Of a stretch of 64,000 nt of DNA, positions 1-64,000 are shown piece by piece. The DNA is taken from assembly GCA_017412645.1 (NCBI GenBank), contig JAFPWX010000001.1:1-64000 (forward strand), in the 5' to 3' direction. The notes under the pieces were generated by a model. It had not been told where the DNA came from. It saw only the letters and a list, made by a program, of their open reading frames with translations, and did no database searches. Origin of the DNA: Bacteroidales bacterium. Lineage in GTDB: Bacteria > Bacteroidota > Bacteroidia > Bacteroidales > UBA932. Both the position numbers and the translations under genes were made by a program. How positions within the stretch are numbered: the stretch's first letter is position 1; every line of letters starts with the position of its first letter.

Positions 1-2
1 GC

Positions 3-1343
3 CTTAAGGCGCAGGTTGTGGTTTACAATCGTGCATGCTGTGTTGCATACAAGAAAGAAATCGATCTTCTCCTTGGCCGGGAGGATGCCACTACCATCGT
101 GATGCATACTGAGGGCGACAAGGCCGATGAGTACAAGGAATGGCGCCGTTCCAAGGATGAAGAGAGCAAGATTCTGGATCGCTTCCGCGACCCGATGGAT
201 CCGCTCAAGATTGTCATTGTGACAAGCAAACTGCTCACCGGATTTGATGCTCCTATTTTGCAGTGCATGTACCTGGATAAGCCCATGAAAGACCACACTC
301 TTCTGCAGGCTATCTGCCGCACAAACCGAGTGTATAATGACCAGAAGACGCACGGCCTTGTTGTGGACTATGTGGGCATCTTTGATAATGTGGCCAAGGC
401 TCTCATGTTCGATGACGCTTCTATGCGCAAGGTTATCTCCAACAAGAATGAGCTGAAGTCTCACATTCCGGAACTCATGAAGACCTGTGTGGACTATTTC
501 CCGAATGTGGACCGCAAGGTCAGTGGTTTCGAAGGTCTGACCCAGGCACAGCAGTGTCTCCCTACTAATGAACTGAAAGACAAGTTTGCGGCCGACTTTG
601 TTGTGCTCTCCAGGACCTGGGATATCCTGTCACCGGATGAGTGCTTGACTCCGTTTAAGAACGATTACGTTTGGCTTTGCCAGGTTTACGAGAGTATCAA
701 ACCCGTCAGCGGGACAGGATCCCTTGTATGGAAGATGCTCGGCCCCAAAACCATCGAGCTTGTTCATCGGCATGTTACCACCATTGATATTGGCAAAGGG
801 AATGAGAGTCTTGAGAAACTCGTCCTTGATGCCGGAGTCCTCGATGCCGTTATTTCTGAAGCAGATGCAAAGAAGAAGATCAAGGAAGTAGAGCAGCTTC
901 TGATCCCTCGCATCAAGCAGCACATGAATAATCCTAAGTTCAAGCGCCTTGCTCAGAAGATGGATGAACTTCGTGAGAAGATGGCTCAGAACCTAAAGAC
1001 CAGCATTGAATTCCTTAAAGATATCCTGGAAATGGCTAAGGAGGTGCTGGAGGCCGAAAAGGATGTCAAGCCTGTGGATAATCGTGAGCGTGCAAAAGCT
1101 GCACTGACAGAGCTATTCCAGAGCATTAAGAATCCGGAAACTCCTATCATCGTAGAAAACGTTGTCAACGACATCGACCAGAAGGTTGTGAGCATTGTAC
1201 GCAATTTCAATGATGTGTTCCAGACTGTTTCCGGGAAGAAGGAGGTCCAGCGCCAGCTGCGTTCTATCCTTTGGCTGAAATACAAGATCAAGGACCAGGA
1301 GGTCTTTGACAAGGCTTATTCCTACATTGAGATGTATTATTAA
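3..1343 (+). CDS. hsdR: Type I restriction endonuclease subunit R (HsdR), C-terminal part; 5' end outside window
   Basis: The frame is open from the window edge, so the N-terminal nuclease domain and the first RecA-like domain are not visible. The second helicase domain shows TGFDAP and QAICRTNR (motifs V and VI of the SF2 translocase) within the first 110 residues. It is followed by a long helical C-terminal region with the HsdR/DUF3387 pattern (KTHGLVVDYVGIF, then a coiled stretch ending in IEMYY). HsdR cleaves DNA and translocates it with ATP in a complex with HsdM and HsdS, which would lie to the left. The next gene starts 5 bases after the stop, so the two are probably co-transcribed. 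The family is clear; whether the complete system is intact cannot be judged. Confidence 0.88.
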   Translation, partial: LKAQVVVYNRACCVAYKKEIDLLLGREDATTIVMHTEGDKADEYKEWRRSKDEESKILDRFRDPMDPLKIVIVTSKLLTGFDAPILQCMYLDKPMKDHTLLQAICRTNRVYNDQKTHGLVVDYVGIFDNVAKALMFDDASMRKVISNKNELKSHIPELMKTCVDYFPNVDRKVSGFEGLTQAQQCLPTNELKDKFAADFVVLSRTWDILSPDECLTPFKNDYVWLCQVYESIKPVSGTGSLVWKMLGPKTIELVHRHVTTIDIGKGNESLEKLVLDAGVLDAVISEADAKKKIKEVEQLLIPRIKQHMNNPKFKRLAQKMDELREKMAQNLKTSIEFLKDILEMAKEVLEAEKDVKPVDNRERAKAALTELFQSIKNPETPIIVENVVNDIDQKVVSIVRNFNDVFQTVSGKKEVQRQLRSILWLKYKIKDQEVFDKAYSYIEMYY

Positions 1344-1348
1344 TTGCT

Positions 1349-2614
1349 ATGGATGCAGAAACTCTAAGGGAACAAATAGACTGGTACAAAGCTAATTTTG
1401 CGAGCATCTTCGCAAAGCATGAAAGCTACAAATGGGTCTCCATTCAAACTTTCCAGTCATCATACTTTCCTGATAAGGAAAACTATCCTCCCATTCTGAA
1501 GGAGTGCTTCCGCAAGAGTGAAAACCTACTCAACAGCAGAAGTGTTTTTTCTCTGGGCATGATGCTAGACATCACTAGATTCAGTCAAGCGCATCCGGAA
1601 TTAAGCCTTTCTGGCATGGATTTATTTTTCAATCTGTTTGAAGGAATCAATCCAAAAGATAGCAAGGCCACTTTATTGGAGAAGATAACATCTTTCCGCC
1701 AGCAGATTAGGAACTACGTTCGGACATATCTGCCGGAGAAGAAGAATGATTATCAGGATCTGCATGCGGTATCCGTGTACCTTAACCACAGGTATCCGGA
1801 AACGTTCTATATGTATCGAACGTGGGAGTTTACCCAGTTCAATAAGCTGGTAGGTAATGAATTTCCATACAGATGGGGCTCCGATGAAAACTATTTGGCT
1901 TATATGGATATGTGCGATCAGTTGAATGTAATCCTTCGAAGAGAGATGGAGCTGGATGAAGGATTTCGTTTAGCCGTGGAACATGCGCTTCATTCCGACC
2001 CCAAATACTATCCCGACCCAGAATACCGCATCTTGACTCAGGATTTCATCTTCTCCGTTATATCATATCGAGACATGGATATGACTGGCCGATATGATGA
2101 GCAGATGAAATCTAAAAACCTCAATCCTGAAATTGAACGAGTTTCAGTTGAGGACTTGACTGCATATGGGCACCATACAATCTCAGCTCCTTCCGGCAGA
2201 ACTCCTTCCAAGATGGATTATGTCGCACGTCAGAAGGAGAATAGTCGCCTGGGAAAAGCCGGAGAACGATGGGTCTTGGAATGCGAAAAGAAACGCTTAA
2301 AAGCAGCTGGTCGCAATGACCTTGCGAAGAAAGTAGATTGGGTGGCCAATGAGGATGACTCAAAAGGATATGATATCCTCTCATTTGACGAAGATGGAAC
2401 GGAGTTCTACATCGAGGTGAAGACCACCAATTATGGCATCAATACGCCGTTCTACATTTCTGCTTCCGAATTGGCTTTCAGCCATGAGAACCCAGAAAAG
2501 TATCGTCTTTATCGTGTCTATGACTTCCTGACATCGGCCAAGATTCGTATCATCTCCGGCGATGTTGGCGTACTTAATCCACAGCCAACAAATTACGTCG
2601 TTTACACTGATTAA
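1349..2614 (+). CDS. DUF3883 domain-containing protein, putative defence-associated PD-(D/E)xK-like protein
   Basis: A 421-residue protein. The first 290 residues are not recognised. The C-terminal approximately 120 residues carry the DUF3883 pattern: RLGKAGERWV, a GYDILSF segment (D342) and FYIEVKTT (E356-V-K358), the spacing of a PD-(D/E)xK nuclease-like core. DUF3883 proteins are often found beside restriction systems and other defence genes; the exact role is generally unknown. The gene starts 5 bases after hsdR, so it is probably the last gene of that operon. It is more A+T-rich than the genes from 7 kb onward, fitting a transferred defence block. The domain is fairly certain; nuclease activity is an inference. 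Confidence 0.72.
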   Translation: MDAETLREQIDWYKANFASIFAKHESYKWVSIQTFQSSYFPDKENYPPILKECFRKSENLLNSRSVFSLGMMLDITRFSQAHPELSLSGMDLFFNLFEGINPKDSKATLLEKITSFRQQIRNYVRTYLPEKKNDYQDLHAVSVYLNHRYPETFYMYRTWEFTQFNKLVGNEFPYRWGSDENYLAYMDMCDQLNVILRREMELDEGFRLAVEHALHSDPKYYPDPEYRILTQDFIFSVISYRDMDMTGRYDEQMKSKNLNPEIERVSVEDLTAYGHHTISAPSGRTPSKMDYVARQKENSRLGKAGERWVLECEKKRLKAAGRNDLAKKVDWVANEDDSKGYDILSFDEDGTEFYIEVKTTNYGINTPFYISASELAFSHENPEKYRLYRVYDFLTSAKIRIISGDVGVLNPQPTNYVVYTD

Positions 2615-2640
2615 AAACTACCAATAATAGGCGACAGTTC

Positions 2641-3189
2641 ATGTTCGACCACGAATCCTCAGCCGTCCGCGAAGGGATTGAGTTCCTGGAGCAGCTTCTC
2701 GAAAATGACTTCCGAGAGGATTCGTCGTTCGATCCGGACGACCTCCGGGAGAGGCTCGAGGAGATTGAGGCGGATGTTCGGGAACTGGTAGCGAACCTGC
2801 CCTACGAGGCCATTGACGATGATGACGAGCGGGAGTATCAGCATCCCGACATGTTCGATGACAGCGAGGAACTGGAGGACGAGATTGTGGAGTGTGACGC
2901 CCTGGTGGACCGTGCCCTGGAACTGCTTGCGGAGGTTGAGGCGATTTACTTCCCGCCGGAGGAGGCGCCAGCGCCCGCACAGTCGGAGCCGTCTCCCGGA
3001 CGGGATGCCGCTGAACCGGCGGCGCCGGCAGGGTCCGTATCCGTCTCCCCGACGCCTAAGGCTGCCGCCCGCATGGCCGCCAGAAAGGCCGAACGCCGGA
3101 AGGAGGCCCGCAAGTCATGGCTGCAGGTGCTTCTGGTGTTGGCCGGCATCGCCCTGGCTCTTCTGCTTTTTGCTATTAGCTCAGATTAA
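2641..3189 (+). CDS. Hypothetical tail-anchored acidic protein
   Basis: A 182-residue protein that I do not recognise. Residues 1-105 are acidic and predicted helical (many Asp/Glu, repeated ELLAEVE-like segments). Residues 106-140 form a Pro/Ala-rich linker, then a basic stretch (KAERRKEARK). A single hydrophobic segment (residues about 158-179) ends 3 residues before the C-terminus. This is the layout of a C-tail-anchored inner-membrane protein with its acidic head in the cytoplasm. It starts 26 bases after the DUF3883 gene but is G+C-richer and looks unrelated in codon use. No function can be assigned. Confidence 0.6.
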   Translation: MFDHESSAVREGIEFLEQLLENDFREDSSFDPDDLRERLEEIEADVRELVANLPYEAIDDDDEREYQHPDMFDDSEELEDEIVECDALVDRALELLAEVEAIYFPPEEAPAPAQSEPSPGRDAAEPAAPAGSVSVSPTPKAAARMAARKAERRKEARKSWLQVLLVLAGIALALLLFAISSD

Positions 3190-3316
3190 CTTTCCTATCG
3201 CTAATAAACTGGATGGGGGCTGCATAATACTAGTTATATGCTATTATACGCAGAAAATCATTATATTGCAGGACTAAAAGAAGGAATCATATCTAGTATT
3301 TAATTCCCGTCAATTC

Positions 3317-3697
3317 ATGAAACGTTTCGCGCTATTATTGCTCCTTGCTGTCATGGTCTCCTGTTCAACGACAAGACAGGTAACTTATTCTCAAGAAACG
3401 TTGGATTCATATATTGGATTGACTCACCAGCAACTTGTTCAGCGATTAGGTGCTCCAACATCGGAGTTCTCTGACGGTGCAGATGGTTATATTCTGGTTT
3501 TTGAAGGGAACAAACAGCTATTTCTCTATTCATCGGAGTATGCGTCTCATTCCTCCACTCTTCCCAGAGCACAGTTCTTTATGAACTCTCAGGGTGTCTG
3601 TTATAATGTTGTTGCAGCAAATACAAATCCGGTTCGCTTTACTAGTGTTGGTGGAACTATAGCGCTTGTTTTTATTCTGGTTATGGTGCTGTTGTGA
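3317..3697 (+). CDS. Small lipoprotein, SmpA/BamE-like start, C-terminal hydrophobic segment
   Basis: A 126-residue protein with a lipoprotein signal (MKRFALLLLLAVMVSC, Cys16). Residues 32-50 read YIGLTHQQLVQRLGAPT, the 'G.s..ev...lG.P' pattern seen at the start of SmpA/OmlA (BamE-like) domains. It ends in a strongly hydrophobic stretch (GGTIALVFILVMVLL), unusual for a lipoprotein and perhaps a second membrane contact. The 127-base gap upstream has a possible promoter hexamer (TATATTGC near 3262) but nothing else I can name. The lipoprotein call is firm; the domain similarity is weak. Confidence 0.62.
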   Translation: MKRFALLLLLAVMVSCSTTRQVTYSQETLDSYIGLTHQQLVQRLGAPTSEFSDGADGYILVFEGNKQLFLYSSEYASHSSTLPRAQFFMNSQGVCYNVVAANTNPVRFTSVGGTIALVFILVMVLL

Positions 3698-3745
3698 TCG
3701 ATTCGCTGTTTTTTGGGGAGAAAGGGGGGACGAATAAGTTAATCA

Positions 3746-6427
3746 ATGCCACATTCTAACATAATCGTATTCCTTCGAGACAAGTCGGGCAAGTTTAAGT
3801 TGCGCACCGATATCAAGTCTTTCGGCTACGATGAAAGGCAAGGGCATTATTTCGTTAGGTTCAACAAAGGGGACGAAGCGCTGCATTATAACCCCATCAA
3901 TGTTGACGTCGCTGAGTTCAAAAGGCAACTGGATCCTCCCTTCCGCATAACTCGAACGACCAACCATGAAGTCCTATACAAGGTCTTGGGCGTAAGAGTC
4001 TATGAAGGACGGCATAACGTGGCATATCGGGTGGTCTTCGAGAACGGAGAAACAAAGGACTATCCGGCGGACTACCTGATAATTGAAGAGAAGATTGACG
4101 ATCATCGTTCAATCAACGTATGGGAGTACCTGAATGAGGTTGCCAAGTATAATGTCATTCCGGTAGATGACGATAAGACGGTTAGTCTTGCGGATAAGTA
4201 TGCCAGGATGGAGTTTGTCCCGAAGGGTTCTCTTTTGGAAGCATACCTGAATGTAGATAGCTACAAGCCGTCTCCCAGTGGGCAAAGTACCCCCATTTTT
4301 CCGTTTGGGTGCAACAGAAGTCAATACAAGGCTGTTAAGAACGCCCTCGAGAATAATCTAAGTGTTATTCAGGGGCCTCCCGGCACAGGGAAAACCCAAA
4401 CCATTTTGAACATTCTGGCAAATCTTCTGATGGATGGCAAGACTATGGAGATTGTTTCAAACAACAACTCTGCAGTTGAGAATGTGAGGGAGAAGCTTGA
4501 AGCAGCTGGTCTGGATTTCCTGTGTGCTCAATTGGGGCGGGCAAGCAACAAAAATGAGTTCGTGGAGCATCAGAGCGGAAAGCTCCCGGACATGTCTTCC
4601 TGGAAGCTGGATAGTGCGAGGAAGATCCGTTTGGAGGCAAATGCTCTCTCAAAGGAGCTTCAAGATGTATATAAAGCCCAAGAGCAATTGGCCTCTTGTT
4701 CTGAACAATTGGAGGAATACAAACGTCAGATCGAGAGGTTCCCACAAAATGTGAAGCTTGCCAGACAATGGCCTGTAAAATTGCTCGAAAAGTATTCCCG
4801 TATCTGTTGCCAGGAAATGGAGCGCAAGCACCATCTATCCTGGTGGACAAGGTTCAGACTTCGCTATCACCGACTCCCCGCCACTGGGGATGCTCATGAC
4901 CAGTTGCAGTATCTTTTGTCAGTCACAAAGGCCAATGAACTAGAAAAGCGCTGTTCAAACTATAGAGAGATAGTTAAAGGATCCGAATCAAGACATGAAC
5001 GACTGGTAGAGATCTCAATGCTCCTTTTGAAGCACTTCTTGTTCGGAAAGTATGGTTCTCAGAAGGAAAGGAGAGTTTTTTCTGCCGATGAAATATACTT
5101 AAGGTCTCCGGCTTTCCTGGAAGAGTATCCCGTGGTACTCAGTACAACGTTTTCTGCGACATCTAACATCAATCAGGCATACAAGTTTGATTACCTGATA
5201 ATGGATGAGGCCTCTCAGGTTGATATCGCCGCCGGGGCTTTGGCGCTCAGTTGCGCAAGGAATGCCGTTGTAGTTGGGGATTTGAAACAGCTGCCCAACG
5301 TTGTAGATAGCCACACGGAAGAGGTTGTAAGCGCCATTTTCGCTAAATACGGGATATCGGAAGCATATAAGTACTCCACAAACAGTTTCCTGTCTTCCAT
5401 ATGTTGCCTATATCCGGACATCCCGCAAACTTTGTTGCGTGAGCATTATCGTTGTGATCCTTTGATAATAGGCTTCTGCAGCAAGCAATTCTATAATGGG
5501 GAACTTATACCCATGAAGAATAGTGAAACTGAATTCGCTCCAATCCGGGTAGTCCGCACGGTCAAGGGTAATCACGCGAGAGGGACTGTCAATTATCGAC
5601 AGGTGGAAACTATAACCCAAGAGATATTGCCGGCCCTTGAAGAACAGTTTACCGACATTGGTATCATAGCTCCGTACAATGGCCAGGTCGATGCTTTGCA
5701 AAAGGCATTGAAATCCTCGGGTAAGCATTATGTCGCCGCGACGGTTCATAAGTTCCAGGGGCGAGAGGATGATGCTATAATACTCTCTACAGTAGACAAC
5801 CAGATCAAGGAATTCACGGATGACCCGCACCTTCTGAATGTCGCTGTCTCCAGGGCCAAAAAGCAGTTTACTCTTGTCGTATCTGCTGATGAACAGCCGG
5901 ATTCCAATATCAAAGACTTGATAGATTATATCGAATACTACCAGGGCAAGAGTGAAGAGAGTAAGATTGCGTCTATTTATGATTTACTATACCAGGATTA
6001 TACGCAAGAGCTTCTCAAATTCTACAGCACTCACAAAAGGGTATCCGAATACGATTCAGAGAACTTGACTTATTGGGCTATCCGTGATGTTATCGAAGAA
6101 AAGGGCTTGCTCCATCTCGGGGTCCTTTTGCACTATCCTCTTCGCCATCTAATAGAGTCCCCGTTAGATTTGACTCGTGAGCAGTGGGCCTATGCCTCAC
6201 GTTCCTGGACTCATGTGGATTTACTCGTATATAATGATGTAACCCATAAAGCAGTTTTGGCCGTAGAAGTGGATGGAACGCAGTATCATAAAGTTGAGTC
6301 CGATCAACACGGTCGTGACACAATCAAGGATTCTGTACTTGCTTCTATTGGCTTGCCTCTTTTGCGGCTGAGCACTGCCGGATCGCAGGAAAAGGAGAAG
6401 ATTGCTATAGCTTTAATGAACCGCTAG
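3746..6427 (+). CDS. Superfamily 1 helicase with AAA_11/AAA_12 domains and C-terminal DUF2726-like nuclease fold
   Basis: An 893-residue protein. Walker A GPPGTGKTQ lies near residue 210, Walker B DEASQ at 487-491, a VHKFQGRED motif near 667 and NVAVSRAK near 698, the order found in Dna2/Upf1-type SF1B helicases. Residues 300-420 form a helical insertion between the two ATPase halves. The last approximately 75 residues (HVDLLVY, then AVEVDGTQYH, then a basic RD..K.. helix) resemble DUF2726/Vsr-like PD-(D/E)xK domains. Helicase-nuclease fusions of this form occur in defence islands and in DNA repair. It stands alone downstream of the small lipoprotein. The helicase call is secure; a defence role is inferred from position. 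Confidence 0.8.
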   Translation: MPHSNIIVFLRDKSGKFKLRTDIKSFGYDERQGHYFVRFNKGDEALHYNPINVDVAEFKRQLDPPFRITRTTNHEVLYKVLGVRVYEGRHNVAYRVVFENGETKDYPADYLIIEEKIDDHRSINVWEYLNEVAKYNVIPVDDDKTVSLADKYARMEFVPKGSLLEAYLNVDSYKPSPSGQSTPIFPFGCNRSQYKAVKNALENNLSVIQGPPGTGKTQTILNILANLLMDGKTMEIVSNNNSAVENVREKLEAAGLDFLCAQLGRASNKNEFVEHQSGKLPDMSSWKLDSARKIRLEANALSKELQDVYKAQEQLASCSEQLEEYKRQIERFPQNVKLARQWPVKLLEKYSRICCQEMERKHHLSWWTRFRLRYHRLPATGDAHDQLQYLLSVTKANELEKRCSNYREIVKGSESRHERLVEISMLLLKHFLFGKYGSQKERRVFSADEIYLRSPAFLEEYPVVLSTTFSATSNINQAYKFDYLIMDEASQVDIAAGALALSCARNAVVVGDLKQLPNVVDSHTEEVVSAIFAKYGISEAYKYSTNSFLSSICCLYPDIPQTLLREHYRCDPLIIGFCSKQFYNGELIPMKNSETEFAPIRVVRTVKGNHARGTVNYRQVETITQEILPALEEQFTDIGIIAPYNGQVDALQKALKSSGKHYVAATVHKFQGREDDAIILSTVDNQIKEFTDDPHLLNVAVSRAKKQFTLVVSADEQPDSNIKDLIDYIEYYQGKSEESKIASIYDLLYQDYTQELLKFYSTHKRVSEYDSENLTYWAIRDVIEEKGLLHLGVLLHYPLRHLIESPLDLTREQWAYASRSWTHVDLLVYNDVTHKAVLAVEVDGTQYHKVESDQHGRDTIKDSVLASIGLPLLRLSTAGSQEKEKIAIALMNR

Positions 6428-6479
6428 GCGCTGACACCCCGCCCGCGCTGGCATCTTCTGGCAGGCTGTCAAAAGAAAT

Positions 6480-6749
6480 ATGGAAAGATTTCCTGCGTAC
6501 TGTCGTTTTCAGTTAATCAATGGAGAAACAGAGGAGGTGGTAACAAAATGTGACCACCTTTCAGGCTCTCCCATGTATTATACTATATCAGTGGAGGACA
6601 AAAAAAGTCGCAATGTTGCGACTTTTAATTTGCCCCAAGAATACGCGCCGGATCTTTACCCTAAGGTGAGGCTCGAGGCGGGGACTTTGCACTTAGCGAA
6701 TTACCTCATCCGTATCGCGTTTTATTTCTCGCGACAAAGATACAAATAG
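6480..6749 (+). CDS. Doubtful 89-residue ORF
   Basis: The frame starts with ATG and has no recognisable domain, signal or repeat. It spans two strong hairpins and runs through a minus-strand promoter-like TATCTTTG, so it is as likely to be chance coding across a structured RNA or regulatory region as a gene. It is listed because the spacer would otherwise be empty. Confidence 0.18.
   Translation: MERFPAYCRFQLINGETEEVVTKCDHLSGSPMYYTISVEDKKSRNVATFNLPQEYAPDLYPKVRLEAGTLHLANYLIRIAFYFSRQRYK
6603..6626 (-). terminator. Perfect 11-bp dyad with T-run, possible minus-strand terminator
   Basis: Arms AAAAGTCGCAA and TTGCGACTTTT are exact complements around a 2-base centre. Read on the minus strand the stem is followed by six T, read on the plus strand by four. 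It suits the end of the putative transcript from the minus-strand promoter at 6735-6742. Confidence 0.45.
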
Positions 6750-6783
6750 TTTTGAAAAACAACCGGAATTCAGATTCTTGGAG

Positions 6784-6800
6784 TGTGCAAAATTTGCACA
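6784..6800. promoter_or_regulatory. Perfect 17-base palindrome, operator-like
   Basis: TGTGCAAA-A-TTTGCACA is an exact inverted repeat. It lies 20 bases past the stop of the minus-strand lipoprotein gene and about 45 bases upstream of the minus-strand TATCTTTG at 6735-6742. That is the place for an activator site or the base of a short hairpin. No factor can be named. Confidence 0.3.
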
Positions 6801-6819
6801 GACCGGGGAATAAGTCCAG

Positions 6820-8295
6820 CTATTTCTTTCTAGCCGCCGTTGAGCTGCCGGAGTTTCTGGCCCTGCGTGGAGTGGAGGCGGCAGGTTTGTCTTCGGTAAT
6901 GGAAACGTCGTCGAGCTTTATCTGGAAGTTGTCCGTGCAATCGAAATGACGGAATGCTATATACGCGACCTTGCCGTTGAATTCTTCAGGAAGCTGAATC
7001 ACGTGGTTCAGGTAATCATCCCTGCTCTCGAGGGCCTTGAGCACTTCCGTGTGTAACTCCGTGCAGCTTTCCTCATTGGCGGAAGCTTCGGTGGAGATAT
7101 AGACGGCGTACTTTTCCGCAGGATAGGATGGGTCCTGGGGTGCCACCCAGAAGCTCAGGTAATTGGATTCCGACGAAAGTTTGACAGGCGGCGTGAACAA
7201 CCAGTTGTCCGGGGTGAGTGCTATGCCCGGATCATTGTAGTAGGAAGAACTGCATATTATTCCTTCTCCGGAATGGGTAGGGGCCGAGTAATTGGAATAT
7301 TTATTGTACCACCATCCGTATCCGTCGCCATCGGCATCGATGAAGGTCCATTCTCCAAGCGCGCTTTCGTCTTCAAAATCTTCCATGAAGGGGAGGGATT
7401 TGGTGGTGACAACCGTGACTGTACACCGGGCCGTGAAGGTCCCTACCGTTGCCTCGATCGTAGCTTTGCCAGTGCCGATGACGGCTAAAATGACGGTCTT
7501 CGCATCGAATTCGTCCATCCAAACCACGTCAATGTTGCTGTTGGACCATGATGGGTCTTCCGGCAGCTGCGCGATTGAGGGGATTGGAGTTAGTTCAAGG
7601 GTGAGAACTGTGTCTTGCGGCACCGTCAGGTAGGAGTAATTCAGCGAAATGCCGGTGAGTTCCGGCCTCTCCGAATAAACGGTTACTTCGCAAGTCGCTG
7701 AAAAACTACCGGCGTATGCGTTGATAGTTGTGTGGCCCGCGCCCATAGCGGTCACGAGGCCTTCTTTGCCCACACAGGCGACGCCCGTATCGTCGGAGCT
7801 CCAGACTATGGTCTTGTTGGTTGCGTCGTCCGGGGATACCGTGGCGGTGAGTTGGAAAGTGTCGCCTGCCACAAGATCAAGTGTCTTCTGGTCGATGGAA
7901 ACTGACTCTACTGGTACTACCGGTGTTTCGGACGCGATGACGCTTACGTAACAAAAAGCTTTTTGCAAGCCCGCAGCGGCGACTATCGTTGCTTGGCCGG
8001 CATGGTTCGCGGTTACAAGTCCATTCTTGTCGACCGAGGCGACATCGGTATTGTCTGAAATCCATCTGACGGTTTTGTTCGTAGCGTTCTCCGGATACAC
8101 CGTAGCCGTGAGTGTGGCGGTTTCGCCCTCCACGAGCTCAAGCGTCTCCTGGCTGAGGGTTATTGATCGTATGGCAATATCCTGTGGGGCTTCGGTATCG
8201 TCTCCGGGTTTGTCGCCCTTATCGACCTTGGCTTCCGGTGTGCATGTTACGAACAGTAATGCGGCGGCCGCTACGAGGAGAAGAAGCTTTTTCAT
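6820..8295 (-). CDS. Lipoprotein with bacterial Ig-like (BIG2) domains and choice-of-anchor/cleaved-adhesin domain
   Basis: A 491-residue protein. The lipoprotein signal (MKKLLLLVAAAALLFVTC) is followed by an acidic stretch, as in the Bacteroidota surface-export signal. Two clear BIG2 repeats follow (SITLSQETLELVEGETATLT near 43; SVSIDQKTLDLVAGDTFQLT near 130), each with the ATNKT(V/I).W.S signature, then a third degenerate Ig-like repeat. The C-terminal approximately 185 residues match the cleaved-adhesin/choice-of-anchor J type (MEDFEDES..GEWTFIDADG, PDNWLFTPP, AFRHFDC). An unusual basic tail ends the protein (PRRARNSGSSTAARKK). A paralogue lies at 9525-10439. Probably a surface adhesin or ligand-binding protein. 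Confidence 0.78.
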   Translation of the reverse strand: MKKLLLLVAAAALLFVTCTPEAKVDKGDKPGDDTEAPQDIAIRSITLSQETLELVEGETATLTATVYPENATNKTVRWISDNTDVASVDKNGLVTANHAGQATIVAAAGLQKAFCYVSVIASETPVVPVESVSIDQKTLDLVAGDTFQLTATVSPDDATNKTIVWSSDDTGVACVGKEGLVTAMGAGHTTINAYAGSFSATCEVTVYSERPELTGISLNYSYLTVPQDTVLTLELTPIPSIAQLPEDPSWSNSNIDVVWMDEFDAKTVILAVIGTGKATIEATVGTFTARCTVTVVTTKSLPFMEDFEDESALGEWTFIDADGDGYGWWYNKYSNYSAPTHSGEGIICSSSYYNDPGIALTPDNWLFTPPVKLSSESNYLSFWVAPQDPSYPAEKYAVYISTEASANEESCTELHTEVLKALESRDDYLNHVIQLPEEFNGKVAYIAFRHFDCTDNFQIKLDDVSITEDKPAASTPRRARNSGSSTAARKK

Positions 8296-8345
8296 ACGCT
8301 TGAGTTTTGCGATTGACCTTACAAGATAAGGATTATTTTCGAAAA
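8296..8345 (-). promoter_or_regulatory. Leader of BIG2 lipoprotein gene, copy A of a duplicated 5' region
   Basis: About 50 bases directly upstream of the ATG are almost identical to those upstream of the paralogue at 10439 (GTTTTGCGATTGAC then TTACAAGATAAGGATTATTTT on the plus strand, one base differing). A minus-strand TATCTTGT within it is a plausible -7 element. Confidence 0.5.
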
Positions 8346-8399
8346 GGCATGCATTTGCCGGTGCGCCGTCGGCATCTGCCGTAATCGCTAATAATTGGG

Positions 8400-8431
8400 A
8401 TTGCCGGTGCGCGCGGGATGGCTTACTTTTG
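8400..8431 (+). promoter_or_regulatory. Promoter for the ECF S-component-like gene
   Basis: ATTG (8400-8403), a 20-base spacer and TACTTTTG (8424-8431) fit the Bacteroidales -33/-7 consensus. The upstream in-frame ATG at 8429 falls inside the -7 element, so translation must begin at 8453. Confidence 0.55.
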
Positions 8432-8452
8432 TGTAAATCAACAATTGTAATT

Positions 8453-8995
8453 ATGAAAAATGTACTTAAAGTTCTTCTGGCGGCTGTCGCCTGGCTTGTA
8501 ATCTTCGTTTTAGGTTCTACTACCGGTCTTATTCATCCCGCATGTTATGCTTATGTGGGGGCACTGCTTCCTCTTCTGTTCGCTTTCGTATACCTATTTG
8601 TATGTAGGATTATTCCTGGATTCGGAGCAGCGGCGGTGCTGAACGGCTTCGTGCTGGTGGCGCTTCTGCTGGCTGGTGAAGCGGACACTGCATGCATTGT
8701 CGGCTTCGTGGCTCTGGCCGCTCTGGCGGAACTTATCCGGGCGCTGTGCAAGGATGCGAAGAAAGGAATCCGCTGGAGCTTTGTGCCGCTGGCATATTCG
8801 TTTTTCGCTTATACCGCCCACTGGTGGTTCGACACCGAAGCATCCCTTGCCGCCGCTGTGGCTGAAATGCCCGCTGGCTACGACCAACTCATGAAGCCGG
8901 TTATCGAGAACATTCCTGCCCTTGTCGTGGCTCTGATTCTCACCTTCCCGATTGCCATACTGTCGATGCGCCTTGCGGAAAAGGTGGTGAAGTGA
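8453..8995 (+). CDS. Integral membrane protein, MptD/Trep_Strep-like putative ECF transporter S component
   Basis: A 180-residue, highly hydrophobic protein with about five or six membrane segments. The STTGLIHPACYAY and FVCRIIPGFGAAAVLNG patterns resemble the MptD family (putative substrate-binding components of energy-coupling factor transporters). The ATG at 8453 is chosen because the upstream ATG at 8429 lies within the promoter. No ECF ATPase or T component is adjacent; such S components often share a distant energising module. The substrate cannot be inferred. The family call is moderate. Confidence 0.52.
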   Translation: MKNVLKVLLAAVAWLVIFVLGSTTGLIHPACYAYVGALLPLLFAFVYLFVCRIIPGFGAAAVLNGFVLVALLLAGEADTACIVGFVALAALAELIRALCKDAKKGIRWSFVPLAYSFFAYTAHWWFDTEASLAAAVAEMPAGYDQLMKPVIENIPALVVALILTFPIAILSMRLAEKVVK

Positions 8996-8996
8996 T

Positions 8997-9503
8997 TTAG
9001 AATCCCAACCCCAGGTGCAGGCCGATTGAGTCGCCCATAGTGGGGCCGAGGAAAAGGTGGAGGTTGCGATAGAAGCGAATCCGGATGCCTGGCTGCCAGG
9101 AGAAGGCGAATTCGATGTCTCCAGGATTCGGATGCTTGTCCTCCGGGTGGTAATAGCCGTCGACCTTGTTGATAAACCGAGCCCCGGCATTCAGGTCGTT
9201 GTAGATGGCTACTATGTCTTTTGGGCCCAGATGAATGTAGTATCGCATGTACGCGCAGGCAGTGGTGCTGTGAATGTGTGCGGGGACAGCGTCGATATAG
9301 GCGTAGCCCTTCCATGCCATCAGGCCTAACGTTAGGTCGTCGTTCAACCTTACGCCTCCGGTAATCGCGTAGCCATACGGGATGCCGCCATTCATGCGTA
9401 AGGTGAACTCCGGCCTCAAGGCCTTGCGCGTTTCCGTCTCCTGGCCAAATGCCGGGAGAGCCAGAAGGAGCGCGAGCGCCGCTATCGCCAGATGTCGTTT
9501 CAT
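8997..9503 (-). CDS. Secreted outer-membrane barrel-like hypothetical protein
   Basis: A 168-residue protein with a signal peptide (MKRHLAIAALALLLALPAFG-Q). The mature part alternates polar and aromatic residues in short strands (EFTLRMNGGIPYGY, HLFLGPTMGDSIGLHLGLGF) and ends in Phe, consistent with a small eight-stranded outer-membrane barrel. Its 3' end meets that of the membrane protein gene on the other strand with one base between. The family is not recognised. Confidence 0.5.
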   Translation of the reverse strand: MKRHLAIAALALLLALPAFGQETETRKALRPEFTLRMNGGIPYGYAITGGVRLNDDLTLGLMAWKGYAYIDAVPAHIHSTTACAYMRYYIHLGPKDIVAIYNDLNAGARFINKVDGYYHPEDKHPNPGDIEFAFSWQPGIRIRFYRNLHLFLGPTMGDSIGLHLGLGF

Positions 9504-9524
9504 GCCGTGAGTATTTGTTTACTG

Positions 9525-10439
9525 TTATTCCCCGATAACGGAGAAGTCGTCGATCTTCATGATGAACTGATCGCTGCAGTCGAAGTGGCGGAATGCTATA
9601 TAGACGACGCTTCCGTTGAACTGAGCCGGAATACGAATAATGTGCTTCCGATACTGAGAGTCCTCCCCGATTGTAGTGAGCGTTTCCTCAAGTATCAACG
9701 TGTAGTTTTCTGCATTCGCCGATGTGTCGGTGGCTATGTAAACTGCGTATTTGTCATGCGACCAGGTGAGGTCCTGCGGGGCGACCCAGAAGCTCAGGTT
9801 GTTGTAATTGGACAAAAGCTTGATGGGGGGCGTAAACATCCAGTTATCAGGGGAGAGCGCCGTTTGGGAGATATTGTTATATGAAGCGCTGTACATTGAT
9901 CCCAATCCGGAATGGGCCTCCAATTTTCCGAATCCTGGTTCATAAGCCTCCTCGGAATACGTGTTGTGGAGCCATCCGAATCCGTCGCCGTCTGCATCTA
10001 TGAACGTCCATTCTTCGAGCGTGCCGGCATCTTCAAAATCCTCTTCATACGGGAGCGTTTTTGCGTAGGAGTTCGAGCTCGTAACGATCACGGGACAGGT
10101 CGTCTTTTTCAAACCCGCCGCGGCGGTTATCACGGCCTCGCCGGTGGAGACTGCGGTAACGAGACCGTTGTTGTCGACGGAGGCCACATATTTATTGCTT
10201 GAGGACCATCTGACGGTCTTGTTTGTAGCGTTTTCGGGAGCGACGGTGGCTGTGAGCGTGAAAGTATCGCCTTCCGTGAGCTCTAGGGATTCCTCGCTCA
10301 GGGTTATGGATTTGATGGGTATGTATACTTCTTCTTCGGACTTGTCGTCGTTGCTGTCGGCTGTCGCATCTGGCTTGCATGCGATAAATAAAGGGGCGAT
10401 CAATGAGGCCGCCGCCAGAAGGGAAAGAAGCTTCTTCAT
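9525..10439 (-). CDS. BIG2 plus choice-of-anchor lipoprotein, shorter paralogue of the gene at 6820-8295
   Basis: A 304-residue lipoprotein (signal MKKLLSLLAAASLIAPLFIAC, followed by an acidic DSNDDKSEEE stretch that should send it to the cell surface). One BIG2 domain (SITLSEESLELTEGDTFTLT, ATNKTVRWSSSN) is followed by the same C-terminal domain as its paralogue (EEDFEDAGTLEEWTFIDADG, PDNWMFTPP, AFRHFDC). It lacks the second and third Ig repeats and the basic tail. The start is placed at 10439 because the upstream in-frame ATG would run through the promoter region. The leader is nearly identical to that of the paralogue, so gene and promoter were duplicated together. Confidence 0.77.
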   Translation of the reverse strand: MKKLLSLLAAASLIAPLFIACKPDATADSNDDKSEEEVYIPIKSITLSEESLELTEGDTFTLTATVAPENATNKTVRWSSSNKYVASVDNNGLVTAVSTGEAVITAAAGLKKTTCPVIVTSSNSYAKTLPYEEDFEDAGTLEEWTFIDADGDGFGWLHNTYSEEAYEPGFGKLEAHSGLGSMYSASYNNISQTALSPDNWMFTPPIKLLSNYNNLSFWVAPQDLTWSHDKYAVYIATDTSANAENYTLILEETLTTIGEDSQYRKHIIRIPAQFNGSVVYIAFRHFDCSDQFIMKIDDFSVIGE

Positions 10440-10491
10440 ACGCTTGAGTTTTGCGATTGACGTTACAAGATAAGGATTATTTTCGAAAGGA
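10440..10491 (-). promoter_or_regulatory. Leader of BIG2 lipoprotein gene, copy B of a duplicated 5' region
   Basis: Nearly identical over about 50 bases to 8296-8345, including the minus-strand TATCTTGT. Conservation of a non-coding stretch on both paralogues suggests shared regulation or a recent duplication. Confidence 0.5.
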
Positions 10492-10521
10492 CGAGATCGA
10501 ACAGAAAACGGGTATCTGATT

Positions 10522-10553
10522 TTTGCCTTTTCCCTCAAAAAATGCTATCTTGC
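10522..10553 (+). promoter_or_regulatory. Promoter for DUF362 lipoprotein gene
   Basis: TTTG (10522-10525), 20 bases, TATCTTGC (10546-10553). The start codon follows at 10558, so the 5' leader is very short or absent. Confidence 0.5.
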
Positions 10554-10557
10554 AGCA

Positions 10558-11547
10558 ATGAAAAAGATAGTTATGGCTTTATTGGCAAGTGCGGCCCTTC
10601 TCAGCGGCTGCGGTAAAAAGGACGGCGCAACCGTCTACCTGACAAGGGAAATATCCCCCGAATCGCTGGTGCGGATCTATGAGGCGCTGGGCGTGCCGGC
10701 CACCGGCCGCGTGGCGGTGAAGATGTCGACCGGAGAGGGCAGCAATCCCAACTACCTCAAGCCGGAACTCATCGGCGCGCTGATCGACGGTGTGAACGGC
10801 ACCATCGTGGAGTGCAATACCGCCTACAGCAGCGGTCCCGACGATCTGGATGACGATCGCAACACCTCGGCCAACCATTGGAAAGTGATTGTCCGTCACG
10901 GCTTTACGCCCCGCTTCCCCGTGGATATCATGGACGAGGAAGGCGAGATGCGCATTCCGGTCCGCGACAGTTCCCATCTGAAATATGATATCGTGGGCGA
11001 CCATATGGCCAATTACGATTTTCTGGTCACGCTCAGCCATTTCAAAGGGCATCCGATGGGCGGCTACGGCGGAGCTCTGAAGAACCTTTCCATCGGCTGC
11101 GCGAGCCAGAACGGCAAGGCCTACATCCATTCGTCCGGCAAGATGGAGAAGCTCGACATGGAGCTCCTCTGGACCGACGAGTTCGTGGGCGATCAGGACG
11201 GCTTCCTGGAGAGCATGGCCGCTTCCGCCCAGGCGGTGGTGGACTTCTTCCAGGCCAGGAAGGGCATCATCTACATCAATGTGATGAACAATATGAGCAT
11301 CGACTGCGACTGCGTCGACCATCCGGAGCCGGTGAAGCTGGAAGACTACGGCATCCTTGCCTCGCTCGACCCGGTGGCCCTCGACCAGGCCTGTGTGGAT
11401 ATCATCAACCAGCAGAAGGTAACCGCCACCAATGACCCCACCGACCTTCTGGACCGCATCGACCAGCAGCACGGCACGCACACGATCGACTGGGCCGAGC
11501 ATATCGGCCTCGGCAGCAGGAAGTATAAGATAGTAAGTATCGACTAG
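10558..11547 (+). CDS. DUF362 domain-containing lipoprotein
   Basis: A 329-residue lipoprotein (MKKIVMALLASAALLSGC). The body matches DUF362: VAVKMSTGEGSNPNYLKPEL near residues 51-70, a LVTLSHFKGHPMGGYGGALK block, and ASLDPVALDQACVD near the end. DUF362 proteins often occur with ferredoxin domains; here no Cys-cluster ferredoxin is present, although several Cys (IDCDCVD) remain. The molecular function of the family is not settled. The stop codon interlocks with that of the convergent aldo/keto reductase gene through a shared CTAG. Confidence 0.8.
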   Translation: MKKIVMALLASAALLSGCGKKDGATVYLTREISPESLVRIYEALGVPATGRVAVKMSTGEGSNPNYLKPELIGALIDGVNGTIVECNTAYSSGPDDLDDDRNTSANHWKVIVRHGFTPRFPVDIMDEEGEMRIPVRDSSHLKYDIVGDHMANYDFLVTLSHFKGHPMGGYGGALKNLSIGCASQNGKAYIHSSGKMEKLDMELLWTDEFVGDQDGFLESMAASAQAVVDFFQARKGIIYINVMNNMSIDCDCVDHPEPVKLEDYGILASLDPVALDQACVDIINQQKVTATNDPTDLLDRIDQQHGTHTIDWAEHIGLGSRKYKIVSID

Positions 11548-12371
11548 AGCTTGCTGTAGTCCTTGCCGATTGCCTGCAGCGCGGCCATGTCTTCCGGTGG
11601 GATGACGAAGTCCAGCCGGGCGTTGGAGCGGATGTGGTCGGGGTTCAGGGATTTAGGCAGCGACACGGCTCCGAGCTGGAGGGTGTAGCGGATGCAGAGT
11701 TGCGGTACCGTTACGCCCAGACGGGCGGCCGTTCTGGCCAGGCCTTCGTCTTTCAAGGCGTCTCCGTGGGCGATGGGGCAGTAGGCCTCCGGCACGATCT
11801 GCTGCTGCCGGCAGAATTCCAGCAGGGCGGCCGGCGTCTCCCCGATATGCAGAAGGAACTGGTTCACCATCGGGCGGATACGGCATCCGTCCAGAATGTT
11901 CTGCAGGTCGTCGATGAGGAAGTTCGACACTCCGATTGCGCGCGTTTTCCCGGCTTCGTACGCATCTTCTAGTGCGCGCCAAACCTCTTTGTTTTCAGCG
12001 AAATAGCGCTTCGGGCCACGGAACTCGGCCCAAGGTTGCGGGCAGTGAATGATGATGAGGTCGGCCGGGCCGCAGTCGAGCTTTTTCAGGGACTCGTCGA
12101 TGGATGCGGCTGCCTCTTCGTAGGTCTTGATTTCAGCCGCGACCTTGGTGGTGATGAAAATCTGCTCGCGGGGGACCTTGCTGCTGCGGATGCCTTCTCC
12201 CACGCCGCGCTCGTTTTCGTAGGCCTGGGCCGTGTCGATATGACGGTAGCCGGCTTCGATGGCGGTTTTCACTGCGGCTGAAGCCTCTTCGTCTGGGGTG
12301 AGCCAGGTGCCGTATCCAAGCTTGGGGATAGTTATGCCATTGGCGAGGGTGTAGGTTTCGGTGGTGATCAT
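11544..12371 (-). CDS. Aldo/keto reductase
   Basis: A 275-residue NAD(P)H-dependent carbonyl reductase. The catalytic tetrad is visible: Asp and Tyr in HIDTAQAYENE, Lys in IFITTKVA, His in LIIIHCPQP. GVSNF and the cofactor motif SLPKSLNPDHIRSNA follow in the usual order. The length fits the 2,5-diketo-gluconate-reductase-like branch. ATG at 12371 is preferred over a TTG two codons upstream, because the -7 element TATATTTG sits just upstream and overlaps that TTG. The substrate is unknown. Confidence 0.88.
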   Translation of the reverse strand: MITTETYTLANGITIPKLGYGTWLTPDEEASAAVKTAIEAGYRHIDTAQAYENERGVGEGIRSSKVPREQIFITTKVAAEIKTYEEAAASIDESLKKLDCGPADLIIIHCPQPWAEFRGPKRYFAENKEVWRALEDAYEAGKTRAIGVSNFLIDDLQNILDGCRIRPMVNQFLLHIGETPAALLEFCRQQQIVPEAYCPIAHGDALKDEGLARTAARLGVTVPQLCIRYTLQLGAVSLPKSLNPDHIRSNARLDFVIPPEDMAALQAIGKDYSKL

Positions 12372-12374
12372 GCA

Positions 12375-12421
12375 CAAATATAAGGATTTCTTGTTTCGCT
12401 GCGATTTTTCCAGTAATTTTG
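12375..12421. promoter_or_regulatory. Divergent promoters between aldo/keto reductase and MutT-like genes
   Basis: Minus strand: TATATTTG at 12375-12382, a few bases before the reductase ATG. Plus strand: CTTG (12390-12393), 20 bases, TAATTTTG (12414-12421) for the Nudix gene at 12473. Confidence 0.5.
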
Positions 12422-12472
12422 TGATGTGCGGCGATTGTGCCGACTATGTACGTCGGTTGTGCCGGTGGAGCT

Positions 12473-12946
12473 ATGAAAACAGTCGAAGTTGTTGCAGCAA
12501 TTATTGTCCGGGACGGGCGCGTGTTCGCTACCCAGCGCGGGTACGGCGCCTGGAAGGACTGGTGGGAATTTCCGGGTGGGAAGATTGAGCCGGGGGAGAG
12601 CCCTGAGGCCGCCCTTGTCCGGGAAATCCGCGAGGAACTTTCTGCGGAAATTGTTGTGGACAGGTTCCTGACCACCGTGGAGTGGGATTATCCCGAGTTC
12701 CATCTGAAGATGCACTGCTTCCTGTGTTCGCTGGCCGGTTCTGAAGGCGGTAGCGGGCTGCATCTTAATGAACACGAGGCCGCCCGGTGGCTCTTGGTCG
12801 GCAATCCGGGTGCCGCGGCTTCGGGTGCCGCTGCTTCGGGTGTCGCCAATCCCGGTGCCGCCGAAGCCGCTGACTCCCTGACTTCCGTTCGCTGGCTACC
12901 CGCGGATCTATCCCTTCTACCCCTGATTCAGGAGGCTTTGGAATAG
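12473..12946 (+). CDS. (Deoxy)nucleoside triphosphate pyrophosphohydrolase, MutT/Nudix family
   Basis: A 157-residue protein with the layout of 8-oxo-dGTP diphosphatases: KTVEVVAAIIVRDGRVFATQ, then W(E)FPGGKIEPGE and the Nudix helix REIREEL. It probably hydrolyses oxidised nucleotides such as 8-oxo-dGTP. A low-complexity Ala/Gly/Ser/Pro insert (NPGAAASGAAASGVANPGAA) breaks the C-terminal part before the conserved VRWLP.DL segment. Similar Ala/Pro-rich inserts occur in neighbouring genes that also carry or adjoin the 75-bp palindromic repeat. ATG at 12473 fits the family start; the upstream ATG gives an unlikely extension. Confidence 0.83.
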   Translation: MKTVEVVAAIIVRDGRVFATQRGYGAWKDWWEFPGGKIEPGESPEAALVREIREELSAEIVVDRFLTTVEWDYPEFHLKMHCFLCSLAGSEGGSGLHLNEHEAARWLLVGNPGAAASGAAASGVANPGAAEAADSLTSVRWLPADLSLLPLIQEALE

Positions 12947-12985
12947 GGCCCTTGCGAGCTGGAGCCCCCAGAGCGCATGAGCCCT

Positions 12986-13060
12986 TGCAAAAAAGGCCGA
13001 AAACGTCAGACCCCCCTCCCAAAAACAGAGGGGGGTCTTGCGAAAATGGCCGAAATCGTC
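12986..13060 (+). repeat. 75-bp palindromic element, copy R1 (intergenic)
   Basis: Two 22-base direct repeats of the form TGCAAAA..GGCCGAAA..CGTC (12986-13007 and 13039-13060, 19 of 22 identical) flank a perfect 11-bp hairpin: AGACCCCCCTC (13008-13018) and GAGGGGGGTCT (13028-13038), with an A-rich loop. Copies R2, R3 and R4 have the same plan with other hairpin bases. Confidence 0.75.
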
Positions 13061-13069
13061 AGGGCAACC

Positions 13070-13143
13070 GTCAAAATCGGCCGAAAATGACGGTATCCCC
13101 CCGAAAAATCAGGGGGATACCGACAAAAAGGGCTAAAAATGGC
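13070..13143 (+). repeat. 75-bp palindromic element, copy R2 (intergenic)
   Basis: Flanking repeats GTCAAAATCGGCCGAAAATG (from 13070) and GACAAAAAGGGCTAAAAATG (from 13122) enclose a perfect 11-bp hairpin CGGTATCCCCC (13091-13101) / GGGGGATACCG (13112-13122). Both hairpin arms differ from R1 in a compensated way. The 84-base step from R1 makes a short tandem pair. Confidence 0.75.
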
Positions 13144-13174
13144 GGTTGGGTACCTGGCGTGGGAGACCAGGAGT

Positions 13175-13211
13175 AAAAAATAAGGCCCGGCAGTTTGCAC
13201 TGTCAGGCCTT
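13175..13211 (-). terminator. Terminator after tRNA-Asn
   Basis: On the minus strand a 13-bp stem (arms 13199-13211 and 13182-13194, one wobble and one mismatch) is followed by a run of six T (13175-13180). It lies just 3' of the minus-strand tRNA-Asn. Confidence 0.7.
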
Positions 13212-13219
13212 TCCCCCTG

Positions 13220-13293
13220 CGCCCCTTCTAGGACTTGAACCTAGGACCCCCTGATTAACAGTCAGATGCTCTAACCAACTGAGCTAAAGAGGC
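13220..13293 (-). tRNA. tRNA-Asn (GTT)
   Basis: A 74-nt cloverleaf on the minus strand. Acceptor GCCTCTT pairs with AAGGGGC, followed by discriminator G. The D arm reads AGCTCAGTTGGTTAGAGC. The anticodon stem-loop CTGACTGTTAATCAG has anticodon GTT (plus positions 13257-13259), and the T loop is GTTCAAG. CCA is not encoded. Confidence 0.95.
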
Positions 13294-13307
13294 AGATTTT
13301 GGGACTG

Positions 13308-13338
13308 CAAAGGTAGAGAAAAAATGTAATTATCCAAA
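13308..13338 (-). promoter_or_regulatory. tRNA-Asn promoter
   Basis: On the minus strand TTTG (13335-13338), 19 bases, then TACCTTTG (13308-13315) followed by CAGTCCC, the usual Bacteroidales stable-RNA promoter form. Confidence 0.7.
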
Positions 13339-13402
13339 ATTTTTCTACGTTTTTTCTTATATTTGTCGATTGCGGGCGCGAAAGACCGTACAAAGCCAGA
13401 CC

Positions 13403-14662
13403 ATGGATATAGAGTTGCTGTCCAAGATGATTGCGGAACTGGTTCCGGACCACAACGAAGTGGGGCTTCCGGGACTGGGGACTTTTGTGTCGGAGTTCGT
13501 TCCGGCATCCTTCACGGATCGCGGCTATACCATCACTCCTCCCTACAAGAGGGTCACCTTTGTTCCAGGTGATGCTACGGACAATTCCCTGGTGGAACTC
13601 TACGCCCGCAGCAACGGCATCCTGGAAGATCAGGCCCGCGCCGCACTGAAGTCTTTTCTCGAAGAGACCAAGAAGGTCCTTCTGGACCGCAAAACCGTGG
13701 TGTTCCCCGGTCTGGGGCGCCTGCGTGCTACGCGGCAGAACAATATTTTCTTTATTACGGACGAAGCCCTGGATATCTATCCCGAGGGCTTTGGTCTGGA
13801 GCCGGTCAGCCTCAAGAATCATGAGGAGACCCCGGCCGAGGTCCATCATGTGGTGGAGTCGCTCGCCGGAATCATGGTCGCGCCTGCGGAAGAGTTCGTG
13901 GAGCCGGCAGGCGCTTCGAACGAGCCAGCTGGAGCTGTGAACGACCTGGCCGGAGCTGCGAGCGACCCGGCAGGCGAAGTGGCCGCAGGAGGCGCAGCTG
14001 TGGCGGGCGGAATTGCCGCAGCTACAGGATTCACAGCGGCAGGTACCAGCGCGCCAGTGCCAGAAGCCGCGAACACGGAGTATGAGCCGATAATTCCGGC
14101 TGACGAAAGGCTGGAATTTGCCGACGAACCGGTTGAGAGCGAAGGGTCGGAGCCGGAATGCGAGGAAGGGCGGAATCAAAATGGGGCTAAAATGCTACAC
14201 CCCCCGGGAAAAAACGAGGGGGGTGTGTCAAAAAAGGCCAAAAATGCTGCCGCCAAGGCCGCAAAGGCTCAAGCTAAGGCCGATGCGAAGGCGTCGAAGG
14301 CCCAGGCCAAGGCCGACCGCAAGGCCGACCGCATCGAAGCCCGCCAAGCCAAGGCTCAGGCAAGGGCCGAAGCCAGGGCTGCTAAGGCCGCAGCCCGTGC
14401 CGCTCGCCGCGAAGCCCGCACCGCCGCGAAGACCGCACGCCTCGAAGCCCGCGCTGCCGCGAAGGCCGCACGCCGCGAGGCTCGCGCTGCGCGCCGCGCT
14501 GCGCGCAAGCCGGCGCCGAAGTGGCTCTGGGTCACTCCGCTGGTAATTCTGGCGCTGGCCGCGCTCGCTGCTGCCATCTTCTTCATCCTGGTGTACGCCG
14601 CGCCCGATTTCCTCGACACGCTTCTCTATACCCCGGAGGAACTCCGCATTATAAACTGGTAG
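13403..14662 (+). CDS. Membrane-anchored HU-like (HU_CCDC81-type) DNA-binding protein
   Basis: A 419-residue protein. Residues 1-140 contain two HU_CCDC81-like halves (MDIELLSKMIAELVPDHNEV, GLPGLGTFVSEFVPA, then LLDRKTVVFPGLGRLRATRQ). Residues 150-260 form an Ala/Pro/Glu low-complexity linker. Copy R3 of the 75-bp palindromic element is inserted in frame and encodes KMLHPPGKNEGGVSKKAKN. About 100 residues of Ala/Lys/Arg-rich helix follow, then one membrane segment (WVTPLVILALAALAAAIFFI) and an approximately 20-residue tail. The relatives I know often end in a SPOR domain; none is seen here. The layout suggests chromosome- or wall-associated anchoring at the inner membrane. ATG 13403 gives the family start, after a -7 element TATATTTG at 13358-13365. 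Confidence 0.72.
   Translation: MDIELLSKMIAELVPDHNEVGLPGLGTFVSEFVPASFTDRGYTITPPYKRVTFVPGDATDNSLVELYARSNGILEDQARAALKSFLEETKKVLLDRKTVVFPGLGRLRATRQNNIFFITDEALDIYPEGFGLEPVSLKNHEETPAEVHHVVESLAGIMVAPAEEFVEPAGASNEPAGAVNDLAGAASDPAGEVAAGGAAVAGGIAAATGFTAAGTSAPVPEAANTEYEPIIPADERLEFADEPVESEGSEPECEEGRNQNGAKMLHPPGKNEGGVSKKAKNAAAKAAKAQAKADAKASKAQAKADRKADRIEARQAKAQARAEARAAKAAARAARREARTAAKTARLEARAAAKAARREARAARRAARKPAPKWLWVTPLVILALAALAAAIFFILVYAAPDFLDTLLYTPEELRIINW
14175..14248 (+). repeat. 75-bp palindromic element, copy R3 (in frame in the HU-like gene)
   Basis: Flanking 22-base repeats at 14175-14196 and 14227-14248 (TCAAAA..GG.C.AAAATGCT) enclose a 9-bp hairpin ACACCCCCC (14197-14205) / GGGGGGTGT (14218-14226). 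The reading frame passes through without a stop. Confidence 0.72.
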
Positions 14663-14731
14663 CATTAAACTGGTAGCGGCATGTTCTCTCTGGTTTATCC
14701 GCCAACTCCGTCATCCATAACAGGCCGTCGC

Positions 14732-15244
14732 ATGAGCGGTCGCGACGAGCTCCTTCCCATAGTGGAGCCCAGCGGCCTGGTTACCGGAATCGCACCCAGA
14801 AGTCTTTGCCATGGCGGTGGAATGCTGCTGCATCCGGTGGTGAACCTCCATCTCATCGACCGTCGCGAACGCATACTCCTGCAGAAACGAAGCGCTTCCA
14901 AACACACCTGGCCGCACTGCTGGGACACCGCTGTGGGAGGCCATATCGGCTATGGCGAACAGCCCGACGAAGCCCTGGTGCGTGAGGCTGACGAAGAACT
15001 GGGTCTGCACGACTTCAATCCCATCTTCCTGGGAACCCATGTGTATGAGAATCAGCGGGAACGCGAGCTGGTGGCCCTTTACGCCGCCATCGTCCAGGAA
15101 CTCCCGGAGCACTACGGAAGCGAGGTGGAAGAGCTCCGCTGGTGGACCTACGACGAAATCGCCAAGGCACCCAAATCCGAGTTCACCCCGGCTTTCCTGG
15201 AAGAGTTCGGCCGCATCTCGGGGCAGCTCCTCGCACTCCTTTAA
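14732..15244 (+). CDS. Nudix hydrolase, isopentenyl-diphosphate-isomerase-like branch
   Basis: A 170-residue protein. The Nudix box reads GGHIGYGEQPDEALVREADEE with the full G..E..RE..EE signature. It is preceded by RILLQKRSASKHTWPHCWDT, which resembles the start of the YfcD/IDI-like Nudix group. It lacks the Cys and Glu layout needed for confident assignment as an isomerase. It ends 8 bases before the DUF4922-SpoIID gene, so it is probably the first gene of a three-gene operon with the AmpG-like permease. ATG 14732 is chosen for agreement with the usual family N-terminus; an in-frame ATG exists at 14681. Confidence 0.78.
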   Translation: MSGRDELLPIVEPSGLVTGIAPRSLCHGGGMLLHPVVNLHLIDRRERILLQKRSASKHTWPHCWDTAVGGHIGYGEQPDEALVREADEELGLHDFNPIFLGTHVYENQRERELVALYAAIVQELPEHYGSEVEELRWWTYDEIAKAPKSEFTPAFLEEFGRISGQLLALL

Positions 15245-15252
15245 CACCGAAA

Positions 15253-17319
15253 ATGAGCGATATCGATAAATTCATACGGGACCAGCTTTCGGTCTGGCCG
15301 CTCGCGGCGGGGAACTTCCGCCTCATCAAGAACGCACAGTACAAGGAATTCACGGTGGGTAGCCAGAAGGTGGTGGTGCAGATGAACCCCTGCCGCATCG
15401 CCTCGTCCACAGCCGAGATCGACCCGGAAACCATATCAGCCCGCAAATGCTTCCTCTGCCCGGAGAACCGGCCCAAGGAACAGTTCCATCTGAAATACGA
15501 AGGCAAGAAAGGGCGCAGCTACAATATCCAGGTGAACCCGTTCCCCATCTTCAGGAACCATCTGGTGATAGCCCGCGATCAGCACATACCCCAGACCATA
15601 TGGCATCACTTCCCGGACATGCTCCTCTTCAGCCGCATGTATCCGGAGTTCACGGTCTACTACAACGGTCCGGTGAGCGGTGCTTCGGCCCCCGACCATC
15701 TGCATTTCCAGGCCTGCCCGAGGGGAGTGCTGCCGGTGGAGAAGTCGGTCGACGCCTTCCTCGACGCCCCCGGCGAGCCCCTCGCCAGCGTGCAGGACGC
15801 GAGCCTCTACAAGTTCGAAGGCTATGCCCGAGGGATCTACGCCCTCAAGGCGACCACCCAGAAATCGATGGCCAAGCTGGCCTACCGTCTGCTCGAATGC
15901 TCGCCCCGCGTGGAAGGGGAGAACGAGCCTCGCTTCAACCTGTACTGCTGGTACAAGGGAGGGGAGTTCCGAACCATGGTGGCCCTTCGCAGCCGATTCC
16001 GCAGTCATCACTACGCCAGCACCGGAGCGGACCAGCTCACCATGAGTCCCGGCGCCGCCGAGATGGCAGGCTTCTTCGTCGCCCCGGTTCCAGAAGACTT
16101 CGCCAAGATTAACGGGAAACTGCTCGCCGAGATGATAGACGAGGTGTCCGTCTCCCCGGAAGAGGAGCGCATGGTGGGCTGGAGACTCAGCCGTCAGCAG
16201 CCCCTCATCGACGTGGGCATCATGGCGGCGGAGGAGATTCGTTTCGAGATCATCTCCGACGGCGCAGGTCCGCAGAGGGTCTCTTTCTGCGACGGCCGCA
16301 TCAACTATAACGGCGCCCTCTACGACTCCCTCACCTTCGACGCCGTGACCCGTTCGACCCTTTTCGCCGAGCCCACATTCATACTGTACGACGTTCCCAT
16401 CGGCATAGGATTCCACTGGGAGCAGAAGCTGACGCGCCGTTTCGCCGGCCGCCTGAGCTTCATAGTGGAGGGCGACAAGATCAGGGCGGTGAACCGCATA
16501 GGCGAGGAGGACTACCTGCTGAGCGTGATCAGCAGCGAGATGCGCAGCACGGCTCCGGTGGAGCTCCTGAAGGCGCACGCCATCATCGCCCGGAGCTGGC
16601 TCCGCAGGAATCTGGGTTCGCACGGGAGTTTCGACGTGTGCGCGGACGACCACTGCCAGCGTTATCAGGGCCTCGACGGGGCCACGGGAGCGGCGGTGCG
16701 CGACGCCATCGATCAGACTTGGGGACGCGTCCTCAGCTATAAGGGCGAGATCTGCGACGCCCGCTATTCGAAGTGCTGCGGCGGCCTTACTGAAGTTTTC
16801 AGCACCTGCTGGGAAGGGGGCGACAAACCCTACCTCGCAAGCGTGGAAGACCCCTACTGCGCCAAGGCTTCGGAAGAGCTTCTGCGGCGCAGCCTTAACG
16901 ACTACGACCTGCCCACTACCGATTATCTGGAATGGGAGGTGCGTTACAGCCGGGCCGAGCTTTCGGAACTGCTGGCGCGTCGCACCGGGAAGGACTTCGG
17001 GGTGGTGCGTTCGCTCCTGCCCGTGGAGACGGGGGCGTCGGGCCGCATCAAGACCCTCCGTATCGTGGGTTCGAAGTGCAGCGAGACCATAGGCCCCGAG
17101 CTGGCGGTGCGCCGTGCGCTGAGCGAGTCCCACCTCAAGAGTTCCAACTTCACCGTTACCTGGCAGGGCGACAACTGCATCCTGCATGGCCGCGGCTGGG
17201 GACACGGAGTGGGACTGTGCCAGATAGGCGCGGCCGAAATGGCGGCTGAAGGTTTCTCCTGCGAGGAGATCCTGAAGCACTACTATACAGGTTCGGAAAT
17301 AGTTTCTGCAGATGAATAA
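15253..17319 (+). CDS. DUF4922 (HIT-like) and SpoIID/LytB fusion protein
   Basis: A 688-residue two-part protein. Residues 1-300 match DUF4922: KCFLCPENRP near 75 and APDHLHFQ with a HIT-type H149-x-H151-x-Q153, suggesting a nucleotidyl-transferase or hydrolase fold of the GDP-hexose phosphorylase group. Residues 380-688 are a SpoIID/LytB domain (EDYLLSVISSEMRSTAPVEL, LKAHAIIARSW, GRGWGHGVGLCQIGA), the fold of peptidoglycan lytic transglycosylases and amidase enhancers. No signal peptide is visible, which is odd for a cell-wall enzyme. The permease gene overlaps its 3' end by 8 bases. Likely linked to muropeptide turnover; the exact reaction is unknown. Confidence 0.78.
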   Translation: MSDIDKFIRDQLSVWPLAAGNFRLIKNAQYKEFTVGSQKVVVQMNPCRIASSTAEIDPETISARKCFLCPENRPKEQFHLKYEGKKGRSYNIQVNPFPIFRNHLVIARDQHIPQTIWHHFPDMLLFSRMYPEFTVYYNGPVSGASAPDHLHFQACPRGVLPVEKSVDAFLDAPGEPLASVQDASLYKFEGYARGIYALKATTQKSMAKLAYRLLECSPRVEGENEPRFNLYCWYKGGEFRTMVALRSRFRSHHYASTGADQLTMSPGAAEMAGFFVAPVPEDFAKINGKLLAEMIDEVSVSPEEERMVGWRLSRQQPLIDVGIMAAEEIRFEIISDGAGPQRVSFCDGRINYNGALYDSLTFDAVTRSTLFAEPTFILYDVPIGIGFHWEQKLTRRFAGRLSFIVEGDKIRAVNRIGEEDYLLSVISSEMRSTAPVELLKAHAIIARSWLRRNLGSHGSFDVCADDHCQRYQGLDGATGAAVRDAIDQTWGRVLSYKGEICDARYSKCCGGLTEVFSTCWEGGDKPYLASVEDPYCAKASEELLRRSLNDYDLPTTDYLEWEVRYSRAELSELLARRTGKDFGVVRSLLPVETGASGRIKTLRIVGSKCSETIGPELAVRRALSESHLKSSNFTVTWQGDNCILHGRGWGHGVGLCQIGAAEMAAEGFSCEEILKHYYTGSEIVSADE

Positions 17320-18895
17320 GCGCAGCGCCGTTTCCGCCGGGGTAGCCGGCCGATCCCCCTGGGCGTGGGTGCCGACCCTTTACTTCTTCGAGGGAATCCC
17401 GTATTTCCTCGTGAACGTGGTGTCGGTCACCATGTTCAAGCGCCTCGGCATGGACAACGCCTCGCTGGCCGCTCTCACTTCATTGCTGTATCTCCCGTGG
17501 GTGATCAAGCCCCTCTGGAGTCCGCTGGTTGACGTGGTCCGCAGCAAGCGCTGGTGGATACTCGCCATGCAGGCGGCACTGGTGGTCTGCTTCGCCGCCC
17601 TGGCGTTCTCGCTGCCGGGCTTGGGGAGGGCTGCGGCTGAAGCGTCGGCTAGTGCCGGAGCGACGCCGGCTGACGGGGCCGGGGTAGCTGGCTCGGGCGT
17701 GGGGGCTGGGGCTTCCGCTGCGGGTGTGCCGTCTGTCTGGGCCTTCATCCCGGCGCTGGTGCTGTTCTATATCGGCGCCATGCTCTCAGCCACCCATGAT
17801 ATCGCCGCCGACGGATTCTACATGATAGCGCTGGATAAGCACGACCAGAGCCTGTTCGTGGGCATACGCAGCACCTTCTACCGCATATCCAGCGTGTTCG
17901 GCCAGGGAGTGATAGTGGTGGTGGCCGGTCTGCTCGAAACCCGTCTGGGGGTTATCCCGCGGGCATGGTCGCTGACTCTGCTCGGCAGCTCGGTGTTGCT
18001 GGGACTGCTGGCGCTTTGGCACCAGTGGGCGGTCCCGCAGGTGGAGATTGAGGGGTGCGGTCGCAAAAAGCGCCAAAAATGCGACACCCCCCCCGCAAAA
18101 ACCATGGGGGGTGCGTCAAATTCGGGCGATTTTGACACCGCCCCTGCCGCAACCGTCGAAGCCGCCCCCGGAGTCCCCGCCGCCGCAGCCCCCGCCGAAG
18201 CAGCCGCCGCCCCCGGAGCCCCCGCCGCGCCCCGCTCCTTCGGCCAGGCCTTCGCCACCTTCTTCGCCAAACCCGGCATAGGACTGGCGCTGGCGTTCAT
18301 GCTGCTCTTCCGTCTGCCTGAGGCGTTCTCCGTGAAGATGCTCACCCCGTTCCTGCTGGATCCGACATCCGCTGGGGGACTGGGGCTCTCCACTACGCAG
18401 AGCGGTCTGGTGTATGGCACGGTGGGGGTGATAGCCCTTACGATCGGCGGCATACTCGGAGGAATCTTCGCGGCAAGGGTGGGCCTCAGGAAAGCCATGT
18501 GGCCCATGGCCCTGAGTCTCGCGCTCCCGTGCGCGGTATATCTATATATGGCTATAGCCCAGCCGGCGCAGCTCTGGGTGGTTTACCTCTGCGTGGCGTT
18601 CGACCAGTTCGGCTACGGGTTCGGCTTCACGGCTTACATGCTCTACCTCATGTATTTCAGCGAGGGAGAGTACAAGACCAGCCACTATGCGATATGCACG
18701 GCGTTCATGGCCCTGAGCATGATGATTCCGGGATTTTTCGCGGGATGGCTGCAGCAGAGCCTTGGGTATACGGGCTTCTTCGTGCTGGTGATGGCGTGTT
18801 GCGCGGCCACTGTCGCGGTAACCGCAATTCTGGCTCCGAAGATAGAAGATGCCGCCCCGAAAACCGCCCCGAAGATAAAAGAAGGCAACAAATGA
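17312..18895 (+). CDS. Major facilitator permease, AmpG-like
   Basis: A 527-residue protein with about 12 membrane segments. The start (PTLYFFEGIPYFLVNVVSVTM) and GAMLSATHDIAADGFYM resemble AmpG and related Bacteroidota muropeptide permeases. Two low-complexity Ala/Gly/Pro insertions enlarge it: residues about 108-145, and residues about 245-310 in the central cytoplasmic loop, the latter holding copy R4 of the 75-bp element (KCDTPPAKTMGGAS). It overlaps the SpoIID-fusion gene by 8 bases. Probable role: uptake of anhydro-muropeptides or a similar wall product. Confidence 0.72.
   Translation: MNKRSAVSAGVAGRSPWAWVPTLYFFEGIPYFLVNVVSVTMFKRLGMDNASLAALTSLLYLPWVIKPLWSPLVDVVRSKRWWILAMQAALVVCFAALAFSLPGLGRAAAEASASAGATPADGAGVAGSGVGAGASAAGVPSVWAFIPALVLFYIGAMLSATHDIAADGFYMIALDKHDQSLFVGIRSTFYRISSVFGQGVIVVVAGLLETRLGVIPRAWSLTLLGSSVLLGLLALWHQWAVPQVEIEGCGRKKRQKCDTPPAKTMGGASNSGDFDTAPAATVEAAPGVPAAAAPAEAAAAPGAPAAPRSFGQAFATFFAKPGIGLALAFMLLFRLPEAFSVKMLTPFLLDPTSAGGLGLSTTQSGLVYGTVGVIALTIGGILGGIFAARVGLRKAMWPMALSLALPCAVYLYMAIAQPAQLWVVYLCVAFDQFGYGFGFTAYMLYLMYFSEGEYKTSHYAICTAFMALSMMIPGFFAGWLQQSLGYTGFFVLVMACCAATVAVTAILAPKIEDAAPKTAPKIKEGNK
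18062..18136 (+). repeat. 75-bp palindromic element, copy R4 (in frame in the permease gene)
   Basis: Flanking repeats at 18062-18083 and 18115-18136 enclose an 8-bp hairpin CACCCCCC (18085-18092) / GGGGGGTG (18106-18113). It is the most diverged copy, but it is read in the same frame as R3. Confidence 0.65.
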
Positions 18896-18964
18896 TAGTT
18901 TATTGTTAACTTTTTCGCTAAATTTGCATCTAACCAATAAAGAAACACTAAAAAGTACAGCGCC

Positions 18965-20509
18965 ATGAAGAAGTTTATGAAAATATCGCTCGCAGCCCTA
19001 GCAGCTATGGCTCTTGCACTTACATCGGTAGATTTGGGCGCTCAGTCACGCGGAGGCGGTAGCAGTTCCGGTTCCCGTTCGAGCAGCAGCGTCTCGCGCT
19101 CCAGCAGTTCCGGTTCCCGCTCCAGCAGTTCCGGAGTCTCCCGCTCAAGCAGCTCCGGCGTCTCCCGCTCCAGCAGCAGCTCCAGCTCTTCGCGCTCCAG
19201 CTACAGCTCAGGCGCTTCGCGTTCCAGTTCCGGAGTGTCGCGCTCTTCCGCAACCACCTCCAGGTCGGTAGGCGGTACGGTGAGCAGCAGTGCATCCCGC
19301 TCCAGCAGCAGCGCCACCCGCAGCAGCTCGGTTAGCTCCGGCACCCGTTCGAGCTCCGGCAGCAGTGCCACCCGCAGCAGCTCTGTGAGCTCCGGCACCC
19401 GTTCGAGCTCCGGCAGCAGTGCAACCCGCAGCAGCTCGGTCAGTTCCGGTACCACCCGCTCAAGCAGCGCGGCCAGCTCCAGTGCCACCCGTTCCGCAGG
19501 CAGCAGCACTGTCCGTTCGAGCGCCAGCGCAGGCAGCACTGCAACCCGCTCTTCCGCCAGCACCGCAACGCGTTCTTCCGGAACCAGCTCCGCGGTGAGG
19601 TCGTCCAGCGCAGCTGGCACCAGGCCCACTGTCGCCAGCAAGCAGGTGAACCCCACTAGCAGCTACGACCGTCAGACTCAGGGTCCGAACGACGTCCGCT
19701 TCGACAAGGGCGGCAAGAGAGTACCTCCCAGGGAGCGTCCGTTTATGGAATGGAACCGTCCGGGTCACTTCTACGGACATCATCCCCACTACTTCGGATA
19801 CAGAGTGCACTATCTGCCCCACTATCGCAGGTATCACTACTGGGGAATCGACTACTACTTCTACAACGATATCTGGTACCGCTGGTACAACGGTTACTAC
19901 ATCGTCTGCCGTCCGCCTTACGGATATGGATTCGCCCGCAGCCTCTACGCTCTTGAGCTCGATGTGATCCGCTTCGCGTACTACAACAATGTCTATCGTA
20001 CCTATAACACGATAAACAGCAACTACTCCACCATTCTGGAGCAGAACCGCACCATAGCGGAGAACAACGCACTCATCGCGCAGCAGAACGCCACCATCGC
20101 ACAGCAGAATGCGGCAATAGACGCCCAGAACGCGGCGATCAGCGCCCAGCAGGCGGCAGCGGCGGCACAGCAGCAGGCAGTCGACATGAACACCCTCAAG
20201 AGCCTCGCCTCGTATAACCTGGCAACAAAGCTCGGTCTGGTTCAGAGCTACGCTTCGGCTAACTCGGAATACTACTACGACGACGGAGTGTTCTTCATCC
20301 TCGGAGCAGACGGTCAGTACAAGACCATCATTCCTCCCGCAGGCGCCCTCATCAAGGCTCTGCCCGACGATTACGATACAGTTGTTCTTGCCGACGGCAA
20401 TGAATACTACAGGGTAGACGACACCATCTACCGCATGACAGTAACCGACGGAGTGCCTTACTTCGAGGTCCTCGGACAGGTCCAGAGCGAGACTCTGGTA
20501 GTTAAATAG
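18965..20509 (+). CDS. Secreted Ser/Arg-rich protein with DUF6515-like C-terminal part
   Basis: A 514-residue protein with a signal peptide (MKKFMKISLAALAAMALALTS, cleavage near GAQ). Residues 27-235 are almost only Ser, Arg, Thr, Ala and Gly, including a 54-bp tandem repeat. A His/Tyr-rich block follows (HFYGHHPHYFGYRVHYLPHY, then YYFYNDIWYRWYNGYYIV), then a coiled coil of AQQNATI-type 7-residue repeats (about 355-395) and a C-terminal domain with YYYDDGVFFILGADGQYK and VVLADGNEYYRVDDTIYR, typical of DUF6515. The low-complexity half may be a flexible surface stalk. A -7 element TAAATTTG lies at 18919-18926. No function is known. Confidence 0.7.
   Translation: MKKFMKISLAALAAMALALTSVDLGAQSRGGGSSSGSRSSSSVSRSSSSGSRSSSSGVSRSSSSGVSRSSSSSSSSRSSYSSGASRSSSGVSRSSATTSRSVGGTVSSSASRSSSSATRSSSVSSGTRSSSGSSATRSSSVSSGTRSSSGSSATRSSSVSSGTTRSSSAASSSATRSAGSSTVRSSASAGSTATRSSASTATRSSGTSSAVRSSSAAGTRPTVASKQVNPTSSYDRQTQGPNDVRFDKGGKRVPPRERPFMEWNRPGHFYGHHPHYFGYRVHYLPHYRRYHYWGIDYYFYNDIWYRWYNGYYIVCRPPYGYGFARSLYALELDVIRFAYYNNVYRTYNTINSNYSTILEQNRTIAENNALIAQQNATIAQQNAAIDAQNAAISAQQAAAAAQQQAVDMNTLKSLASYNLATKLGLVQSYASANSEYYYDDGVFFILGADGQYKTIIPPAGALIKALPDDYDTVVLADGNEYYRVDDTIYRMTVTDGVPYFEVLGQVQSETLVVK
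19334..19441 (+). repeat. 54-bp tandem repeat in the Ser-rich protein gene, two full copies
   Basis: Units 19334-19387 and 19388-19441 differ at very few bases and encode SGTRSSSGSSATRSSSVS. A partial third copy follows. The repeat is a multiple of three, so copy-number change would keep the frame. Confidence 0.75.
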
Positions 20510-21260
20510 AGGAATAAATCTCCAGCAGATTTTCCCGGGGCCCGGAGCTCAACAGCTCGGTCCCGGGATTTTCGTCTTCAGGGGCGATGCCTGCCTGCTG
20601 CAGTACGTCGGCGAGCCTGCGGGCCACGGCCGGAGCCGGGTCGATGAACTGAACGTCCCCGTGGCCGAGTTCCGTCGCCACTTTGCGAAGGGTTTCCAGC
20701 AGGAAGGGATAGTGCGTGCAGCCGAGCACGATGCGGTCGGCTCCCTCGTCCAAGAGGGGCTGAAGGCTGGCGCGCACCACCGCCTCGGCGTGAGGTCCGC
20801 TGAGCTCGCCCGCTTCCACCAGCTCCACGAAGCCGGCTCCCACGCGCTCTTCGATGCGCACTCCGTCGGAGAAGCGCTCTTTGTTCTGGAGATATTTGCT
20901 GCCTCCCAGGGTGCCTGCGGTGGCCAGCACGCCTACTACTCCGGTCTGAGTGCCGAGGGCTGCCGGTTTTATAGCGGGCTCCATGCCCACAAAGGGGATG
21001 CCGTAGGAGGCGCGAAGATCCGCTATAGCGGCGGAGGTGGCAGTGTTGCAGGCGAGCACGACCGCTGCGGCGTCACGCTCCAGGAAAAGATCCGTTATAG
21101 CATGGAGCCTTTCGATTATGAACTCGGGCGTTTTTTCGCCGTAGGGGCACCAGGCATTGTCGGCGTAATAGATATAGCGCTGCTTAGGGAGCGTTTTGCG
21201 GATCTCGCGGAGGACGCTGAGCCCGCCGCTTCCGGAATCCATTATGCCGATGACTGCCAT
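20502..21260 (-). CDS. murI: Glutamate racemase
   Basis: A 252-residue protein converting L- to D-glutamate for peptidoglycan in the cytoplasm. Both catalytic cysteines are present (C71 in LACNTAT, C181 in GCTHYPF), with MDSGSGG at the start and YYADNAWCPYG. Length and order match the family. It converges on the Ser-rich protein gene with an 8-base overlap of the 3' ends. Confidence 0.95.
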   Translation of the reverse strand: MAVIGIMDSGSGGLSVLREIRKTLPKQRYIYYADNAWCPYGEKTPEFIIERLHAITDLFLERDAAAVVLACNTATSAAIADLRASYGIPFVGMEPAIKPAALGTQTGVVGVLATAGTLGGSKYLQNKERFSDGVRIEERVGAGFVELVEAGELSGPHAEAVVRASLQPLLDEGADRIVLGCTHYPFLLETLRKVATELGHGDVQFIDPAPAVARRLADVLQQAGIAPEDENPGTELLSSGPRENLLEIYSSI

Positions 21261-21272
21261 AACGCAAAGATA

Positions 21273-22271
21273 CTACTTTTTCCTTTCCGTGGAGAGCCCG
21301 GCACGCGCCGCTCCGCCCTGCAAAATCCTGTAAATACCTAAACAGCGGCGGGGGAAAAGGCGCATAAGACAGCCTTCCATCACGAATTTCGGGATGCGGC
21401 AGCGGGTGAAGTGAACCAGCAGGCGTCGATTTTCATAAAGATTGGCCTGCAGCCGGGAGCTCTCTTCCGGAGTGTAGTCCCTGGAGAGCTTCATGGCTGC
21501 GTTTAGCACGTCTGTAACCTGCCTGGAGAAAAGGTATCTGTCTTCTTTGGAAAGTGCGGCTGAATGCTCGTCCAGGCGGCCGGCTACCGCGAGAAGATCA
21601 TAGGATCGCTTTGGGTTGGCCTTGCGGGTGATGGAGCCTTCGCGGGCGCAGGCAAAGTAGCAGACCCGGGGCAGGAATGCTACCGAAGCGGCGGCGTAGA
21701 GCACGCGGGGAGTGAACTCTTCGTCTTCATGGAAGATGCCAGGCATGAAGCTGAAGTGCCCGTCTTCCAGGAACTGCTTCCGGAAGACGTAGAAGGGGGA
21801 GCAGACGGATTTGAGAAGACGCCGGCGCAGCATCTCCCGGCCGGACAGGACGCAGCCTGCCAGTTCCGCCGGGTAGTACCCGTCCGGCCGAATTCCGGCG
21901 GAGGATTCCCTTGCGCTGCCGAGCGCAATGACATCGGGAGCGGAAGAATTGCAGATGTCCAGTATCGCGGAAAGGCTGTCCGGTGCGATGCGGTCGTCCG
22001 AGTCGACGAACCAGATGTAGTCTCCGCCGGCGGCGGCAAGACCCGCGTTGCGGGCGGCGCTCAGGCCGGCGTTCGGCTGGCTCAGCACCCGGCAGTTCGG
22101 CCGGCCTGCCGCGAATTCGGAGGCGATGGATTCGGAACCGTCGGTGGAGCCGTCGTTCACTATCACAATCTCATAATCCTCTTTCGGCACACTCTGGGAA
22201 GCGACCGATTCCAGGCAGCGGGACAGCCACTCTCTGGTGTTATATACGGGAATTATGACGGATATGCGCAT
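21273..22271 (-). CDS. Family 2 glycosyltransferase
   Basis: A 332-residue GT-A enzyme. The N-terminal domain shows ISVIIPVYNTREWL, VNDGSTDGS and the metal-binding WFVDSDDR. The C-terminal part is a helical region with a basic tail, typical for cytoplasmic enzymes adding sugars to lipid-linked glycans. It ends 12 bases before murI on the same strand and diverges from the GT32 gene. Donor and acceptor are unknown. Confidence 0.88.
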   Translation of the reverse strand: MRISVIIPVYNTREWLSRCLESVASQSVPKEDYEIVIVNDGSTDGSESIASEFAAGRPNCRVLSQPNAGLSAARNAGLAAAGGDYIWFVDSDDRIAPDSLSAILDICNSSAPDVIALGSARESSAGIRPDGYYPAELAGCVLSGREMLRRRLLKSVCSPFYVFRKQFLEDGHFSFMPGIFHEDEEFTPRVLYAAASVAFLPRVCYFACAREGSITRKANPKRSYDLLAVAGRLDEHSAALSKEDRYLFSRQVTDVLNAAMKLSRDYTPEESSRLQANLYENRRLLVHFTRCRIPKFVMEGCLMRLFPRRCLGIYRILQGGAARAGLSTERKK

Positions 22272-22277
22272 TTCCTA

Positions 22278-22294
22278 CAAATTTAGTATTTTTG
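22278..22294. promoter_or_regulatory. Overlapping divergent promoters of the glycan cluster
   Basis: Minus strand TAAATTTG (22278-22285) for the GT2 gene and plus strand TATTTTTG (22287-22294) for the GT32 gene lie side by side in a 37-base gap. Transcription in one direction should interfere with the other. Confidence 0.5.
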
Positions 22295-22308
22295 CCTAAA
22301 TTCTCAAT

Positions 22309-23046
22309 ATGATACCGAAGGTAATCCACTACTGCTGGTTTGGAAGAGGCCCCATGCCGGAGCTCGCTGCCAGGTGCATCGCGTCCTGGAAGAAGCATCT
22401 TCCGTACTATGAGATAAAGGAGTGGAACGAAGACAATTTCGACCTTTCGCTGTATCCCTACGCCCAGGAAGCATACCAGGCCCGCAAGTTCGCGTTCGTC
22501 ACCGACGTGGTCAGGCTCTATGCCCTCTACACGGAAGGCGGCGTGTATATGGACACGGACGTGGAGGTGCTGAAGCCCCTCGACGCCTTCCTGGTGCACC
22601 CGGCATTCTCCGGCTTCGAAAACGAGACCCAGGTGCCTACGGGCATTATGGCGGCGGAGAAGGGGAGCCTTTGGGCGAAGGAGAACCTCGCCCTCTACGA
22701 AGGGCGTCATTTCATCCTGCCGGACGGCACTCCCGACATGACCACGAATGTGACCACGATTACCGACTACATGGTCGCCAAAGGGTTGAGGTGCGACAAC
22801 ACTTTCCAGGAGTTCCCCGGGCTTATAACCATCTACCCGAAGGACGTTTTCTGCCCGCTCAGCCCCAAGACAGGCAAACTGGAAAAGACTTCCCGCACCG
22901 TCACCATCCACCATTTCATGGGCAGCTGGACGGAAAAGACCCCGGTGGGCGTGTCGCGCAAGTTCATAATCCGCCTCTTCGGCGAACCCTTCTACCAGTG
23001 GCTCCGCCGCCAGAAACTGAAAATCTTCCCCAAACCCTGGAAATAA
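22309..23046 (+). CDS. Glycosyltransferase with DXD motif (GT32-like, capsular/mannosyltransferase type)
   Basis: A 245-residue protein: IPKVIHYCWFGRGPMPE at the start, then TDVVRLYALYTEGGVYMDTD with the DxD motif of Gly_transf_sug proteins, and TIHHFMGSW near the end. Such enzymes transfer hexoses in capsule or O-antigen synthesis. It begins a plus-strand operon with the AsnB-like and LicD genes (1-base gap and a 4-base overlap). Confidence 0.85.
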   Translation: MIPKVIHYCWFGRGPMPELAARCIASWKKHLPYYEIKEWNEDNFDLSLYPYAQEAYQARKFAFVTDVVRLYALYTEGGVYMDTDVEVLKPLDAFLVHPAFSGFENETQVPTGIMAAEKGSLWAKENLALYEGRHFILPDGTPDMTTNVTTITDYMVAKGLRCDNTFQEFPGLITIYPKDVFCPLSPKTGKLEKTSRTVTIHHFMGSWTEKTPVGVSRKFIIRLFGEPFYQWLRRQKLKIFPKPWK

Positions 23047-23047
23047 T

Positions 23048-24097
23048 ATGACAGACCTGGATTTTTGCCTCAGCAGTTACATTGCTTTCCGCTATATATG
23101 GAAAGACGGTATGGAGTTCGCCGACGGGTTCAGGCATGAGAATTACCAGCCCATAGCTCCGGAAGACTTGATTCCGGTGCGTTCTTCCGCGGATATTGAC
23201 AGGGAAATCAGGGCTCAGATGGATGCCCTTTATTCCAGGTACGACAACATCGGCATCCTGCTCTCCGGCGGTATGGACAGTGCCAACCTGGCGGCATATC
23301 TGAAGCCGGGAAGCCATGCCTATACATTCTGTGCCCAGGGCTCCGACGTGTTCGACGCGGATATCGCAAGGGCCGCCAAATACGCGGAAAAGTTCTCGCT
23401 GGTTCACCATCTGGTGGATATTTCCATGGATGACTACGAGGCTTTCACCCCCGTGGTGATGCGTCGCAAATGCGCTCCGGTCCATTCCATAGAACCGCAG
23501 ATTTACAAGGCGGCACTTCAGGCCCGGAGGGACGGTGTGCAATTGGTCCTGGTGGGGGAAAGCGCCGACCTCATCTTCGGCGGTATGGACAAGCTCATCT
23601 CTCCTAAATGGACCTTCGATGCTTTCGTAAGGCGTTATACCTTCCTGGATCCGGAGCTTGTGCTAAAGACGCCGGTAAGTCAGACCGAACTCTTTGAAAA
23701 ATATCGTGTCGGTGAAGACGGCATAGACGTTATGCGTTTCATGGATGAGGTGTTCGCAATCGAAAGCAGCGGCTCTTATCTGAATGCCTTCGGGGCGGCA
23801 GGGATGCCATATTATGACCCTTATGCCCGCCTTGTGATGGCGGAACCTCTCGATATGGAAAGAGTCCGTGCCGGCGAGCCGAAGTATCTGGTCAGGGGTC
23901 TTTACGCTATGAATTACCCGGAGCTTCCCATACCGACAAAGGTTCCCATGCCGCGCCCTGTAGACATGGTGTTCAAAGGATGGAATGGTCCCGTTCGTCC
24001 GGAGTTCCGGGATGATATTCCCATGGAGACGCTCACCGGTAACCAGAAATGGCAGCTCTGGTGCGCTCAGTTGTTCCTTGATTCGCTTGGGAAATGA
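23048..24097 (+). CDS. Asparagine-synthase-like PP-loop ATPase without glutaminase domain
   Basis: A 349-residue protein. ILLSGGMDSANLAAYL is the PP-loop of the asparagine synthase C-terminal domain, and LVGESADLIFGG matches the second conserved block. The N-terminal class II glutaminase domain is missing, so ammonia or another nucleophile must be supplied otherwise, or the protein adenylates a carboxylate in a sugar or peptide. Lying between a glycosyltransferase and LicD, it probably makes an amide-modified glycan. It overlaps the LicD gene by 4 bases (ATGA). Confidence 0.78.
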   Translation: MTDLDFCLSSYIAFRYIWKDGMEFADGFRHENYQPIAPEDLIPVRSSADIDREIRAQMDALYSRYDNIGILLSGGMDSANLAAYLKPGSHAYTFCAQGSDVFDADIARAAKYAEKFSLVHHLVDISMDDYEAFTPVVMRRKCAPVHSIEPQIYKAALQARRDGVQLVLVGESADLIFGGMDKLISPKWTFDAFVRRYTFLDPELVLKTPVSQTELFEKYRVGEDGIDVMRFMDEVFAIESSGSYLNAFGAAGMPYYDPYARLVMAEPLDMERVRAGEPKYLVRGLYAMNYPELPIPTKVPMPRPVDMVFKGWNGPVRPEFRDDIPMETLTGNQKWQLWCAQLFLDSLGK

Positions 24098-24909
24098 GAG
24101 AGATGACCATCGACGAACTGAAGACCGTGCAGGTTGATATCGCCTGTGCGATAGACGCCTTCTGCGCCGAGCATGGATTAAGGTATTTTTTGGGATATGG
24201 CAGCCTGATAGGTGCATTGCGCCACAAGGGCTTCATCCCGTGGGACGAAGATATCGATCTTGGTATGCCGCGGCCGGATTACGAGTTTTTCGTTCATCAT
24301 TTCAACGGCTGGCGTTCAGGTCTGGTGGTTTTCGCCCCGGAATTGGATTCCCGCTACTACGCTCCATATGCCAATGTCTGTGACCAGTCCACGCTCCTCG
24401 AAGAAGAGAATTGTTCGCATGGTCCATTCGAAATAGGTGTCAAAGTGGACGTCTTTCCCATTGACGGTGCTCCGTCCGACGAGCTGGAATGGAAAGAACT
24501 GCGCATAAAGTTGGAGAAACTCAACCACGACCTTTACTTTAAGAATGTCAGACTGGCTCCCAAGTTCCGCAAAGGCTTCGTGACAGGACTTAAGGCTGCC
24601 GGGATCAAGATGAGTCTGGCTTTTACCAGCATCAGAGGTATTCAGCGGCGGATTCGCGAGCTTGCGACTTCCCACGATTTCAACGCTTCAGAAATGTCCG
24701 ACAAGCTCTCTTTCCCCAATCCGGGAAATACCCGTATGAAACGGGAGGTGTTCGAGCATTATATCGATGTCGAATTCGAAGGGCATAAATTCAAGGCCCC
24801 GCGCGACTATGACGTGTATCAGCGGGCTATCTACGGCGACTACATGACGCTCCCTCCGGAAAGTGAGCGGGTGCCGCATCATGGCTTCCACGCCTGGTGG
24901 AAGGATTAG
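24094..24909 (+). CDS. LicD family phosphotransferase
   Basis: A 271-residue protein. The LicD signature is clear: FCAEHGLRYFLGYGSLIGAL then HKGFIPWDEDIDLGMPR, with metal-binding Asp residues. LicD-type enzymes transfer phosphocholine or related phospho-alcohols from CDP-linked donors to surface glycans. The cytidylyltransferase encoded convergently at 24906-25340 is a natural donor-making partner. The stop codons of the two genes overlap by 4 bases. Confidence 0.86.
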   Translation: MREMTIDELKTVQVDIACAIDAFCAEHGLRYFLGYGSLIGALRHKGFIPWDEDIDLGMPRPDYEFFVHHFNGWRSGLVVFAPELDSRYYAPYANVCDQSTLLEEENCSHGPFEIGVKVDVFPIDGAPSDELEWKELRIKLEKLNHDLYFKNVRLAPKFRKGFVTGLKAAGIKMSLAFTSIRGIQRRIRELATSHDFNASEMSDKLSFPNPGNTRMKREVFEHYIDVEFEGHKFKAPRDYDVYQRAIYGDYMTLPPESERVPHHGFHAWWKD

Positions 24910-25340
24910 CTTTTGCTTGGTTCGCGCAGACTGTTAAGCGCTTCGTTGATCTTGGTGGAGGAAATACCCTTTGTGTAGGGGAAATACACTACCTGTATGC
25001 CCTCTGCATTTAGTTCTTCCTCGTATTTTTCCCATTTGTCGGTGCCGTACCAGTCGTCTCCAACAAAGAGAACGCTGGCGCCCAATTTCTTGCATGCGGC
25101 CAGTTTGTCCATGTCGTACTGGGGTACGGCTGCATCGACATACTTTATACTGCGCACTATCTCAATCCGGTCTTCAAACGGGATGAAGGCGTGCTTGCCT
25201 TTATACTGAACCAGCTCGTCCGTGGTGACTCCCACTATGAGCTTGTCGCAGAGGCCTTTGGCATTCTTGAGCAGATTCAGGTGACCTACGTGGAAGAGAT
25301 CGAAGACACCTGTGGTATAACCTATCTTAGGCTTTTTCAT
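24906..25340 (-). CDS. Nucleotidyltransferase of the glycerol-3-phosphate/choline-phosphate cytidylyltransferase family
   Basis: A 144-residue protein with GYTTGVFDLFHVGHLNLLK (the HxGH motif of the TagD/CCT family) and YTKGISSTKIN near the end (the ISTT-like CTP motif). It makes CDP-glycerol, CDP-choline or a similar donor from CTP. It overlaps the 3' end of the flippase gene by 14 bases on the same strand, so flippase and cytidylyltransferase form an operon. The substrate is not determined; the neighbouring LicD makes a phospho-alcohol donor likely. Confidence 0.85.
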   Translation of the reverse strand: MKKPKIGYTTGVFDLFHVGHLNLLKNAKGLCDKLIVGVTTDELVQYKGKHAFIPFEDRIEIVRSIKYVDAAVPQYDMDKLAACKKLGASVLFVGDDWYGTDKWEKYEEELNAEGIQVVYFPYTKGISSTKINEALNSLREPSKS

Positions 25341-26874
25341 TTTTATGGAGTTTGTTTTTAATCGAATTCAGAATGGCTTGCCTTTCTCCCTGTGTCGAGC
25401 CCAGGAAGAAAGCTGCCAGAGCAGTGGCGGCGAAAGAAGAGAACACTACCTCCAGCGTGCGAACGGTGGAAGGTTCCTGCAATAGATACAGCAGCAAAGG
25501 CACTATAGCGGCAGCAATGGTGGCGTAAAGGGACTTGACGACCATATCGCCGATTACTTTGCGGAACGGGAGCCTCGTCTGTATGCAGGTGAAGGCTATC
25601 CTTTCTGCGAAAACTGCCAGAGTCGCGCCCACAAGTATCCAATAGGCCACTTCAGGGTTGCCTCCCAGTTTGAATGCTATCCAGGATAGCGGGAGCGCCA
25701 GAACATTCGTCGCAGAAGCCACGATCTCATAGATCTTGACCTTGCCGGTTGCGAAGATTGCGTGGGCGAAGGGGGCGCCCATGGCGGTGAAGAGCGAGGC
25801 CAGCATGGCGATGCGAACGAAGGCCGCAGCGTGCGCTGGGACAGTTCCGAGCCAGAGTCTCAGGAGTTCGGGCGCCTCGAGGATGATAGGGAAGGCGAAG
25901 AAGAAATAGAGGAGGTAGGAGTATCTTGCGCCCTTGCAGATGAGTTCGTGCATGTAGGGCAGGTTGCCCGAGGCGTAGCTCTTGTTAATCTGCGGGTTGA
26001 TGGCGGTGGTGATGTTGCCGATGAAGCGGGTCATGTTGCCGTCGAGCTTCGCCGTTACGTCGCGGGCGGCGTTCACCCTCACGCCGAAGAAGATGTTGAA
26101 GAGAAGGTTGATGCCCTGGGCGTTCAGCACATAGGCTCCGTTCCCGAGGAAGGTCCAGCCGGCGAAGGAACCCATCTCCCGCACCATTGGCCTCGTGACT
26201 TTGGAACGACGGAAACGGCATTCTTCGAAATGACGTTTTGCGTAGATGGCATAGAGCAGACGGACCAGCACCGCTACGGCCACCATAAGAAGGGCGTAGA
26301 GCTTGAGCTTGTCGGCTCCGGCGAACCTTGTTGCGAGGGCGGCACCGAGTGCGAGCAGCGCCTCTGCTATGCTGATGTAGGCGAAGGCCTCCATCTTTTC
26401 ATGGGCGATGATGGCGGCGTTGTAGGGGACTGCCAGCATGTTGAGCAGGAAGATGAGGATGGAGCACTGCAGCACCAGGTTAGCGGCGCCCATGCGGCCT
26501 TCGGGGATGACCATTTTGGAATTGAGGAACCACACTCCGAAGCCTTCGGCCAGAAGCAGCACTGCGAGTGCCAGAACCACCTGGATGAAGACGGTGGTGG
26601 AGAAGACTTCCTCCATGCGCTTCTCGGCTTTTCCGAGTTCGAAGGCCATGAAGCGGCTGATTGCCCCTGAGACGGATCCCGTTAGTATGCCGAAAAGTGC
26701 GACCACTCCGCCCACGGCTCCGTAGATGCCGAAGTCGTCCTGACCGAGGGCGTTCAGCACTACTCTGGACGTGTACAGGCCCACCAGCAGCATGACCGTC
26801 ATGCGGACATAAAGCAGGGCGGTATTGCGGGCTATCCTGCGGCTGTTTGCGGAAATAGGGGCCTTTGTGTCCAT
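25327..26874 (-). CDS. Polysaccharide flippase-like MATE/MOP superfamily protein (Wzx-type)
   Basis: A 515-residue integral membrane protein with about 12 to 14 hydrophobic segments. LYTSRVVLNALGQDDFGIYG is the usual start of Bacteroidota O-antigen/polysaccharide flippases. It probably moves lipid-linked repeat units across the inner membrane. ATG 26874 is chosen because the upstream in-frame ATG precedes a good minus-strand -7 element (TATATTTG, 26883-26890). Confidence 0.84.
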   Translation of the reverse strand: MDTKAPISANSRRIARNTALLYVRMTVMLLVGLYTSRVVLNALGQDDFGIYGAVGGVVALFGILTGSVSGAISRFMAFELGKAEKRMEEVFSTTVFIQVVLALAVLLLAEGFGVWFLNSKMVIPEGRMGAANLVLQCSILIFLLNMLAVPYNAAIIAHEKMEAFAYISIAEALLALGAALATRFAGADKLKLYALLMVAVAVLVRLLYAIYAKRHFEECRFRRSKVTRPMVREMGSFAGWTFLGNGAYVLNAQGINLLFNIFFGVRVNAARDVTAKLDGNMTRFIGNITTAINPQINKSYASGNLPYMHELICKGARYSYLLYFFFAFPIILEAPELLRLWLGTVPAHAAAFVRIAMLASLFTAMGAPFAHAIFATGKVKIYEIVASATNVLALPLSWIAFKLGGNPEVAYWILVGATLAVFAERIAFTCIQTRLPFRKVIGDMVVKSLYATIAAAIVPLLLYLLQEPSTVRTLEVVFSSFAATALAAFFLGSTQGERQAILNSIKNKLHKNEKA

Positions 26875-26882
26875 ACAATTTT

Positions 26883-26910
26883 CAAATATAAGCATTTTTT
26901 AGTAACTTGC
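26883..26910. promoter_or_regulatory. Divergent promoter elements between flippase and BASS transporter genes
   Basis: Minus TATATTTG (26883-26890) lies 8 bases before the flippase ATG. Plus TAACTTGC (26903-26910), a variant -7 element, lies 21 bases before the transporter ATG at 26932. Confidence 0.45.
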
Positions 26911-26931
26911 GAGGTTTTAAAACGCTAAACT

Positions 26932-27927
26932 ATGGCACCTGAAATCGTTCAGCAAATCGATTCCATCGTCGTTACGCTCAATGCGGGCGGCATGAACACC
27001 ATCAACATCATTCTTGCATTCGTAATGTACGGAGTGGCCCTTGGCATTCAGCCCCGTATCTTCGTCGATGTATTCAAGAAACCGAAGTTGGTGCTGCTCG
27101 GTATGCTTTGCCAGCTGGTGCTGCTGCCCCTGTTCACCTTCCTTCTGGCATGGGTGCTGGGCCCGGCAGTGTCGTTCTCCATGGCCATGGGTATGATACT
27201 GGTGGCATCCTGCCCCGGCGGCAACATAAGCAACTTCATTTCCAGCCTGAGCAAGGCCAACATCGAGCTCAGCGTGAGCCTCACCGCCATCTCCACGGCC
27301 CTGGCCATGCTCATGACCCCGTTCAACTTCTGGCTCTACGGCAATCTGTATATAAAGGTGGCGGACCTCTCCACCCTCGTGGGTTCCGTTCCCAATCTGC
27401 ACATTCCCTTCTGGGATGTGTTCAAGACCATTGTCATCCTGCTCGGAATTCCGCTCACCCTGGGCATGCTCACCGCGCATTTCTTCCCTAAGGCCGCGGA
27501 AAAGATGAAGAAACCCTTCCAGTGGTTCAGCATCATTTTCTTCCTGGCTATGGTAGTGCTCTCGTTCGTGGGTAATATCACTGCCTTCCTGCAGTGCGTG
27601 AAGTACATCTTCCTTGTGGTTTTCATCCATAACGCCCTGGCTCTCAGCATAGGCTATGGCACCGGCAGCCTCTTCAAGGTAGGGGAGCGCGACCGTCGTA
27701 CCATGACCATCGAGACCGGTATTCAGAACAGTGGACTGGGTCTCGCCCTCATGCTCGGCGCCAACCATATCTTCGCCAACTTCATGCCCGATTATCCGCA
27801 CGGAGTCCCCGGCGGCATGCTGGTGATCACCGCATGGTGGGGCATCTGGCACATCATAGCAGGCCTTTCCGTGGCGGGATTCTTCAATCTGAAAGACCGC
27901 AGGGCAGCTAAAAAAGCAAACGCATAA
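26932..27927 (+). CDS. Bile acid:sodium symporter family (BASS) transporter
   Basis: A 331-residue membrane protein with about nine or ten segments. Family motifs are present: SCPGGNISNFISSL in the first half and TIETGIQNSGLGLALML in the second, the two crossover regions that bind sodium. Bacterial members carry bile acids, pantoate or other organic anions; the substrate here is unknown. The next gene, an outer-membrane barrel, begins 1 base after the stop, suggesting a coupled route across both membranes. Confidence 0.85.
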   Translation: MAPEIVQQIDSIVVTLNAGGMNTINIILAFVMYGVALGIQPRIFVDVFKKPKLVLLGMLCQLVLLPLFTFLLAWVLGPAVSFSMAMGMILVASCPGGNISNFISSLSKANIELSVSLTAISTALAMLMTPFNFWLYGNLYIKVADLSTLVGSVPNLHIPFWDVFKTIVILLGIPLTLGMLTAHFFPKAAEKMKKPFQWFSIIFFLAMVVLSFVGNITAFLQCVKYIFLVVFIHNALALSIGYGTGSLFKVGERDRRTMTIETGIQNSGLGLALMLGANHIFANFMPDYPHGVPGGMLVITAWWGIWHIIAGLSVAGFFNLKDRRAAKKANA

Positions 27928-27928
27928 C

Positions 27929-29269
27929 ATGAAAAAACTTCTTCTCGCGGCAGGGCTCTTGCTCTGCCTCGGTTTTTCGGCTGCAGCGCAGGAGGAAATC
28001 AAGACCGGCTATAACTTCGGTCCGGTTCCTGCCGTGGCGTTCGACGCAGACAAGGGATTCCAGCTCGGAGCGCTCGTGAATATCTACAATTTCGGCGACG
28101 GAAGCTCCTATCCCAATTACAAGTCGATGACCTATCTGGAGGCGTCGTTCTTCAGCAAGGGGTCCAAGCTCTTCACCGTGTACTACGACAACATGGTGCT
28201 CATCCCCGGGGTGCGCGTCTCTGCATGCGTCACTGCGGCCCTGGACAAGGCCATGGACTTCTATGGCTTCAACGGCTACCGGAGCTTCTACGACGTGGAG
28301 CGCGTGAACGACAAGACCCTGCCTTACTACAATCCGTTCTACCGGGTGGACAGGGTCCAGCTCCTTGGAAATCTGGACTTTACCGGCAATATCACCGACC
28401 ATCTTCAGTGGGAGGCCGGTTATCATCCTTCGTATTTCCGTGAGGGCGCTGTGGATGTGGCCAATATCAATAAGGGAAAGGAGGGCAACGACGTGTATCA
28501 GGAGCCGTCCACCCTTTACGAAGATTACGTGAAATGGGGTCTCATCGGCGCGTCCGAGGCTGCCGGCGGCTTCTCCAGCACCGTGCGTCTGGGCCTTCAG
28601 TACGACACCCGCGACAAGGAAGGCGCGCCCACCAGGGGCATCTGGGCCGAAGGCCACCTTTCGCTCGCTCCGAAATGGCTGGGCACGAAGAATCCCTATT
28701 ACCGCTACTCCCTCACCATGAGGCAGTATTTCCCTCTCATCGACAACGATGTGCTCACGGCCTGCTACAGAGTCAATTACGAAGGCTCTTTCGGCAATAA
28801 TGATCCCTATTACGTGTTGCCCTACATGACCCGTATGGGCCTGAGTTTCGACCGCGACGGTATGGGCGGATACGACACCGTGCGCGGTATGCTCCGCGAC
28901 CGCGTTATGGGTCTCGACATGGCCACATGGACTGCGGAGCTCCGCTGGAGGTTCGTGAAGTTCGTGCTATGGAAGCAGAACATAGGCTTCGGCCTCACAG
29001 CTTTCACCGACGGCGCCATGGTCACCCGTGGCCGCAGTATGGATTTCTCAGGCGATGAAGGATACCGTTCTGCCTATGAACTCTACATGGCAAGCGGTGA
29101 GGAAAAGGACATCCCGCACATCACCGCAGGCGCCGGACTCCGTTTCATCATGAACGAGAACTTCATCATCGCGTTCGAGTACGGTGCGCCCATAACCGCC
29201 TTTGGAGGCGCTCTGAAGGGACAGGATGGTCCCGGGGCATTCTACATAAATACAGGGTATTTATTCTGA
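27929..29269 (+). CDS. Outer-membrane protein of the BamA/TamA (Omp85) barrel type
   Basis: A 446-residue protein with a signal peptide (MKKLLLAAGLLLCLGFSAAA-Q). No POTRA domains precede the barrel; the C-terminal half resembles the Omp85 barrel (LGLQYDTRDKEGAPTRGIWA, and VRGMLRDRVMG, near the usual VRG(F/Y) loop). It ends in Phe, as expected for outer-membrane insertion. It is co-transcribed with the BASS symporter. POTRA-less forms are common in Bacteroidota and their role is open; substrate passage for the symporter is my inference. Confidence 0.72.
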   Translation: MKKLLLAAGLLLCLGFSAAAQEEIKTGYNFGPVPAVAFDADKGFQLGALVNIYNFGDGSSYPNYKSMTYLEASFFSKGSKLFTVYYDNMVLIPGVRVSACVTAALDKAMDFYGFNGYRSFYDVERVNDKTLPYYNPFYRVDRVQLLGNLDFTGNITDHLQWEAGYHPSYFREGAVDVANINKGKEGNDVYQEPSTLYEDYVKWGLIGASEAAGGFSSTVRLGLQYDTRDKEGAPTRGIWAEGHLSLAPKWLGTKNPYYRYSLTMRQYFPLIDNDVLTACYRVNYEGSFGNNDPYYVLPYMTRMGLSFDRDGMGGYDTVRGMLRDRVMGLDMATWTAELRWRFVKFVLWKQNIGFGLTAFTDGAMVTRGRSMDFSGDEGYRSAYELYMASGEEKDIPHITAGAGLRFIMNENFIIAFEYGAPITAFGGALKGQDGPGAFYINTGYLF

Positions 29270-29277
29270 TTTTTCCT

Positions 29278-29285
29278 TACCTTTG
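29278..29285 (+). promoter_or_regulatory. -7 element for the BACON lipoprotein operon
   Basis: TACCTTTG is followed by GCGGCCC and the ATG at 29293, giving a very short leader. No clear -33 element is seen. Confidence 0.45.
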
Positions 29286-29292
29286 CGGCCCT

Positions 29293-30888
29293 ATGAAACT
29301 TCGCCTTTTATTATTGCCGGCCATCGCGCTTATGTTCGCTTCGTGCGTCATGAAGTTCGAACTCAAGCCCGAGGTTACGATTCCGGTTTCCGATATTGTT
29401 TTCTTCGCCGAGGGCGGAGAGACAGTGGTTAACGTGAGTGCCAGGAACGAAAAGGATCTGGAAATCATCGCCTGGACCGACCTCACATTCACCGAGCAGT
29501 GCAGCTGGATCAAGCTCCAGCGCAATCTCCCCAAAGTCAGGATCACTGCCCTCCCCAACGAGGGGAAAGAGCGCCGCGCGGTGCTCCGTGCTCTTGCCAC
29601 CAGCGATGCCGGCTCTGCGATGGCCTGCGTCCCCATCGTCCAGTCGGGGAAGGATTATGGCCCCGACGATCCGGATAAGCCGGACGACCCGGATGATCCC
29701 CCGACTCCCGGCGGTGAAATCACCATCGAGTTGAGCACTTATGAACTCGAGTTCACGGCTGAAGGCGGCGCCGCTAAAGTAAGCTGCACCACCAATGCGC
29801 CCAACTGGTATGTGGACTGGACCGAAGAGGACATGGAGACGGAGGCCGCCTGGATAGACTTCGACGAAGAAGGCTGCGACGAGAATTCCGTACGCATACT
29901 GGTTTCTCCCAACACAGGGGAGGCCAGGACCGGTTATTTCTTCATCATGGCATCCTGGGAAGACCTTTTCGAGAATCCCGATGCGGATTATGAATGGGAC
30001 GTGATAGAGATCCGTCAGGCGGCCGGCGCCCCGGGTCCGGATGATCCGGGAACCGAAATCCCTGAAGATGCGTGGGCTAAGGTTACCAGGTCCGCAGACC
30101 TCACGTCCGGCTATTATCTCATAGTCTGTGAGAGCGAATCCGTCGCTTTCGACGCCAGTCTTTCCTCCGACTCAATCGACTCCAGCAATAACGGCCAGAG
30201 CGTTTCGGTCAAGGGCAATTACATCCCGCATGCCGACGGGCTCGAGAAATACGCCTTCTGGTACGACTCCGCCGACGGAAGCATCCGCGCTCAGGGCGGC
30301 TATTATATCAACTGGACTTCCTCGAGCAAAAACGGGCTCAGTACTTCCGACAGTGCGGCTTCGCTAACGGTGACGATATCGGGAGGCAACGCGGATATCA
30401 AGACCTCCTCGAACAGTTATCTCCGATACAATTCGGATTCGGGCCAGAAGCGCTTCCGTTTCTTCAAAAGTTCTTCCTACACGAATCAGGAAGCAGTTCA
30501 GCTCTACAAGATGCCGGATGTTTCCATGGTGCCGGCCTTCAGTGTAAGCACGACGGTACTCACTGCCGGTCCCAAGGCTACCGAAGCCGGCTTCCGTATC
30601 GAAGCCTCCGACGAAGTTGAATGGACGGCATCGTCTTCCAGTTCAGACTTTACCCTCAGCAAGACATCGGGCGCCGGATCGGCCGATATAAAGGTCAACT
30701 TCGAGGCCAACTCAAGCACGGAGCCTCGCTCGGCCAGGATCACCGTCTCAACTGCGAACGAGTCGGTAGAAACTGCCAGCTGGACCATCACCATCACCCA
30801 GGGACCTGCCTCCGAAGGAGACATCGACGACGGCACTCCCGGTTACGACGATCATCTGATCGCAAGACGCAGATACAAGAGAATATGA
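29293..30888 (+). CDS. Lipoprotein with BACON-like Ig domains
   Basis: A 531-residue lipoprotein (signal MKLRLLLLPAIALMFASC). Residues about 30-120 and 150-245 look like BACON domains (VVNVSARNEKDLEI with CSWIKLQ; FTAEGGAAKVSCTTNAPNWY). A Pro/Asp linker (DDPDKPDDPDDPP) joins them. The middle, about 260-395, is an all-beta region that I do not recognise (SGYYLIVCESESVAFDASL). A final Ig-like domain precedes a basic end (ARRRYKRI). It is the first gene of an operon whose next gene starts in its stop codon (ATGA). Probably binds carbohydrate or protein at the surface. Confidence 0.7.
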   Translation: MKLRLLLLPAIALMFASCVMKFELKPEVTIPVSDIVFFAEGGETVVNVSARNEKDLEIIAWTDLTFTEQCSWIKLQRNLPKVRITALPNEGKERRAVLRALATSDAGSAMACVPIVQSGKDYGPDDPDKPDDPDDPPTPGGEITIELSTYELEFTAEGGAAKVSCTTNAPNWYVDWTEEDMETEAAWIDFDEEGCDENSVRILVSPNTGEARTGYFFIMASWEDLFENPDADYEWDVIEIRQAAGAPGPDDPGTEIPEDAWAKVTRSADLTSGYYLIVCESESVAFDASLSSDSIDSSNNGQSVSVKGNYIPHADGLEKYAFWYDSADGSIRAQGGYYINWTSSSKNGLSTSDSAASLTVTISGGNADIKTSSNSYLRYNSDSGQKRFRFFKSSSYTNQEAVQLYKMPDVSMVPAFSVSTTVLTAGPKATEAGFRIEASDEVEWTASSSSSDFTLSKTSGAGSADIKVNFEANSSTEPRSARITVSTANESVETASWTITITQGPASEGDIDDGTPGYDDHLIARRRYKRI

Positions 30889-32078
30889 GAATTACCAGAT
30901 ATATCACCTTCGCCCTGGCAGTCCTGGCCCTGAGCTCCTGCCTGAGCGTTACTAAAGAAGTTAGGATCAAGCCTGGCGACGCCGTTACTGTGAATTTCCG
31001 TGCGGGCACCGACGCCACGAAGACCAGCTTTATCGACCAGACCCAGTCCGGCTATTATCCGGTCCGCTGGAGCGATTCCGACAACGTGGCGGTTTCGCTG
31101 AATGTCGACGGCTGGCAGACTCTTGCCGCAGTGCCGTCGGGCAGCAGGGCTACCGCCACATTCAGCGGTGAATTTGTAGCAGCGGAGAGCTACCGTTTCT
31201 ATGCGGTAAGCCCCGCATCCGCGGTAAAGGACATGAACGACGCCAAGCGTGCGTGGCTCCTTAATATCCCGTGGACCCAGACTCCTGTGCCCGGTTCCGC
31301 AGACCCGAAGGCCATCATCATCGGCGCAAACACCATTGAGACGGCGTCACTGCCCAATCCGGTCACCTTCCTCTTCGGACATCTCACGGCCTACATGCGC
31401 CTCACTCTCACCGGACTCACCGACGCCTACGGGGCGGTGTCGTCCATTGATATCGTGTGCGGGCAGAAATTCGCAGGAGACTGGTATTACAGTCTGGACG
31501 ACGGCTCTTTCTCGCCGCGCGACGCGTCCCGCTCCGTGCATGTGGTCACATCTTCCGTCGAGGATATCTGGATTGCCTGCGCTCCCGTGGACATGTCTTT
31601 CCAGGAGTTTACCGTTACCGTTAACTGCGCCACAGGAAGCGTGCGCCACAGCGTCACCTTCCCCTCCGACAGGCGCTATGCCTCCGGAATGGTGTCTACC
31701 GTTTCCATCGACATGACTTCGGCTACTCCGGTCGCGGTATCGGAGTCCAACGCGGCCTTCATGGACAATACCGTTCCAGGGTATTATCCTGCCAGCGGCA
31801 CTGCGGTTGTCTACGAGCCCGGCGTGAACCAGCTCTGCAGGGAATATGTCGACAAAAAGGTGACGTTCTTCATCGTCTCCCCGGCCTCTTCGGCAATGGT
31901 TTCCTTCTCCGGAATACCTTCCGATGCGGCGATGGGCAGCAGTTTCGACATCACCTACACCACCGTTTCAGAACTGGGGGTGGCGTCGAAATCTTTCAAC
32001 GTCACGGTAGTCAAGGAAGACGGCGCCATGCTCTGGCTTCTGGGTTCCGCAGGAGACAGGTTCATCGTTAAAAAGTAA
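30885..32078 (+). CDS. Fimbrillin-like lipoprotein
   Basis: A 397-residue lipoprotein (MRITRYITFALAVLALSSC). The pattern VTVNFRAGTDATKTSF, YYPVRWSDSDNVAVSL, ATFSGEF and the HLTAYMRLTLTGL segment is that of fimbrillin-family proteins, which form or anchor surface fimbriae in Bacteroidales. A C-terminal Ig-like domain (VSFSGIPSDAAMGSSFDITY) is appended. ATG 30885 overlaps the upstream stop by 4 bases; a longer upstream frame would run inside the previous gene and lacks the signal peptide at its start. Confidence 0.68.
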   Translation: MRITRYITFALAVLALSSCLSVTKEVRIKPGDAVTVNFRAGTDATKTSFIDQTQSGYYPVRWSDSDNVAVSLNVDGWQTLAAVPSGSRATATFSGEFVAAESYRFYAVSPASAVKDMNDAKRAWLLNIPWTQTPVPGSADPKAIIIGANTIETASLPNPVTFLFGHLTAYMRLTLTGLTDAYGAVSSIDIVCGQKFAGDWYYSLDDGSFSPRDASRSVHVVTSSVEDIWIACAPVDMSFQEFTVTVNCATGSVRHSVTFPSDRRYASGMVSTVSIDMTSATPVAVSESNAAFMDNTVPGYYPASGTAVVYEPGVNQLCREYVDKKVTFFIVSPASSAMVSFSGIPSDAAMGSSFDITYTTVSELGVASKSFNVTVVKEDGAMLWLLGSAGDRFIVKK

Positions 32079-32084
32079 GTGCTT

Positions 32085-33938
32085 ATGAAGAAGATAATAC
32101 TTACAGCAGCATTCATGCTCGCATCCTTCACGGCTTTCGCTATTCCGGCTAAGCCGGGTTGGGTGAAATATACTCAGCCGGATGGCAGCGTGATCGAGGT
32201 GCGTATGGTGGGCGACGAATTCGGCCATGCGATAGTGGACCGTTCGGGCCAGGTGCTCCGCAGGGATTCCAAAGGTTACCTTCAGCCATGCTCCGAGAAG
32301 GCTTCTGACGTGATGCACAGGGCGGCGGCAAAGCGCGCTCAGGCGAATGCGGTGCGTACGCGTGCTGCACGCGCCGGTCAGAAGATTTCCGGGTCTCCGA
32401 AGATTCCTGTTCTTCTGGTAGAATTCAAGGATCAGGCGTTCAAGGATTCCAAGATTCTGGACAAGACATATGACGGTACTCCCCAGCAGGCATTCGCCAA
32501 TCTGCTTCACCAGAGCGGCTATTCCTATAACGGGGCTACAGGCTGCGTGCTGGATTTCTATACCGACAACTCCAATGGACAATACACTCCGGTGTTCGAC
32601 GTCCTGCCCGTCGTGACGCTTGCTTCCAACATGGCAACCTACGGCGCCAATGACTCGTCCGATAACGATACGGCTCCGGAACTGGCTGTGTATCAGGCAG
32701 TGAAGGCTCTCAATTCCACCGTGGACTTCAGCCAGTACGACAACGACCACGACGGTAACATCGACATGATACTCATGTATTACGCCGGCCTGAACGAAGC
32801 TGAGTACGGCGACGAGGACACTATCTGGCCGCATCAGTATAGCGTGGAGTATTCATCGCTGCGGGACGGCTCCACCGACATCCGCGATGCTCTGTTCGAC
32901 GGAGTGCGCCTCCGTAACTATTTCTGTACTTCGGAACTCTCCACCACCAGTTATGGCGTAGATGAGTACTCGGGTTATTATGCATCGAAGGGCGTGCTCT
33001 GCGGAATAGGCACCACCTGTCATGAGTTCGCACACTCGCTTGGTCTTCCGGACTTCTACGATACCAACTACGAAGACAACGGTTCCGCAGGCGGCACTTA
33101 CGAATACGATACCATGTGCAGCGGCCCGTACAACAACAACGGCAACACCCCGCCCTTCTTCGGAGCCGAAGAGCTTATCATGCTTGGGTGGCTGGATTCG
33201 CTCACGGACCTTCCGGTTGTAGGCAACGTTACCATCCCCGCCCTTTCCAAGACCGACAAGGTGGCCTATAAGGGCAAGTCTTCCACAAGCGACGAATACT
33301 TCGTGTTCGAGTGCCGCGGCTCTTCTTCGTGGGACAAATACATCCCGGCCGGCCCAGGTCTGCTGGTGTATCATGTGGATAAGTCCACCCGTAAGGTGCT
33401 TTCGAACAATACGGCAAAGACGCTTTGGGATGAATGGGGCGAAACCAATGCCATCAACGCAGTGGGTAACCATCCCTGTTATTACATCATTCCGGCAGGC
33501 TGCCAGAACTACAATGCCGACAACGCAAAGACCGGCGGATACAACGGCAATCCTACTGAAACCACCGGATTGCACTATTCCGGCAGCGATTTCACCTTCG
33601 GAACCAGTTCCAAGTATTCCGAGTATTCACCCATGGACTGGAACAAGGCGGTTATGGATTACACGCTGAAGAACATCAGCTATACTTCCGGTTCCGTGAG
33701 TTTCGCAGTGGGATTCGACATCTGCTACATAGTGGCTCCCTCCATGCCGTCGATAGGCTCCACCTGGACCCCCGAGCTCGAGAACGCTCCCGCCGGTTCC
33801 AAGATCGAGTGGTATCTGGACGACGTGAAGATGGTCGGGTCCTCCTTCAAGCTCACAGCCGGTCAGCATCTGGCCGAGGCCCGCGTAACTGCAAGCGGCA
33901 AGGTAGTCCGGGTAGAACTGGAGTTCGAAGTGAAGTAG
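32085..33938 (+). CDS. M6 family secreted metalloprotease
   Basis: A 617-residue protein with a signal peptide (MKKIILTAAFMLASFTAFA). A pro-region with VDRSGQVLRRDSKGYL is followed by the M6 (immune inhibitor A-like) core: IPVLLVEFKDQAF, DNDHDGNIDMILMYYAGLNE and the zinc site HEFAHSLGLPD (H313, E314, H317). The C-terminal approximately 90 residues form an Ig-like domain. It is the last gene of the BACON/fimbrillin-like operon. It may process the neighbouring surface proteins, as proteases do for some Bacteroidales fimbriae; that link is inferred. Confidence 0.86.
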   Translation: MKKIILTAAFMLASFTAFAIPAKPGWVKYTQPDGSVIEVRMVGDEFGHAIVDRSGQVLRRDSKGYLQPCSEKASDVMHRAAAKRAQANAVRTRAARAGQKISGSPKIPVLLVEFKDQAFKDSKILDKTYDGTPQQAFANLLHQSGYSYNGATGCVLDFYTDNSNGQYTPVFDVLPVVTLASNMATYGANDSSDNDTAPELAVYQAVKALNSTVDFSQYDNDHDGNIDMILMYYAGLNEAEYGDEDTIWPHQYSVEYSSLRDGSTDIRDALFDGVRLRNYFCTSELSTTSYGVDEYSGYYASKGVLCGIGTTCHEFAHSLGLPDFYDTNYEDNGSAGGTYEYDTMCSGPYNNNGNTPPFFGAEELIMLGWLDSLTDLPVVGNVTIPALSKTDKVAYKGKSSTSDEYFVFECRGSSSWDKYIPAGPGLLVYHVDKSTRKVLSNNTAKTLWDEWGETNAINAVGNHPCYYIIPAGCQNYNADNAKTGGYNGNPTETTGLHYSGSDFTFGTSSKYSEYSPMDWNKAVMDYTLKNISYTSGSVSFAVGFDICYIVAPSMPSIGSTWTPELENAPAGSKIEWYLDDVKMVGSSFKLTAGQHLAEARVTASGKVVRVELEFEVK

Positions 33939-33959
33939 GGAGGATGATGGTCCCAAACG

Positions 33960-33990
33960 AAAAAAGCAGGCTTCGCGGCCTGCTTTTTTG
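33960..33990. terminator. Bidirectional terminator between M6 peptidase and tRNA-Val
   Basis: AAAAAGCAGG and CCTGCTTTTT form a perfect stem around a TTCG-containing loop. T-runs are present on both strands, so it can end the M6 operon and the minus-strand tRNA transcript. Confidence 0.8.
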
Positions 33991-34065
33991 TGGGACCTGG
34001 CAGATTCGAACTGCCGACCTCATGCGTGTGAAGCATGCGCTCTAAACCAGCTGAGCTAAGGTCCC
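33991..34065 (-). tRNA. tRNA-Val (CAC)
   Basis: A 75-nt cloverleaf on the minus strand. Acceptor GGGACCT pairs with AGGTCCC, discriminator A. The D arm is AGCTCAGCTGGTTTAGAGC. The anticodon arm CATGC-TTCACAC-GCATG gives anticodon CAC (plus 34028-34030), and the T loop is GTTCGAAT. CCA is not encoded. Confidence 0.93.
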
Positions 34066-34081
34066 TTGCGATTTGGGACTG

Positions 34082-34089
34082 CAAAGATA
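34082..34089 (-). promoter_or_regulatory. tRNA-Val -7 element
   Basis: TATCTTTG on the minus strand, followed by CAGTCCC as at the tRNA-Asn promoter. Confidence 0.6.
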
Positions 34090-34128
34090 TAAAAATATTT
34101 TTAATTAGTAATAATCCCGGGAATTCGT

Positions 34129-34136
34129 TATTTTTG
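34129..34136 (+). promoter_or_regulatory. -7 element for prfB operon
   Basis: TATTTTTG lies 8 bases before the prfB start codon. No convincing -33 element is seen. Confidence 0.45.
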
Positions 34137-34144
34137 TGGGATAG

Positions 34145-35215
34145 ATGGTTACAGCAGATCAGATAAAAGACCTCAAGGCCCGGCTGGATACTCTGGAAAA
34201 GGTGCTTCGTATAGCGGAGCGTCGTGAACAGGTGGCGGACATGGCCGCGCAGAGCCAGGCCCCCGGTTTCTGGGACGATCCCAAGGCGGCCGAGGCCTTC
34301 CTAAAGAAAGCCAGCGGTGTAAAGGCCTGGGTGGCAGATTATGAAGCTGCCTGCGGTGCTGCGGCCGATGTGGACGTGCTGCAGGAACTCGAACCGGAAG
34401 GGGAAGACATCGACAAGGCGTTCGGCGATGCGCTCGCCAAGGTGGAAGACCTCGAATTCCGCAACATGCTCGGGGCCGAAGGCGACAATCTGGGCGCTGT
34501 GCTCACCATCAACTCCGGCGCCGGCGGCACCGAGGCCAACGACTGGAGCGCCATGCTCATGCGCATGTATCTGCGCTGGGGCGAGCGCCGTGGCTACAAG
34601 ACCACCGTCACGGAGTTAATCGAGGGCGACGAAGCCGGCATCAAGAGCTGCACCATCCAGTACGAGGGCGACTATGCCTACGGCTGGCTCAAGGCCGAGA
34701 GCGGCGTGCACCGTCTGGTGCGCATCTCTCCGTTCAATGCCCAGGGCAAGCGTCAGACAACCTTCAGCAGCGTCTTCGTCTACCCGCTTGTAGACGACTC
34801 CATAAACATCGAAATCAATCCGTCCGACCTCGAGTGGGACACCTTCCGCAGCGGCGGCCACGGCGGCCAGAACGTGAACAAGGTGGAAACGGGGGTGCGT
34901 GTGCGGCATCTGCCCACCGGCATCATGGTGGAGAACACCGAGACCCGAAGCCAGCAGGACAACCGCCAAAGGGCCCTCCTCATCCTCAAGAGCCGCCTGT
35001 ACGACATCGAACTCAAGAAACGCCAGGCCAAGCAGGCCGAGCTTGAGGGCCAGAAGAAAAAGATAGAGTGGGGCAGCCAGATCCGCTCCTACGTGCTTCA
35101 CCCCTACAAGATGGTGAAAGATGTCCGCACCGGCGTGGAAACCGCCGACACCCAGGGTGTGCTCGACGGCGACCTCGACGCCTTCATGAAGTCGTTCCTG
35201 ATGACAAATAATTGA
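34145..35215 (+). CDS. prfB: Peptide chain release factor 2
   Basis: A 356-residue class I release factor. The GGQ motif ([12 protein letters not shown]) that triggers peptidyl-tRNA hydrolysis and the SPF tripeptide that reads UGA ([16 protein letters not shown]) are both present. The first codons ([20 protein letters not shown]) match the usual RF2 start. The reading frame is continuous: around codon 22 the sequence reads GTG CTT CGT, where many bacteria have CTT TGA C and need a +1 programmed frameshift. The autoregulatory recoding site is therefore absent. fumarase follows 1 base after the stop. Confidence 0.95.
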
Positions 35216-35216
35216 T

Positions 35217-36842
35217 ATGGCAGAATTCAAATACGCCCCCATGTTCCAGCTTGGGGAAGACACTACGGAATACTATAAGATTCCCGGTTCCGAGAAATTG
35301 GTGAGCACTTCGGAATTCGAAGGGCACAAGATCCTCAAGGTGGCCCCTGAAGCCCTTACACTTGTGGCAAGGCAGAGCTTCCACGATTGCCAGTTCATGC
35401 TGCGCCGGGCGCATAACGAGCAGGTGGCGGCTATCCTGAAGGATCCGGAAGCCTCTGACAACGACCGCTACGTGGCCCTGCAGTTCCTCCGCAATGCCGA
35501 AACTGCCGCCAAGGGCGTGCTCCCGTTCTGTCAGGACACCGGTACCGCCATCATCCATGGCGAAAAGGGCCAGGCGGTGTGGACCGGTTTCGACGACGAG
35601 GAGGCCCTGTCCAAAGGCGTATTCGACACCTACACGCAGGAGAATCTCCGCTACAGCCAGAACGCTCCGCTGAACATGTACGACGAGGTGAACACCCGTT
35701 GCAATCTTCCAGCCCAGATCGACATTGAGGCCACGGAGGGAGGGGAGTACCGCTTCATCATGGTGGCGAAGGGCGGCGGCAGTGCCAACAAGACCTACTT
35801 CTACCCCATGACCAAGGCCACCATCCAGAACGAAGGCACCCTGCTGCCCTTCCTGGTGGAGAAGATGAAGAGCCTCGGCACCGCGGCCTGCCCGCCCTAC
35901 CACATCGCTTTCGTGATTGGCGGCACCAGCGCGGAGAAGAACCTGCTCACGGTTAAGCTGGCAAGCATCAAGTATTACGACGGTCTGCCCACTACGGGCG
36001 ACGAAACCGGCCGTGCGTTCAGAGATATCGACCTCGAAGCCAAGCTCCTGAAAGAAGCTCAGAAGATAGGACTCGGCGCCCAGTTCGGCGGCAAGTACCT
36101 GGCCCACGACATCCGCGTGGTGCGTCTGCCGCGCCACGGCGCCAGCTGCCCCATAGGCATGGGCGTGAGCTGCTCGGCCGACCGCAACGTGAAGAGCAAA
36201 ATCAACGCGGACGGTGTTTGGATAGAAAAACTGGACACCAATCCTTCCGAACTCATACCCGAAGAGTACCGCCGCCCGGGTGAAGGCCCGAAGGGCATCG
36301 AGATAGACCTCGACCGCGGCATCGACGCGGTGCGGGGCGAGCTCACGAAGTATCCTGTAGGCACTCGCGTGAACCTCAAGGGCACTATCATCGTAGCCCG
36401 TGACATCGCCCATGCAAAGCTCAAGGCGCGCATCGATTCCGGCGAACCCATGCCGGCGTATTTCAAGGATCACCCGGTGCTCTACGCCGGTCCGGCAAAG
36501 ACTCCGGAGGGTTATCCCTGCGGCAGCATGGGCCCCACCACGGCAAACCGTATGGATCCCTATGTGGACGAGTTCCAAAGCCTGGGCGCTTCGCTGGTGA
36601 TGATAGCCAAGGGCAACCGTGGACAGGTTGTGACCGACGCCTGCAAGGCTCACGGCGGCTTCTATCTGGGAACCATAGGCGGCGTGGCTGCAGTGCTCTC
36701 GCAGAGCAGCATACGCAGCATCGAGTGCGTGGAATTCCCCGAACTCGGCATGGAGGCCGTGTGGAAGATTACCGTCGAGGATTTCCCGGCTTTCATTCTT
36801 GTTGACGACAAGGGTAACGACTTCTTCAAACAGTTCAAATAA
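35217..36842 (+). CDS. Class I (iron-sulfur) fumarate hydratase
   Basis: A 541-residue protein joining both fumarase class I domains (alpha and beta). It interconverts fumarate and malate with an oxygen-sensitive [4Fe-4S] cluster. Cluster cysteines are likely in LPFCQDTG (near residue 105), [10 protein letters not shown] and the CSADRN region. The C-terminal beta domain shows [16 protein letters not shown] and KGNRGQVV. Length matches FumA/FumB. In anaerobic Bacteroidales it runs in the reductive branch to succinate. The AsmA-like gene follows 2 bases after the stop. Confidence 0.93.
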
Positions 36843-36844
36843 CG

Positions 36845-39800
36845 ATGTCAAAAGCTGCGAAAAGGCTCATCAGGGTGCTGGCCATAGTGGCCGGAGTGGT
36901 CCTGATTATAATGACCGCCCTGCAGATTGTGCTCAACTCCCGCAAAGTACGGCAGATAGTGGACGACGCGGCCGCCGAGGCTATCGACGGCACTCTGGCC
37001 TATTCGCGCCTGCACTTCGACGTCTTCAGGAGTTTCCCGCGCCTGCGGGTAACGCTTGACAGCCTTTCGCTTACCTATCCCCACGATCGTTTCGCCGCCT
37101 ACGACGGTCTTGGCCCGGAGAGCCCGCTTCTCGCTGCTGGCCGCGGCGCCGATGCGGATACGCTCGCAGCCTTCGACCGCTTCACGGCGGCCGTGAACAT
37201 CTGGCGCATTTTCCGCTGGCAGCTCCGTCTTTCCGATGCGTCTCTGCACGGCCTTCGCGTGGCCGCGCATGCTTATCCGGATTCGTCGGCCAACTGGAAC
37301 GTCTTCAAGCCTTCCGACAAGGAAAAGGATACCACTTCGAAATCTTTCCCGCTGCCCCCTATCAGCATCGGCCCCGTTCGCATGGGCGGCCCGGTGGTAG
37401 TGTACACTTCGCTTCCGGATACCCTCTACGCCCATGCTGGCATGAAGGCCATGGCGCTGCAGGGAAAGCTTCGTCTGCCCGGAACCAGGCGCGGTCTGGA
37501 ATTCAGCAAGTTGCGCTTCGACATCGACTCCCTCGGCGTCTCCGGCCGTCTCCCCGCCGATACGGTGGGCGTGCTGCTGGAGCATCTCCACGTGAAGTCT
37601 CCCAAGAAGAACACAGTGGACCTGAACGCCGCCGTGAAGACGCTGATGGTGAGCGGTAAGCTCGGCTATCTGCATGTACCTTTCGGGCTCGACACTCGCG
37701 TGTCCTACGACCAGAAGCCGGAGGAGACAGTGGTCGACGTACCGCATCTGGACCTCGACCTTGCCTATATCCCCGTTCATGCGGAGGGTCTGCTCCGTAT
37801 GCTGCCGGACAGCAATTATGTGCGCGCGGCCCTGAATATCAAGGACTGCGACCTGGGGAAGGTGCTGCGGGCCTACGCCGACGGTATCGTCCCAGCCGCT
37901 TCCGACCTTACTACCGACGCCCGGCTCTCCCTTGCCGCCAATGCAGACGGCTGGCTCTCGGAGACTTCCGTGCCCGCGGTGGACTTTTCGCTTAAACTGC
38001 CCCGCAGCGGGCTGCAGTACCGGCCGATGGATCTGCGTGCCAGGCTGGCGCTCGACGTAGACGGTTCCATGACTCCCTCTAAGATGCTTTCGGCAGCGGT
38101 GAACCGTTTCGAAGCGTCTACCGACGGACTCGACCTTTCGCTCTCGGGCCGCGGCAGCGACCTGCTCGGTGCGGATCCCGGAGTGGCGGCCCATCTGGCG
38201 GGAAACGCCGACCTCACGTCGCTCAGCCGCTTCCTTTCGGACAGCCTCGCGCTCGGAGGCCTTCTGGATGTTCTGGTCGATGCCGACGTGCATCTCTCCG
38301 AAATCAAGGCCATGCAGTTCCGAAGCGGCAAGCTGTCCGGAAAAATCACTTCCCCGAAGCTCACTGCCTCCATGCCTTACGATACTCTGTCGGCCAGGCT
38401 GGAGCAGACTAAGGTGCTGCTCTCCTCGGCCAGAGGCGGCCTGCAGGCGAACATCTTATTTGATACCGTCGCCTTCCGGAAGGGCGACGCGATGAGGGCC
38501 CGCATTGCCGGAATGACGAACAGGGCTGAAATCTCGCAGGTGAGCTCCCACGGGCGCAGGGTGCCGCGAGTGTCGTTCAAATCAGACAACGCGAGGGTGT
38601 ATTTCCGCACCGGGGACAACCGTATGGGTGTGCGGGAACTTCAGATTTCCGCCGCTCTCCAGCAGAGGGTCAAAGGCTCCGGAGCCCGCCGCAAGCATTT
38701 CCTGGATTCTCTCCAGCGTATCTATCCGGGCATCCCGCGCGATTCGCTATTCAGGCACGATCGCCGTATGAATCCGAGGCCTCTGCCGTCTTACCTTTCC
38801 GACCGCGACTTCGCGAAGAAGGATATCCGGGTGGATCTGGGACCGGAGGTGGTGGATTTCCTGCGCGAATGGGCGCCTTCGGCCGGCATCACTGCGTCGC
38901 GCGCATTCATCGCAACGCCACGTCTTCCGCTGCGCAATACAGCCAGCGAAGTGGACATCAAGTACGATGACGACGCCTTCAATATCAATTCCCTGAAAGT
39001 CAAATCCGGACGTTCCGACCTCGCGGTAAGCGGAAGCCTGAAGGGAATACGCCGTACCCTTCTGGGACGCGGCTTCCTCAAAGGAGACTTTGATATCAAG
39101 TCCACACGTCTGAATCTCAATGAGATGCTCACTGCCATGCAGGTGGGCAAGGACAGTACTCTGGTGGATGACGGCGATGAGGAAGGGTCCAGCTTTGTGA
39201 TCGACAGTCTGGCGGTTGCCGACGTGAAACCGGAGATGTCGGTTTTCGTGATTCCCGCCAATATCGACGCCACCGTGCGTCTGCATGCCAAGAGGGTGAA
39301 CTACAGCGACCTCTGGATCCTGCCCCTGGACGCCACTTTGAATGTGGGCAAACGCTGCGCTCAGCTCCTTGGAACCAAGCTCCAGACCAATCTGGGAGTG
39401 GTGAAGCTGGACGCTTTCTATGCCACCCGAACCAAGGAAGACATACAGCTGGGAGCGGATCTGCAGCTCATAGACATGTCGGCGGAGGGCATCATCCATA
39501 TGCTGCCCATGGTGGACGATCTCATGCCCGCCCTCAAGAGTTTCCAGGGAAAGCTGGGCTGCCGGGTTTCGGTGACTGGCCAGCTGGACACCATGATGAA
39601 CGTCATCATGCCTTCTTTGGACGGACTTATCCGCATCACCGGCAACGATTTGGAAATCACGGATGTGGGCGAGCTGCGCAAGGTTACCCGCTTCCTTTTC
39701 AAAGACCCGAACATAGGCCACATCGACGATCTTGCGGTGGATGCCATCGTGGAGAACAATCAGTTGGAAATCTATCCTTTCCTTCTGGGAGTGGACCGCT

Positions 39801-40303
39801 ATCAGCTGGCTCTCATGGGAGTTCAGGGGCTTGACGGCAAAATGCGCTACAACGCTTCGATCATCAAGGCGCCGCTGCTGCCGATCAAGTTCGGCGTGAA
39901 CGTATTCGGAAAGACCGACGACATGCATTTCTCGATAGGGCGCTCCAAGTACCGCAACGGGAAGGTGCCGGTCTTCACCGAGGAACTGGACGATATCCAG
40001 ATCAATATCGGTGATGCCATACGCCGTATCTTCGAAACAGGTGTGGACAAGGCGGTTAAGGCTACGGGAGACGGCTATGCGGCTCTGGAGAAGCGCAAGA
40101 AAGAGCTTGGGTATAACAACCGGCTCCCGGACGGCTTCCTTTCCAATTTCGAGTACCAGCAGCTGGAGGCCGTGTCATATGAGGAAGACATGAAGGGTTA
40201 TAACGCCGCGGTGGATGCCGAGGTGGACGCCGCCCTGGATGCCGCCTTGAACGAGTCGCTTGCCGCAAGCTCCGGAAAGAGCGGGCGCAAATCGAAAAAA
40301 TAG
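36845..40303 (+). CDS. AsmA-like/TamB-group inner-membrane-anchored envelope protein
   Basis: A 1152-residue protein with one N-terminal membrane anchor (VLAIVAGVVLIIMTALQIVL), followed by a long periplasmic region of repeated beta segments. The start after the anchor (IDGTLAYSRLHFDVFRSFPRLRVTLDSLSL) is the AsmA N-terminal pattern; the C-terminal part (LDTMMNVIMPSLDGLIRITGND, GELRKVTRFLFKDPNIGHID) matches the AsmA_2-like end. Such proteins form grooves that carry phospholipid between membranes. A coiled, basic C-terminus (AASSGKSGRKSKK) ends it. It lies downstream of fumarase but is functionally unrelated. Confidence 0.82.
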   Translation: MSKAAKRLIRVLAIVAGVVLIIMTALQIVLNSRKVRQIVDDAAAEAIDGTLAYSRLHFDVFRSFPRLRVTLDSLSLTYPHDRFAAYDGLGPESPLLAAGRGADADTLAAFDRFTAAVNIWRIFRWQLRLSDASLHGLRVAAHAYPDSSANWNVFKPSDKEKDTTSKSFPLPPISIGPVRMGGPVVVYTSLPDTLYAHAGMKAMALQGKLRLPGTRRGLEFSKLRFDIDSLGVSGRLPADTVGVLLEHLHVKSPKKNTVDLNAAVKTLMVSGKLGYLHVPFGLDTRVSYDQKPEETVVDVPHLDLDLAYIPVHAEGLLRMLPDSNYVRAALNIKDCDLGKVLRAYADGIVPAASDLTTDARLSLAANADGWLSETSVPAVDFSLKLPRSGLQYRPMDLRARLALDVDGSMTPSKMLSAAVNRFEASTDGLDLSLSGRGSDLLGADPGVAAHLAGNADLTSLSRFLSDSLALGGLLDVLVDADVHLSEIKAMQFRSGKLSGKITSPKLTASMPYDTLSARLEQTKVLLSSARGGLQANILFDTVAFRKGDAMRARIAGMTNRAEISQVSSHGRRVPRVSFKSDNARVYFRTGDNRMGVRELQISAALQQRVKGSGARRKHFLDSLQRIYPGIPRDSLFRHDRRMNPRPLPSYLSDRDFAKKDIRVDLGPEVVDFLREWAPSAGITASRAFIATPRLPLRNTASEVDIKYDDDAFNINSLKVKSGRSDLAVSGSLKGIRRTLLGRGFLKGDFDIKSTRLNLNEMLTAMQVGKDSTLVDDGDEEGSSFVIDSLAVADVKPEMSVFVIPANIDATVRLHAKRVNYSDLWILPLDATLNVGKRCAQLLGTKLQTNLGVVKLDAFYATRTKEDIQLGADLQLIDMSAEGIIHMLPMVDDLMPALKSFQGKLGCRVSVTGQLDTMMNVIMPSLDGLIRITGNDLEITDVGELRKVTRFLFKDPNIGHIDDLAVDAIVENNQLEIYPFLLGVDRYQLALMGVQGLDGKMRYNASIIKAPLLPIKFGVNVFGKTDDMHFSIGRSKYRNGKVPVFTEELDDIQINIGDAIRRIFETGVDKAVKATGDGYAALEKRKKELGYNNRLPDGFLSNFEYQQLEAVSYEEDMKGYNAAVDAEVDAALDAALNESLAASSGKSGRKSKK

Positions 40304-40305
40304 AG

Positions 40306-40313
40306 TATCTTTG
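40306..40313 (+). promoter_or_regulatory. tRNA-Leu -7 element
   Basis: TATCTTTG followed by CAGTCC, overlapping the region just after the AsmA stop. It leaves a leader of about 40 bases with a small GCCCGGCTTCGGGC hairpin before the tRNA. Confidence 0.6.
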
Positions 40314-40354
40314 CAGTCCTTCTGCGGGTTACGCCCGGCTTCGGGCCTCCCATC

Positions 40355-40435
40355 GCGGGTGTGTTGGAATGGTAGACAAGCCAGACTTAGGATCTGGTGC
40401 TGCAAGGCGTGAGGGTTCGAGTCCCTCCACCCGCA
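40355..40435 (+). tRNA. tRNA-Leu (TAG)
   Basis: An 81-nt cloverleaf with acceptor GCGGGTG/CACCCGC and discriminator A. The anticodon arm CCAGA-CTTAGGA-TCTGG has anticodon TAG (40388-40390). The long variable arm (TGCTGCAAGGCG) is typical for leucine, and the T loop is GTTCGAGT. Confidence 0.94.
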
Positions 40436-40451
40436 CAGAATAATTGAAACT

Positions 40452-41107
40452 CTAGATATCCGCTTCGAAGCAGATTTTCTGGCCCTTCACAAGATGGTCG
40501 CATTCGATACTGAGAACGCTGGAGACAGAGAGCTTCGGAACGGTGATTTGCAGCCATTTGCTCTCGCCAGGCATGAGGCCGGCAAGGCTCCAGTCGGAAC
40601 GCACTCCGTCCACGGCCACCCAGGCGTCGCGGTAGATGGGGGCCACGCCGACATTGGAAATCTTCACTGCCGCAGTGTCGTCGCAGATCTGGAAGTCGTC
40701 GATACGGAACTTGTATCCCATTGATAGTGAGGCCTGGCGGATGCGGCTCCAGCTCTGGTATTCCGGTTGGTCGGCACCGATGATGTAGGTCATGTGGAAC
40801 TTTGCCACCTCGTCCAGAAGTCTTTCCATCGGAGTCCAGTCATAGACGTCTTTTTTTTGCAGACTTCGTTGTATAGCATGTATGCGAATTCCAGCTGCAC
40901 GTTGTCGGTATCGTATTTTGAATCCCGCCATGTGACGATGCCGGTCATGGGTTGCACCTTGCTCACGCTGCTCTTCAGGGGTACTCTGGTGAAACCGCTG
41001 AGGTCCGGAGCAGCTTCTTCCTGCTGGTCGGATTTGTCATCTGGAGCTGGCTTGACTGAGCATGCGCAGGCCAGGATAAGCATCATGAAAAACCAGATTT
41101 TTTTCAT
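40452..41107 (-). pseudogene. Lipoprotein gene split by a one-base frame break at an A8 run; DUF4832-like C-terminus
   Basis: Read on the minus strand from ATG 41107, a lipoprotein (MKKIWFFMMLILACAC, then an acidic stretch) continues to NEVCKKK at about 40850 and then leaves frame. The homologous continuation (DVYDWTPMERLLDEVAKF to FEADI) is in another frame ending at 40452. One extra base in the A8 run (plus 40851-40858) would give a single 218-residue protein. The run contains A AAA AAG in the zero frame, the classic -1 slippage heptamer, and a -1 shift there would restore the frame. The C-terminal part (SMGYKFRIDDFQI, KISNVGVAPIYRDAWV) resembles DUF4832. It may be a recoded or phase-variable gene, a pseudogene or a sequencing error. 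Confidence 0.6.
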
Positions 41108-41111
41108 ATTC

Positions 41112-41140
41112 CAAAGGTAATGATATATTTGGTATCTTTG
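41112..41140. promoter_or_regulatory. Divergent promoter elements
   Basis: Minus TACCTTTG (41112-41119) lies 4 bases before the frame-broken lipoprotein gene. Plus TATCTTTG (41133-41140) lies 9 bases before the YiiX-like gene start at 41150. Confidence 0.5.
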
Positions 41141-41149
41141 CAAGTGGTT

Positions 41150-41794
41150 ATGAAACAACTCGAAACGTTTTTCGCAGTTCTGCTGCTTCTCTTTGCAGGC
41201 TGCACGCCCAAGGTTCAGACCGGTGACCTTCTTTTCATAGGTATCCCGGCCGACTATTCCATTGCCGAAGACGACATGGCTGGAGCCATCTCCGCGTCTA
41301 CCGGAACAGGCGATTTGAACATCATCCATGTGGCCATACTGGAGGTTGATGAAGGGGAAACCTATATCATCGACGCCACCCTCGCCCACGGAGTGGACCG
41401 TCATCCTATGGACACGATGAAGGCGGATTTCACCCTGAAGGATGGGTCGCTGCCGGAATTCATCGTGATGCGAATGAAGGACAACGCCCGCGCGGAAGAG
41501 TGGATTGCGAAGGCCAAGACCTTCTGCGGCCAGCCGTACGACGTGGCCTTCCTTCCCGATAACGGAGCGCTCTACTGTTCCGAGCTGGTGCGGGAGAGCT
41601 ATCTGGGCCCGGAAGGGGAGTATCTATTCGATGATGCGCCCATGAATTTCCTGAACGCGGAGGGCGAGATGCCGATGTACTGGACACAGCTTTTCGCCAT
41701 CCTTGGAATGGACGTCCCGCAGGGCGAACCCGGCACGAATCCGGCCGCCATGTCGGAATCGAAACTCCTCAAAAGGATTAATTGCAAGTTTTAA
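41150..41794 (+). CDS. YiiX/YebB-like permuted NlpC/P60 cysteine hydrolase, lipoprotein
   Basis: A 214-residue lipoprotein (MKQLETFFAVLLLLFAGC). Order of elements: GDLLFIG at the start, IIHVAILEVDEGETYIIDAT with candidate His60, and ALYCSELVRESY with candidate Cys143, the His-before-Cys order of circularly permuted papain-like hydrolases. Likely substrates are wall peptides or lipids at the envelope. ATG 41150 follows the -7 element and begins the signal peptide; an upstream in-frame ATG lies before the promoter. Confidence 0.76.
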   Translation: MKQLETFFAVLLLLFAGCTPKVQTGDLLFIGIPADYSIAEDDMAGAISASTGTGDLNIIHVAILEVDEGETYIIDATLAHGVDRHPMDTMKADFTLKDGSLPEFIVMRMKDNARAEEWIAKAKTFCGQPYDVAFLPDNGALYCSELVRESYLGPEGEYLFDDAPMNFLNAEGEMPMYWTQLFAILGMDVPQGEPGTNPAAMSESKLLKRINCKF

Positions 41795-41839
41795 CACTTT
41801 TGGTGTAACATTTGCAAGGCGAGTCGGTCCTATTAGTGT

Positions 41840-44305
41840 ATGAAAAAGTTCGTGGTTTTTTTGGCCATGGCGTTGGTTAGCGCACAGGCCTTCTCTCAGA
41901 CAGTAGTCAAAGGTAAGATTCTTGATTCAGCAAGCCGTGAGCCAGAAGTGGGTGCGGTGGTGCAGGTGTTCGACGGTCCCGCAGCGGACGGTCGCGCCGT
42001 GGGCTATGCGATGAGCGATTCGCTCGGAGCATTCTCGGTGCGAGTGCCCGACGGCCGCATCGTTTCGGAAGGCACGGTGCAAATCATGAATCTTGGACGC
42101 AAGACTCTGGAATTCATCATCAAACCCGCCCCGGAAGTGAATCTGGGCGAGGTTCTCATGTCCGATGAAGTGGAAACCCTGCAGGGCTCCACTGTCACCG
42201 CCCTCAAAACTCTCGTACGTATCGACGCCGACCGTCTCACCTATGACATCGAGGCCGATACCGACTCCAAGACCATGACCGTTCTGGATATGCTCCGCAA
42301 GGTGCCTATGGTAACCGTAGACGCCCAGGACAATATTACCGTGAACGGCAGTTCTTCCTTTAAGGTATACGTGGACGGCCGTCCCAACCAGATGCTCAGC
42401 ACCAACCCGTCGCAGATCTTCAAGCTCATGCCGGCCAGCAACATCAAGAGCATAGAGGTCGTCACCAACCCGGGCGCCAAGTACGATGCGGAGGGAACCG
42501 GCGGCATCCTGGAACTCAAGACCAAGTCCGGAGCCGGCAGCAAGGTCGTCTCTGACGGCGTGTACGGAACCGTCACGGCAGAAGTGAACACCCGTCTGGG
42601 CGTGGACGGTGGCCTGAATCTGAATGCGCAGAAAGGCAAATGGACCTTCGGCGCCGATATCAATTTGGGAACTGACCCCTTCAACGGAGTGCTTCAGGAG
42701 AGTATCCAGATTAACAAAAACGCCGCTCCCGGTGATGTAGCCAAGACTGTCTCCAGCTACACAGGCAATGCAGACCAGCGCTATGTCTGGGCCGATATCA
42801 ACGCCAGCTACGAACTGGACAGCCTTAACCTCTTCACGGCATATTTCGGCGGCAACCGTTTCTACAACGCCAGCTATATCGTGGACGGTACCATGACTAT
42901 GTACGACAACGCCGGAAACCTCTTGTCCGAGATAGCGCAGGGAGGTGTGCATGAGGGCTCATGGAACGGAATCAACGGCAGTATCGACTATCAGCATCGT
43001 TTCGCGGGCCAGCAGAACAAGTATGTGACCCTGTCGTATCAGTATACCGGCAATCCTCACGGAAGCGATGCCGAAATGACCTACGGCTCCAAGGTGCGCC
43101 GCTCCCTTACGGACGACGACAGCCAGGAACATACCTTCCAGGCCGACTATACCACGCCCCTCTGGAGCGATAAGCACAACCTTAGCACCGGTTTCAAGTA
43201 CATCCTCCGAAAGAACGTGGCGAATGATATTCAGGACGTGGACCTGCCCACCATGCAGGCTTCTGTGTACGACTACCGCAACGATATCGGCGCGGCCTAT
43301 GCGGAGTACACCGGCACTTTCGGTAAGGTCATAGGCAAGGCAGGTCTGCGCTACGAGCACACCTGGGTGGATGTGGACTATGCCACCAATCCTTCTATGA
43401 ATTTCAGCACCAACTATCCGGTAGTGGTGCCCAACATAAGCCTGCAATACAACCTGGGCATGGCGAGCAATGTGAGCTTCAGCTACAACATGCGAATCAG
43501 CAGGCCTGGTATCACTTACCTTAATCCTTACGTGGAGCAGTTGAGCGATATCTCCGTCTATTACGGTAACACTGCCATAGAGGCGGAAAAGAGCCACCGC
43601 TTCCAGCTGGCCTACAACATGGCCAGTCCCAAGTGGGTGCTCAGCCTCAGGCTCATTGAGAACTTCGGTGAAGGTGGCATCGGCAGTTATTCGTTCTACC
43701 CTGATTCAGGCCCGTACACTGGTCTGCTGAACACCACTTACGGCAATATCCAGAACAGCAGCCGCACTTCTCTCAACGTGTACGTGAACTGGAATGCCAG
43801 CAACAAAACCCGTATCTACGCCTTTGGCGACGGCGGTTACGAATACTACCTGAATACCCTCGACAACCTCTCCAACGGAGGCTGGACCGCCCGCGGAGGC
43901 ATGGGAGCACAGCATACCCTGCCATGGGACCTGCGCCTCAGCGGCAACCTGTTCATGAATTCAGGAGGATACAGCCTGCAGGGTTCCCGCTCGGGCTTCG
44001 GCTTTGTCTCTCTTGGTATCACCAAGACTTTCCTTCAGGACCGCTTGAACCTTTCGCTCCGCGGCCAGAGCAATCTCGGCCTGGGAAGGCTTGAGTTCCG
44101 CAACCGTAGCGAGAGCGGCAGCTTCGTTCAGGAGAACTCCCAGCTCATTCCCATCCGCAGCGCTTCGTTCAGCATAAGCTACACCTTCGGCAAGGCTCAG
44201 AACATCCAGCGTAAGCACACCGTCCGTTCCATCACCAACGACGACCTCGTGGGAGGCGGCAGCGGCGGCGGTGGAATATCGAGTCAGGTTTCGGGAGGAA
44301 TGTAG
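41840..44305 (+). CDS. Outer-membrane receptor, TonB-dependent-like with carboxypeptidase-regulatory-like N-domain
   Basis: An 821-residue protein with a signal peptide (MKKFVVFLAMALVSAQAFS-Q). A CarboxypepD_reg-like domain (VVKGKILDSASREPEVGAVV) is followed by a plug domain (VLDMLRKVPMVTVDAQDNIT, YVDGRPNQMLSTNP, IKSIEVVTNPGAKYDAEGTG) and an OMP_b-brl_3 type barrel ending in a Gly-rich tail. It belongs to the outer-membrane beta-barrel family widespread in Bacteroidota, distinct from SusC. The substrate is unknown. It stands alone, with a variant -7 element (ACATTTG) in the 45-base gap upstream. Confidence 0.84.
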   Translation: MKKFVVFLAMALVSAQAFSQTVVKGKILDSASREPEVGAVVQVFDGPAADGRAVGYAMSDSLGAFSVRVPDGRIVSEGTVQIMNLGRKTLEFIIKPAPEVNLGEVLMSDEVETLQGSTVTALKTLVRIDADRLTYDIEADTDSKTMTVLDMLRKVPMVTVDAQDNITVNGSSSFKVYVDGRPNQMLSTNPSQIFKLMPASNIKSIEVVTNPGAKYDAEGTGGILELKTKSGAGSKVVSDGVYGTVTAEVNTRLGVDGGLNLNAQKGKWTFGADINLGTDPFNGVLQESIQINKNAAPGDVAKTVSSYTGNADQRYVWADINASYELDSLNLFTAYFGGNRFYNASYIVDGTMTMYDNAGNLLSEIAQGGVHEGSWNGINGSIDYQHRFAGQQNKYVTLSYQYTGNPHGSDAEMTYGSKVRRSLTDDDSQEHTFQADYTTPLWSDKHNLSTGFKYILRKNVANDIQDVDLPTMQASVYDYRNDIGAAYAEYTGTFGKVIGKAGLRYEHTWVDVDYATNPSMNFSTNYPVVVPNISLQYNLGMASNVSFSYNMRISRPGITYLNPYVEQLSDISVYYGNTAIEAEKSHRFQLAYNMASPKWVLSLRLIENFGEGGIGSYSFYPDSGPYTGLLNTTYGNIQNSSRTSLNVYVNWNASNKTRIYAFGDGGYEYYLNTLDNLSNGGWTARGGMGAQHTLPWDLRLSGNLFMNSGGYSLQGSRSGFGFVSLGITKTFLQDRLNLSLRGQSNLGLGRLEFRNRSESGSFVQENSQLIPIRSASFSISYTFGKAQNIQRKHTVRSITNDDLVGGGSGGGGISSQVSGGM

Positions 44306-44310
44306 GCCCT

Positions 44311-45624
44311 CTATCCAAGCATTCTCTTCACAAGTCCGAAAAGCTTGTATGGCATATACCGGAACTTGAGGTCCGGATGCAGGGGGGTCGCTATGACGGC
44401 CCTCTCGTGCGTGAAGGCTAGGAAGCTGCGCACTCCGTGGTAGCTGCCCATGCCGGAATTGCCCACGCCGCCGAAGGGGAGGTGTGGATTGGCCACGTGC
44501 ATTATCACGTCGTTGATGCAGGCACCGCCTGAAGTGGTGCGGGAAATGATGTCCCAGCCGTCCGCCTTCTTTCCGAAATAGTAGAACGCCAGCGGCTTTT
44601 CGCGGCCGTTCACGAAGTCTTCCACTTCTTTCCGGTCTTTGAAAGTGAGTATCGGGAAGACGGGGCCGAAGATCTCTTCGGTCATTACGGGGGAGTCGGG
44701 CGACACTCCGTCCAGCAGCGTCGGCTCGATCCAGCGGGTGGCGGGATTGCTGCGGCCTCCGGCTACTACGGTGCCGTCTTTCAGATAGCCTGTAACCCTT
44801 TCGAACGCTGCGTCCCGAACCATATGGACATAGTAGCCGCTATTCTCGGTTCCCTCGGGGTAGAGGCCGGCGAGTTGCTTCTTGAACTCTTCGATGAAGG
44901 CGTCCTTGATGTCTTCGTGAAGGAAGAGATAATCCGGGGCGATGCATGTCTGGCCGCTGTTGAGGCATTTGCCCCAGACTATGCGGCGGGCGGCGATGGT
45001 GAGGTCGGCGTCCTTGTCCACGATGCATGGACTCTTGCCACCGAGCTCCAGAACCATGGGGGTGAGATACTTCGCCTGGGCAGCGGCGAGAATCTTTGCC
45101 AGGGCCGGACTGCCGGTGAAGAACACCATGTCCCAGCGGCGGGCGAAGAGCTCGGCGTTCACATCGCGGTTGCCCTGGACCACGGTGATGTAGTCTGCGG
45201 GGAAGGTGTCCGCAATGAAGTCCGCCAGAGTTTGGGAGACGGTGGGAACGTAGGGCGATGGCTTTAGCACGGCAGTGCAGCCTGCGGCGATGGCGCCCAC
45301 AAGCGGGTTCAGCAGCAGCTGGACCGGATAGTTCCATGGCGATACGATGAGCACGTGTCCCAGGGGTTCGCGCACTATGTAACTGCTCGAGGGTATTCCT
45401 GTAAGGGGAGTGCGTACCCGGCGGGTGCGGGTCCAGCGCCGGAGATGCCTGAGGGCATCCCGTATCTCTCCGTAGATGAGGCCGATCTCGGTCATATATG
45501 CCTCTTCGTAACTCTTGTGGAGGTCTGTCCAAAGGGCATCGCAAAGGGGCTTTTCCCATTTGTGGAGGCCTTTTTCGAAACGCCGGAGCATTTCGCGGCG
45601 GAAGGGGATGTCGCGCGCTGTCAT
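44311..45624 (-). CDS. Aldehyde dehydrogenase (class 3-like)
   Basis: A 437-residue NAD(P)-dependent dehydrogenase. The catalytic Cys is in GQTCIAPDY and the general base Glu in MVLELGGKSP. SPWNYPVQLLLNPLVGAIAA and EEIFGPVFPIL are the cofactor and C-terminal motifs. The length is that of the short class 3 group acting on fatty and aromatic aldehydes. ATG 45624 overlaps the stop of the SGNH gene by 4 bases (ATGA), so the two are translationally coupled; a longer start 19 codons upstream would lie inside the SGNH gene. Confidence 0.9.
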   Translation of the reverse strand: MTARDIPFRREMLRRFEKGLHKWEKPLCDALWTDLHKSYEEAYMTEIGLIYGEIRDALRHLRRWTRTRRVRTPLTGIPSSSYIVREPLGHVLIVSPWNYPVQLLLNPLVGAIAAGCTAVLKPSPYVPTVSQTLADFIADTFPADYITVVQGNRDVNAELFARRWDMVFFTGSPALAKILAAAQAKYLTPMVLELGGKSPCIVDKDADLTIAARRIVWGKCLNSGQTCIAPDYLFLHEDIKDAFIEEFKKQLAGLYPEGTENSGYYVHMVRDAAFERVTGYLKDGTVVAGGRSNPATRWIEPTLLDGVSPDSPVMTEEIFGPVFPILTFKDRKEVEDFVNGREKPLAFYYFGKKADGWDIISRTTSGGACINDVIMHVANPHLPFGGVGNSGMGSYHGVRSFLAFTHERAVIATPLHPDLKFRYMPYKLFGLVKRMLG

Positions 45625-46697
45625 TTGATTCCGTATTTTTTGAGAATCTTCAAGATGGGCTTGCGTATGGACTTGGCCCATACCTCGTAGCCGTAGTCGT
45701 CTGGATGTACGCCGTCCACCTGATGGTTGTGGCCGGGAGTGGAGGCGTCGGACTTGACCCAGTACACGTCGTTATACTTCTTGCAGGCGATCTTCATGAG
45801 GCTGTCTGCCACGTGCATCTTGGCCATCTCGCTTTCGTAGGACTTGGTGTCGAAGTTGTTGCGCTCGCGCCAGATGCTGCTGATGAAGATAATCGGAGTG
45901 TCGGGTTTCTTTTCGCGAATCTTTTCGATGTAGGGGAAGAGGCGCTCCTTGATCATGTCGGCCTCGGGATTGGAGAAACTGTCGAAGATGTAGGCGTCCA
46001 CGTCGGCCTCGCGAAGAGCATCGGCATAGTAGGGCTGAAGTCTGCTGTTGCCGCTGCACGCGATGCTGAGTATCTGTATGCCGGTCATGCGGGTGAACTG
46101 GGCGGGCACGGCCATGCCGCTGCGGGAGGTTGAGGCTCCGTGCATGTAGGACGATCCGAACAGACCTACCCTGTGACGGAAGGGAGGCTCGGCGGCGCGG
46201 ATGATGCTCCCGGGAGCGGTGCCTATGAGTATGGAGTTCTCTTCACTGAAAGTGGGAAGGTACATGAGGCACTCGTGGTCCTTCTTTTCCATGTTCGTCA
46301 CAATGCGCACTTCGCGGTCGAGCCCGTTCCAGGCCGGTCCGGAACATCCTGCCCAGAGCCACTCCCCGTCCTTCTTTATATAAAGGTCGTAGCCTCTGGA
46401 GGAGTTGCCGGTTATGTTCACGCCATTCGCTGGATTGGCGTAGTCCGTCTTGACATAGATGTACGGGGAATCAGTGACAAAGCAAACGGCTAAACCCGAA
46501 GACATTCTCACCTGGGCGTTCTCCTTGGGGGTGAAGCCTTTGAAACGCACCGTGTCGATACGGTGGTACGGGTTGGGGGTGTCGGGGAAGAGTTTGCCGA
46601 TGAGGGTGAGGGACGATGCTTCCGTCCACTGCCTGTCCTGACCGTAGACCGGAAGAGCGAGGACCAGGATTGCGATTGCGAGAATGATTCGTTTCAT
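45621..46697 (-). CDS. Secreted SGNH/GDSL-family hydrolase
   Basis: A 358-residue protein with a signal peptide (MKRIILAIAILVLALPVYG-Q). The N-terminal approximately 170 residues are a beta-rich domain; residues 180-350 are the SGNH fold: VGLFGSSYMHG (Ser nucleophile), SIACSGNSRLQ, and DGVHPDDYGYE with the Asp-His pair. Typical activities are deacetylation of glycans or esterase action in the periplasm. It shares a coupled operon with an aldehyde dehydrogenase, an unusual pairing whose logic is not clear. Confidence 0.8.
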   Translation of the reverse strand: MKRIILAIAILVLALPVYGQDRQWTEASSLTLIGKLFPDTPNPYHRIDTVRFKGFTPKENAQVRMSSGLAVCFVTDSPYIYVKTDYANPANGVNITGNSSRGYDLYIKKDGEWLWAGCSGPAWNGLDREVRIVTNMEKKDHECLMYLPTFSEENSILIGTAPGSIIRAAEPPFRHRVGLFGSSYMHGASTSRSGMAVPAQFTRMTGIQILSIACSGNSRLQPYYADALREADVDAYIFDSFSNPEADMIKERLFPYIEKIREKKPDTPIIFISSIWRERNNFDTKSYESEMAKMHVADSLMKIACKKYNDVYWVKSDASTPGHNHQVDGVHPDDYGYEVWAKSIRKPILKILKKYGIK

Positions 46698-46711
46698 AAC
46701 TCACAAAATTA

Positions 46712-46742
46712 CAAAAAAAATCGCAACCCTTGCGGGCTGCGG
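46712..46742 (-). terminator. rpsU terminator
   Basis: On the minus strand CGCAGCCC-GCAA-GGGTTGCG (one G-T wobble) is followed by eight T. It lies 24 bases after the rpsU stop. Confidence 0.75.
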
Positions 46743-46765
46743 TTCGTAGCATACTGCCTTTTGGA

Positions 46766-46960
46766 TTATTCACCCTCGAGGACGCGGAGGTGCTGTACGT
46801 AGATAGCCTTTTCCTTGGCCATTCTCTTCTTGACGGAAGGCTTCTCGAAGTTCTTGCGTGCGCGAAGCTCGCGGACTGCACCCGTCTTCTCGAATTTACG
46901 CTTGAAGCGCTTCAGTGCGCGTTCAATGTTGTCGCCGTCTTTTACTGGTACGATAATCAT
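46766..46960 (-). CDS. rpsU: 30S ribosomal protein S21
   Basis: A 64-residue basic protein (MIIVPVKDGDNIERALKRFK start, then a Lys/Arg-rich helix). In Bacteroidota bS21 sits near the 3' end of 16S rRNA, where the anti-Shine-Dalgarno sequence is sequestered. The gene carries an exceptionally strong Shine-Dalgarno sequence, AGGAGGTGA, 8 bases before the start. This is known from Flavobacterium, where ribosomes lacking S21 prefer this mRNA, giving autoregulation. It is a single-gene transcript with its own promoter and terminator. Confidence 0.96.
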   Translation of the reverse strand: MIIVPVKDGDNIERALKRFKRKFEKTGAVRELRARKNFEKPSVKKRMAKEKAIYVQHLRVLEGE

Positions 46961-46968
46961 GCTTTAAA

Positions 46969-46977
46969 TCACCTCCT
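46969..46977 (-). promoter_or_regulatory. Extended Shine-Dalgarno sequence of rpsU
   Basis: AGGAGGTGA on the minus strand is a 9-base complement of the 16S rRNA 3' end. Most other genes in this window lack a strong site, so this one is likely a sensor for S21-free ribosomes. Confidence 0.75.
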
Positions 46978-46993
46978 TTTTCTTTTGGGACGG

Positions 46994-47001
46994 CAAAGGT
47001 A
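46994..47001 (-). promoter_or_regulatory. rpsU -7 element
   Basis: TACCTTTG followed by CCGTCCC on the minus strand, the strong form also used by the tRNA promoters. Confidence 0.6.
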
Positions 47002-47075
47002 TAAAATATTTTTGAAATGCAAACAATAATCGCCTAAACTTTAGTAATTTCGCGTGAAATTAATAACTAAAAACT

Positions 47076-48020
47076 ATGAACAAGGTTTTTGCCCTGCTTG
47101 GTACGTGGAAGTTCTGGAAGGAGCTTATTATTATGACGGTCGGTATGTTCATCGGAGCCGCCGCGGTAAACTACTTCCTGGTTCCGAGCCACCTGGTAAT
47201 CGGTTCCATCTCCGGTCTTTCCATAGTGCTTTCCCAGCTGCTGCCCATCAAGGTGTCGGTCATGATATTCATAATCAACGCCATCCTGCTGCTAATGGCA
47301 TGGTTGCTCATAGGCAAGGAGTTCGGGGCAAAAACGGTGTACACCGCTCTCATTCTCGGTCCACTCATGGATGTCTGGGAGGCCATAATGCCGTCCGCGA
47401 AGCTGGCGGAAATGCGTCTTGCGAGCGATATGCCCATCAACACCGCGAATCTCAGTTCGGTAATGGGTGACCCGCTGCTGGACCTCATCTGCTTCGTGCT
47501 CATGCTCAGCATCTCGCAGGCCATCCTGTTCAACATCAACGCCTCTACAGGCGGACTGGATATAATTGCCAAGATCATCAACAAGTACACCCATCTGGAT
47601 ATTGGTTTTAGCGTCACGGTGGGAGGTGCCATAATCTGCTGCACCGCCTTCCTCATCAACCCGGTGCATCTGGTCATAATCGGCCTTGTGGGTACCTGGG
47701 TGAACGGAATCGTGGTGGACTATTTCATGGCCAGCATCAACCAGCGCAAGCGCGTGTGCGTGATTTCCGAAGAGCATGAGCGTCTGCGCGACTTCATAGT
47801 GAACAAGCTCAACCGAGGCTGCAGCCTTTACAAGGTGGAAGGTGGCTTCTCGAAAGCAGAACATGTGGAAATTCAGTCCCTGCTTACGAAAGACGAATTC
47901 GCGGCCCTGCTCGAGTTCATCAGGGTGGAAAAGATAGAGCACTTCATTACCGCTGGCAACGTGAGCGAAGTATACGGTTTGTGGCATCACGCCCGTCACG
48001 GCAGGAATGCAAAGGCATGA
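47076..48020 (+). CDS. YitT family membrane protein (DUF161 and DUF2179)
   Basis: A 314-residue protein with about five or six membrane segments (residues 15-225) containing two YitT repeats (VNYFLVPSHLVIGSISGLSI and FNINASTGGLDIIAKIIN), and a C-terminal soluble DUF2179 domain (VCVISEEHERLRDFIVNKLN, GCSLYKVEGGFS). The transported molecule is unknown. Its stop overlaps the start of the dipeptide epimerase gene by 4 bases, hinting at a shared wall-peptide process. Confidence 0.87.
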   Translation: MNKVFALLGTWKFWKELIIMTVGMFIGAAAVNYFLVPSHLVIGSISGLSIVLSQLLPIKVSVMIFIINAILLLMAWLLIGKEFGAKTVYTALILGPLMDVWEAIMPSAKLAEMRLASDMPINTANLSSVMGDPLLDLICFVLMLSISQAILFNINASTGGLDIIAKIINKYTHLDIGFSVTVGGAIICCTAFLINPVHLVIIGLVGTWVNGIVVDYFMASINQRKRVCVISEEHERLRDFIVNKLNRGCSLYKVEGGFSKAEHVEIQSLLTKDEFAALLEFIRVEKIEHFITAGNVSEVYGLWHHARHGRNAKA

Positions 48021-49249
48021 AGAGGCGCGAATTCTTAAAAGGTGCAGCGGCGGTAGCTGCGGGCGCAGCTGTTACGGCATGCGGCTTCAAGGGCTTCAAG
48101 AGCGAGGAGGCGGCAAAGGCCGAGGCCGACTCGCTGGCGAGGGCCGACAGTATCGCGGCTGCGGAAGCCCGTAAGCCTCGCGCCTATCAGTCTCTTCCGG
48201 GCAGCCGTCTCTCCCTCAGCTGGGAGCCGTACGAGCTCCAGCTCCGCCATACCTTCTCCGTGTCCGGCAGCTCCCGCAACTCCACTCCGGGAGTGCAGGT
48301 TCGCATCGGGTACGACGGCTTCGTCGGCTATGGCGAAGCCAGCATGCCTCCCTATCTCGGCCATACGGTTGCCAGCGTGCAGGCATTCCTTTCAAAGCTG
48401 CGTCTCGGCCGTTTCGGCGACCCGTTCCAGCTAGAGGAAATCATGGCCTACGTAGACTCCTGCGCTGTAAGGCTCTCCGACGGCAACCTCTCCGACGGTC
48501 CGGCCCGCGCCGCTGTGGACATCGCCCTTCACGACCTCTTCGGCAAGCTCCTCGGCCAGCCGCTATGGAGGGTGTTCGGGCTCAATCCGGCCAAGGCTCC
48601 GGCTACCAGTTTCACCATCGGCATGGACACGCCCGAAGTGATGGCGGAAAAGACGCGCGAGGTAGCAGGCCGCTTCAAGGTGCTCAAGGTCAAAGTCGGC
48701 CAGCCGAACGACCTCGAAATGATAGACGCTGTTCGCAGCGCCTCCAGCCTTCCCATTGTGGTAGACGCCAACCAGGGTTGGACCGACCGCATCGCCGCGC
48801 TCAATGAGATCTACGCGCTTGCCGATCGCGGTGTGAAGATGGTCGAGCAGCCCATGCCGCGCGAGCGAATCGACGACATCGCCTGGCTCTCCGAGCGCAG
48901 CCCCCTTCCGATCTTCGCCGACGAGGCGGTGCAGGGGATGGCGGACCTTCGTCGCATCAAGGGCGCCTATAACGGCGTGAACATCAAGCTAATGAAATGC
49001 GGCGGCCTGCTCGAGGCCCGTCGAATGCAGAGCTACGCCCGCGCCGAAGGCATGAAGGTGATGCTCGGCTGCATGACCGAAACTTCCTGCGCCGTATCGG
49101 CCGCAGCGCAGATTTCTCCGGGGGTGGATTTTGCCGATCTGGACGGCAATCTGCTCATCTCCAACGACCCGTTCGAAGGAGTGGGGGTTTCCGAAGGAAA
49201 AATTGTCCTGCGAAATCTTCCGGGACTGGGCTTGAATATTCGAAAATAA
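48017..49249 (+). CDS. L-Ala-D/L-Glu epimerase-like enolase-superfamily protein with Tat lipoprotein signal
   Basis: A 410-residue protein. It begins MKRREFLKGAAAVAAG with a Tat twin-arginine motif and a lipobox ending in Cys22 (AVTAC), then an Ala/Glu/Asp linker. The rest matches muconate-lactonizing-type dipeptide epimerases: KVLKVKVGQ (catalytic Lys pair), IVVDANQGW, EQPMPRE, ADEAV and the opposite-face Lys in VNIKLMKCGG. Such enzymes epimerise L-Ala-D-Glu from murein. Most characterised members are cytoplasmic; export of a folded enzyme as a lipoprotein suggests action on wall peptides in the periplasm. Confidence 0.84.
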   Translation: MKRREFLKGAAAVAAGAAVTACGFKGFKSEEAAKAEADSLARADSIAAAEARKPRAYQSLPGSRLSLSWEPYELQLRHTFSVSGSSRNSTPGVQVRIGYDGFVGYGEASMPPYLGHTVASVQAFLSKLRLGRFGDPFQLEEIMAYVDSCAVRLSDGNLSDGPARAAVDIALHDLFGKLLGQPLWRVFGLNPAKAPATSFTIGMDTPEVMAEKTREVAGRFKVLKVKVGQPNDLEMIDAVRSASSLPIVVDANQGWTDRIAALNEIYALADRGVKMVEQPMPRERIDDIAWLSERSPLPIFADEAVQGMADLRRIKGAYNGVNIKLMKCGGLLEARRMQSYARAEGMKVMLGCMTETSCAVSAAAQISPGVDFADLDGNLLISNDPFEGVGVSEGKIVLRNLPGLGLNIRK

Positions 49250-49261
49250 TTCTTACCTTTG
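49232..49261 (+). promoter_or_regulatory. rpsO promoter
   Basis: TTG at 49232-49234 (CTTG with the preceding base), 19 bases, then TACCTTTG (49254-49261). It starts inside the 3' end of the epimerase gene. Confidence 0.6.
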
Positions 49262-49314
49262 CCCCGCTTTTCGCCGAAGGCGGGACCCATTGCGATTCCA
49301 CCCTTGACGGGAAG

Positions 49315-49337
49315 ACTTCCGGGAAAGCCCCGGAAGT
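49315..49337 (+). promoter_or_regulatory. Hairpin in the rpsO leader
   Basis: ACTTCCGGG and CCCGGAAGT form a perfect 9-bp stem with a 5-base loop, 27 bases before the rpsO start in a leader of about 100 bases. It could be an S15 autoregulatory site, as ribosomal protein S15 binds its own mRNA leader in other bacteria. Confidence 0.4.
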
Positions 49338-49364
49338 TCCTAGCAATTAAACATTTAAGAAAAA

Positions 49365-49640
49365 ATGGCAGAGTATTTACAGCCTGAAAAGAAGCAGGAG
49401 CTTTTCGAAAAGTATGGCAAGACCGCGGCCGACACCGGTTCTCCTGAAAGCCAGGTGGCACTGTTCACCTACCGTATCGCTCACCTCACCGAGCACGTTA
49501 AGCAGAACAAGAAAGACGTGGTTACCCGTCGCGCCCTCCTCCGTCTCGTTGGCAAGCGCCGTCAGATCCTCGACTATCTCAAGGAAATCGATATCGAGCG
49601 CTACCGTAAGATCATCAAGGAGCTTGGCCTGCGCCGCTAA
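49365..49640 (+). CDS. rpsO: 30S ribosomal protein S15
   Basis: A 91-residue protein with the invariant features of uS15: DTGSPESQVALFTYRI near residues 24-39, HVKQNKKD, RRALLRLVGKRRQILDYL. It binds 16S rRNA in the central domain. It is followed by a hairpin terminator and pnp, the conserved rpsO-pnp order. Confidence 0.97.
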   Translation: MAEYLQPEKKQELFEKYGKTAADTGSPESQVALFTYRIAHLTEHVKQNKKDVVTRRALLRLVGKRRQILDYLKEIDIERYRKIIKELGLRR

Positions 49641-49651
49641 GCCGGAAATTC

Positions 49652-49690
49652 AAAAGGGATGGGGCTGGAACAAAGCACCGTCCCTTTTTT
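49652..49690 (+). terminator. Terminator between rpsO and pnp
   Basis: AAAAGGGATGG and CCGTCCCTTTT pair with one G-T wobble, followed by further T. It may be partial, giving pnp transcripts by read-through or from a local promoter. Confidence 0.6.
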
Positions 49691-49722
49691 CGTACGCACT
49701 CAAGACGTAACGCAACACAATA

Positions 49723-52110
49723 ATGAACGTAATCACCAAGAAAATCGAATTGCCCGACGGTCGGGTAATCGAAATCGAGACCGGTAAGTTGGCCAAGCAG
49801 GCCGCCGGTTCTGCCGTCGTACGTATGGGCGGCACAGTGCTGCTCGCCACCGTGACGGCAGCTGACGAAGTCAAGGAAGGAACGGATTTCCTTCCCCTCT
49901 CTGTAGACTACAGGGAAAAGTATTACTCCGCAGGGCGTTTCCCCGGAGGATTCATGAAGCGCGAGAGCAAGCCCTCCGACTATGAGGTTCTCATCGCCCG
50001 TCTCGTGGACAGGCCCATCCGTCCTCTCTGGCCGGAAGACTTCCACAATGAAATCTTTGTTTACATCAACCTCATCTCCGCCGAGAAGGATATCCAGCCC
50101 GATGCACTCGCAGGCCTCGCCGCCTCCGCAGCCCTCGCATCCAGCGACCTTCCGTTCGGCGGCCCCATCTCCGAGGTCCGCGTCTCCCGTATCAACGGGC
50201 AGTGGCGCATCAACCCCAACTTCTCCGAAATGAAGAACTCCGACCTCGAACTCATGGTCGCAGCAACTGAGGAGAACATCATGATGGTGGAGGGCGAAAT
50301 GAATGAAGTCTCTGAGCACGACATGCTCGAGGCCATCAAGTTCGCCCACGAAGAGATAAAGAAGCACTGCCGCATCCAGAAGGAGCTCATGCACGAGCTC
50401 GGAACCGACGGCACCAAGCGTGACTATCCTCACGACGAGGAAGACGAAGACCTCCGCAAGGCCGTTCACGAAGCCTGCTACGGCAAGTGCTACGAACTGG
50501 CAAAGGCTGCAAAGCCCAAGAAGGAGCGCGAGGCCGGCTTCAAGGCCATCAAGGAAGAGTTCCTCGCCACCATTCCGGAGGAAGAACTCGAACTCAAGAC
50601 CCCGATGGTCGAGCGTTACTACGCCGCCGTCGAGAAGGAAGCCATGCGTAACCTCATCCTCGACGAAGGCCGCCGTCTCGACGGTCGTGCCACCGACGAG
50701 GTCCGCCCGATCTGGTGCGAGACCGATGTTCTGCCCTGCGTGCACGGCAGCGCCATCTTCACCCGCGGCGAAACCCAGAGCCTTGCCACCGTCACCCTCG
50801 GAACCAAGATGGACATGAAGGAGATGGACGAGGTTCTCATCCAGGAAGACCAGCAGTTCGTGCTGCACTACAACTTCCCGCCCTTCGCCACCGGCGAAGC
50901 CAAGCCTATCCGCGCCACCGGCCGCCGCGAAATCGGTCACGGCAACCTGGCCATGCGTGCTCTCAAGCCCGTGGTTCCTCTGGCACCCGAGAATCCCTAC
51001 GCAGTTCGCGTGGTTTCCGATATCCTCGAAAGCAACGGTTCTTCTTCCATGGCCTCCGTCTGCGGTGGCTGCCTCGCCCTCATGGACGCAGGTGTGAAGA
51101 TCAAGAAGCCCGTGGCCGGTGTGGCTATGGGTCTCATCACCGACGCAGAGCGCCCGAACGACCGTTATGCCATCCTCACCGATATCCTCGGCGACGAGGA
51201 TCACCTCGGCGACATGGACTTCAAGGTCACCGGTACCGCCGACGGTATCACCGCCACCCAGATGGATATCAAGGTCGACGGCCTCAGCTATGAGGTCCTC
51301 GAGAAGGCTCTCGAGCAGGCTCGTCAGGGCCGCATGCACATCATGGGCGAAATGCTTAAGGTGCAGCCCGCCCCGCGTGAGGACTACAAGCCCTTCGTTC
51401 CCCGTATCGAGGAAATCCGCATCCCGGCCGAGTTCATCGGCGCCGTTATCGGCAAGGGAGGCGAGACCATCCAGAAGATCCAGAAGGAAACCGGCGCCGT
51501 CATCAACATCGACGAGGTGCCCATCGAGGGAACCAACCTCACCGAAGGCGTGGTGGACATCGCCACCAACGATGCCGAGGCAATGCAGAAGGCCCTCGAG
51601 TGGATCAAGGGTATCTGCGCCAAGCCCGAGGCCGGTACCGTATATCACGGCAAGGTCGTGAGCATCCTGGACTTCGGTGCTTTCATCGAAATCCTCCCCG
51701 GTAAGGAAGGCCTGCTCCACGTGAGCGAGATTGCCTGGGGCAAGACCGAAAAGGTCGAGGACGTGCTGAAGGTTGGCGACGAGGTGGATGTTAAACTCCT
51801 CGAGTACGATGACAAGTCCGGCAAGATGCGCCTTTCCATGCGCGCTCTCACCGAGAAGCCCGAAGGCTATGTAGAGCCCGAGCGCAGCCGTGGACCACGC
51901 CGCGAAGGTGGTGACCGCGATCGCCGCGACCGTGGTTCCGACCGTGGCGAGCGCCGTGGTGAGCGTCGTGACGGAGATCGTCGCGAACGCCGCGATGGTG
52001 ACCGTCGTGAGCGCCGTGATGGCGAACGCCGCCGCTTCGGAGTGCGCCACGAGGACGCTCCCGCCCCCGCTGCCGACGACTTCAAGGAGCCCGTCGACGA
52101 ACTCTTCTAG
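49723..52110 (+). CDS. pnp: Polyribonucleotide nucleotidyltransferase (PNPase) with Arg/Asp-rich tail
   Basis: A 795-residue 3'-5' phosphorolytic exoribonuclease. The order is as expected: first RNase PH domain ([11 protein letters not shown]), helical linker, second RNase PH domain ([51 protein letters not shown]), KH domain ([20 protein letters not shown]) and S1 domain ([21 protein letters not shown]). About 75 residues beyond the S1 domain are built of RRE, RRDG and DRG repeats, then an acidic end ([11 protein letters not shown]). The repeated charged tail could bind RNA or a partner. Confidence 0.96.
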
Positions 52111-52123
52111 GAGTAGGCGATTG

Positions 52124-52158
52124 AAAAAGCCCTGGCCACAACGGTCAGGGCTTTTTTT
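52124..52158 (+). terminator. pnp terminator
   Basis: AAAAAGCCCTG and CAGGGCTTTTT form a strong stem followed by a run of eight T. It isolates pnp from the sugar locus to the right. Confidence 0.82.
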
Positions 52159-52209
52159 TGTTAAAGTCTCCCCAAAAAAGCATTGCAAAACAAATATTTG
52201 GATAATTTA

Positions 52210-52241
52210 TTTGGATAATTAAATCGTTTTAGCTAAATTTG
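52210..52241 (+). promoter_or_regulatory. Promoter of the kinase-isomerase-lacI operon with LacI-type operator O1
   Basis: TTTG (52210-52213), exactly 20 bases, TAAATTTG (52234-52241). The spacer holds a 16-base operator-like site, ATTAAATCGTTTTAGC (52218-52233), that fits GCTNAANCGNTTNAGC at 10 of 12 fixed positions and abuts the -7 element. Binding there should block RNA polymerase. Confidence 0.62.
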
Positions 52242-52264
52242 CGAAAGGGTAAAGTGCGCAAAAC

Positions 52265-53230
52265 ATGAATAATCAACCAAGAATACTTGTTGTAGGGAGC
52301 TTCATGATGGATCTTGTGGCTCTCGCAGAAAGAGCTCCCGAACTGGGAGAAACTGTTGTTGGATCCGGTTTCAGAACCGCACCCGGCGGAAAGGGTGCCA
52401 ACCAGGCCGTCCAGGCTGCCCGTCTTGGAGTCGAAACCCATATGGCAGGCTGCGTCGGAGACGACTCTTTCGGCCGGGAAATGGTCAAAGCTCTCAAAGA
52501 TTCGGGGGTGGACACATCCCATGTCAAGATCAGCGGGGAGCATCCATCCGGGGTCGGGCACATTGAAATCCAGTCCGGCGCTTCCGGTGTCCAGAACAGA
52601 ATAATCGTGGTCCCTGGAGCAAACTACGATCTTGCACCCGCGGATCTCGTATGGCTCAAAGAAGGCATCAAGGCATACAATATCGTAATAATGCAGCTCG
52701 AGCTCAAGATGGAAACCATTGAGTATGTAGCACGAGTGGCGCACGACGCCGGAGTGCCGGTTATGCTCAATCCTGCTCCTGCCGCCCCTCTGTCCGACGA
52801 ACTCCTGTCCTGCGTCACCTTCCTGTCTCCCAACGAAACCGAGGCTGCAATGCTTTCCGGAGTCAAAACAGATTCCGAAGGTCGCCTTTCAGAAGAGGCT
52901 CTCAAAGCCGCCAGCAAGGTTCTCATGAGTAAGGGCGTTCCCAATGTAATTATTACCCTTGGTGACAAGGGTGCGGCAATTTGCACCGCTGAAGGGGTTA
53001 AACACGTGCCATGCGTTAAGATGACAAATGTCGTGGATCCCACTGCGGCAGGCGATTCCTTTGTAGGTGCTTTCTGCGCAGGCTACGCTTCGGGCCTTTC
53101 AATCGAAGATTCGCTGAATCTGGCCGTTCATGCTTCCGCCATAACGGTATGCGGCTACGGCGCCATTCCCTCGCTCCCCACAAAGGATAAAGTTGAGAAA
53201 CTCATGGTTGAAAGGAGGGCTGCAATATGA
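52265..53230 (+). CDS. Ribokinase-family (PfkB) sugar kinase, candidate D-arabinose kinase
   Basis: A 321-residue PfkB-family kinase. ILVVGSFMMDLV at the start, FRTAPGGKGANQAVQAARLG (sugar binding), LSPNETEAAMLSG, and VVDPTAAGDSFVGAF with the catalytic base D264 are the ribokinase signatures. ATP phosphorylates the terminal hydroxyl of a pentose in the cytoplasm. The next gene overlaps its stop by 4 bases and encodes an arabinose-5-phosphate-isomerase-like protein, so D-arabinose is a better guess than D-ribose. Ribose or ribulose kinase activity remains possible. Confidence 0.84.
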   Translation: MNNQPRILVVGSFMMDLVALAERAPELGETVVGSGFRTAPGGKGANQAVQAARLGVETHMAGCVGDDSFGREMVKALKDSGVDTSHVKISGEHPSGVGHIEIQSGASGVQNRIIVVPGANYDLAPADLVWLKEGIKAYNIVIMQLELKMETIEYVARVAHDAGVPVMLNPAPAAPLSDELLSCVTFLSPNETEAAMLSGVKTDSEGRLSEEALKAASKVLMSKGVPNVIITLGDKGAAICTAEGVKHVPCVKMTNVVDPTAAGDSFVGAFCAGYASGLSIEDSLNLAVHASAITVCGYGAIPSLPTKDKVEKLMVERRAAI

Positions 53231-53835
53231 TACAGGAAAAGAGTATAAAGGCCGTCGAGTATTTCCTTGATTCGGCAAAGAAGAGTTTCACCTCTTATAT
53301 AAATAGTATTGATATCGCATCCTGCAGCAAGGCGGCGGAGCTGATCCTTGCCTCGCAGGCTGCTGGTGGAAGGCTTCATGTTACGGGCATAGGCAAGCCG
53401 GGGCATGTAGCCACCTATGCGGCATCGCTCCTGTCGTCTACAGGAAATCCGGCGACTTTCCTTCACGGAACGGAGGCGGTTCACGGGTCCTGCGGCCAGT
53501 TGGTAGCCGGAGACGTTGTAATCGCCATATCCAATTCCGGAGAAACTGCGGAACTGAAGGCAACAGTGAATGCGATTCACATGAACGGCTGCAAGGTGAT
53601 TGCCGTAACCGGTAATCCGGAAAGCTGGCTTTCCAGGAACTCCGAATGCACCCTTCTTGCCGGCGTGAGTGAAGAGGGAGGTCCGCTGAACCGGGCTCCC
53701 CGCAACTCGGTAAATGCCGAAATGCTTATCCTCCAGGCCCTCAGTGTGATGCTACAGGTAGAGAAAGACTGGAATCCCGAGAAATACGTCAGGTGCCATC
53801 CGGGAGGTAAGCTTGGAGAAAGAGGTTTGGCCTAG
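53227..53835 (+). CDS. SIS-domain D-arabinose-5-phosphate isomerase-like protein without CBS domains
   Basis: A 202-residue sugar isomerase of the KdsD/GutQ/KpsF group. HVTGIGKPGHVA, FLHGTEAVHG, ISNSGETAEL, GPLNRAP and CHPGGKLGERG match that group in order. The residues reported for E. coli KdsD (K59, H88, E111, E152, H193, from memory) correspond to K57, H86, E109, E150 and H191, all at a constant offset of two. It should interconvert D-arabinose 5-phosphate and D-ribulose 5-phosphate. It lacks the CBS pair of the Kdo-pathway enzymes, and its coupling to a sugar kinase argues for a catabolic role. Confidence 0.82.
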   Translation: MIQEKSIKAVEYFLDSAKKSFTSYINSIDIASCSKAAELILASQAAGGRLHVTGIGKPGHVATYAASLLSSTGNPATFLHGTEAVHGSCGQLVAGDVVIAISNSGETAELKATVNAIHMNGCKVIAVTGNPESWLSRNSECTLLAGVSEEGGPLNRAPRNSVNAEMLILQALSVMLQVEKDWNPEKYVRCHPGGKLGERGLA

Positions 53836-53850
53836 TTACAATAACGGTTG

Positions 53851-54876
53851 ATGGACAAGAATAAGAAAAAAGCTTCGCTGAAGGATGTCGCCTCCTACGT
53901 AGGGGTTTCCACATCGCTGGTCTCCTTTGTGCTCAATGGCAAGGGAAGGCTTCATCGCGTAAGTGAGGAAACAATCGCCAAGATCAAGAAAGCGGCCGAA
54001 AAACTCAACTACCAGCCCAATTCTTTCGCGAAGAGTCTCAGGGAAGGAAAGAGCCGCGTGATTGGAGTTGTCCTGTCCGATATCTCCAACCCGTTCTTCT
54101 CCATGATTGCACGCTATCTGGAAGATGAGGCGGAGAAGTATGGGTATTCAATTCTGTTCGCGAGTTCCGACGAAAACCGTGACCGCGCGGAAAAACAGAT
54201 AGCGCATCTCGTAAGCAGGGGAGCCGACGGCATCATTTTAGTGCCTTGTGAAAAGTCCGAAAAAACTGTGGAGGCGGTTCTGGAAACCGGGAAGCCCCTT
54301 ATCCTGATAGACCGTTATTTCCCGACCATCCGCACCAACTATGTCTGCCTGAACAACAGGGAAGTAAGTCGTCTTGCCACAGAGCATCTCCTGACTCATG
54401 GTTTCAGCCATCCCGGCGTCATCGCATACGATACCACCCTGCAGCATATGCAGGACAGGGTCAACGGTTATAAGCAGGCCATGACAGAAGCTGGAAAAGC
54501 CGGTCTTATAAGCGAAAGCCGCGTCAAGGAAGCCAATCTTCACAACGCTATAAGCGGATCCATCTCCAGAATGCTCGCCGAAGGTGTGGATTCTCTCCTT
54601 TTTGCAACCAATAACATCGCCACCGAGGCGCTCAAGGTAATTAAGGGCAAAGGCATACGGATTCCCGAAGATCTGGGAATCATAGGATTCGACGGAGGCA
54701 ATGCTTTCGAACTGTTCCATGTCCCTGTCTCTTATATCCGTCAGCCCATCTCTCTGCTTGCCCAAAAGGCAGTGGAAATCATCATGGACGAAATTCTGAT
54801 GGGGGAGAAAATGACCCATCAGGTAGAAGTCCAGGGGTCTCTCGTTATCACAGAATCATCGATTAAGTCCTGTTAG
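53851..54876 (+). CDS. LacI family transcriptional regulator, probable regulator of the D-arabinan locus
   Basis: A 341-residue regulator. The N-terminal helix-turn-helix and hinge read ASLKDVASYVGVSTSLVSFV and LNYQPNSFAKSLR. The periplasmic-binding-protein-like sensor begins VIGVVLSDISNPFFSMIARY and includes DGIILVPCEKSE and IPEDLGIIGFDGG. It lies between the kinase-isomerase pair and the enzyme operon. Four GCTNAANCGNTTNAGC-like palindromes on the three nearby promoters are its likely sites. The effector is probably a released sugar or sugar phosphate. LacI-type control is less usual for PULs than hybrid two-component or SusR regulators. Confidence 0.9.
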   Translation: MDKNKKKASLKDVASYVGVSTSLVSFVLNGKGRLHRVSEETIAKIKKAAEKLNYQPNSFAKSLREGKSRVIGVVLSDISNPFFSMIARYLEDEAEKYGYSILFASSDENRDRAEKQIAHLVSRGADGIILVPCEKSEKTVEAVLETGKPLILIDRYFPTIRTNYVCLNNREVSRLATEHLLTHGFSHPGVIAYDTTLQHMQDRVNGYKQAMTEAGKAGLISESRVKEANLHNAISGSISRMLAEGVDSLLFATNNIATEALKVIKGKGIRIPEDLGIIGFDGGNAFELFHVPVSYIRQPISLLAQKAVEIIMDEILMGEKMTHQVEVQGSLVITESSIKSC

Positions 54877-54908
54877 AAGACGGTCGATAATATTTTTCAA
54901 ATCAATTA

Positions 54909-54940
54909 TTTGCAAATGCTAAATTAATTTAGCACCTTTG
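54909..54940 (+). promoter_or_regulatory. Promoter of the GH172-GH183 operon with operator O4
   Basis: TTTG (54909-54912), 20 bases, CACCTTTG (54933-54940). The spacer contains an exact 18-base palindrome, TGCTAAATTAATTTAGCA (54917-54934), with the same outer half-sites (GCTAAA/TTTAGC) and the same position as O1. Confidence 0.65.
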
Positions 54941-54967
54941 TTCCCAAGAGAATAAAATTATCCGCAT

Positions 54968-56128
54968 ATGAAAAAAAGACTCCTCCTTTCCGCAGCAGCC
55001 ATGCTTATGGCGCTTACCGTTAGCTATGCCCAGAATTTCAATGGATTAGACATGAATCTGGGTAATCTCTCCAGGCTTTCAGATGCCAAAACCCGTTCCA
55101 TCTCCCCGGAAAACTTCACCGGCGAAAAGGGCAAGGGCGGAATGGCCGAGCCGAATCTTCCCAATACGAGGAATGTAAACAACGCCTCGTGGGCTGCCAG
55201 GGATCTTGGAAAAACCTGGAAGGTGAATCCCTTTATCACCATCAATCCCGGTGAAACCATCACCATAGCGGAGATGGAAGGCCCCGGCGCTATCCAGCAT
55301 ATCTGGATGACTCCCACAGGAGTGTGGCGTTGGACCATAATCCGCATCTACTGGGACGATGAATCCACCCCGTCAGTCGAATGTCCTATCGCAGACTTTT
55401 TCTGCATGGGCTGGAACGAATATGCCCCGCTCGTATCGCTTCCCGTCTGCGTTAACCCCGGAAGCGCATTCAACTGCTACTGGCAGATGCCTTTCCGCAA
55501 GAAATGCAAGATCACGATGGAGAACGTGAACGACAGAGACGCCATGAATCTGTACTACCAGATCGATTACACCCTCACCGAGGTCCCGGAAGACGCGGCA
55601 TATTTCCACGCCCAGTTCCGCCGTACTCCCTATAACGAGAGTTCCGATTTCACCCTGATCGACGGTATCAAGGGCAAGGGCCACTATGTGGGAGTATATA
55701 TCGCCCTTGGAGTTCACAACAATGGCTGGTGGGGTGAAGGCGAAATCAAGTTCTTCATCGACGGCGACAAGGACTATCCCACCATTTGCGGCACCGGCAC
55801 CGAAGATTATTTCTGTGGTTCCTACAATTTCGACCGTGGCGGTCGCTTCACCGAGTACTGCACTCCATACGCCGGTCTCTGCCAGGTGATCAGGCCCGAC
55901 GGAACCTATCGTTCCCAGGAACGTTTTGGTATGTACCGCTGGCATATAATGGATCCCATCCGCTTCGAGAAGAACCTCAAGGTCACCCTTCAGGATCTTG
56001 GATGGAGGCACGATGGGCGTTATCTTGAGCAGCATTCGGATATTGCCGCCACTGTGTTCTGGTATCAGGCCGAGCCTCATGCCAAATTCCCCAAGTTCCC
56101 CACCTGGCGTGAACTCGAAGTCAACTAG
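54968..56128 (+). CDS. GH172 (DUF2961) enzyme, probable exo-D-arabinofuranosidase
   Basis: A 386-residue protein with a signal peptide (MKKRLLLSAAAMLMALTVSYA-Q), hence probably periplasmic. DUF2961/GH172 features: WKVNPFITINPGETITIAEM, GPGAIQHIWMTP, IRIYWDDESTPSVECPIADF, YYQIDYTLTEVPEDAAYFHA, and GTGTEDYFCGSYNF with E279 as a candidate catalytic residue (E296 downstream is another). Known members act on alpha-D-arabinofuranosides of mycobacterial D-arabinan or on alpha-D-fructofuranosides. The DUF4185 genes in the same operon favour D-arabinan. It heads a four-gene operon with gaps of 2, -4 and -1 bases. Confidence 0.85.
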   Translation: MKKRLLLSAAAMLMALTVSYAQNFNGLDMNLGNLSRLSDAKTRSISPENFTGEKGKGGMAEPNLPNTRNVNNASWAARDLGKTWKVNPFITINPGETITIAEMEGPGAIQHIWMTPTGVWRWTIIRIYWDDESTPSVECPIADFFCMGWNEYAPLVSLPVCVNPGSAFNCYWQMPFRKKCKITMENVNDRDAMNLYYQIDYTLTEVPEDAAYFHAQFRRTPYNESSDFTLIDGIKGKGHYVGVYIALGVHNNGWWGEGEIKFFIDGDKDYPTICGTGTEDYFCGSYNFDRGGRFTEYCTPYAGLCQVIRPDGTYRSQERFGMYRWHIMDPIRFEKNLKVTLQDLGWRHDGRYLEQHSDIAATVFWYQAEPHAKFPKFPTWRELEVN

Positions 56129-56130
56129 TC

Positions 56131-57201
56131 ATGAAAAGGCTTTTACTGGCACTCCTGTGCCTCACTTTGTTTGGCACTGTGGCATCCGCCCAGTTCGTCA
56201 TTGATGGGCAGCGTCTTCAGCCGCCCGTCGAGGACGACATCTGGGTGCGTCCTGCCGCCGATGTGCCTTCAATGGCAGTCTGGGGCTTTAAGGACGGTAT
56301 CCGGGTCGGGATTAACCCTCCCGGCCGCCCGAGAGGCCTACTGTACATGCTTTGCCCATACCTTAAGGAATCCGCCGACCGCTGGTTCGACATTGTGAAC
56401 TATGTGGCGATGGAGCCGGTAGATGCCATCACGCATCGTCGGGGGCTTTCGGAACTGGAGCATAGCGCTCTAGATGGAGTGCCGGGAAAGCGTTTTGTGA
56501 GCAGCGATACTCCCCAGAAGCCGTCTGTCTACGACAATCTTCATCCGGCCCGCGGCGTAGTGGCCGTTGAGGACGGAAAGAAAACCCTTACGGTGTGGGT
56601 GTTCTGCGAGAAGTTCGAAAATGGGGCAGACGTGTACGTTCGCCTTCGTTTCATAGAGGGAAAACCCTATGAGTTCGAGCTTCAGTCTTTCGCCACCGAG
56701 GAATCGGCTCCGCTGGATCAGTTCGTTTTGTCGGCCACAATGGGCAACAAGATGCGTCTCAGGGAGCTCTATGCCGCCAACGGAGTAAAGAAGCTGTCTA
56801 CCGACATCTGGCCGGATTACAAGGAAAAGTGGTTCAGCCCGTATGACATCACTCCTCTGAAGGAAATGATACGCGACCGCAAGGGTGGAGCCTGGGTGCT
56901 TGCTCATCCTAACGAAACAGACTACTCCAACGTGGAGTTCGAAGAGGGTACCTCCAAGGGGTGGAAGTACAACGGTATCCCGGCCACCCAGTATTGGTAT
57001 TCACCCCTCCCGCACCCCGAAATGGTTGTACATGTGAACGGACGCTATACATACTGGGCTATCTTCAAGAAGATTCCAGGCGGCATAGCCTACGAGAATT
57101 TCGAGCTTTTCGAGCCGTTCCGCCAGGGTGCCGTGTACTACTTCGGCATCGACCCTGCAAAACCGAAAGACATTATTAAACGGATAAATAAGATCAAATG
57201 A
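56131..57201 (+). CDS. Uncharacterised secreted protein of the D-arabinan operon
   Basis: A 356-residue protein with a signal peptide (MKRLLLALLCLTLFGTVASA-Q), so probably periplasmic. I do not recognise the family. The mature part looks beta-rich with many aromatic and acidic residues (DIWVRPAADVPSMAVWGFKD, GINPPGRPRGLLYMLCPYL, FNY-like WFDIVNYVAMEPVD, EDGKKTLTVWVFCEKFENGA, TQYWYSPLPHPEMVVHVNG), as in a carbohydrate-active or binding protein. It starts 2 bases after the GH172 stop and overlaps the first GH183 gene by 4 bases, so it is made with them. It may be a new enzyme of arabinan breakdown or a binding protein. No catalytic residues can be claimed. Confidence 0.72.
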   Translation: MKRLLLALLCLTLFGTVASAQFVIDGQRLQPPVEDDIWVRPAADVPSMAVWGFKDGIRVGINPPGRPRGLLYMLCPYLKESADRWFDIVNYVAMEPVDAITHRRGLSELEHSALDGVPGKRFVSSDTPQKPSVYDNLHPARGVVAVEDGKKTLTVWVFCEKFENGADVYVRLRFIEGKPYEFELQSFATEESAPLDQFVLSATMGNKMRLRELYAANGVKKLSTDIWPDYKEKWFSPYDITPLKEMIRDRKGGAWVLAHPNETDYSNVEFEEGTSKGWKYNGIPATQYWYSPLPHPEMVVHVNGRYTYWAIFKKIPGGIAYENFELFEPFRQGAVYYFGIDPAKPKDIIKRINKIK

Positions 57202-58643
57202 AGCTATTAAAGCTATTATTCCCTCTTGCCTTTGCCGTACTTGTAGCATGGGCCTGCTCAAAGGAACCGGATGGGCCTGAAACCCCGCCCGAGGATCTTC
57301 TGATAGAGCCGGTGTCGCAGACTGTGAAGCCTGCCGACGGTAAACTCACAATCAGTATGACCCTCTATGGCCTGGAGCAGACCAAGTATATGACCATCGA
57401 AAAGATCAACTCCGCGGGAACCCAGAGCGTGAATTATTATCCGCGGGTGCTTCAGAAGGATTACACGTACAACTATACCATGCTCCCGACCGACGATGAG
57501 GAATTCACATTCTCTTTTACCCTTGTGGGCAACGATGGGTCCGTGAGCAATACGGCAACAGCCACTGTGGACAATTCCAGGGCTGATGGGGAAGCCAAAT
57601 ACAGAACCCTTGCAATCTCTAATCTGAGGGTTATGTCCAGGGTTACCGGCAAGGAAGACAACGGTCACGACGGTCTTCCGGCGGTAAAGTACACGGTAAA
57701 TAACAACACGCACACCAAGTACAATGTGGGTGGAACCGATTTGGGTATCGTCTGGGAGATTTCCCCGGGTTACTATGGCCTTTTCTTCGGCGATACATTC
57801 GGTTCCGATTTCAATCCCAACTTTAGCGCTCCGGGGCCTAATGGTGGCTCGTGGAGGAGTAATGTACTGCTGTTTTCAGAAGATACAGAGCTGGAAGACG
57901 GAATGAAGATTACCGGTGCTGCTCTAGATGCTGGGGGCAATGCCCGGCAGATAGTGTACAGTGCTCATGTCACCAATGGCAATGGAGACTATACCTCCAT
58001 TCCCACAGCTGCGGTTCATGCCAACGGGAAAGAATACGTGCATTACTTCAATATCAGAACCTGGGACGGTTGGGTTACCAACTATTCCGGGATGTACCGT
58101 TCTTCGGATATGGGCGGCAACTGGGAAAAGGTTTCCGGAATCAGATGGGGAGGGGAGAGTTACTTTGGTCAGGTTGGCTTCTGTAACATAGGCGACGGAT
58201 GGGTGTATGTGATAGGCACTCAGTCCGGACGAGATTCAAAACCGAAATTGGCGAGAGTTGCCGAAGCGAACATAGAGAAGCAATCCAAATATGAATTCTG
58301 GAACGGAGTTTCCTGGGTGGAAGGCAGTGAGTACGAGGCGGTGATTCTCTTTGATGATAAAGCTGGCGAACTGTCTTTCGAGTATCTGCCCGAATTCAAA
58401 AAATGGGTAATTCTCTACTTCAACGGCCCCCGTTACGAAATCACTATGCGCTATGCCGACAAGGTAACCGGCCCGTGGAGCGACCCAATTACAGTCGCTT
58501 CAGGAAGGAATTATCCTCAGTTATACGGTTCCTTCATTCATCCACTTTCCAAGCAGGAGGGAGGTAAACTGTACTTTATAATGTCAATGTGGTTGCCCTA
58601 CAACACATATCTTATGTGTGTAGATGTTAAAGGATACAGATAA
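57198..58643 (+). CDS. DUF4185 (GH183) surface lipoprotein, probable endo-D-arabinanase A
   Basis: A 481-residue lipoprotein (MKLLKLLFPLAFAVLVAWAC, then KEPDGPETPPED, an acidic surface-export stretch). Residues 30-130 are an Ig-like domain. The catalytic region starts at about 140 with MSRVTGKEDNGHDGLPAVKY, then VGGTDLGI (D181), FFGDTFGSDF (D199), WRSNVLLFSEDTEL, and ends with MRYADKVTGPWSDP. This is the DUF4185 five-bladed-propeller pattern. Founding GH183 enzymes cut alpha-1,5 D-arabinan internally. It overlaps the next gene by 1 base (TAATG). Confidence 0.8.
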   Translation: MKLLKLLFPLAFAVLVAWACSKEPDGPETPPEDLLIEPVSQTVKPADGKLTISMTLYGLEQTKYMTIEKINSAGTQSVNYYPRVLQKDYTYNYTMLPTDDEEFTFSFTLVGNDGSVSNTATATVDNSRADGEAKYRTLAISNLRVMSRVTGKEDNGHDGLPAVKYTVNNNTHTKYNVGGTDLGIVWEISPGYYGLFFGDTFGSDFNPNFSAPGPNGGSWRSNVLLFSEDTELEDGMKITGAALDAGGNARQIVYSAHVTNGNGDYTSIPTAAVHANGKEYVHYFNIRTWDGWVTNYSGMYRSSDMGGNWEKVSGIRWGGESYFGQVGFCNIGDGWVYVIGTQSGRDSKPKLARVAEANIEKQSKYEFWNGVSWVEGSEYEAVILFDDKAGELSFEYLPEFKKWVILYFNGPRYEITMRYADKVTGPWSDPITVASGRNYPQLYGSFIHPLSKQEGGKLYFIMSMWLPYNTYLMCVDVKGYR

Positions 58644-60064
58644 TGAAACTTTTCTTACCTGTACTGATATCCATGATGGCGATTGCCTGTTCTGCTACTC
58701 CTACCCAGGAAGAGCAGAACGAAAATCCATTTCTTAAAGTTTCCGTTTCACAGACAAACGCGCTGCCGGACGAACAGGGTCTGGTGAGTGCAGACATCAC
58801 TTTAGAAGGGCTGCTCAGAGCAACATCTTTCAATATCGTGAAGAAAACTAATGAAGGAGAGACTTTGAAAAAATACGGAAAAGCAATCCTCAAGGAAAAA
58901 TTCGCTTTCCAGTATGCGGTCGCTTCCACGGATCCTGCCAGAATTGAATTCGAATTCTACTTGCAGGCATCCGACGGCTCCCGTTCTAATGTAGAGAAAC
59001 TGATCGTGGATAATTCCGCAGGGTTTAAATCGTCACCGTTAACCTTCAGCGGTTTCGAAGTGATGAATCGGATCACAGGTAAGGAAGACAATGGTCATGA
59101 CGGTCTTCCCAAAGTGAAATATCTCCTGTACAACAACACTGATACGCGTTTCGATGTGGGCGGAACCGACCTGGGAATCACCTGGGAAATTGCGCCCGGC
59201 AAGTACGGGATGTTTTTTGGCGATACCTTCGGCAAGGATTTCACACCCAATCTTACAAATCCTTCCCCTGGGGGGTCCAACTGGCGCGGCAACGTGTTGC
59301 TGTTCAGCGAAGATACCGATCTCTCTAACGGCCTTTCAATAACTGGTGCTGCAATGGACTATTATGGCAGGGCCAGGGAGATATGCTATAGCGCTCATAT
59401 CACCGACGGAAATAATGACTATACTTCCATCCCCACAGGAGCAGTTCACGCAGCCGGAAAGGAATACGTTCACTATATGAACATCAAAACTTGGTACGGC
59501 TGGGTGTCTAATTTCTCCAGTTACTTCACTTCGGCGGATGGGGGAGAAACATGGAACCGGGTCAGGAGCATCTCCTTCGCGTCCCGCAGCAATTTCGGTC
59601 AAGTTGGGATGTTTAATAAAGACGGTTACGTGTACATTGTCGGAACTGTGACCGGTCGTTCATCCCAGCCGCGTCTGGCAAGGGTCGCAGAAGAAAACAT
59701 GGAAGTACAGACCGAATATGAGTTCTGGAACGGCTACGGCTGGGTCAAGGATGCAGAAGAGGGTGCCGCTCCACTTTTCGACGATTTTAGCGGCGAACTC
59801 TCGTTCGCATGGTTCCCACAGCACCGCAAATGGGTGCTGCTATATCTTAACGAACAGCGTAACGACCAAATCACCATGCGTTACGCCGACAACATCATTG
59901 GCCCGTGGAGTGCCCCGCAGGTGCTCACCGATGGGACCTCATTCTGGCGTCCATACGGCAGTTTCATCCACCCGCTATCCCTTAAAGGCGGAGATGACAT
60001 CTACTTCGTAATGTCCGCCTGGAATGCGTACAATACCTATCTTATTCACGGAAAATTGAAGTAG
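58643..60064 (+). CDS. DUF4185 (GH183) surface lipoprotein, probable endo-D-arabinanase B
   Basis: A 473-residue lipoprotein (MKLFLPVLISMMAIAC, then an acidic TQEEQNEN stretch). It has the same two-part plan as its neighbour: N-terminal Ig-like domain, then MNRITGKEDNGHDGLPKVKY, VGGTDLGI (D176), FFGDTFGKDF (D194), WRGNVLLFSEDTDL and MRYADNIIGPWSAP. The two proteins are tandem paralogues that agree closely in the catalytic core and differ more in the Ig-like domain, suggesting different linkages or branch tolerance. Operator O2 begins at the last base of its stop codon. Confidence 0.8.
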   Translation: MKLFLPVLISMMAIACSATPTQEEQNENPFLKVSVSQTNALPDEQGLVSADITLEGLLRATSFNIVKKTNEGETLKKYGKAILKEKFAFQYAVASTDPARIEFEFYLQASDGSRSNVEKLIVDNSAGFKSSPLTFSGFEVMNRITGKEDNGHDGLPKVKYLLYNNTDTRFDVGGTDLGITWEIAPGKYGMFFGDTFGKDFTPNLTNPSPGGSNWRGNVLLFSEDTDLSNGLSITGAAMDYYGRAREICYSAHITDGNNDYTSIPTGAVHAAGKEYVHYMNIKTWYGWVSNFSSYFTSADGGETWNRVRSISFASRSNFGQVGMFNKDGYVYIVGTVTGRSSQPRLARVAEENMEVQTEYEFWNGYGWVKDAEEGAAPLFDDFSGELSFAWFPQHRKWVLLYLNEQRNDQITMRYADNIIGPWSAPQVLTDGTSFWRPYGSFIHPLSLKGGDDIYFVMSAWNAYNTYLIHGKLK

Positions 60065-60128
60065 TTAAATTGTTTTAGCTATTTTACAAAATAAATCTTA
60101 TCTTTGCCATTAGCTAAAACGATTCAGC
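60064..60128 (+). promoter_or_regulatory. susC promoter flanked by operators O2 and O3
   Basis: A -7 element TATCTTTG lies at 60099-60106, with a weak TTTA-like -33 at 60074-60077. O2 (GTTAAATTGTTTTAGC, 60064-60079) covers the -33; O3 (GCTAAAACGATTCAGC, 60113-60128) covers the start of transcription. O3 is the most symmetric copy with the central CG typical of LacI-family sites. Two sites about 49 bases apart could allow cooperative repression. Confidence 0.62.
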
Positions 60129-60163
60129 GTTGAATTTATTAATCAATTCTAAATTCTAATCAT

Positions 60164-63100
60164 ATGTCATTCAGAACCAGATTGTTCCTGCTAGTATTGA
60201 TACTGGTTCTCCCAGTAGGGCTTTCGGCGCAGAGCCGTAAGTCCCTCACCGTTTCCGGCGTCGTGAAGGAAGCGGGTACCGGTGAACCCATCGTCGCGGC
60301 AGGCGTCATGCAGAAGGCAACCAATATCGGTGCAATCACCGATTTAGACGGTTCCTACCTCATCAAGGTGAACGACGCAAACGGAGTCCTCGTGGTGTCC
60401 GCCATCGGATACAAAAGCATAGAGGTTCCCATTAACGGTCGTTCCACTATCGACTTTGTGCTGGAATCCGATTCCGAATCTCTTGAAGATGCAGTGGTGA
60501 TTGGTTACGGTACTCAGAAGAAAGCTACGGTTACCGGAGCTCTCACTGTCGTCAACACGGAACTCGTGGGCAAGGCTGTAACACCCACTCTTGCCAATGC
60601 ATTGGGCGGTACTGTTCCCGGTATCATCTCTCGTCAGCGTTCCGGTGAACCGGGTTACGATGGAGCAACTCTGCTCATCCGCGGAGCGGGAACCTGGCTC
60701 AACTCCAATCCCCTCGTGTTGGTAGATGGTATCGAACGCGACATCAACCTTATCAATAACGACGAAATCGAGTCCTTCTCCATCCTCAAGGATGCTTCCG
60801 CCACCGCAGTTTATGGTATGCGAGGCGCTAACGGCGTTATCCTCATTAACACGAAGAAGGGTAGCCTTGGCAAGCCCAAGGTAACGTTCCGTTCGGAAAC
60901 TTCACTGCTTCACGGTCTCCGTTTCCCCAACTACATCGAGGGCTGGGAATTCGCAACGCTTATGAACGAGGCCTGCGAAACCGGAGGCGTGGTTTTGCCA
61001 TGGTCCGACGAAGAAATTGAAACCTTCAGGGACGGTTCCGATCCGTACAATTATCCCAGTGTGAACTGGACTGATCTTGTGCTTAAAAAGAACGCCTTCC
61101 AGACCATCAACACTATATCCGTGAGCGGCGGTAATGAAATTGTCCGTTACTACGTAAGCGCCGGATTCTCTTCCCAGAGCGGTCTGTTCAAGGAGGACCC
61201 AACCTACGATTATCGTACAAATTCCCTGTCCCAGAGGTATAATTTTCGCTCTAATGTAGACGTGAATGTCACCAAGAACTTCACTCTTAATCTCGGTTTG
61301 GCGGAAATTGTAGAGAATCGCACATATCCCGGCACTCCCGCAGCCGATATCTTCTGGTCCCTCAAGGTTGTGAATCCTATCACCTATCCGGTGAGGAACC
61401 CCGATGGCTCTTTCGGTTCGTCCAACACCTCCTACGAAAAGAACAGCCCCTATGTGCTGGCCACTAACAACGGTTTCTCAAAGCAGTTCCGTTCCACCAC
61501 TCAGGGCACCTTCGGCGCCAAGTGGGATCTCGGTACAGTGATCACCCCGGGGCTGATGATTGAGGGTAATTTCGCATACGATCACTACTACAGCATGGAG
61601 GCTACCCGCCGTAAACAGCCTGAACTCAAGAAATATCTCGGCCCCGATCCCGTTACCGGTGAGGACCGTTATACCACGATTCAGGATGAAGGAACTATGG
61701 GATACTTCATCGCGTATAACGTGTCCAATCGTGCGTACTACGGAGATGTCCGTATCAATTACAACCGTTCCTTCGAGAGTCACAACGTTTCCGCCCTCTT
61801 AATGGCGAATCTGCGCGACTATTCTGACCTCACTGCCGGTAACACTACTGCCCAGCTGCCGTATCGCCGTCAGGGCTTTGCCGGTCGTGTTTCTTATAAC
61901 TACAAGCAGCGTTATCTGATTGAACTCAACGCCGGTTACAACGGTTCCGAAAACTTCGCTCCCGGCCATCGTTACGGTTTCTTCCCTGCGGTGTCCGCGG
62001 GTTGGGTTCCTTCCGAAGAACCATGGTGGGGAATAGGATTCATCAACCACCTGAAGTTGAGAGGCTCCTACGGTACTGTGGGTAACGATGCACTTAACGC
62101 TCAGCGTTTCTTCTACATGTCCACGGTGAATAAGACTGCCGGCGGTTATAATTTCGCTTTCGACCAGTCGGGCGGCGGAAATGTCGGAGGAATGTCGGAG
62201 CTCCGTATGGGTTCGCCCAATGCATCGTGGGAAATATCTCATAAAACGGATATCGGTATCGATATGGAAATGTTCGACCGTAAACTTCGCATTGGTGCCG
62301 ACTGGTTCTATGAACACCGTACAAATATCCTCCTCGAGAGACATTCGGTGCCCAGTACAATTGGTCTGGCAGCGGGTCAGCTTGCGCTGTCCAACATCGG
62401 TATTATGGACAATACCGGATTCGACGCTAACATCGAATTCACCAATACCACATCCAGCGGATTCTATTATCAAATTCGCGGAAACATGACATACGCTCAC
62501 AATACCGTTATCGAAGACGATTCGGCTCCAGCTCTTTGGAGTTATCAGAACACTCGCGGCAAGTCGTATGGAATTCCGCTCGGTTATGTAGCTCTTGGAC
62601 TGTTCCAGTCTCAGGAAGAGATAGATTCCAGTCCCAAGCAGGAACTTGGAACCTACACCGTAGGTGACATCAAGTACAAGGATATCAATCATGACAATGT
62701 GATCAACGCCTATGACCGCGTGTATCTCGGCTACGCCCGTGAGCCTGAAATCATGTTTGGTTTTGGTTTCACCACTGCATGGAGGGGAGTGGACTTCTCG
62801 GTGAACTTCACCGGTGCCGCTAATACCACCATACTCCTCGATGCCGCCGGTATGTGGCCGTTCCAGTTGGACTATCCTGGCTACAACGTTTATCGGGAAT
62901 ACTACGACCACCGCTTTATTCCCGGAGCGGACAACACCAATGCCAAGTATCCGGTAGTTCATAACGGTACTTCCAGCAACAACTACCAGATCAGCAGTCT
63001 CTACCTTCACGATGCGTCCTACATCAAACTCAAAACAGCTGAACTTGGTTACACGATTCCAAAGCGCGCATCCGCGAAAATTGGTCTCGAAAGGTTGCGT

Positions 63101-63235
63101 TTCTTCGTGAACGGCAACAATCTGCTTTGCCTCGACAACCTTAACGGAATGGTAGATCCGGAATCCAACCACCTTGGAGCCAGTACCTATCCGACCCAGA
63201 TGGCAATTACGCTTGGTGTAGATGTGGGATTCTAA
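60164..63235 (+). CDS. SusC/RagA-type TonB-dependent outer-membrane transporter
   Basis: A 1023-residue protein. Signal peptide (about residues 1-23, ending GLSA-Q), CarboxypepD_reg-like domain (SLTVSGVVKEAGTGEPIVAA, AITDLDGSYLIKV), a SusC TonB-linked signature (EDAVVIGYGTQKKATVTGAL), plug (TPTLANALGGTVPGIISRQR, NPLVLVDGIERDINLINNDE, SILKDASATAVYGMRGANGV) and a C-terminal barrel ending in VGF. It imports the oligosaccharides produced by the surface enzymes, here probably D-arabino-oligosaccharides. The SusD partner follows 19 bases after the stop. Confidence 0.95.
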   Translation: MSFRTRLFLLVLILVLPVGLSAQSRKSLTVSGVVKEAGTGEPIVAAGVMQKATNIGAITDLDGSYLIKVNDANGVLVVSAIGYKSIEVPINGRSTIDFVLESDSESLEDAVVIGYGTQKKATVTGALTVVNTELVGKAVTPTLANALGGTVPGIISRQRSGEPGYDGATLLIRGAGTWLNSNPLVLVDGIERDINLINNDEIESFSILKDASATAVYGMRGANGVILINTKKGSLGKPKVTFRSETSLLHGLRFPNYIEGWEFATLMNEACETGGVVLPWSDEEIETFRDGSDPYNYPSVNWTDLVLKKNAFQTINTISVSGGNEIVRYYVSAGFSSQSGLFKEDPTYDYRTNSLSQRYNFRSNVDVNVTKNFTLNLGLAEIVENRTYPGTPAADIFWSLKVVNPITYPVRNPDGSFGSSNTSYEKNSPYVLATNNGFSKQFRSTTQGTFGAKWDLGTVITPGLMIEGNFAYDHYYSMEATRRKQPELKKYLGPDPVTGEDRYTTIQDEGTMGYFIAYNVSNRAYYGDVRINYNRSFESHNVSALLMANLRDYSDLTAGNTTAQLPYRRQGFAGRVSYNYKQRYLIELNAGYNGSENFAPGHRYGFFPAVSAGWVPSEEPWWGIGFINHLKLRGSYGTVGNDALNAQRFFYMSTVNKTAGGYNFAFDQSGGGNVGGMSELRMGSPNASWEISHKTDIGIDMEMFDRKLRIGADWFYEHRTNILLERHSVPSTIGLAAGQLALSNIGIMDNTGFDANIEFTNTTSSGFYYQIRGNMTYAHNTVIEDDSAPALWSYQNTRGKSYGIPLGYVALGLFQSQEEIDSSPKQELGTYTVGDIKYKDINHDNVINAYDRVYLGYAREPEIMFGFGFTTAWRGVDFSVNFTGAANTTILLDAAGMWPFQLDYPGYNVYREYYDHRFIPGADNTNAKYPVVHNGTSSNNYQISSLYLHDASYIKLKTAELGYTIPKRASAKIGLERLRFFVNGNNLLCLDNLNGMVDPESNHLGASTYPTQMAITLGVDVGF

Positions 63236-63240
63236 AGAAC

Positions 63241-63246
63241 AGGAGG
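63241..63246 (+). promoter_or_regulatory. Strong ribosome binding site of susD
   Basis: AGGAGG lies 8 bases before the ATG at 63255. Such sites are rare elsewhere in the window, apart from rpsU, and may set the SusD to SusC ratio. Confidence 0.5.
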
Positions 63247-63254
63247 AAACAAGT

Positions 63255-64000
63255 ATGAAAAAAATATTATACATAGTATTCGCAGCACTGGTGCTTGCAT
63301 CGGCAGTTTCCTGTGAAAAGTTCCTGAATATGGCTCCGGACGAAAACCTTACTCTGGACGACGTGTTCAAGAACCGCCTCAATACCAGGGCGTTCCTGGC
63401 AAACGCATACTCCTATATGCCATACCACGCAGATCAGAACTGGGACAACAACTTTACCGGTTCCTGCGATGAAGAGGAGATTGCATATGGCGCCCACTAC
63501 ACTCACGCCATGTCTAGTGGTGCATGGGCTCCGACCGACGGTAGTGTGTCTCCTATCTGGACATCCATGTACGAAGGCATACGTAAAGTCAACCTTGTGA
63601 TAGAGAATGCGGATCGCTGCTCCGACGCTACGGCTGATGAAATCCGCTGGTGGAAGGGAGAAGCCTATTTCCTGCGTGCCTTCTATCATTTCCTGATATT
63701 CCGCGCTTATGGTCCCATTCCTATAGTGGACCACGTGGTGGACATTAACGAAGACATCGCCTCTATAGTGCGTGCTACCGCTGACGAGGTGGCGGCATTC
63801 ATAGCTGCCGACTGCGATCGTGCAGCTGAATATCTCGTGGACAAAGACGAATGGCCTTCGCTCGACTATGCCCGTGCCACTCCGGTAGCAGCGCTTGCAC
63901 TCAAGAGCAGAGTGCTCCTGTACGTGGCTTCGCCTCTTTACAACGGCAATCCGGTCTTCGCGGATCTCAAAGACCCGATCAGCGGCAAGAACCTTATTTC
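63255..64000 (+). CDS. SusD/RagB family glycan-binding lipoprotein, 3' end outside window
   Basis: The first 248 residues are visible. The lipoprotein signal MKKILYIVFAALVLASAVSC is followed by EKFLNMAPDENLTLDDVFKN, the SusD_RagB N-terminal pattern. ISPIW-type (GSVSPIWTSMYEGIRKVNLV) and WWKGEAYFLRAFYHFLIFRA helices then form the TPR-like scaffold. SusD forms the lid over the SusC barrel and binds the glycan at the cell surface. Confidence 0.94.
   Translation, partial: MKKILYIVFAALVLASAVSCEKFLNMAPDENLTLDDVFKNRLNTRAFLANAYSYMPYHADQNWDNNFTGSCDEEEIAYGAHYTHAMSSGAWAPTDGSVSPIWTSMYEGIRKVNLVIENADRCSDATADEIRWWKGEAYFLRAFYHFLIFRAYGPIPIVDHVVDINEDIASIVRATADEVAAFIAADCDRAAEYLVDKDEWPSLDYARATPVAALALKSRVLLYVASPLYNGNPVFADLKDPISGKNLI

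Follow-up and report, generated by a model that had tools for sequence, protein, structure and literature searches.

Mycobacterial cell walls contain D-arabinan, an unusual sugar polymer. The GH172 and GH183 enzymes of polysaccharide utilization locus (PUL) 42 from Dysgonomonas gadei have been shown to be exo- and endo-D-arabinan enzymes, respectively (Al-Jourani et al. 2023, PMC10115798). The same report names a predicted fucose isomerase as the most abundant carbohydrate-active enzyme of D. gadei on D-arabinan (PMC10115798); we treat a fucose isomerase in the PUL as a feature of PUL42, not as a rule for D-arabinan PULs. In Microbacterium arabinogalactanolyticum, a D-arabinan cluster is reported to encode GH183, GH172 and GH116 enzymes together with an ABC transporter and a putative kinase and isomerase, the exo-enzymes being intracellular (Shimokawa et al. 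2023, PMC10509167).

The phosphorylative D-arabinose routes that we found in the open-licence literature are isomerase-first, as in the route through L-fucose isomerase (FucI) and AraB (PMC6452873). In Table 1 of that paper, rbsK is listed as the E. coli gene predicted for D-arabinose, whereas the evolved strains relied on genes of the fuc and ara systems. Oxidative, non-phosphorylative D-arabinose routes are also reported (PMC6336799). Among the matches listed from the open-licence literature, none describes a kinase plus isomerase route in its title or the start of its abstract.

Here, we describe a Bacteroidales locus whose assignment to D-arabinan utilization is well supported by sequence comparison. 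Its new part seems to lie downstream, in a kinase-first pair where related loci have FucI and a ribulokinase. We consider it quite probable that this D-arabinan locus takes D-arabinose to D-arabinose-5-phosphate (A5P) and then to D-ribulose-5-phosphate.

Organization and recurrence of the locus

The genes lie at the end of the window, the whole 64,000-nucleotide stretch of DNA that was analyzed. GH172, two GH183 enzymes, SusC/SusD, a PfkB kinase, a sugar-phosphate isomerase, a LacI regulator and an orphan secreted protein form a tight run on the + strand, and further genes follow on the contig:

52265..53230, +, ribokinase-like PfkB kinase (Pfam PF00294, 238 bits), candidate D-arabinose 5-kinase
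53227..53835, +, lone-SIS KpsF/GutQ-like isomerase (TIGR00393), candidate D-arabinose-5-phosphate isomerase
53848..54876, +, LacI-family regulator (RbsR model NF047341, 206 bits, below the cut-off of 382)
54968..56128, +, GH172 (DUF2961; 323.8 bits, cut-off 27), N-terminal signal peptide by eye
56131..57201, +, U356, a 356-aa secreted protein with no family match
57198..58643, +, first GH183 (DUF4185) lipoprotein (294 bits, cut-off 39.5), lipobox by eye
58643..60064, +, second GH183 (DUF4185) lipoprotein (280 bits, cut-off 39.5), lipobox by eye
60164..63235, +, SusC-type TonB-dependent transporter (TIGR04056, 928 bits)
63222..64000, +, SusD-type lipoprotein, leaving the window and ending at contig position 65102
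contig 65092-66315, beyond the window, DUF6786, after SusD
contig 66324-67766, beyond the window, FucP-family permease (FucP model, 420.6 bits, cut-off 280.4)
contig 67804-70104, beyond the window, third DUF4185

From kinase to SusD, the intergenic spacings are -4, 12, 91, 2, -4, -1, 99 and -14 bp; the start of the isomerase gene thus overlaps the end of the kinase gene by 4 bp. The FucP-type permease lies 1.2 kb beyond SusD. Genes named in a first-pass annotation of this DNA were all recovered on the + strand at nearly the same positions. The LacI-type regulator and the 356-aa secreted protein were absent from it.

DUF4185 is present in 23 of 395 Bacteroidota genomes, including the source genome, and exceeds the cut-off in 19. 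A near-identical gene set occurs in four MAGs (L039-L042) at 70-90% protein identity, although L041 has one GH183 gene, not two, and the LacI gene was seen in L042 alone. In Bacteroides oleiciplenus, a protein 48% identical to the LacI regulator adjoins FucI. The rarity of DUF4185, the overlapping or near-touching genes, and the recurrence in four MAGs indicate that this grouping is not due to chance.

Enzymes predicted to cleave D-arabinan

The GH172 protein is closest to a D-arabinofuranosidase. Its best PDB match is the exo-alpha-D-arabinofuranosidase ExoMA1 (8ic8, 384 bits), compared with 162 bits for the fructan-type alphaFFase1 and 135 bits for 8ah3 (DG02479, taken as DgGH172c). Glu257 and Glu279 align with the catalytic Glu pair. 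We assign it to the D-arabinofuranosidase type on this pair, its DUF2961 score above the cut-off, and its greater proximity to ExoMA1 than to alphaFFase1.

Both window GH183 proteins have the marks of endo-D-arabinanases, namely a DUF4185 score above the cut-off and four EndoMA1 residues. The first matches EndoMA1 at 190 bits, and its D181, D199, R345 and E391 correspond to EndoMA1 D33, D51, R198 and E243; the second, 52% identical to the first, keeps the same four catalytic residues. Two other DUF4185 proteins, encoded at contig 67804-70104 and on contig C19, fall outside this type, with Gly at the D33 position in the same alignment. For the third DUF4185, a PDB search at E values up to 0.1 returned nothing. 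The SusC/SusD pair adjoins GH183 and GH172, a feature of Bacteroidota D-arabinan PULs.

A GH116 protein is encoded outside the window, on C19, one gene from another DUF4185 gene. It carries both GH116 domains (PF04685, 186.7 bits; PF12215, 138.3 bits) and best matches the exo-beta-D-arabinofuranosidase ExoMA2 in the PDB (369 bits; next GH116, 35), so it is a predicted exo-beta-D-arabinofuranosidase.

The first-pass annotation had read the locus as dedicated to D-arabinan. That reading is supported by the GH172 match to ExoMA1, the GH183 residues, the FucP permease, and the second locus with GH116. It had also anticipated that the GH172 and GH183 proteins would fall with D-arabinan-active enzymes, as they do: GH172 groups with ExoMA1 rather than the fructan enzyme, and both GH183 proteins keep the EndoMA1 residues. 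It had suggested looking to the right for a pentose permease and GH116; a FucP-family permease does follow SusD, but GH116 is on C19 and not on this contig.

The locus might instead serve alpha-D-fructofuranosides (fructan or difructose anhydride) through an alphaFFase1-like GH172, given that the kinase superfamily includes fructokinases and that a difructose dianhydride enzyme founded GH172 (PMC8605356). This is extremely improbable in view of the GH172 scores above, the D-arabinan-type GH183 and GH116 partners, and the window kinase, which reaches 310.8 bits on the ribokinase model TIGR02152 (above the equivalog cut-off of 299.65) and 79.7 bits on fructokinase PRK09434. Fructose is also not known to need an A5P-type isomerase. 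A fructan substrate was thus rejected on the scores of GH172, the kinase and the partner enzymes.

That the D-arabinan comes from actinobacterial cell walls is a guess on ecological grounds. Other D-arabinofuranose glycans are reported from the pili of P. aeruginosa PA7 and from a few LPS (PMC10115798).

A kinase and isomerase in the gene slot of FucI

Related D-arabinan loci differ in their downstream genes. Four sister loci (L043 with L079, L044, L045 and L047; one of them in B. oleiciplenus) carry L-fucose isomerase and an AraB-type ribulokinase. The gene order is SusC-SusD-FucI-DUF6786-FucP-FGGY-GH183 in L044, L045 and L047, and SusC-SusD-RbsK-API-DUF6786 in L039-L041, followed by FucP in L039 and L040; the L041 contig ends there. 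Thus, the kinase and isomerase pair occupies FucI's gene slot in three MAGs. The first-pass annotation was right that a pentose kinase and isomerase are present, but instead of FucI and ribulokinase, as in the sister loci, they are a ribokinase-like and a KpsF-like protein.

Whole-genome searches with TIGR01089 found FucI in none of the five genomes that have the pair inside a GH183 locus (the source genome and four ruminant-type MAGs), and the stretches read of five pair genomes gave no tblastn match above 60 bits to FGGY ribulokinase or FucI. All four genomes with FucI in the GH183 locus were positive. Among 10 GH183-bearing Bacteroidota genomes that are more distant, nine also gave no FucI with TIGR01089, so its absence is not special. 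The slot replacement and Gly98 (below) do not depend on the FucI status of these distant genomes. L039-L047 were found through GH183 in a scan of 11 loci (neighbours of L048 and L049 left out) and therefore do not independently show an association between the pair and GH183.

It could be that the locus acts on D-arabinan while the pair does another job, e.g., ribose salvage and a ribulose-5-phosphate side reaction, and D-arabinose is isomerized by an enzyme elsewhere. The L046 genome, in which the pair lies outside a GH183 locus and FucI is also present, is consistent with this, as are the distant genomes, which may have other means. We nevertheless consider it unlikely, because the pair sits in the FucI slot in three loci, FucI was found in none of the five genomes whose locus carries the pair, and the kinase has a D-arabinose-favouring residue, Gly98, in a genome with a separate ordinary Ala98 ribokinase. 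Plain ribose salvage was rejected on account of this second ribokinase.

The ribokinase-like kinase

Relatives of the window kinase score slightly below the TIGR02152 cut-off (L042, 297.2; L078, 296.3; L039, 287.7). In the window kinase, Gly98 and Met14 (E. coli numbering) replace Ala98 and Asn14 of E. coli ribokinase, so that these ribose-contact residues are absent. All six pair kinases carry Gly98, while Ala98 and Asn14 are found in 29/29 aligned over-cut-off Bacteroidota ribokinases (the kinases of G352 and G376, below the cut-off, not being in the alignment). The window kinase is 33-44% identical to these 29, which include the second ribokinase of the source genome. Met14 is not diagnostic, since human ribokinase likewise has Met. 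L118 also has Gly98, at 267 bits, below the cut-off, and its 14-kb neighbourhood holds no other match to locus genes. The kinases form one clade, as do the isomerases, so a single event may account for both Gly98 and the slot swap.

The A98G substitution in E. coli ribokinase is reported to raise kcat on D-arabinose 15-fold and to lower ribose activity (PMC9604405). Human ribokinase has been used to make A5P from D-arabinose and ATP (PMC11591822).

The KpsF-like isomerase

The substrate of the isomerase is the weakest link of the proposed route. The protein scores 130.3 bits on the TIGR00393 KpsF model, below the cut-off of 203.7, and matches model positions 1-153 of 268. Its GK, HG, EE and HPGG motifs, which we take to hold the Lys, His, Glu and His of API catalysis in the SIS domain, are kept in 6/6 proteins. 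Its loops read RNSVN/RNSIN and HGSCG, compared with variants of TSSTT and HGDLG in 30 other KpsF-type proteins.

KpsF/GutQ proteins usually make A5P for KDO, and the isomerase could do so here, lying in the locus by accident. In line with this, the source genome (G000) and the L039-L042 genomes each have one KpsF SIS domain, the locus copy. However, KdsA searches of the source genome and four close MAGs gave nothing over the cut-off (of the 10 genomes searched, B. oleiciplenus alone exceeded it), the isomerase gene overlaps the kinase gene, and the kinase adjoins it in 6/6 genomes. With no KdsA, and no second KpsF found by genome search of the source genome, a KDO role is very unlikely, and we rejected it on the KdsA result.

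The nearest outside relatives that we found, 46-58% identical, belong to PTS operons of Firmicutes with no PfkB kinase annotated, a point in favour of another job for the pair. An order-wide API search gave a close match only in the source genome, and two sampled same-genus genomes had no API match at E 1e-20. Known APIs are reported to favour A5P at equilibrium (PMC11591822), and the D-ribulose operon of C. rodentium encodes a KpsF-like isomerase that is described as dispensable for growth (PMC12307932).

U356 and other companions

U356 lies directly 3' of GH172 in the source genome and L039-L042, whereas the two are separated by an FGGY fragment in B. oleiciplenus. It was found in 1/395 phylum genomes, the source genome alone. 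Searches of Pfam and NCBIfam at E 0.001 returned no family for it, and relaxing the limit to E 10 brought up nothing meaningful in Pfam or in the PDB. We considered U356 as the missing exo-beta-enzyme and rejected this, as it has no family or PDB match and the GH116 of the second locus makes such a role unnecessary. U356 may represent an additional family of D-arabinan-active proteins that is as yet undescribed. DUF6786 gave no usable match in a PDB search. Together with GH97 and CotH-like proteins, U356 and DUF6786 are unassigned companions of interest.

Proposed pathway and its meaning

Family membership and conserved catalytic residues suggest the upstream steps. The GH183 lipoproteins would cut D-arabinan at the cell surface, and SusC/SusD would import the fragments. 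Periplasmic GH172 would free D-arabinose, with the second-locus GH116 handling beta-linked ends, and the FucP-type permease would carry D-arabinose to the cytoplasm. There, we infer that A5P is formed through O5 phosphorylation of D-arabinose by the specialized ribokinase paralogue, and that the lone-SIS isomerase runs in the direction of D-ribulose-5-phosphate, which would enter the pentose phosphate pathway. In this reading, the kinase-first pair would replace the FucI and AraB-type ribulokinase pair of sister loci.

It is likely that a natural, dedicated kinase-first D-arabinose pathway with a Gly98 kinase displaced FucI and ribulokinase in the D-arabinan loci of ruminant-type Bacteroidales. 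If so, it would supply a genetic marker for D-arabinan feeders without FucI and a natural D-arabinokinase for A5P production, and would clearly exemplify the exchange of one two-step pathway for another within a single gene slot. Arabinoside synthesis is reported to be limited by the low activity of ribokinase on D-arabinose (PMC9604405). The route involves two small proteins and carries a residue-level prediction, Gly98. The locus also suggests that ruminant gut bacteria feed on D-arabinan.

Comparison with known systems

As in D. gadei PUL42, GH172 and GH183 occur in one Bacteroidota PUL; PUL42 has a predicted fucose isomerase (PMC10115798), whereas here FucI was not found and a ribokinase-like and KpsF-like pair is present instead. 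The M. arabinogalactanolyticum cluster shares GH183, GH172 and GH116 with this genome, but SusC/SusD stands here in place of its ABC transporter, and a kinase-first pair in place of its putative isomerase and kinase (PMC10509167).

The isomerase shares the SIS domain and the Lys, His, Glu and His at the presumed catalytic positions with the arabinose-5-phosphate isomerases KpsF, GutQ and KdsD. It differs in being without CBS domains, in its altered loop motif, and in its catabolic context, in a genome where no KdsA was found. The FucI and AraB route ends at D-ribulose-5-phosphate, as proposed here, but is isomerase-first rather than kinase-first (PMC6452873). Finally, Gly98 is common to the window kinase and the E. 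coli ribokinase A98G variant (PMC9604405): it was engineered there, and it is present here in a natural paralogue.

Organization of the locus

The window covers bases 1-64000 of contig C13 (98,159 bases), which belongs to a 1.80-Mb genome, G000, that comprises 26 contigs and is 96.4% complete. A run of plus-strand genes starts at 52265, with a LacI-type regulator between the isomerase and GH172:

52265-53230, plus strand, ribokinase-like PfkB kinase
53227-53835, plus strand, lone-SIS KpsF-like isomerase
54968-56128, plus strand, GH172
56131-57201, plus strand, U356
57198-58643 and 58643-60064, plus strand, two GH183
60164-63235, plus strand, SusC
from 63222, plus strand, SusD

The run continues past the window edge with DUF6786, a FucP-type permease, and a third DUF4185 gene; after these come CotH-like, GH97, DUF4886, GH2, and GH38 genes. 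From the kinase through the third DUF4185 gene, adjacent genes overlap or lie at most 100 bp apart. The genome of L042, a close MAG locus, joins what G000 splits between this locus and a second one on contig C19; its single locus reads kinase, isomerase, LacI, GH172, U356, GH183, GH183, SusC, SusD, DUF6786, FucP, DUF4185, GH116, and GH97.

Predicted D-arabinan enzymes

The locus almost certainly serves D-arabinan use. The first-pass annotation had proposed this, and the closest relatives of the enzymes bear it out. In PDB searches, the top match of GH172 is the exo-alpha-D-arabinofuranosidase ExoMA1 (384 bits), against 162 bits for the fructan-type alphaFFase1 and 135 bits for 8ah3 (DG02479). 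The latter is taken, going by its locus number, as DgGH172c, for which E233 and E254 are described as the catalytic Glu pair (PMC10115798); counted by eye on the alignment, Glu257 and Glu279 of the window GH172 are their equivalents. The first GH183, searched alone, matches EndoMA1 with 190 bits, and both window GH183 proteins keep the equivalents of EndoMA1 Asp33, Asp51, Arg198, and Glu243 (counted by eye on the alignment). A second locus, on contig C19, encodes SusC, SusD, GH116, a GH32/43-like protein, DUF4185, and a CotH-like protein. Its GH116 is nearest the exo-beta-D-arabinofuranosidase ExoMA2 (369 bits; next GH116, 35), and GH116 occurs in all ten genomes searched (G000 and those of L039-L047).

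The third DUF4185 protein and that of C19 have Gly at the position of the EndoMA1 nucleophile, Asp33; judged by this residue, they may not be endo-D-arabinanases. The DUF4185 proteins with this Gly are about 750 amino acids long and are perhaps binding proteins or proteins of another activity:

L003:7804-10104, DUF4185 protein
L124:12409-14652, DUF4185 protein

The genome also encodes a second DUF2961 protein (L005:9389-11506, 705 amino acids, catalytic motifs present), on whose contig a DUF4185 gene was not found.

Two enzyme pairs occupy related loci

We scanned named bacterial and archaeal genomes with both GH183 proteins as queries and obtained 11 loci, nine of which were read. FucI, DUF6786, FucP, and an AraB-type FGGY kinase occur in four: L043 (extended upstream by L079; both from Bacteroides oleiciplenus), L044, L045, and L047. 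Their FucI proteins score 1032-1061 bits on TIGR01089 (cut-off 850), and the FGGY kinases 683-698 bits on the ribulokinase model PRK04123 (cut-off 428). The kinase and isomerase replace FucI/FGGY in the four close MAG loci, L039-L042; in L039-L041, they sit between SusD and DUF6786, the FucI position in L044, L045, and L047. Across the sequence read from the five genomes with the pair in the locus, no FGGY or FucI match exceeds 60 bits. L046 has neither enzyme pair within its 14.3 kb; elsewhere in that genome, FucI lies on a second contig and the kinase-isomerase pair on a third. Nine of ten more distant GH183-bearing genomes searched likewise lack FucI, which cautions against too strong a reading of a swap; the pair was demonstrated in none of them.

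The kinase carries an arabinose-favouring residue

On the ribokinase model, the window kinase scores above the cut-off (310.8 against 299.65) and its relatives slightly below it (287.7 to 297.2). A second ribokinase of the genome, which has Ala98, scores higher (C11:24053-24937, 362.6 bits), which makes the locus kinase an extra paralogue. At position 98 (E. coli numbering), in a gapless alignment stretch, it has Gly where E. coli ribokinase has Ala. All six pair kinases (window, L039-L042, and L078) share Gly98. Among 33 other family members aligned, all 29 above the cut-off have Ala98 and Asn14, and the four below it have Ala, Ala, Thr, and Gly at position 98. In E. coli ribokinase, A98G is described as raising kcat on D-arabinose 15-fold and lowering KM 1.5-fold, with lower ribose activity (PMC9604405). 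At the residue level, Gly98 predicts, without proving, that the kinase prefers D-arabinose. In a tree that included five of the six, the kinases of the pair group as a single clade (100/100, branch 1.8).

The isomerase is KpsF/GutQ-like

The best family of the isomerase is KpsF/GutQ (130 bits; 6-phospho-3-hexuloisomerase, 37), and its top PDB matches are phosphosugar and D-arabinose-5-phosphate (A5P) isomerases. No other KpsF SIS domain was found in the genome. Order-wide, 323 of 393 genomes give a match of some kind at E 1e-20; leaving aside the isomerase itself, the strongest is 40% identical, in a 333-amino-acid frame of full-length KpsF size. All six isomerases of the pair group in a single clade (100/100). 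Outside it, the closest relatives found are lone-SIS proteins of Firmicutes, encoded in PTS operons together with a DapA-type enzyme and a KHG/KDPG aldolase, operons in which no PfkB kinase is annotated. These proteins are 46-58% identical to the window isomerase and lie in plasmid operons:

L128:5337-9227, with ascorbate-type IIC
L129
L130, with ascorbate-type IIC

The loop motif of the isomerase differs from canonical KpsF, and its HGS part is common to the Firmicutes proteins. These relatives and the altered motif argue against a simple A5P isomerase label.

KdsA would consume A5P for KDO. Of ten Bacteroidales genomes with GH183, nine gave no KdsA above cut-off in a profile search (G000 and the genomes of L039-L042 and L044-L047). 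In G000 and the four close MAGs, only fragments turned up, none scoring above roughly 35 bits, within frames of 360-377 amino acids (related DAHP synthase, we guess). This absence suggests that KDO is not made by the standard route in this lineage.

Companion genes and ecology

U356, a secreted protein of 356 amino acids for which no Pfam, NCBIfam, or PDB relative was found, adjoins GH172 in the window and in L039-L042. Its B. oleiciplenus relative (L079:15780-16865) is 52% identical and lies near GH172, with an FGGY fragment between the two. U356 is a candidate new D-arabinan-linked protein and may represent an undescribed family of enzymes or binding proteins.

Genes for GH38 alpha-mannosidase-like proteins are found repeatedly close to GH183 loci (L003:18666-20000 with L004:1-1785; L044:15304-18438) and could conceivably be tied to mannose-bearing lipoarabinomannan. 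Several D-arabinan loci also contain GH97 (L003:12036-13982, L126:4650-6608, L079:460-2439, and L046:11042-13030), with 47-79% identity to the copy in the present locus. In several of the loci, a DUF4185 gene is followed by one for a CotH-kinase-like protein (L003:10331-12016, L124:10511-12412, and L044:13691-15307).

Of L039-L042, one was obtained from water buffalo rumen and one from goat omasum, and the other two are RUG isolates, which we take to be from rumen; named relatives overall add sheep colon. B. oleiciplenus is a cultured species of the human gut. Mycobacteria, corynebacteria, pili, or LPS may be the source of the polymer.

Proposed route and known systems

GH172 and GH116 would free D-arabinose from D-arabinan. 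The kinase, with its arabinose-favouring residue, and then the A5P-type isomerase would yield D-ribulose-5-phosphate, at which FucI and AraB of the sister loci also arrive. We consider this kinase-first route probable. A synthetic E. coli pathway is described as running A5P isomerase from A5P to D-ribulose-5-phosphate (PMC9947464). For D-arabinose in E. coli, an AraB route to D-ribulose-5-phosphate is described; rbsK is listed as the predicted gene (Table 1 of that source), but the strains that evolved relied on fuc and ara genes instead (PMC6452873).

D-arabinan loci with GH172/GH183 are already known; in the open-licence literature, we found no report of a ribokinase-like and A5P-isomerase route in them. 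FucI (TIGR01089) was found neither in G000 nor in the whole genomes of L039-L042, whereas D. gadei PUL42, like the four FucI loci, is described with a predicted fucose isomerase (PMC10115798).
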